Source: Clostridiales bacterium
GTDB lineage: Bacteria; Bacillota; Clostridia; Saccharofermentanales; UBA5734
NCBI GenBank assembly: GCA_007135995.1
Contig: SLHU01000384.1
Coordinates: 1-9,641 of the forward strand
DNA length: 9,641 nucleotides
Reading direction: 5' to 3'
The notes beneath the pieces are model-generated. The model was not told where the DNA came from and ran no database searches. It saw only the letters and a program-made list of their open reading frames with translations. The stretch's first letter is position 1; every line of letters starts with the position of its first letter. The translations under genes and the position numbers were made by a program. Shown one piece after another: positions 1 through 9,641 of this stretch.

Positions 1-654
<654 letters not shown>

Positions 655-698
655 CATATTCCCACCACATAACCATAAAGGGGTTCAAGCGTGGGATT

Positions 699-732
699 CT
701 CGTTCATTTGGCGCAACAGCCCAATGAACGAG
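699..732. repeat. Perfect 10-bp inverted repeat downstream of the arabinofuranosidase gene
   Basis: CTCGTTCATT (699-708) and AATGAACGAG (723-732) are perfect reverse complements around a 14-nt loop. No T-run follows, so it is not a canonical terminator. CCCAC (661-665) can also pair with GTGGG (691-695), so the stretch 661-740 could fold further as RNA. It could be mRNA 3'-end structure, a protein site or a solo end of a mobile element; the sequence does not decide. Confidence 0.5.
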
Positions 733-738
733 CCAACC

Positions 739-762
739 CTGTGTGCCTCACAGTTTTGTTTC
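739..762 (+). terminator. Weak intrinsic terminator candidate
   Basis: CTGTG (739-743), a 5-nt loop, then CACAG (749-753) is followed at once by TTTTGTTT. The stem is only 5 bp, but the T-tract is in the right place for transcripts leaving the upstream plus-strand gene. A stronger hairpin follows at 765-800. Confidence 0.35.
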
Positions 763-764
763 AT

Positions 765-800
765 AAAAGGATTATGCTTTGACAAGGCGTAATCCTTTTT
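765..800. terminator. Bidirectional intrinsic terminator between convergent genes
   Basis: AAAAGGATTA (765-774) pairs perfectly with TAATCCTTTT (790-799). The stem can extend inward through G-C and wobble pairs to a loop of about 3 nt. The A-run on one side and TTTTT on the other provide a U-tract for both strands. It lies between the plus-strand arabinofuranosidase (ends 654) and the minus-strand antiporter (ends 822), exactly where a shared terminator is expected. Confidence 0.85.
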
Positions 801-821
801 ATATTGGAGCATTAGCTTGTA

Positions 822-2222
822 TCAGTCAGTTTCTTCTTTCTTTGGCATATTGATATTTGCGAATCCAAATACGATCGCGACAATCGGTGTCAGCAGACAG
901 ATGAACGCGAAGGGCGCGTAGGCGAGTGCGTTCACGCCTAATACGGACATCATAAAAGCACCGCTGCTGTTCCATGGAATCAGCGGCGAAGTTAACGTAC
1001 CTCCTGCTTCCAGTGCCCGAGATAAATTTTTATTATGAAGCTTCAGATCCTGATAATTATCTTCGTACATCTGCCCGGGCAGAACAACTGACAAATACTG
1101 ATTTGCTCCAAATATGTTAATCAAAATTGAAGTCAGCACCGTTGTTGCGACTAACGGTCCGCGGCTTTGCAGCAGTTTTTTCATCTTTCTGATCAAAGCT
1201 TCCAGAACACCCGTATCGTGCATCAGTCCGCCAAATGGCAGTGCGGTTATGGCCAGTGCTACCACTGAATACATGCTGGACAGACCGCCGCGAGACAGCA
1301 GCTCATCCATTTCAGACCAGCCTGTATCAATATCAGGCCCGGCATATATTGTCGTCATTAAGGATTCCAGCGACGCGCCTTGAACTGTCATCTGCATCAC
1401 TGAACCCAGCAATGTACCAATCAGCAGACTTGGAATCGCCGGTACTTTCAAAATAACCATGAGTAAAATCGCAGCTGGCGGCAGAAATAAAAGCCAGGAT
1501 AGGTCAAACTGGCTGGTGATCGCCTGCTGGTATTCAGAAATGTCTAAGGCGCCGGCATTATTCTCTGTAATCCTGTAACCGATTATCGCGTATAGTGCCA
1601 GGGCAATCACGAAACTGGGCAGGGTTGTGCGCAGCATATGCCGGATATGCTCATATAGGTCAACCTTGAGCAGACAGGGGGTTAAGTTTGTTGAATCAGA
1701 TAAGGGTGACAGCTTATCGCCAAAAAAGGCACCTGAGACAACAGCCCCGGCAATCATTGTTTCGGGTATGCCCAGAGCCTGACCTATGCCAATACTGGCA
1801 ACGCCAACTGTACCGGCCGTTGTCCATGAACTGCCGGTAACAACAGAAACAATACTGCATAGTATCAGGATAGAAGGCAAATACCATGAGGCACTGAACA
1901 GATGAAAGCCATAATACATAATGGCCGGCACAACACCGCTGCCAATCCAGGTACCGATCAGCATGCCAATAATCAATAAAATCACCATCGCTGTAGCGCC
2001 TTTTCTGATATTGTTCGCCAAACTTTCCTCGATCTCTGACCAGCTATAGCCGTGTCGCCAGGCTATCAGAGCAATCAGCAGTGTACCCGCGATCAAGATA
2101 GGATGAGGCTGCGCTTCAAAAAGCAAAACAGACAGTAAAAGCAGGGCGCCTACCAGAACAAGGGGCAGCAAAGCAACCAGAAAAGAGATCTTCTTTTTGT
2201 CATTCGGTTTTGAGTTTGTCAT
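822..2222 (-). CDS. nhaC: NhaC-family Na+/H+ antiporter
   Basis: This 466-residue polytopic membrane protein is of normal length for NhaC. After a short basic cytoplasmic N-terminus (residues 1-12) it is almost entirely hydrophobic segments, about 10-12 by eye. The diagnostic block is GAFFGDKLSPLSDSTNL at residues 164-180, with polar residues inside a membrane region, followed by a DLYEHIRHM segment. A second family block, ANQYLSVVLPGQMYED, lies in the C-terminal third. NhaC proteins exchange cytoplasmic Na+ for external H+; the related MleN exchanges malate and lactate with Na+/H+, and the two cannot be separated here. The ATG at 2222 is preceded by GAGAG, a weaker ribosome site than its neighbours have. 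Its 3' end faces the bidirectional terminator. It has a 152-nt gap to the upstream gene and may have its own promoter. The family is secure; the exact substrate is inference. Confidence 0.92.
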   Translation of the reverse strand: MTNSKPNDKKKISFLVALLPLVLVGALLLLSVLLFEAQPHPILIAGTLLIALIAWRHGYSWSEIEESLANNIRKGATAMVILLIIGMLIGTWIGSGVVPAIMYYGFHLFSASWYLPSILILCSIVSVVTGSSWTTAGTVGVASIGIGQALGIPETMIAGAVVSGAFFGDKLSPLSDSTNLTPCLLKVDLYEHIRHMLRTTLPSFVIALALYAIIGYRITENNAGALDISEYQQAITSQFDLSWLLFLPPAAILLMVILKVPAIPSLLIGTLLGSVMQMTVQGASLESLMTTIYAGPDIDTGWSEMDELLSRGGLSSMYSVVALAITALPFGGLMHDTGVLEALIRKMKKLLQSRGPLVATTVLTSILINIFGANQYLSVVLPGQMYEDNYQDLKLHNKNLSRALEAGGTLTSPLIPWNSSGAFMMSVLGVNALAYAPFAFICLLTPIVAIVFGFANINMPKKEETD

Positions 2223-2297
2223 ATGCGTCTCTCACTCATTTGTATGTGGTGTATCAACTCATACTTTTATTAACAACAAACGTTCTTTGGGTATCGT

Positions 2298-2326
2298 CCT
2301 GCCTTGCAGATCAATCCTCTGGCAGG
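2298..2326. repeat. Inverted repeat in the leader of the antiporter gene
   Basis: CCTGCC (2298-2303) and GGCAGG (2321-2326) are perfect complements with a 17-nt spacer, in the 152-nt gap upstream of the antiporter start. No T-run follows on the minus strand, so it is not a terminator. It could be a leader hairpin or chance. Confidence 0.3.
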
Positions 2327-2359
2327 TACTCACTCTGGCAATTCTCATATTTTTATGTT

Positions 2360-2373
2360 TTATACCAGTATAA
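2360..2373. promoter_or_regulatory. Palindrome overlapping an extended -10 promoter candidate for the antiporter gene
   Basis: TTATAC-CA-GTATAA is a perfect 6-bp dyad with a 2-nt centre, one base after the stop codon of the GH99-like gene. On the minus strand it reads TGGTATAAA, an extended -10 (TGnTATAAT-like) box oriented towards the antiporter gene about 140 nt away. No good -35 was seen. A palindrome over a -10 box is the usual arrangement of a repressor operator, but the site is short and the call is tentative. Confidence 0.35.
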
Positions 2374-2374
2374 T

Positions 2375-3484
2375 TCACTTTAAAAAGACATCTTTTACTG
2401 ACTCTAAATAACCATATCCATACAAATCGTCCGGCTGCAGATAGCTGGTTTCGGTCCATTCATTCCAGCTGTTAATGGTCATCAACGGAGGCTGCTGCGG
2501 ATGCCTGTCAATATAGTCACGCGCCATTTCCAGGCCTTTACTGATATTCTCAGGGGTATTGTTTTTGACAATGCCAGGTCTAAACTCCTTAAATCTTGGA
2601 TTATTGTCCCAGCCCAATGATACGTGCGGAAAATAAGGAATGGAATATTGAGTTTCAACGTTTTGCCATTCTTTCTTAACGTCTTCCAGTATGTTGAGAT
2701 AATCACGGTCAATATCAGTAAAATGAACGAACTGATAATGCGTGACGCTGTCAAATCCAAGTGATTCAATCAGCATCGCATTGCTTTTGTTTTTATCTAA
2801 ACTGTCAACACCGCTTAAATTCAACTGAATGTTTCCCCACAATACAAGCTGCAAATGCAAATCAGGGAACCCTGCTGCTTTTACTTGTTCTCTGAACCCG
2901 CTGAGCTGTTTTTTTGTGTTCTCATAGCCACCCAGTCCTCTAACAAGATTTCCCAGATCATAGATCATGAAAACAGGTTTTCCTTCAATTAAATAATACG
3001 TCGGTTGAGAAAAGTAACGCTGAATAATCCGATGAACAATAACAGAAAACTCATGCTGATCAACAGCGCCATCCCAGATGATATTTCTTTCATCTGAAGC
3101 ATTGCGAATATCCCAGGTGTTGTTAACGGTATGATTCGCCCACATTAAATAAAACTTGACTCTCTCCTTATTGCTTGCCTTCAAATATCCGTCATTTAAG
3201 CAGTTTTCCAGAAATGGCCTGCGGTCATACCAGTACCAGTCATAAATAAAAACATTTACCCCGTGGTCAGCGGCAGCGTTGATCTGCATATCCATAACAT
3301 AAGGATCGGCCTCGTTAACATATCCCCATAAAGGTTTTCGCGGCCAGTCATGTTCATCCGTTTTCTTTATGGCGTTTTTAACAGATTGCCATTCACCTAT
3401 GCCTTCCGGCCAGAAGGTCATGGTTCTGGGATCATTACCGGAGTAAGCCGGCCAGACATAGGCCGCTACATCATATTTTTTCAT
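2375..3484 (-). CDS. WbsX / GH99-like (beta/alpha)8 glycoside hydrolase-like protein
   Basis: The protein has 369 residues and no signal peptide or membrane segment. It opens with YDVAAYVWPAY and has the region NVFIYDWYWYD near residues 80-90. It ends with the signature INSWNEWTETSYLQPD (WNEW at residues 340-343) and GYGYLESVKDVF, typical of the Glyco_tran_WbsX family, which is fold-related to GH99 endomannosidases. Members lie in polysaccharide biosynthesis or degradation loci and few have a proven reaction. E342 and E345 are candidate catalytic residues by analogy only. An in-frame GTG at 3490 was rejected as the start: the Shine-Dalgarno GAGGTG (3495-3490) overlaps it and is correctly spaced for ATG 3484. 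The gene follows a 428-nt gene-free stretch, so it probably has its own promoter. Absence of a signal peptide suggests it works on imported oligosaccharides or cytoplasmic glycan precursors. The family is secure; the substrate is unknown. Confidence 0.85.
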   Translation of the reverse strand: MKKYDVAAYVWPAYSGNDPRTMTFWPEGIGEWQSVKNAIKKTDEHDWPRKPLWGYVNEADPYVMDMQINAAADHGVNVFIYDWYWYDRRPFLENCLNDGYLKASNKERVKFYLMWANHTVNNTWDIRNASDERNIIWDGAVDQHEFSVIVHRIIQRYFSQPTYYLIEGKPVFMIYDLGNLVRGLGGYENTKKQLSGFREQVKAAGFPDLHLQLVLWGNIQLNLSGVDSLDKNKSNAMLIESLGFDSVTHYQFVHFTDIDRDYLNILEDVKKEWQNVETQYSIPYFPHVSLGWDNNPRFKEFRPGIVKNNTPENISKGLEMARDYIDRHPQQPPLMTINSWNEWTETSYLQPDDLYGYGYLESVKDVFLK

Positions 3485-3505
3485 ATGCACACCTCATCAA
3501 TAAGT

Positions 3506-3534
3506 ATTTTATCTGCTGCTCATCCGTTCCCCAA
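3506..3534 (-). promoter_or_regulatory. Possible promoter of the GH99-like gene
   Basis: On the minus strand TTGGGG (plus 3529-3534) and TAAAAT (plus 3506-3511) are 17 nt apart, about 22 nt upstream of the start codon. The -35 is a poor match (3 of 6) and the -10 is good (5 of 6). Such a promoter would need help, and the tandem repeat just upstream is a possible activator site. Confidence 0.3.
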
Positions 3535-3562
3535 TGAATCATCACACCATCAGCTGCTCAAA

Positions 3563-3602
3563 GCTAAACGTCGCTTTTCGCTGCTAAATGTCACTTTTCC
3601 GT
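3563..3602. repeat. Two-copy 20-bp tandem direct repeat upstream of the GH99-like gene
   Basis: The two adjacent 20-bp units (3563-3582 and 3583-3602) agree at 16 of 20 positions. Both share GCTAAA-n-GTC-n-CTTTTC. Twenty base pairs is close to two helical turns, so a protein bound to both units would sit on one DNA face. It lies 79-118 nt upstream of the ATG at 3484. No translated feature explains it. Confidence 0.6.
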
Positions 3603-3810
3603 TGCTGCGGTGAAACATTAGACGAACGTGAACAAAGCCTATCACCATGATATCACAATAGATATTTATCAAGAAAGACCAACACGCAAGACATGCTGCA
3701 GTTGTTATCCTATGTGTCGCGTAAAAGAAAAATGATCGACAGCTGTTAACAATAATTTAATAAATCAGCATGGCTGCAGTGTATCGCTTGTTTTGTGTAC
3801 AGGGTGCAAA
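3603..3810. other. Gene-free stretch, nothing identifiable
   Basis: This is the middle part of the 428-nt gene-free region 3485-3912. It is AT-rich (for example around 3750-3765), and no open frame has a ribosome site and family resemblance. It contains a TGATATCA octamer at 3647-3654. The reading frames crossing 3795-4174 on the plus strand are antisense to the usp gene. Confidence 0.5.
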
Positions 3811-3841
3811 ACCCGCAGACGCTTAAGCAGCACCTGCGGGT
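3811..3841 (-). terminator. Intrinsic terminator of the usp2-usp1 unit
   Basis: Read on the minus strand, ACCCGCAG (3841-3834) pairs perfectly with CTGCGGGT (3818-3811). Two G-U pairs and a GCT/AGC extension inside the stem give about 13 pairs closed by a 5-nt loop. The stem runs into TTTTG (its last T doubling as the first of the run). It lies about 70 nt after the usp1 stop codon. On the plus strand the hairpin is followed by CTGGTTTTC, which is less suitable. Confidence 0.78.
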
Positions 3842-3912
3842 CTGGTTTTCTAACATCTGTACTTTTTCCATTGCTTCCATTGGCGAAAGTTTGTTTATTT
3901 GGAAAACAGCTT

Positions 3913-4419
3913 TTATCGCACAATCAATATCGATGTCTCAATTGACTTGGCCACTTTATCTGCAACACTGCCAAGCAAATGCTTTTTCAATCCTGTTTTG
4001 CTGCTCGAACCCATCACAACCAGATCAATATCACTATCTTCAACAAAATCCATTATGACTTTGGCCGTGTTACCCCTCATTGATATGGCAGTAACCGGTT
4101 TTTGCAGGCTAATCGTACGTGATTTCGCGTTATTTAATACTTTTTCAGCTCTTTCTGACGTTTCTTCATTCTGATCACTGTCAGGCGCGCGCACTGGAAC
4201 ACCAGGGCCTATATCACCACCTGCAGTACCAGGTGCCCTCGGTGTTAAACCCGGAGCTCCGTCGGCGGAAGCCGGGTTTGCAAAGGTCTTGCTTGCGGGC
4301 TCTTCATCTACATAAAGCAAGGTCAACTCACTGTCATACATTTTTGCCAGTTCTATCGCTTTTTCAAGTGCGGCATTGGCACATTCAGAACCATCTGTCG
4401 GTACAAGTATTCTTTTCAT
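3913..4419 (-). CDS. Universal stress protein, UspA family (Usp1)
   Basis: This 168-residue soluble alpha/beta protein has one UspA domain. Strand 1 carries the nucleotide-binding start KRILVPTDGSE (residues 3-12), then helix 1 and strand 2 ending LLYVDEEP (34-41). The C-terminal loop is GSSSKTGLKKHLLGS (137-151), ending in ILIVR. ATP-binding Usps show G-2x-G-9x-G-(S/T); here the second Gly is Ser140. Residues 46-80 form a Gly/Pro/Ala-rich insert between strand 2 and the next helix, where most family members have a short loop. An ATG 18 nt further upstream is in frame, but AGGAGGTG ending 5 nt before ATG 4419 fixes the shorter start. The gene is the distal copy of a tandem pair, 73 nt after usp2 without a terminator between them, so co-transcription is likely. 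UspA proteins aid survival of starvation, oxidative or energy stress; the exact role of this one is unknown. Confidence 0.92.
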   Translation of the reverse strand: MKRILVPTDGSECANAALEKAIELAKMYDSELTLLYVDEEPASKTFANPASADGAPGLTPRAPGTAGGDIGPGVPVRAPDSDQNEETSERAEKVLNNAKSRTISLQKPVTAISMRGNTAKVIMDFVEDSDIDLVVMGSSSKTGLKKHLLGSVADKVAKSIETSILIVR

Positions 4420-4492
4420 GGTTACACCTCCTGTCAAACATCCAGGAAACTGTTTTATTATCGGCGCTAATTAACAGCAACCAGAATGAACC

Positions 4493-4999
4493 CTATCGCA
4501 CAATCATGATTGATTTTTCAATTGACTTGGCCACTTTATCAGCAACACTGCCAAGCAAAAACTTTTTCAATCCTGTTTTGCTGCTCGACCCTATCACAAC
4601 CAGATCAATATCACTATCTTCAACAAATTTCGTGATAACATCTGCCGGGTTGCCCGTCATTGAAATGGCTGTAACCGGGTTTTTCAAACCAGTTGTACGT
4701 GATTTCGCGCTATTTAAAACTTTTTCAGCTTTCTCTGATGTTTCTTCAGTCTGATCGTTGTCTGGCAAATGCACTGGAACGCCGGGGCCTGCACCGCCGC
4801 CAACAGTACCAGGTGCATTAGGTGTCACACCCGGAGATCCGCCAGTGGCAGCCGTGCTAGCATAAGTCTTGCTTGCGGGCTCTTCATCTACATAAAGCAG
4901 TGTCAACTCACTGTCATACATCTTTGCAAGCTCTATCGCTTTTTCAAGTGCAACATTGGCACATTCAGAACCATCTGTCGGAACAAGTATTTTTTTCAT
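4493..4999 (-). CDS. Universal stress protein, UspA family (Usp2)
   Basis: Usp2 is 168 residues and aligns with Usp1 end to end without gaps at about 80% identity. Differences gather in the Gly/Pro/Ala-rich insert (about 46-80) and the middle of the protein, while the N-terminal 45 and C-terminal 40 residues are nearly the same. The variant nucleotide loop G-2x-S-9x-G-S (GSSSKTGLKKFLLGS, 137-151) is shared. The start is ATG 4999, set by AGGAGG 7 nt upstream; an in-frame ATG at 5017 lies before that site and is rejected. It is the promoter-proximal gene of the usp2-usp1 pair, with an extended -10 box and a 28-bp palindrome upstream. Small UspA proteins act as homodimers or heterodimers, so Usp1 and Usp2 could pair; that is inference. 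Its promoter abuts the stop codon of the propeller gene, and readthrough from there is possible because no terminator is visible. Confidence 0.92.
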   Translation of the reverse strand: MKKILVPTDGSECANVALEKAIELAKMYDSELTLLYVDEEPASKTYASTAATGGSPGVTPNAPGTVGGGAGPGVPVHLPDNDQTEETSEKAEKVLNSAKSRTTGLKNPVTAISMTGNPADVITKFVEDSDIDLVVIGSSSKTGLKKFLLGSVADKVAKSIEKSIMIVR

Positions 5000-5047
5000 A
5001 GTCAAACCTCCTGTCAAATATCTAGGATATTGGTTTTCTCTAATACT

Positions 5048-5056
5048 ATTATAACA
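5048..5056 (-). promoter_or_regulatory. Extended -10 promoter of usp2
   Basis: The minus strand reads TGTTATAAT, a perfect TGnTATAAT extended -10. The hexamer 17 nt upstream (AACTTC) is a poor -35. A start near 5041 would give a leader of about 42 nt. The -10 and its upstream flank TGATTAA-n-AAT-n-ATG are conserved at the same distance before usp3. Confidence 0.75.
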
Positions 5057-5084
5057 TAATTCTTAATCAGGAAGTTTTTATCAT

Positions 5085-5112
5085 CAGTTGTTTACAAAAT
5101 CGTAAATGACTG
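5085..5112. promoter_or_regulatory. 28-bp palindromic operator candidate upstream of usp2
   Basis: The dyad has plus-strand arms CAGTtgTTTAC and GTAAAtgACTG around a 6-nt centre. It is centred about 57 nt before the expected transcription start, a typical activator position, and the promoter has no good -35. The core TTTAC-n6-GTAAA has the 5-6-5 geometry of CRP/FNR-superfamily sites, but no known consensus fits exactly. The wider block 5079-5119 matches 8765-8805 at 38 of 41 positions. Confidence 0.72.
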
Positions 5113-5118
5113 TTTTCA

Positions 5119-6384
5119 TCATAAATACTGCTCCATATCAAGCACCAGTACTCTGCGTGTATTTTCAAGAAACGCATTAACCGCTGCGTATCTGAACGTC
5201 CTGTCCCAGGCAGGATGCGGGTCAACCCTGAGGACAGAGGCTGTCTTTTGATATGGTGAGCGGGTGCTGATCCTCATAAGAATCTCTTCCTGTCCGTCCG
5301 GCAGCCAGATCAGTCTTATAGGCGTTGTGTCATCCCCATACTGGATGTATTCATTAAAGTACGTATCTGTCAGTATAAATTTACCGTTTGGATGAAAGGT
5401 TGGATGTCCGCTTCCCTGTACATCATCTAAAACTTTTTCAACGACAGAGCCATCAAGGGAAGCTCTGGCGAAATACATCTTATCCCAGTCTTTCCTGATA
5501 TTCATTGTCAGATAGGCTTCATCGGGATGCCAGTGTGTATGATGCCCGCCATTCACCCAGTGTTCCTGTCCGATTGAGATCTGCAAGTCAGATCCATCAC
5601 GGTTACAGGTAAACACATTAAACGTAACCAGTCCGGCAGCATTAGCATCTGGATGTCCGTGATGCTCAGCAGCGATCCACCGTGTTGTGAACATGATTTT
5701 TTTGCCAGAAGGGCTGTATTTTGAGTGAAACAGATAACATTCACCGTTCTTATACTGATCAATATATGCTTTGCTGAAACAAGTCTCAAAGATATCCCGC
5801 ATTGAAAGCAGGAGACGGCTTTTGCCTGTCTGTGTGTCAGTCACGAATAAGCCCTCATCTTCGGACAAAATGGTTACCACCGGCGTTTTATTATCCGGGA
5901 GCAAAACGCCATAACCCGGCTGTGTGCGTCTTTTACAGGCAGGATTACCGGTACAAGCCTCCAGACCATCCGGAGACGCATGATACACACCAGCTTCCAG
6001 GCGAATTCGCTTGCCGGTAAATGGATTCAGATTAACTGCGTAAACCTCCCACGTATCGGGATTCACATCATTAAAAAGCAGCTGATGATCATCAGCACCC
6101 CAGTTGATATTCGCACCCATCTGCTGCTCAAAGCCATATGATTGGCTCACTACTTTTTCTGTTCCCTCGATCAAGTCAATTAAGACAATTTCCCCTGCGT
6201 CACCAGGCTGCGGAACATGGTCTTCAAACGGCATGCGAAACAAGGCCATATAGCGTCCTGACGGACTAAAGGGTGATGTATCAAAAAAACGGTGGATGAC
6301 GCGGCCCTCATCTGGTGTCACACACCAGGCAGGTACTTTGGGGGAAAAGGCATTGTACAACGGAAATTTATGACTGATGTTCAT
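5119..6384 (-). CDS. Beta-propeller protein resembling oligogalacturonate lyase / TolB-type propellers
   Basis: This 421-residue protein has no obvious signal peptide or membrane segment. It shows repeated propeller blades of the PD40/TolB kind: SPFSPSGRYMALF (about 37-49), NINWGADDHQLLFND, SKYSPSGKKIMFTTRW, HWHPDEAYLTMN, HPTFHPNGKFILTD and DPHPAWDRTFRYAAVN. Histidines cluster at blade edges: H281, H282, H284, H286 in HHTHWHP, then H327, H331 and H390. PL22 oligogalacturonate lyases are seven-bladed propellers with a His/Gln-bound metal, and the blade spacing and His-rich motifs recall them. I cannot confirm the catalytic set, so lyase activity is inference; a non-enzymatic propeller is the alternative. 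ATG 6384 is the only in-frame start after a stop codon upstream; its ribosome site is weak and overlaps a hairpin. It is divergent from the HExxH gene, and its stop codon abuts the usp2 operator. Confidence 0.7.
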   Translation of the reverse strand: MNISHKFPLYNAFSPKVPAWCVTPDEGRVIHRFFDTSPFSPSGRYMALFRMPFEDHVPQPGDAGEIVLIDLIEGTEKVVSQSYGFEQQMGANINWGADDHQLLFNDVNPDTWEVYAVNLNPFTGKRIRLEAGVYHASPDGLEACTGNPACKRRTQPGYGVLLPDNKTPVVTILSEDEGLFVTDTQTGKSRLLLSMRDIFETCFSKAYIDQYKNGECYLFHSKYSPSGKKIMFTTRWIAAEHHGHPDANAAGLVTFNVFTCNRDGSDLQISIGQEHWVNGGHHTHWHPDEAYLTMNIRKDWDKMYFARASLDGSVVEKVLDDVQGSGHPTFHPNGKFILTDTYFNEYIQYGDDTTPIRLIWLPDGQEEILMRISTRSPYQKTASVLRVDPHPAWDRTFRYAAVNAFLENTRRVLVLDMEQYL

Positions 6385-6390
6385 ATCAAC

Positions 6391-6407
6391 CGGACACGAT
6401 TTGTCCG
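6391..6407. repeat. Hairpin just upstream of the propeller start codon
   Basis: CGGACA (6391-6396) and TGTCCG (6402-6407) pair perfectly around a 5-nt loop. The hairpin begins 6 nt upstream of ATG 6384 on the minus strand and covers the place of the ribosome site, where no strong Shine-Dalgarno is seen. It could reduce translation or be an operator. Confidence 0.45.
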
Positions 6408-6480
6408 CCTCGCTTTCTTTGACTTAGATCAGATAAGAGTATGCGGCAGTTTCCGTTCATCACTAAGTTCAATTTTAACC

Positions 6481-6526
6481 TATAATGAGTTTAATACATT
6501 GCTGCAACTCTATGATATCATATTAG
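6481..6526 (+). promoter_or_regulatory. Promoter and palindrome in the divergent intergenic region
   Basis: The 247-nt gap 6385-6631 holds a perfect TATAAT at 6481-6486 on the plus strand, without a good -35. A perfect 12-bp palindrome, TATGATATCATA, lies at 6511-6522. A second plus-strand option is TTGCTG (6499-6504) with TATTAG (6521-6526). The palindrome would fall just downstream of the first start site, where a repressor could act on one or both divergent genes. Confidence 0.4.
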
Positions 6527-6631
6527 AGGAGCGCTCACTTAATCAGTGAAATGCAAAGATGATCAGGTTTGAGGCTTCTGGGCGTTATTTGCGCTTGTGT
6601 CTTCGCGGCAGATGATCTGAGGGGAACAGAT

Positions 6632-7705
6632 ATGAATGAATGGATTATCAAACCATCTTACAAGCTGGACCTTGCCTGTTTTTGCAACCTGTTTACAGAA
6701 GATCAGCTGATGATTGACAGACACCAGGATGCATATGGAAAATTTATCGATCGAATGAGAATCAGACCTGATTTTTTCGATTTCGCGAAGTCATTACAAC
6801 AGCAAGGTATTCTCATAGGGGGTGCAACTGCTTCACTGCTTAGTCTCACAGATGAAGACAGTTTTGTGATCAGCCGAATTTGCGAGATTTTGGATAGTGT
6901 TGCTTTAAGGCCTCTGGTATTGGACTATTTAGACGAAAACGGTTTGTCATCTGAAGCTCCGAAAATTATTGAGACGATACTTCCTGTTTTATCAGATATG
7001 CTTCATTTTATTCATGAGTCCGGGTTTCTGGCTTACTGGATCGATGAATGTCAGCCTTTAATTCAACAGAAATGTGATTTATTTTCAAAGCAGGCAGCTG
7101 CATATCCTGTCGTATCGAAAGTTAATCAGCTCTTGGGATTTAAAAGTGTCAATGCAGATCAGGTCAGTTTGTTTTTATGCAGTCTCAGCGCGCCCTATGG
7201 TATAGGCCTTAAAAACGCTTTTATTTCAGACATTCGATGGCAGTTCAAGATCACTGCAGCAGTTGCGGTTCACGAACTCATCCACCCGCCCTTTTCAAGA
7301 CTAAGAATCAAAGAAATCACTGAAATCCTATGGGAGGATGACTTTCTTAAGGAAGCTAAAAGCAGATTGCCGGTTTCATCCGGCTATCATCTGCCTGAGC
7401 AGTTTGTTGAAGAAAATCTGGTTGAAGGCACGCACATTTTTTTAAGTGAAGAGATGGGGATTGAAGAAAACCCGCTAAAATATCTGATAGAACACGACCA
7501 CGCAAGCCATGTTCTATCGGTCATCCTCTATGATGCGCTGAAGCAAGGCTATCGTGACAGGACAGCAACTATTGAGGAAACAATTAACTTGCTCATGTCT
7601 GAAGGTAAATTAATACCAGGTCACATCCGAAGCAGCTACATGAACATCTACAAAAAAGCAGGTCTTCAAGACATGGTTCCATTTCAAAGCAAAACGGGAG
7701 GATAG
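6632..7705 (+). CDS. HExxH-motif protein, predicted metallopeptidase-like, family not recognised
   Basis: The start is ATG 6632, preceded by GAGGGG with 7 nt spacing; an in-frame TTG at 6569 has no ribosome site and is rejected. The product is 357 residues, mixed hydrophobic and acidic, without a signal peptide or clear membrane helix. The key motif is HELIH at residues 214-218, in a hydrophobic stretch (AVAVHELIHPPF) as in zinc peptidases. A segment EENLVEGTH follows, where E260, E261 or E265, 42-47 residues later, could be the third metal ligand of a gluzincin-type site. A His/Asp-rich EHDHASH lies near residues 287-293. I do not recognise the family, and peptidase activity is inferred from the motif alone. 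The stop codon overlaps the ribosome site region of the next small gene, so the two are translated from one transcript. It is divergent from the propeller gene. Confidence 0.75.
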   Translation: MNEWIIKPSYKLDLACFCNLFTEDQLMIDRHQDAYGKFIDRMRIRPDFFDFAKSLQQQGILIGGATASLLSLTDEDSFVISRICEILDSVALRPLVLDYLDENGLSSEAPKIIETILPVLSDMLHFIHESGFLAYWIDECQPLIQQKCDLFSKQAAAYPVVSKVNQLLGFKSVNADQVSLFLCSLSAPYGIGLKNAFISDIRWQFKITAAVAVHELIHPPFSRLRIKEITEILWEDDFLKEAKSRLPVSSGYHLPEQFVEENLVEGTHIFLSEEMGIEENPLKYLIEHDHASHVLSVILYDALKQGYRDRTATIEETINLLMSEGKLIPGHIRSSYMNIYKKAGLQDMVPFQSKTGG

Positions 7706-7709
7706 TTAG

Positions 7710-7883
7710 ATGGCAAAAAGTTACGATCAGTCTGGATACACCCTATATGGTTTGGGTTTTATCGGCGCAGCTGTCTTTTTTATATCTCAGGCAGCTACGT
7801 TCTGGTTAGGGGTGCTGGGTTTTCTAAAAGCAATTGTATGGCCAGCTTTTCTGGTATATGAGCTATTTATGTTTCTGAACTGA
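7710..7883 (+). CDS. Small two-helix membrane protein (57 residues)
   Basis: ATG 7710 begins 4 nt after the upstream stop codon, with GGAGG at 7697-7701 and 8 nt spacing. The 57-residue product starts MAKSYDQSGYTLYG and ends YELFMFLN. Two hydrophobic segments, about residues 12-28 and 31-56, are joined by QAATFW, forming a helical hairpin. Trp, Gly and Pro positions (FWLGVLGFLKAIVWPAFLVY) recall short conserved membrane proteins of unknown function in Bacillota, which supports it being real although very short. The close spacing predicts co-expression with the HExxH protein. A small membrane partner could anchor or modulate the peptidase-like protein, or be its substrate; this is inference. 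Confidence 0.8.
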   Translation: MAKSYDQSGYTLYGLGFIGAAVFFISQAATFWLGVLGFLKAIVWPAFLVYELFMFLN

Positions 7884-7970
7884 TGGACAAAGACTCACAG
7901 CTGGTTTCTGATCTGCTTCAGACCAGGCGCGTCAACGACCCGGCTTAATCAAAAGATTCAGATGGGTCTT

Positions 7971-8014
7971 GAAGGACATGTTGACCCTGACCTGATTGTC
8001 CTTCGCTGCTTTTT
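7971..8014 (+). terminator. Probable terminator of the HExxH / small protein operon
   Basis: GAAGGACA (7971-7978) and TGTCCTTC (7997-8004) form a perfect 8-bp stem with an 18-nt loop, and TTTTT follows at 8010-8014 after 5 nt. The loop is long and the T-run offset, so it is not ideal, but it is the best candidate in the 280-nt gap 7884-8163. A weaker hairpin with a 2-nt bulge lies near 7899-7925. No supported gene was found in the gap. Confidence 0.42.
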
Positions 8015-8115
8015 CTGCGCAGATAAAAGACCCGAAGATACCTGGTGAAGCATCTGCGGGCCTGTTTGCTGTGTCACAATCTTTCTTTGACGCCACATCT
8101 TCGTTGACGCCTTTT

Positions 8116-8147
8116 TGCTGATATGTGATAATCATCGCGTATCAGCA
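8116..8147. repeat. Perfect 8-bp inverted repeat downstream of usp3
   Basis: TGCTGATA (8116-8123) and TATCAGCA (8140-8147) flank a 16-nt spacer, 16 nt beyond the usp3 stop on the minus strand. The minus strand continues with A's, not T's, so it does not fit an intrinsic terminator for usp3. It may protect the mRNA 3' end or help termination by other means. Confidence 0.4.
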
Positions 8148-8163
8148 GTACGCATCACGACCC

Positions 8164-8685
8164 TCAGCGCACAATCAGAACTGATTTTTCAATCGACTTG
8201 GCCACTTTATCAGCAACACTGCCAAGTAGAAATCTTTTCAATCCCGTCTTGCTGCTTGAACCCATTACAACAAGATCAATATCACTTTCTTCGACAAAGT
8301 CCTTGATGACGTCGGCCGGATCACCTGTCATAGATATAGTCGTAACTGATTCTAACAAGCCGGTCGTACGTGATTTCGCATTACTTAATACTTTTTCAGC
8401 CCTGTCTGACGTTTCTTCAGTCTGATCTTCATCCGGCACGGGTACGGGAGCACCAAGGGGAGCGCTGGTCCCGACGCCGCCTGCAACAGTTCCCGGTGCA
8501 CCTCCGGATGCCATCCCCGGTGAGCCGCTGGTCATTGCCGGCGTGACAACATGCTTATTTGCGGGATCTTCATCCACATACAGCACGGTCAATTCACTCT
8601 CATACAATTTTGCCAGTTCTATTGCTTTTTCAAGTGCAACATTGGCACATTCAGAACCATCTGTTGCCATAAGTATTCTTTTCAT
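8164..8685 (-). CDS. Universal stress protein, UspA family (Usp3)
   Basis: Usp3 is 173 residues and clearly paralogous to Usp1 and Usp2: KRILMATDGSECANVALEKA at the start, YVDEDP ending strand 2, and the C-terminal loop GSSSKTGLKRFLLGS followed by VADKVAKSIEKSVLIVR. The G-2x-S-9x-G-S variant of the nucleotide loop is the same. The Gly/Pro/Ala/Met-rich insert after residue 45 is five residues longer than in the pair and differs in sequence. ATG 8685 is set by GGGAGGT 6 nt upstream; the in-frame ATG at 8703 precedes that site and is rejected. The gene stands alone, transcribed towards the HExxH operon, with its own extended -10 and palindrome in exact register with usp2. It is therefore probably co-regulated with the usp2-usp1 unit, 3.5 kb away. 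No intrinsic terminator with a T-run follows. Confidence 0.92.
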   Translation of the reverse strand: MKRILMATDGSECANVALEKAIELAKLYESELTVLYVDEDPANKHVVTPAMTSGSPGMASGGAPGTVAGGVGTSAPLGAPVPVPDEDQTEETSDRAEKVLSNAKSRTTGLLESVTTISMTGDPADVIKDFVEESDIDLVVMGSSSKTGLKRFLLGSVADKVAKSIEKSVLIVR

Positions 8686-8733
8686 AAACTTACCTCCCGT
8701 CAAAGCTCTTTTTTACAGTTGTTTATAATAACG

Positions 8734-8742
8734 ATTATAACA
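8734..8742 (-). promoter_or_regulatory. Extended -10 promoter of usp3
   Basis: The minus strand reads TGTTATAAT, the same as before usp2. From this -10 to the ATG is 49 nt in both genes. The -35 position (CCTGTC) is a poor match, as in usp2. Confidence 0.75.
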
Positions 8743-8770
8743 TCATTATTAATCAAGACAGGTCTATCAT

Positions 8771-8798
8771 CAGTTGTTAACAAATTCGTTAATGACTG
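8771..8798. promoter_or_regulatory. 28-bp palindromic operator candidate upstream of usp3
   Basis: The plus-strand arms are CAGTtgTTAAC and GTTAAtgACTG around a 6-nt centre. The site lies 29 nt from the extended -10, the same as in usp2. Against the usp2 site, one base in each arm differs at mirror positions (TTTAC/GTAAA against TTAAC/GTTAA), so the dyad is kept; a third difference lies in the centre. Confidence 0.75.
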
Positions 8799-8867
8799 TT
8801 TTCATATTTTTTATTTCAGTCTAAGCTGTGTCATCGCTGAAATGACATGCGCATGACCTGACTTTGA

Positions 8868-9362
8868 TCAAATCTCCCCGTCCAGAAGCAATTGGCTTTT
8901 AGGCGGCAATTGTCCGTGATCCGGTATTTCATACGTGTTATCATCGACATCTTTGATTAGGATTCTGCGGTTCTCGAGTATTATGATGTCTGTACTCCTG
9001 TTTCTGATTTCAAAACTACGCTTGCCGCGATTTGTTAAAACCATCCAGTGACTGATCCCATACTCCTCTTCAATTGCTTGTATTTCTGTGATGCAGGGAA
9101 TGAAATAGTACTCATCCAGCCACTTGCTGGTATAATCCTTCACATGGCGGGGCAATTCTTTTAACTGCCTGAGAATCCCTACATCGTGACCTTTCTCATC
9201 AATGAAGTAGATGTATGATGAAGGTCTTGACAGAGGAAACAGACGGCGGGGTTTTACCTTAACCAGTTCATCGTCGTCCCGGGAAAAATACAGCGAAGCC
9301 CGTTTCTCCTCGTCATATTCAAGCAGGATCTGTTTCCCGTCAATAAAAATTTTTTCGTTCAT
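8868..9362 (-). CDS. DUF1854 domain protein
   Basis: The protein has 164 residues and no membrane segment. From residue 35 it follows the DUF1854 pattern: KPRRLFPLSRPSSYIYFIDEKG, then LKELP...WLDEYYFIPCITEI, then SHWMVLTNRGKRSFEIRNR, then RRILIKDVDDNTYEIPD. It is predicted to be mostly beta with a short helical centre. The function of the family is not established; members are repeatedly found next to ABC exporter genes, sometimes in loci annotated with cyanophycin metabolism, for which there is no sign here. Its ribosome site TAGGAGTG overlaps the TAG stop of the ABC gene, with 12 nt between stop and ATG, so the two are probably translationally coupled. No intrinsic terminator is seen before the usp3 operator, so readthrough into usp3 is possible. 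Confidence 0.85.
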   Translation of the reverse strand: MNEKIFIDGKQILLEYDEEKRASLYFSRDDDELVKVKPRRLFPLSRPSSYIYFIDEKGHDVGILRQLKELPRHVKDYTSKWLDEYYFIPCITEIQAIEEEYGISHWMVLTNRGKRSFEIRNRSTDIIILENRRILIKDVDDNTYEIPDHGQLPPKSQLLLDGEI

Positions 9363-9374
9363 TTCGAATCACTC

Positions 9375-9641
9375 CTATTTGAAAGACAGCATATTAGCCC
9401 CGATATCGGTCTGCAGCTTGATCAATTTATAAAAAATGCCTTTATGAGCCATCAACTCATCATGGGTGCCAATTTCCGCAATTCGTCCCTCTTCCAGAAC
9501 AACGATCCGGTCGGCATTTCTCAGCGTTGACAGGCGATGCGCGATGATAATGGTTGTTCGATTCTGCACGAGCCGGTCAATCGCTTCCTGAATCAGATGC
9601 TCAACTTCAGTATCAACAGATGCGGTTGCCTCATCTAGAAT
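9375..9641 (-). CDS. ABC exporter ATP-binding/permease protein, C-terminal part (5' end outside window)
   Basis: The frame runs off the window at base 9641; the last 88 residues are present, ending at TAG. The fragment starts in the Walker B/D-loop, [10 protein letters not shown], with the catalytic Glu at fragment residue 4. The switch motif [10 protein letters not shown] has its His at residue 35. The ending [20 protein letters not shown]...G.FYKLIK is typical of the ABCB/MdlB-type exporters in which the ATPase is fused behind a six-helix membrane domain. The membrane part lies beyond the window, so a stand-alone ATPase is possible but less likely. Substrate cannot be inferred. DUF1854 follows immediately, an association known for this type of transporter. 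Confidence 0.9.

Follow-up and report, generated by a model that had tools for sequence, protein, structure and literature searches.

A conserved dyad upstream of two usp genes

Two genes for UspA-family proteins, usp2 and usp3, are preceded by near-identical 28-bp dyads in the window (the whole 9,641-nt stretch of DNA that was analysed), and with about even confidence we regard the dyad as a candidate upstream activator site for a dimeric transcription factor at both promoters (Table 1). We prefer this reading to that of a terminator acting on antisense or divergent RNA, which is possible but less probable. Judged from sequence comparison, the activator site is supported by the conservation of the block around the dyad, the equal distance between dyad and promoter, a paired change within the dyad, the missing −35 box, and the finding of no more than two sites in the assembly when up to 2 mismatches are allowed.

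Table 1. Positions of the usp genes and their upstream elements in the window
Feature	Position	Strand	Description
usp1	3913..4419	−	Pfam PF00582; 73 nt downstream of usp2
usp2, UspA-family protein	4493..4999	−	Pfam PF00582, E 1.9e-32; ATG with AGGAGG upstream
Extended −10 box of usp2, TGTTATAAT	5048..5056	−	without recognisable −35
Conserved 41-bp block 1 around dyad 1	5079..5119		TATCAT - dyad - TTTTCAT
Dyad 1	5085..5112		before usp2; 28-bp, CAGTTGTTTACAAAATCGTAAATGACTG; 10/14 Watson-Crick mirror pairs
TTTT directly after hairpin 1	5113..5116	+	terminator-like
usp3, UspA-family protein	8164..8685	−	Pfam PF00582, E 8.7e-34
Extended −10 box of usp3, TGTTATAAT	8734..8742	−	without recognisable −35
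Conserved 41-bp block 2 around dyad 2	8765..8805		38/41 identical to block 1
Dyad 2	8771..8798		before usp3; 28-bp, CAGTTGTTAACAAATTCGTTAATGACTG; 11/14 mirror pairs
TTTT directly after hairpin 2	8799..8802	+	terminator-like

Both dyads fit the pattern CAGT-nn-TTwAC-n6-GTwAA-nn-ACTG and share 25 of 28 bases, and a recount upheld the agreement of 38 of 41 bases that the first-pass annotation had given for the surrounding blocks. Its description of mirror-placed differences was also correct: two of the three changes fall at dyad positions 9 and 20 (T/A to A/T), and the third is at central position 15. When three changes were placed at random in 200,000 simulations, 2.6% gave a mirror pair that keeps complementarity (P = 0.026), so the paired change taken alone is modest evidence. 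Scanning the window with the pattern at up to 3 mismatches returned two matches against 0.01 expected in shuffles, an enrichment that is not an independent test because the pattern was derived from these two sites. Dyad symmetry alone is not unique, six of the window's 28-bp frames scoring at least 10 of 14 pairs; as the alignment has it, the standout feature is conservation between the two promoters, not symmetry by itself.

Promoter layout and proposed control

The spacings before usp2 and usp3 are identical, as had been claimed, but two of the distances needed correction: the dyad and TATAAT are 31 nt apart (28 nt when TGTTATAAT is counted) rather than 29 nt, and the equal distance from TATAAT to ATG is 48 nt rather than 49 nt. 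The dyad centre, placed near −57 in the first reading, is at −57.5 provided that transcription starts 7 nt below the −10 box; the usual centre positions of CRP class I sites are ones such as −61.5, and −57.5 falls off these. The −35 boxes previously called weak are absent altogether, the hexamers at 17-nt spacing being AACTTC and CCTGTC. An absent −35 together with a good −10, the trait expected of an activator-dependent promoter, is found at both usp2 and usp3. The constant dyad spacing carries little weight, because the −10-to-ATG distance is equally kept though little of the sequence there is.

In the proposed mechanism, a dimeric factor would bind the dyad, centred at about −57, and contact RNA polymerase. 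Because this contact would compensate for the missing −35, usp2 (and usp1 by read-through) and usp3 would be switched on together. Duplication of an ancestral usp gene together with its promoter may have brought the dyad with it. Co-transcription of usp1 with usp2 is likely; neither the dyad nor TGTTATAAT was found in the sequence upstream of usp1, where GATAAT is present. An alternative TTG start of usp2, at 5017, is open too. No regulator gene was recognised within the window.

The same conservation evidence would serve a repressor's operator, or the operator of a regulator able to repress, with action through looping or through obstruction of upstream contacts. The dyad, however, ends 31 nt above TATAAT without overlapping it, and a promoter without a −35 box would need help, not blocking, which makes this alternative improbable.

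Probable selection and shared descent

The promoters of usp2 and usp3 are paralogous, with about 120 nt above the ATG aligning without gaps at 87 of 120 identical positions. The homology of the upstream DNA ends at the block, above which 43 of 150 positions are identical. As the promoters are paralogues, the two dyad copies count as one observation. The poor conservation noted earlier between block and ATG was borne out, 49 of 79 positions matching there versus 38 of 41 in the block (Fisher P = 0.0002), and usp2 and usp3 disagree at 37 of their 72 fourfold-degenerate codon sites. Since both the intervening sequence and the fourfold sites have changed to this extent, selection, not recent copying, probably accounts for the block. 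The paralogy over about 120 nt would also accord with blocks that have no function and persist from the duplication, or from a recent conversion event between the promoters; such an origin is very unlikely, as the block has kept its sequence while about half of the fourfold sites changed, and gene conversion would need confinement to the block. The first-pass annotation had read the preserved symmetry as expected of a dimeric protein site, of which selection on the dyad stands; the paired change, however, preserves an RNA stem on the + strand equally.

Hairpin on the + strand

On the + strand both dyads fold into a hairpin of 11 unbroken pairs, two of them G-U, with a 6-nt loop and TTTT following, a structure that was not considered in the first-pass annotation. 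It may be an intrinsic terminator that stops divergent or antisense RNA from the usp promoters before the neighbouring gene, a reading we hold as possible though rather doubtful. Folding energies favour it: each copy reaches −10.9 kcal/mol on the + strand (z −4.59 and −4.05; equalled or bettered by 0 and 1 of 200 shuffles), and the minus strand is weaker (−7.0 kcal/mol; equalled or bettered by 10 and 8 of 200 shuffles). On the + strand both asymmetric arm positions read as G-U pairs; the RNA stem survives the paired change just as the operator symmetry does. Both dyads are among the 10 sites of a terminator scan of 3800–9000 (4.1 expected), and they score 19.5 on a scale of our own, against at most 14.5 for candidates below 41 ORF ends (ORFs of at least 150 codons from all six frames, taken from the window and from 13 further loci of the assembly), which form a weak control.

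Rho-independent terminators resemble the dyad in having a stem-loop followed by a T run, here TTTT on the + strand, and differ from it in that the dyad stem is AT-rich, the T run short, and no obvious + strand gene is there to be ended. The stem-loop and T run of an intrinsic terminator are present in weak form by G-C content and T count, with only three G-C pairs and four T in a row. The nearest + strand gene before dyad 1 ends at 654, and the one before dyad 2 (6569–7705) ends 1.07 kb away with usp3 antisense between. A good + strand sigma-70 promoter was not found at matching places; the promoter scan of 3800–9000 is uninformative because the number found equals that expected (10 and 10.0). 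Termination would moreover leave the conserved TATCAT on the other side of the dyad unexplained, and an Rfam search of the window at E up to 1 gave no match. The activator site remains the preferred reading, although the + strand G-U pairs and TTTT fit an RNA hairpin, not an operator. A 41-bp block of both kinds, serving as the DNA operator of a dedicated, undescribed usp regulator that switches the promoter on and, as + strand RNA, as a terminator that makes the usp promoters one-way by stopping their divergent transcript, seems distinctly unlikely.

Search for further sites

A Usp regulon had been proposed, and at up to 2 mismatches the scan of the incomplete assembly with the pattern revealed nothing beyond the two paralogous usp promoters. 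In the assembly (2.19 Mb, about 59% complete), only the two dyads, both before usp genes, match with up to 2 mismatches; up to 3 mismatches adds two 3-mismatch sites, both within long open frames (control, 3). Sites of the relaxed core TTWAC-n6-GTWAA do not exceed the control in number (11 versus 17), and none of the 9 other core sites in the assembly has a −10-like box at 15–44 nt. Two near-identical intergenic palindromes could also represent a short palindromic repeat or mobile element present twice, but two copies in 2.19 Mb at up to 2 mismatches fall short of the copy number of a dispersed repeat, and they lie in register within homologous promoters, so that this origin is extremely improbable.

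Up to 2 mismatches gave 12 foreign matches in 10 genomes among 57 relatives, against 18 in the control, and up to 1 mismatch gave 5 foreign and 4 control matches across 391 genomes sampled from the class, the host's own among them. Because one match is common to both lists, these represent 16 distinct foreign sites, of which 13 lie inside an open frame of at least 100 codons. Of the 16, only locus L008 in genome G038, which belongs to another family of the order, is accompanied by an extended −10-like box at 10–44 nt; this site (2 mismatches) lies 30 nt above TGGCATAAT and precedes a thioredoxin reductase-like and then a thioredoxin-like gene (names assigned by eye). L008 was considered as a second target and rejected: nothing under 5 mismatches occurs at the corresponding locus of G030, a sister genome whose protein is 89% identical. 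Eight other reductase loci also lack a match with fewer than 5 mismatches (8 of the 12 genomes in the family of G038 have the gene), and because neither G030 nor these loci carry a matching site, the L008 match is taken as chance.

Relatives carrying this Usp type

The Usp type of usp2 and usp3 is rare. Among 188 genomes of the order (own included), the only close homologue is in G022, with a weak partial match in G005; a separate search gave a weaker one in G019. No homologue was detected in a class sample of 390 other genomes at E ≤1e-30 (15 of them already covered; G022 is not included) or in a phylum sample of 397 other genomes at E ≤1e-25. A contig scan for usp homologues returned only three Halorientalis loci at 34–52% identity. 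The closest foreign protein, P0003 (77%), is encoded on a 1,995-base contig. The dyad had been expected to be kept before the usp genes of relatives; G022, the sole close relative whose usp upstream DNA was compared (65% protein identity), lacks it despite having TATAAT, which counts against the activator site. When the blocks were aligned locally to the 130 nt preceding the usp gene of G022, on both strands, no trace of the dyad emerged, 94 to 204 of 300 shuffles being as good.

Relation to CRP/FNR regulators

Control by a CRP/FNR-type regulator, as suggested in the first reading, is unsupported: the half-site does not match, neither clear CRP/FNR protein of the assembly seems to suit the motif, and G022 is without the dyad. 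The claimed 5-6-5 geometry is present (TTTAC-n6-GTAAA and TTAAC-n6-GTTAA), but the half-site core of the family is not. CRP/FNR sites have a TGA core, which the usp half-site lacks, and their symmetry usually spans 14–22 bp, so that the 28-bp usp dyad with its outer CAGT/ACTG is longer. The dyad resembles CRP/FNR operators (CRP-like TGTGA-n6-TCACA; HcpR2) in its two 5-bp half-sites, 6-bp gap, dyad symmetry and position upstream of the promoter. Against consensus sites given in PMC1274295, TTwAC is not a GTGA, TTGA or GTAAC core. The common HcpR2 site given there, GTAAC-n4-GTTAC, has a 4-bp gap in contrast to the 6-bp gap of the usp dyad, and the same paper reports other motifs in some Clostridia (PMC1274295).

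The assembly, at about 59% completeness, contains three HTH_Crp_2 matches, two of them over the cut-off. The recognition helices of these two clear CRP/FNR proteins carry R-P (HcpR2-like) and R-E, neither expected for the usp motif, and a GTAGCtataGCTAC palindrome adjoins the HcpR2-like gene. The regulator of the dyad is probably not one of these two proteins. Dinoroseobacter shibae is a marine bacterium of a phylum other than that of the present host. Several of its usp genes are directly activated by FnrL according to PMC5398030, which provides a precedent for direct usp activation by a CRP/FNR-family factor; in that case the regulator is known, in contrast to the putative one of the usp2/usp3 dyad.

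Implications

Paired changes within a palindrome are easily taken for the mark of a protein site, yet the one found here keeps an RNA hairpin too. Because of the strand-specific G-U pairs and T run, the DNA and RNA readings need testing against each other. No such usp operator in clostridia was found in the titles or abstract openings of the papers that a literature search returned. As a landing site for a regulator, the dyad is likely an ordinary kind of gene switch. If this reading is right, a defined operator sequence would be at hand for how an uncultured bacterium controls a rare type of UspA.

Conservation and surroundings of the palindromes

The three UspA-family genes lie on one entire contig (C256) of a 2.19-Mb assembly, which comprises 432 contigs and is about 59% complete. 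On the same strand usp2 precedes usp1, and usp3 is 3.7 kb away, separated from usp2 by a divergent gene pair whose products found no match in Pfam or NCBIfam; the HELIH of the second is reminiscent of a zinc-metalloprotease motif. For the DUF1854 protein and the end of an ABC transporter directly upstream of usp3, the best NCBIfam models were a cyanophycin metabolism-associated pair, both under their curated cut-offs. Behind usp1, a minus-strand hairpin (3810–3842, CCCGCAG...CTGCGGG, by eye) followed by TTTT could plausibly terminate the usp2-usp1 unit. Mirror symmetry extends to 11 of 14 pairs in a further 28-bp frame, at 8118–8145, between the plus-strand genes and usp3.

Features of the usp contig and CRP/FNR genes of the same assembly
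Feature	Sequence	Positions	Strand	Remark
usp1	C256	3913–4419	−	UspA-family
usp2	C256	4493–4999	−	UspA-family
Block 1	C256	5079–5119		41 bp
Dyad 1	C256	5085–5112		28 bp, usp2
421-aa protein	C256	5119–6384	−	stop codon 6 nt outside dyad 1
378-aa protein	C256	6569–7705	+	HELIH inside AVAVHELIHPPF
usp3	C256	8164–8685	−	UspA-family
Block 2	C256	8765–8805		41 bp
Dyad 2	C256	8771–8798		28 bp, usp3
DUF1854 protein and end of ABC transporter	C256	8868–9641	−	directly upstream of usp3
CRP/FNR gene	L041	1651–2391		divergent from ferredoxin-like gene (by eye), then hydroxylamine reductase/hybrid cluster protein
CRP/FNR gene	L042	1087–1764		recognition helix AREVVSR, CRP-like pair Arg-Glu

Both dyads fit exactly the pattern proposed in the first-pass annotation (CAGT-nn-TTwAC-n6-GTwAA-nn-ACTG), and the surrounding blocks agree at 38 of 41 bases, as it had reported. 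In an ungapped alignment, homology between the usp2 and usp3 promoters spans about 120 nt, with 49/79 identical positions from block to ATG; it stops at the block's outer edge, and the 150 nt above agree at 43 positions, near chance. Since 37 of 72 fourfold-degenerate codon positions differ between usp2 and usp3, an unconstrained block would show many more than three changes in 41, and selection on the block is thus well supported. The block is a real promoter element, paralogous and probably selected. The paired mirror change, read earlier as symmetry preserved for a dimeric protein, adds modest extra evidence (2.6% in simulation) but does not decide between a site in DNA and a hairpin in RNA.

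A hairpin would make the dyads intrinsic terminators on the plus strand, opposite to the usp genes, a serious and testable reading, overlooked in the first-pass annotation, that we consider rather unlikely. On this strand, both copies form one identical unbroken stem of 11 pairs with a 6-nt loop (−10.9 kcal/mol), matched by 0/200 and 1/200 shuffles, directly followed by TTTT, which starts at 2.3% of positions in sampled intergenic DNA. The two asymmetric arm positions are G-U pairs on the strand of the T run and A-C mismatches on the minus strand (energy −7.0); two G-U pairs on either strand would arise by chance about once in 18 cases, if each pair is taken as a random non-Watson-Crick pair. 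A simple terminator score also places both sites above candidates below 41 ORF ends of the assembly, a weak control in which spurious frames are included, any long palindrome scores high, 30 ends have no candidate and the likely terminator behind usp1 was missed. However, G-C content is low and the T run short, no plus-strand gene ends close to either site, and no good plus-strand promoter was found at matching places. A terminator making the usp promoter one-way is conceivable, because divergently transcribing promoters are reported to be common in prokaryotes (PMC10268837).

Promoter layout and further sites

At both usp2 and usp3, 48 nt separate the end of TGTTATAAT from the downstream ATG; neither promoter has a recognisable −35 box, and the dyad lies 31 nt above TATAAT in both cases, which centres it near −57.5. 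This arrangement, on which the earlier proposal of an upstream activator was based, fits such an activator in outline; the position is not the −61.5 at which CRP class I sites are centred. Nor is the kept spacing strong evidence alone, since the −10-to-ATG leader has also kept its length despite its changed sequence.

The proposed Usp regulon exceeds the evidence, as the assembly, about 59% complete, contains only the two usp sites at up to two mismatches to the full pattern, and the core motif is at control level. The core TTWAC-n6-GTWAA occurs 11 times in the assembly, against 17 for a control pattern; none of the nine other core sites has a −10-like box 15–44 nt downstream, and four lie inside long ORFs. 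In the relatives' genomes, the full pattern was likewise at control level, and 13 of 16 distinct foreign sites were inside open frames. One foreign dyad, GAGTTGTTAACAATATTGTAAAATTCTG (within L008 1453–1528), from genome G038 of another family of the order, has two mismatches to the usp pattern and sits 30 nt above the extended −10-like TGGCATAAT, before a thioredoxin reductase-like gene, a layout as at usp. This site is absent from the sister genome G030 despite an 89% identical protein.

Usp proteins of this type are themselves rare; of the 188 genomes searched in the order, only G022 has a close full-length one besides the own genome. The nearest relative with a source name, P0005, is labelled as a Ruminococcaceae MAG and by eye is G022's protein. 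Related species keeping usp without the dyad had been named beforehand as an outcome that would refute the proposal, and the G022 upstream region has TATAAT and no dyad. This is one relative only, from another genus and rather distant at 65% identity.

Candidate regulators

Two clear CRP/FNR proteins were detected in the roughly 59% complete assembly. The recognition helix of the L041 protein, SRPSLSR, has a proline at the position of CRP Glu-181 (by eye); the same replacement, and a common site GTAAC-n4-GTTAC, are described for HcpR2 (PMC1274295). The region beside the L041 gene holds GTAGCtataGCTAC, not the usp dyad. Within L041 1651–4982, the palindrome GTAGCTATAGCTAC, between this gene and the divergent ferredoxin-like/hydroxylamine reductase genes, is likely an HcpR2-type site with G replacing the usual A. 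For the L042 protein, the Arg-Glu pair would call for a GTGA-type site. Neither protein fits TTwAC-n6-GTwAA. The attribution of the dyad to a CRP/FNR-type regulator outruns the evidence.

As the assembly lacks about 40% of the genome, the binder could be another CRP/FNR member or belong to another family. In Dinoroseobacter shibae, one such regulator, FnrL, is reported to activate several usp genes directly (PMC5398030). We regard an upstream activator site as the most likely reading of the dyad, with middling confidence; a dimeric regulator would bind there to activate usp2 and usp3.
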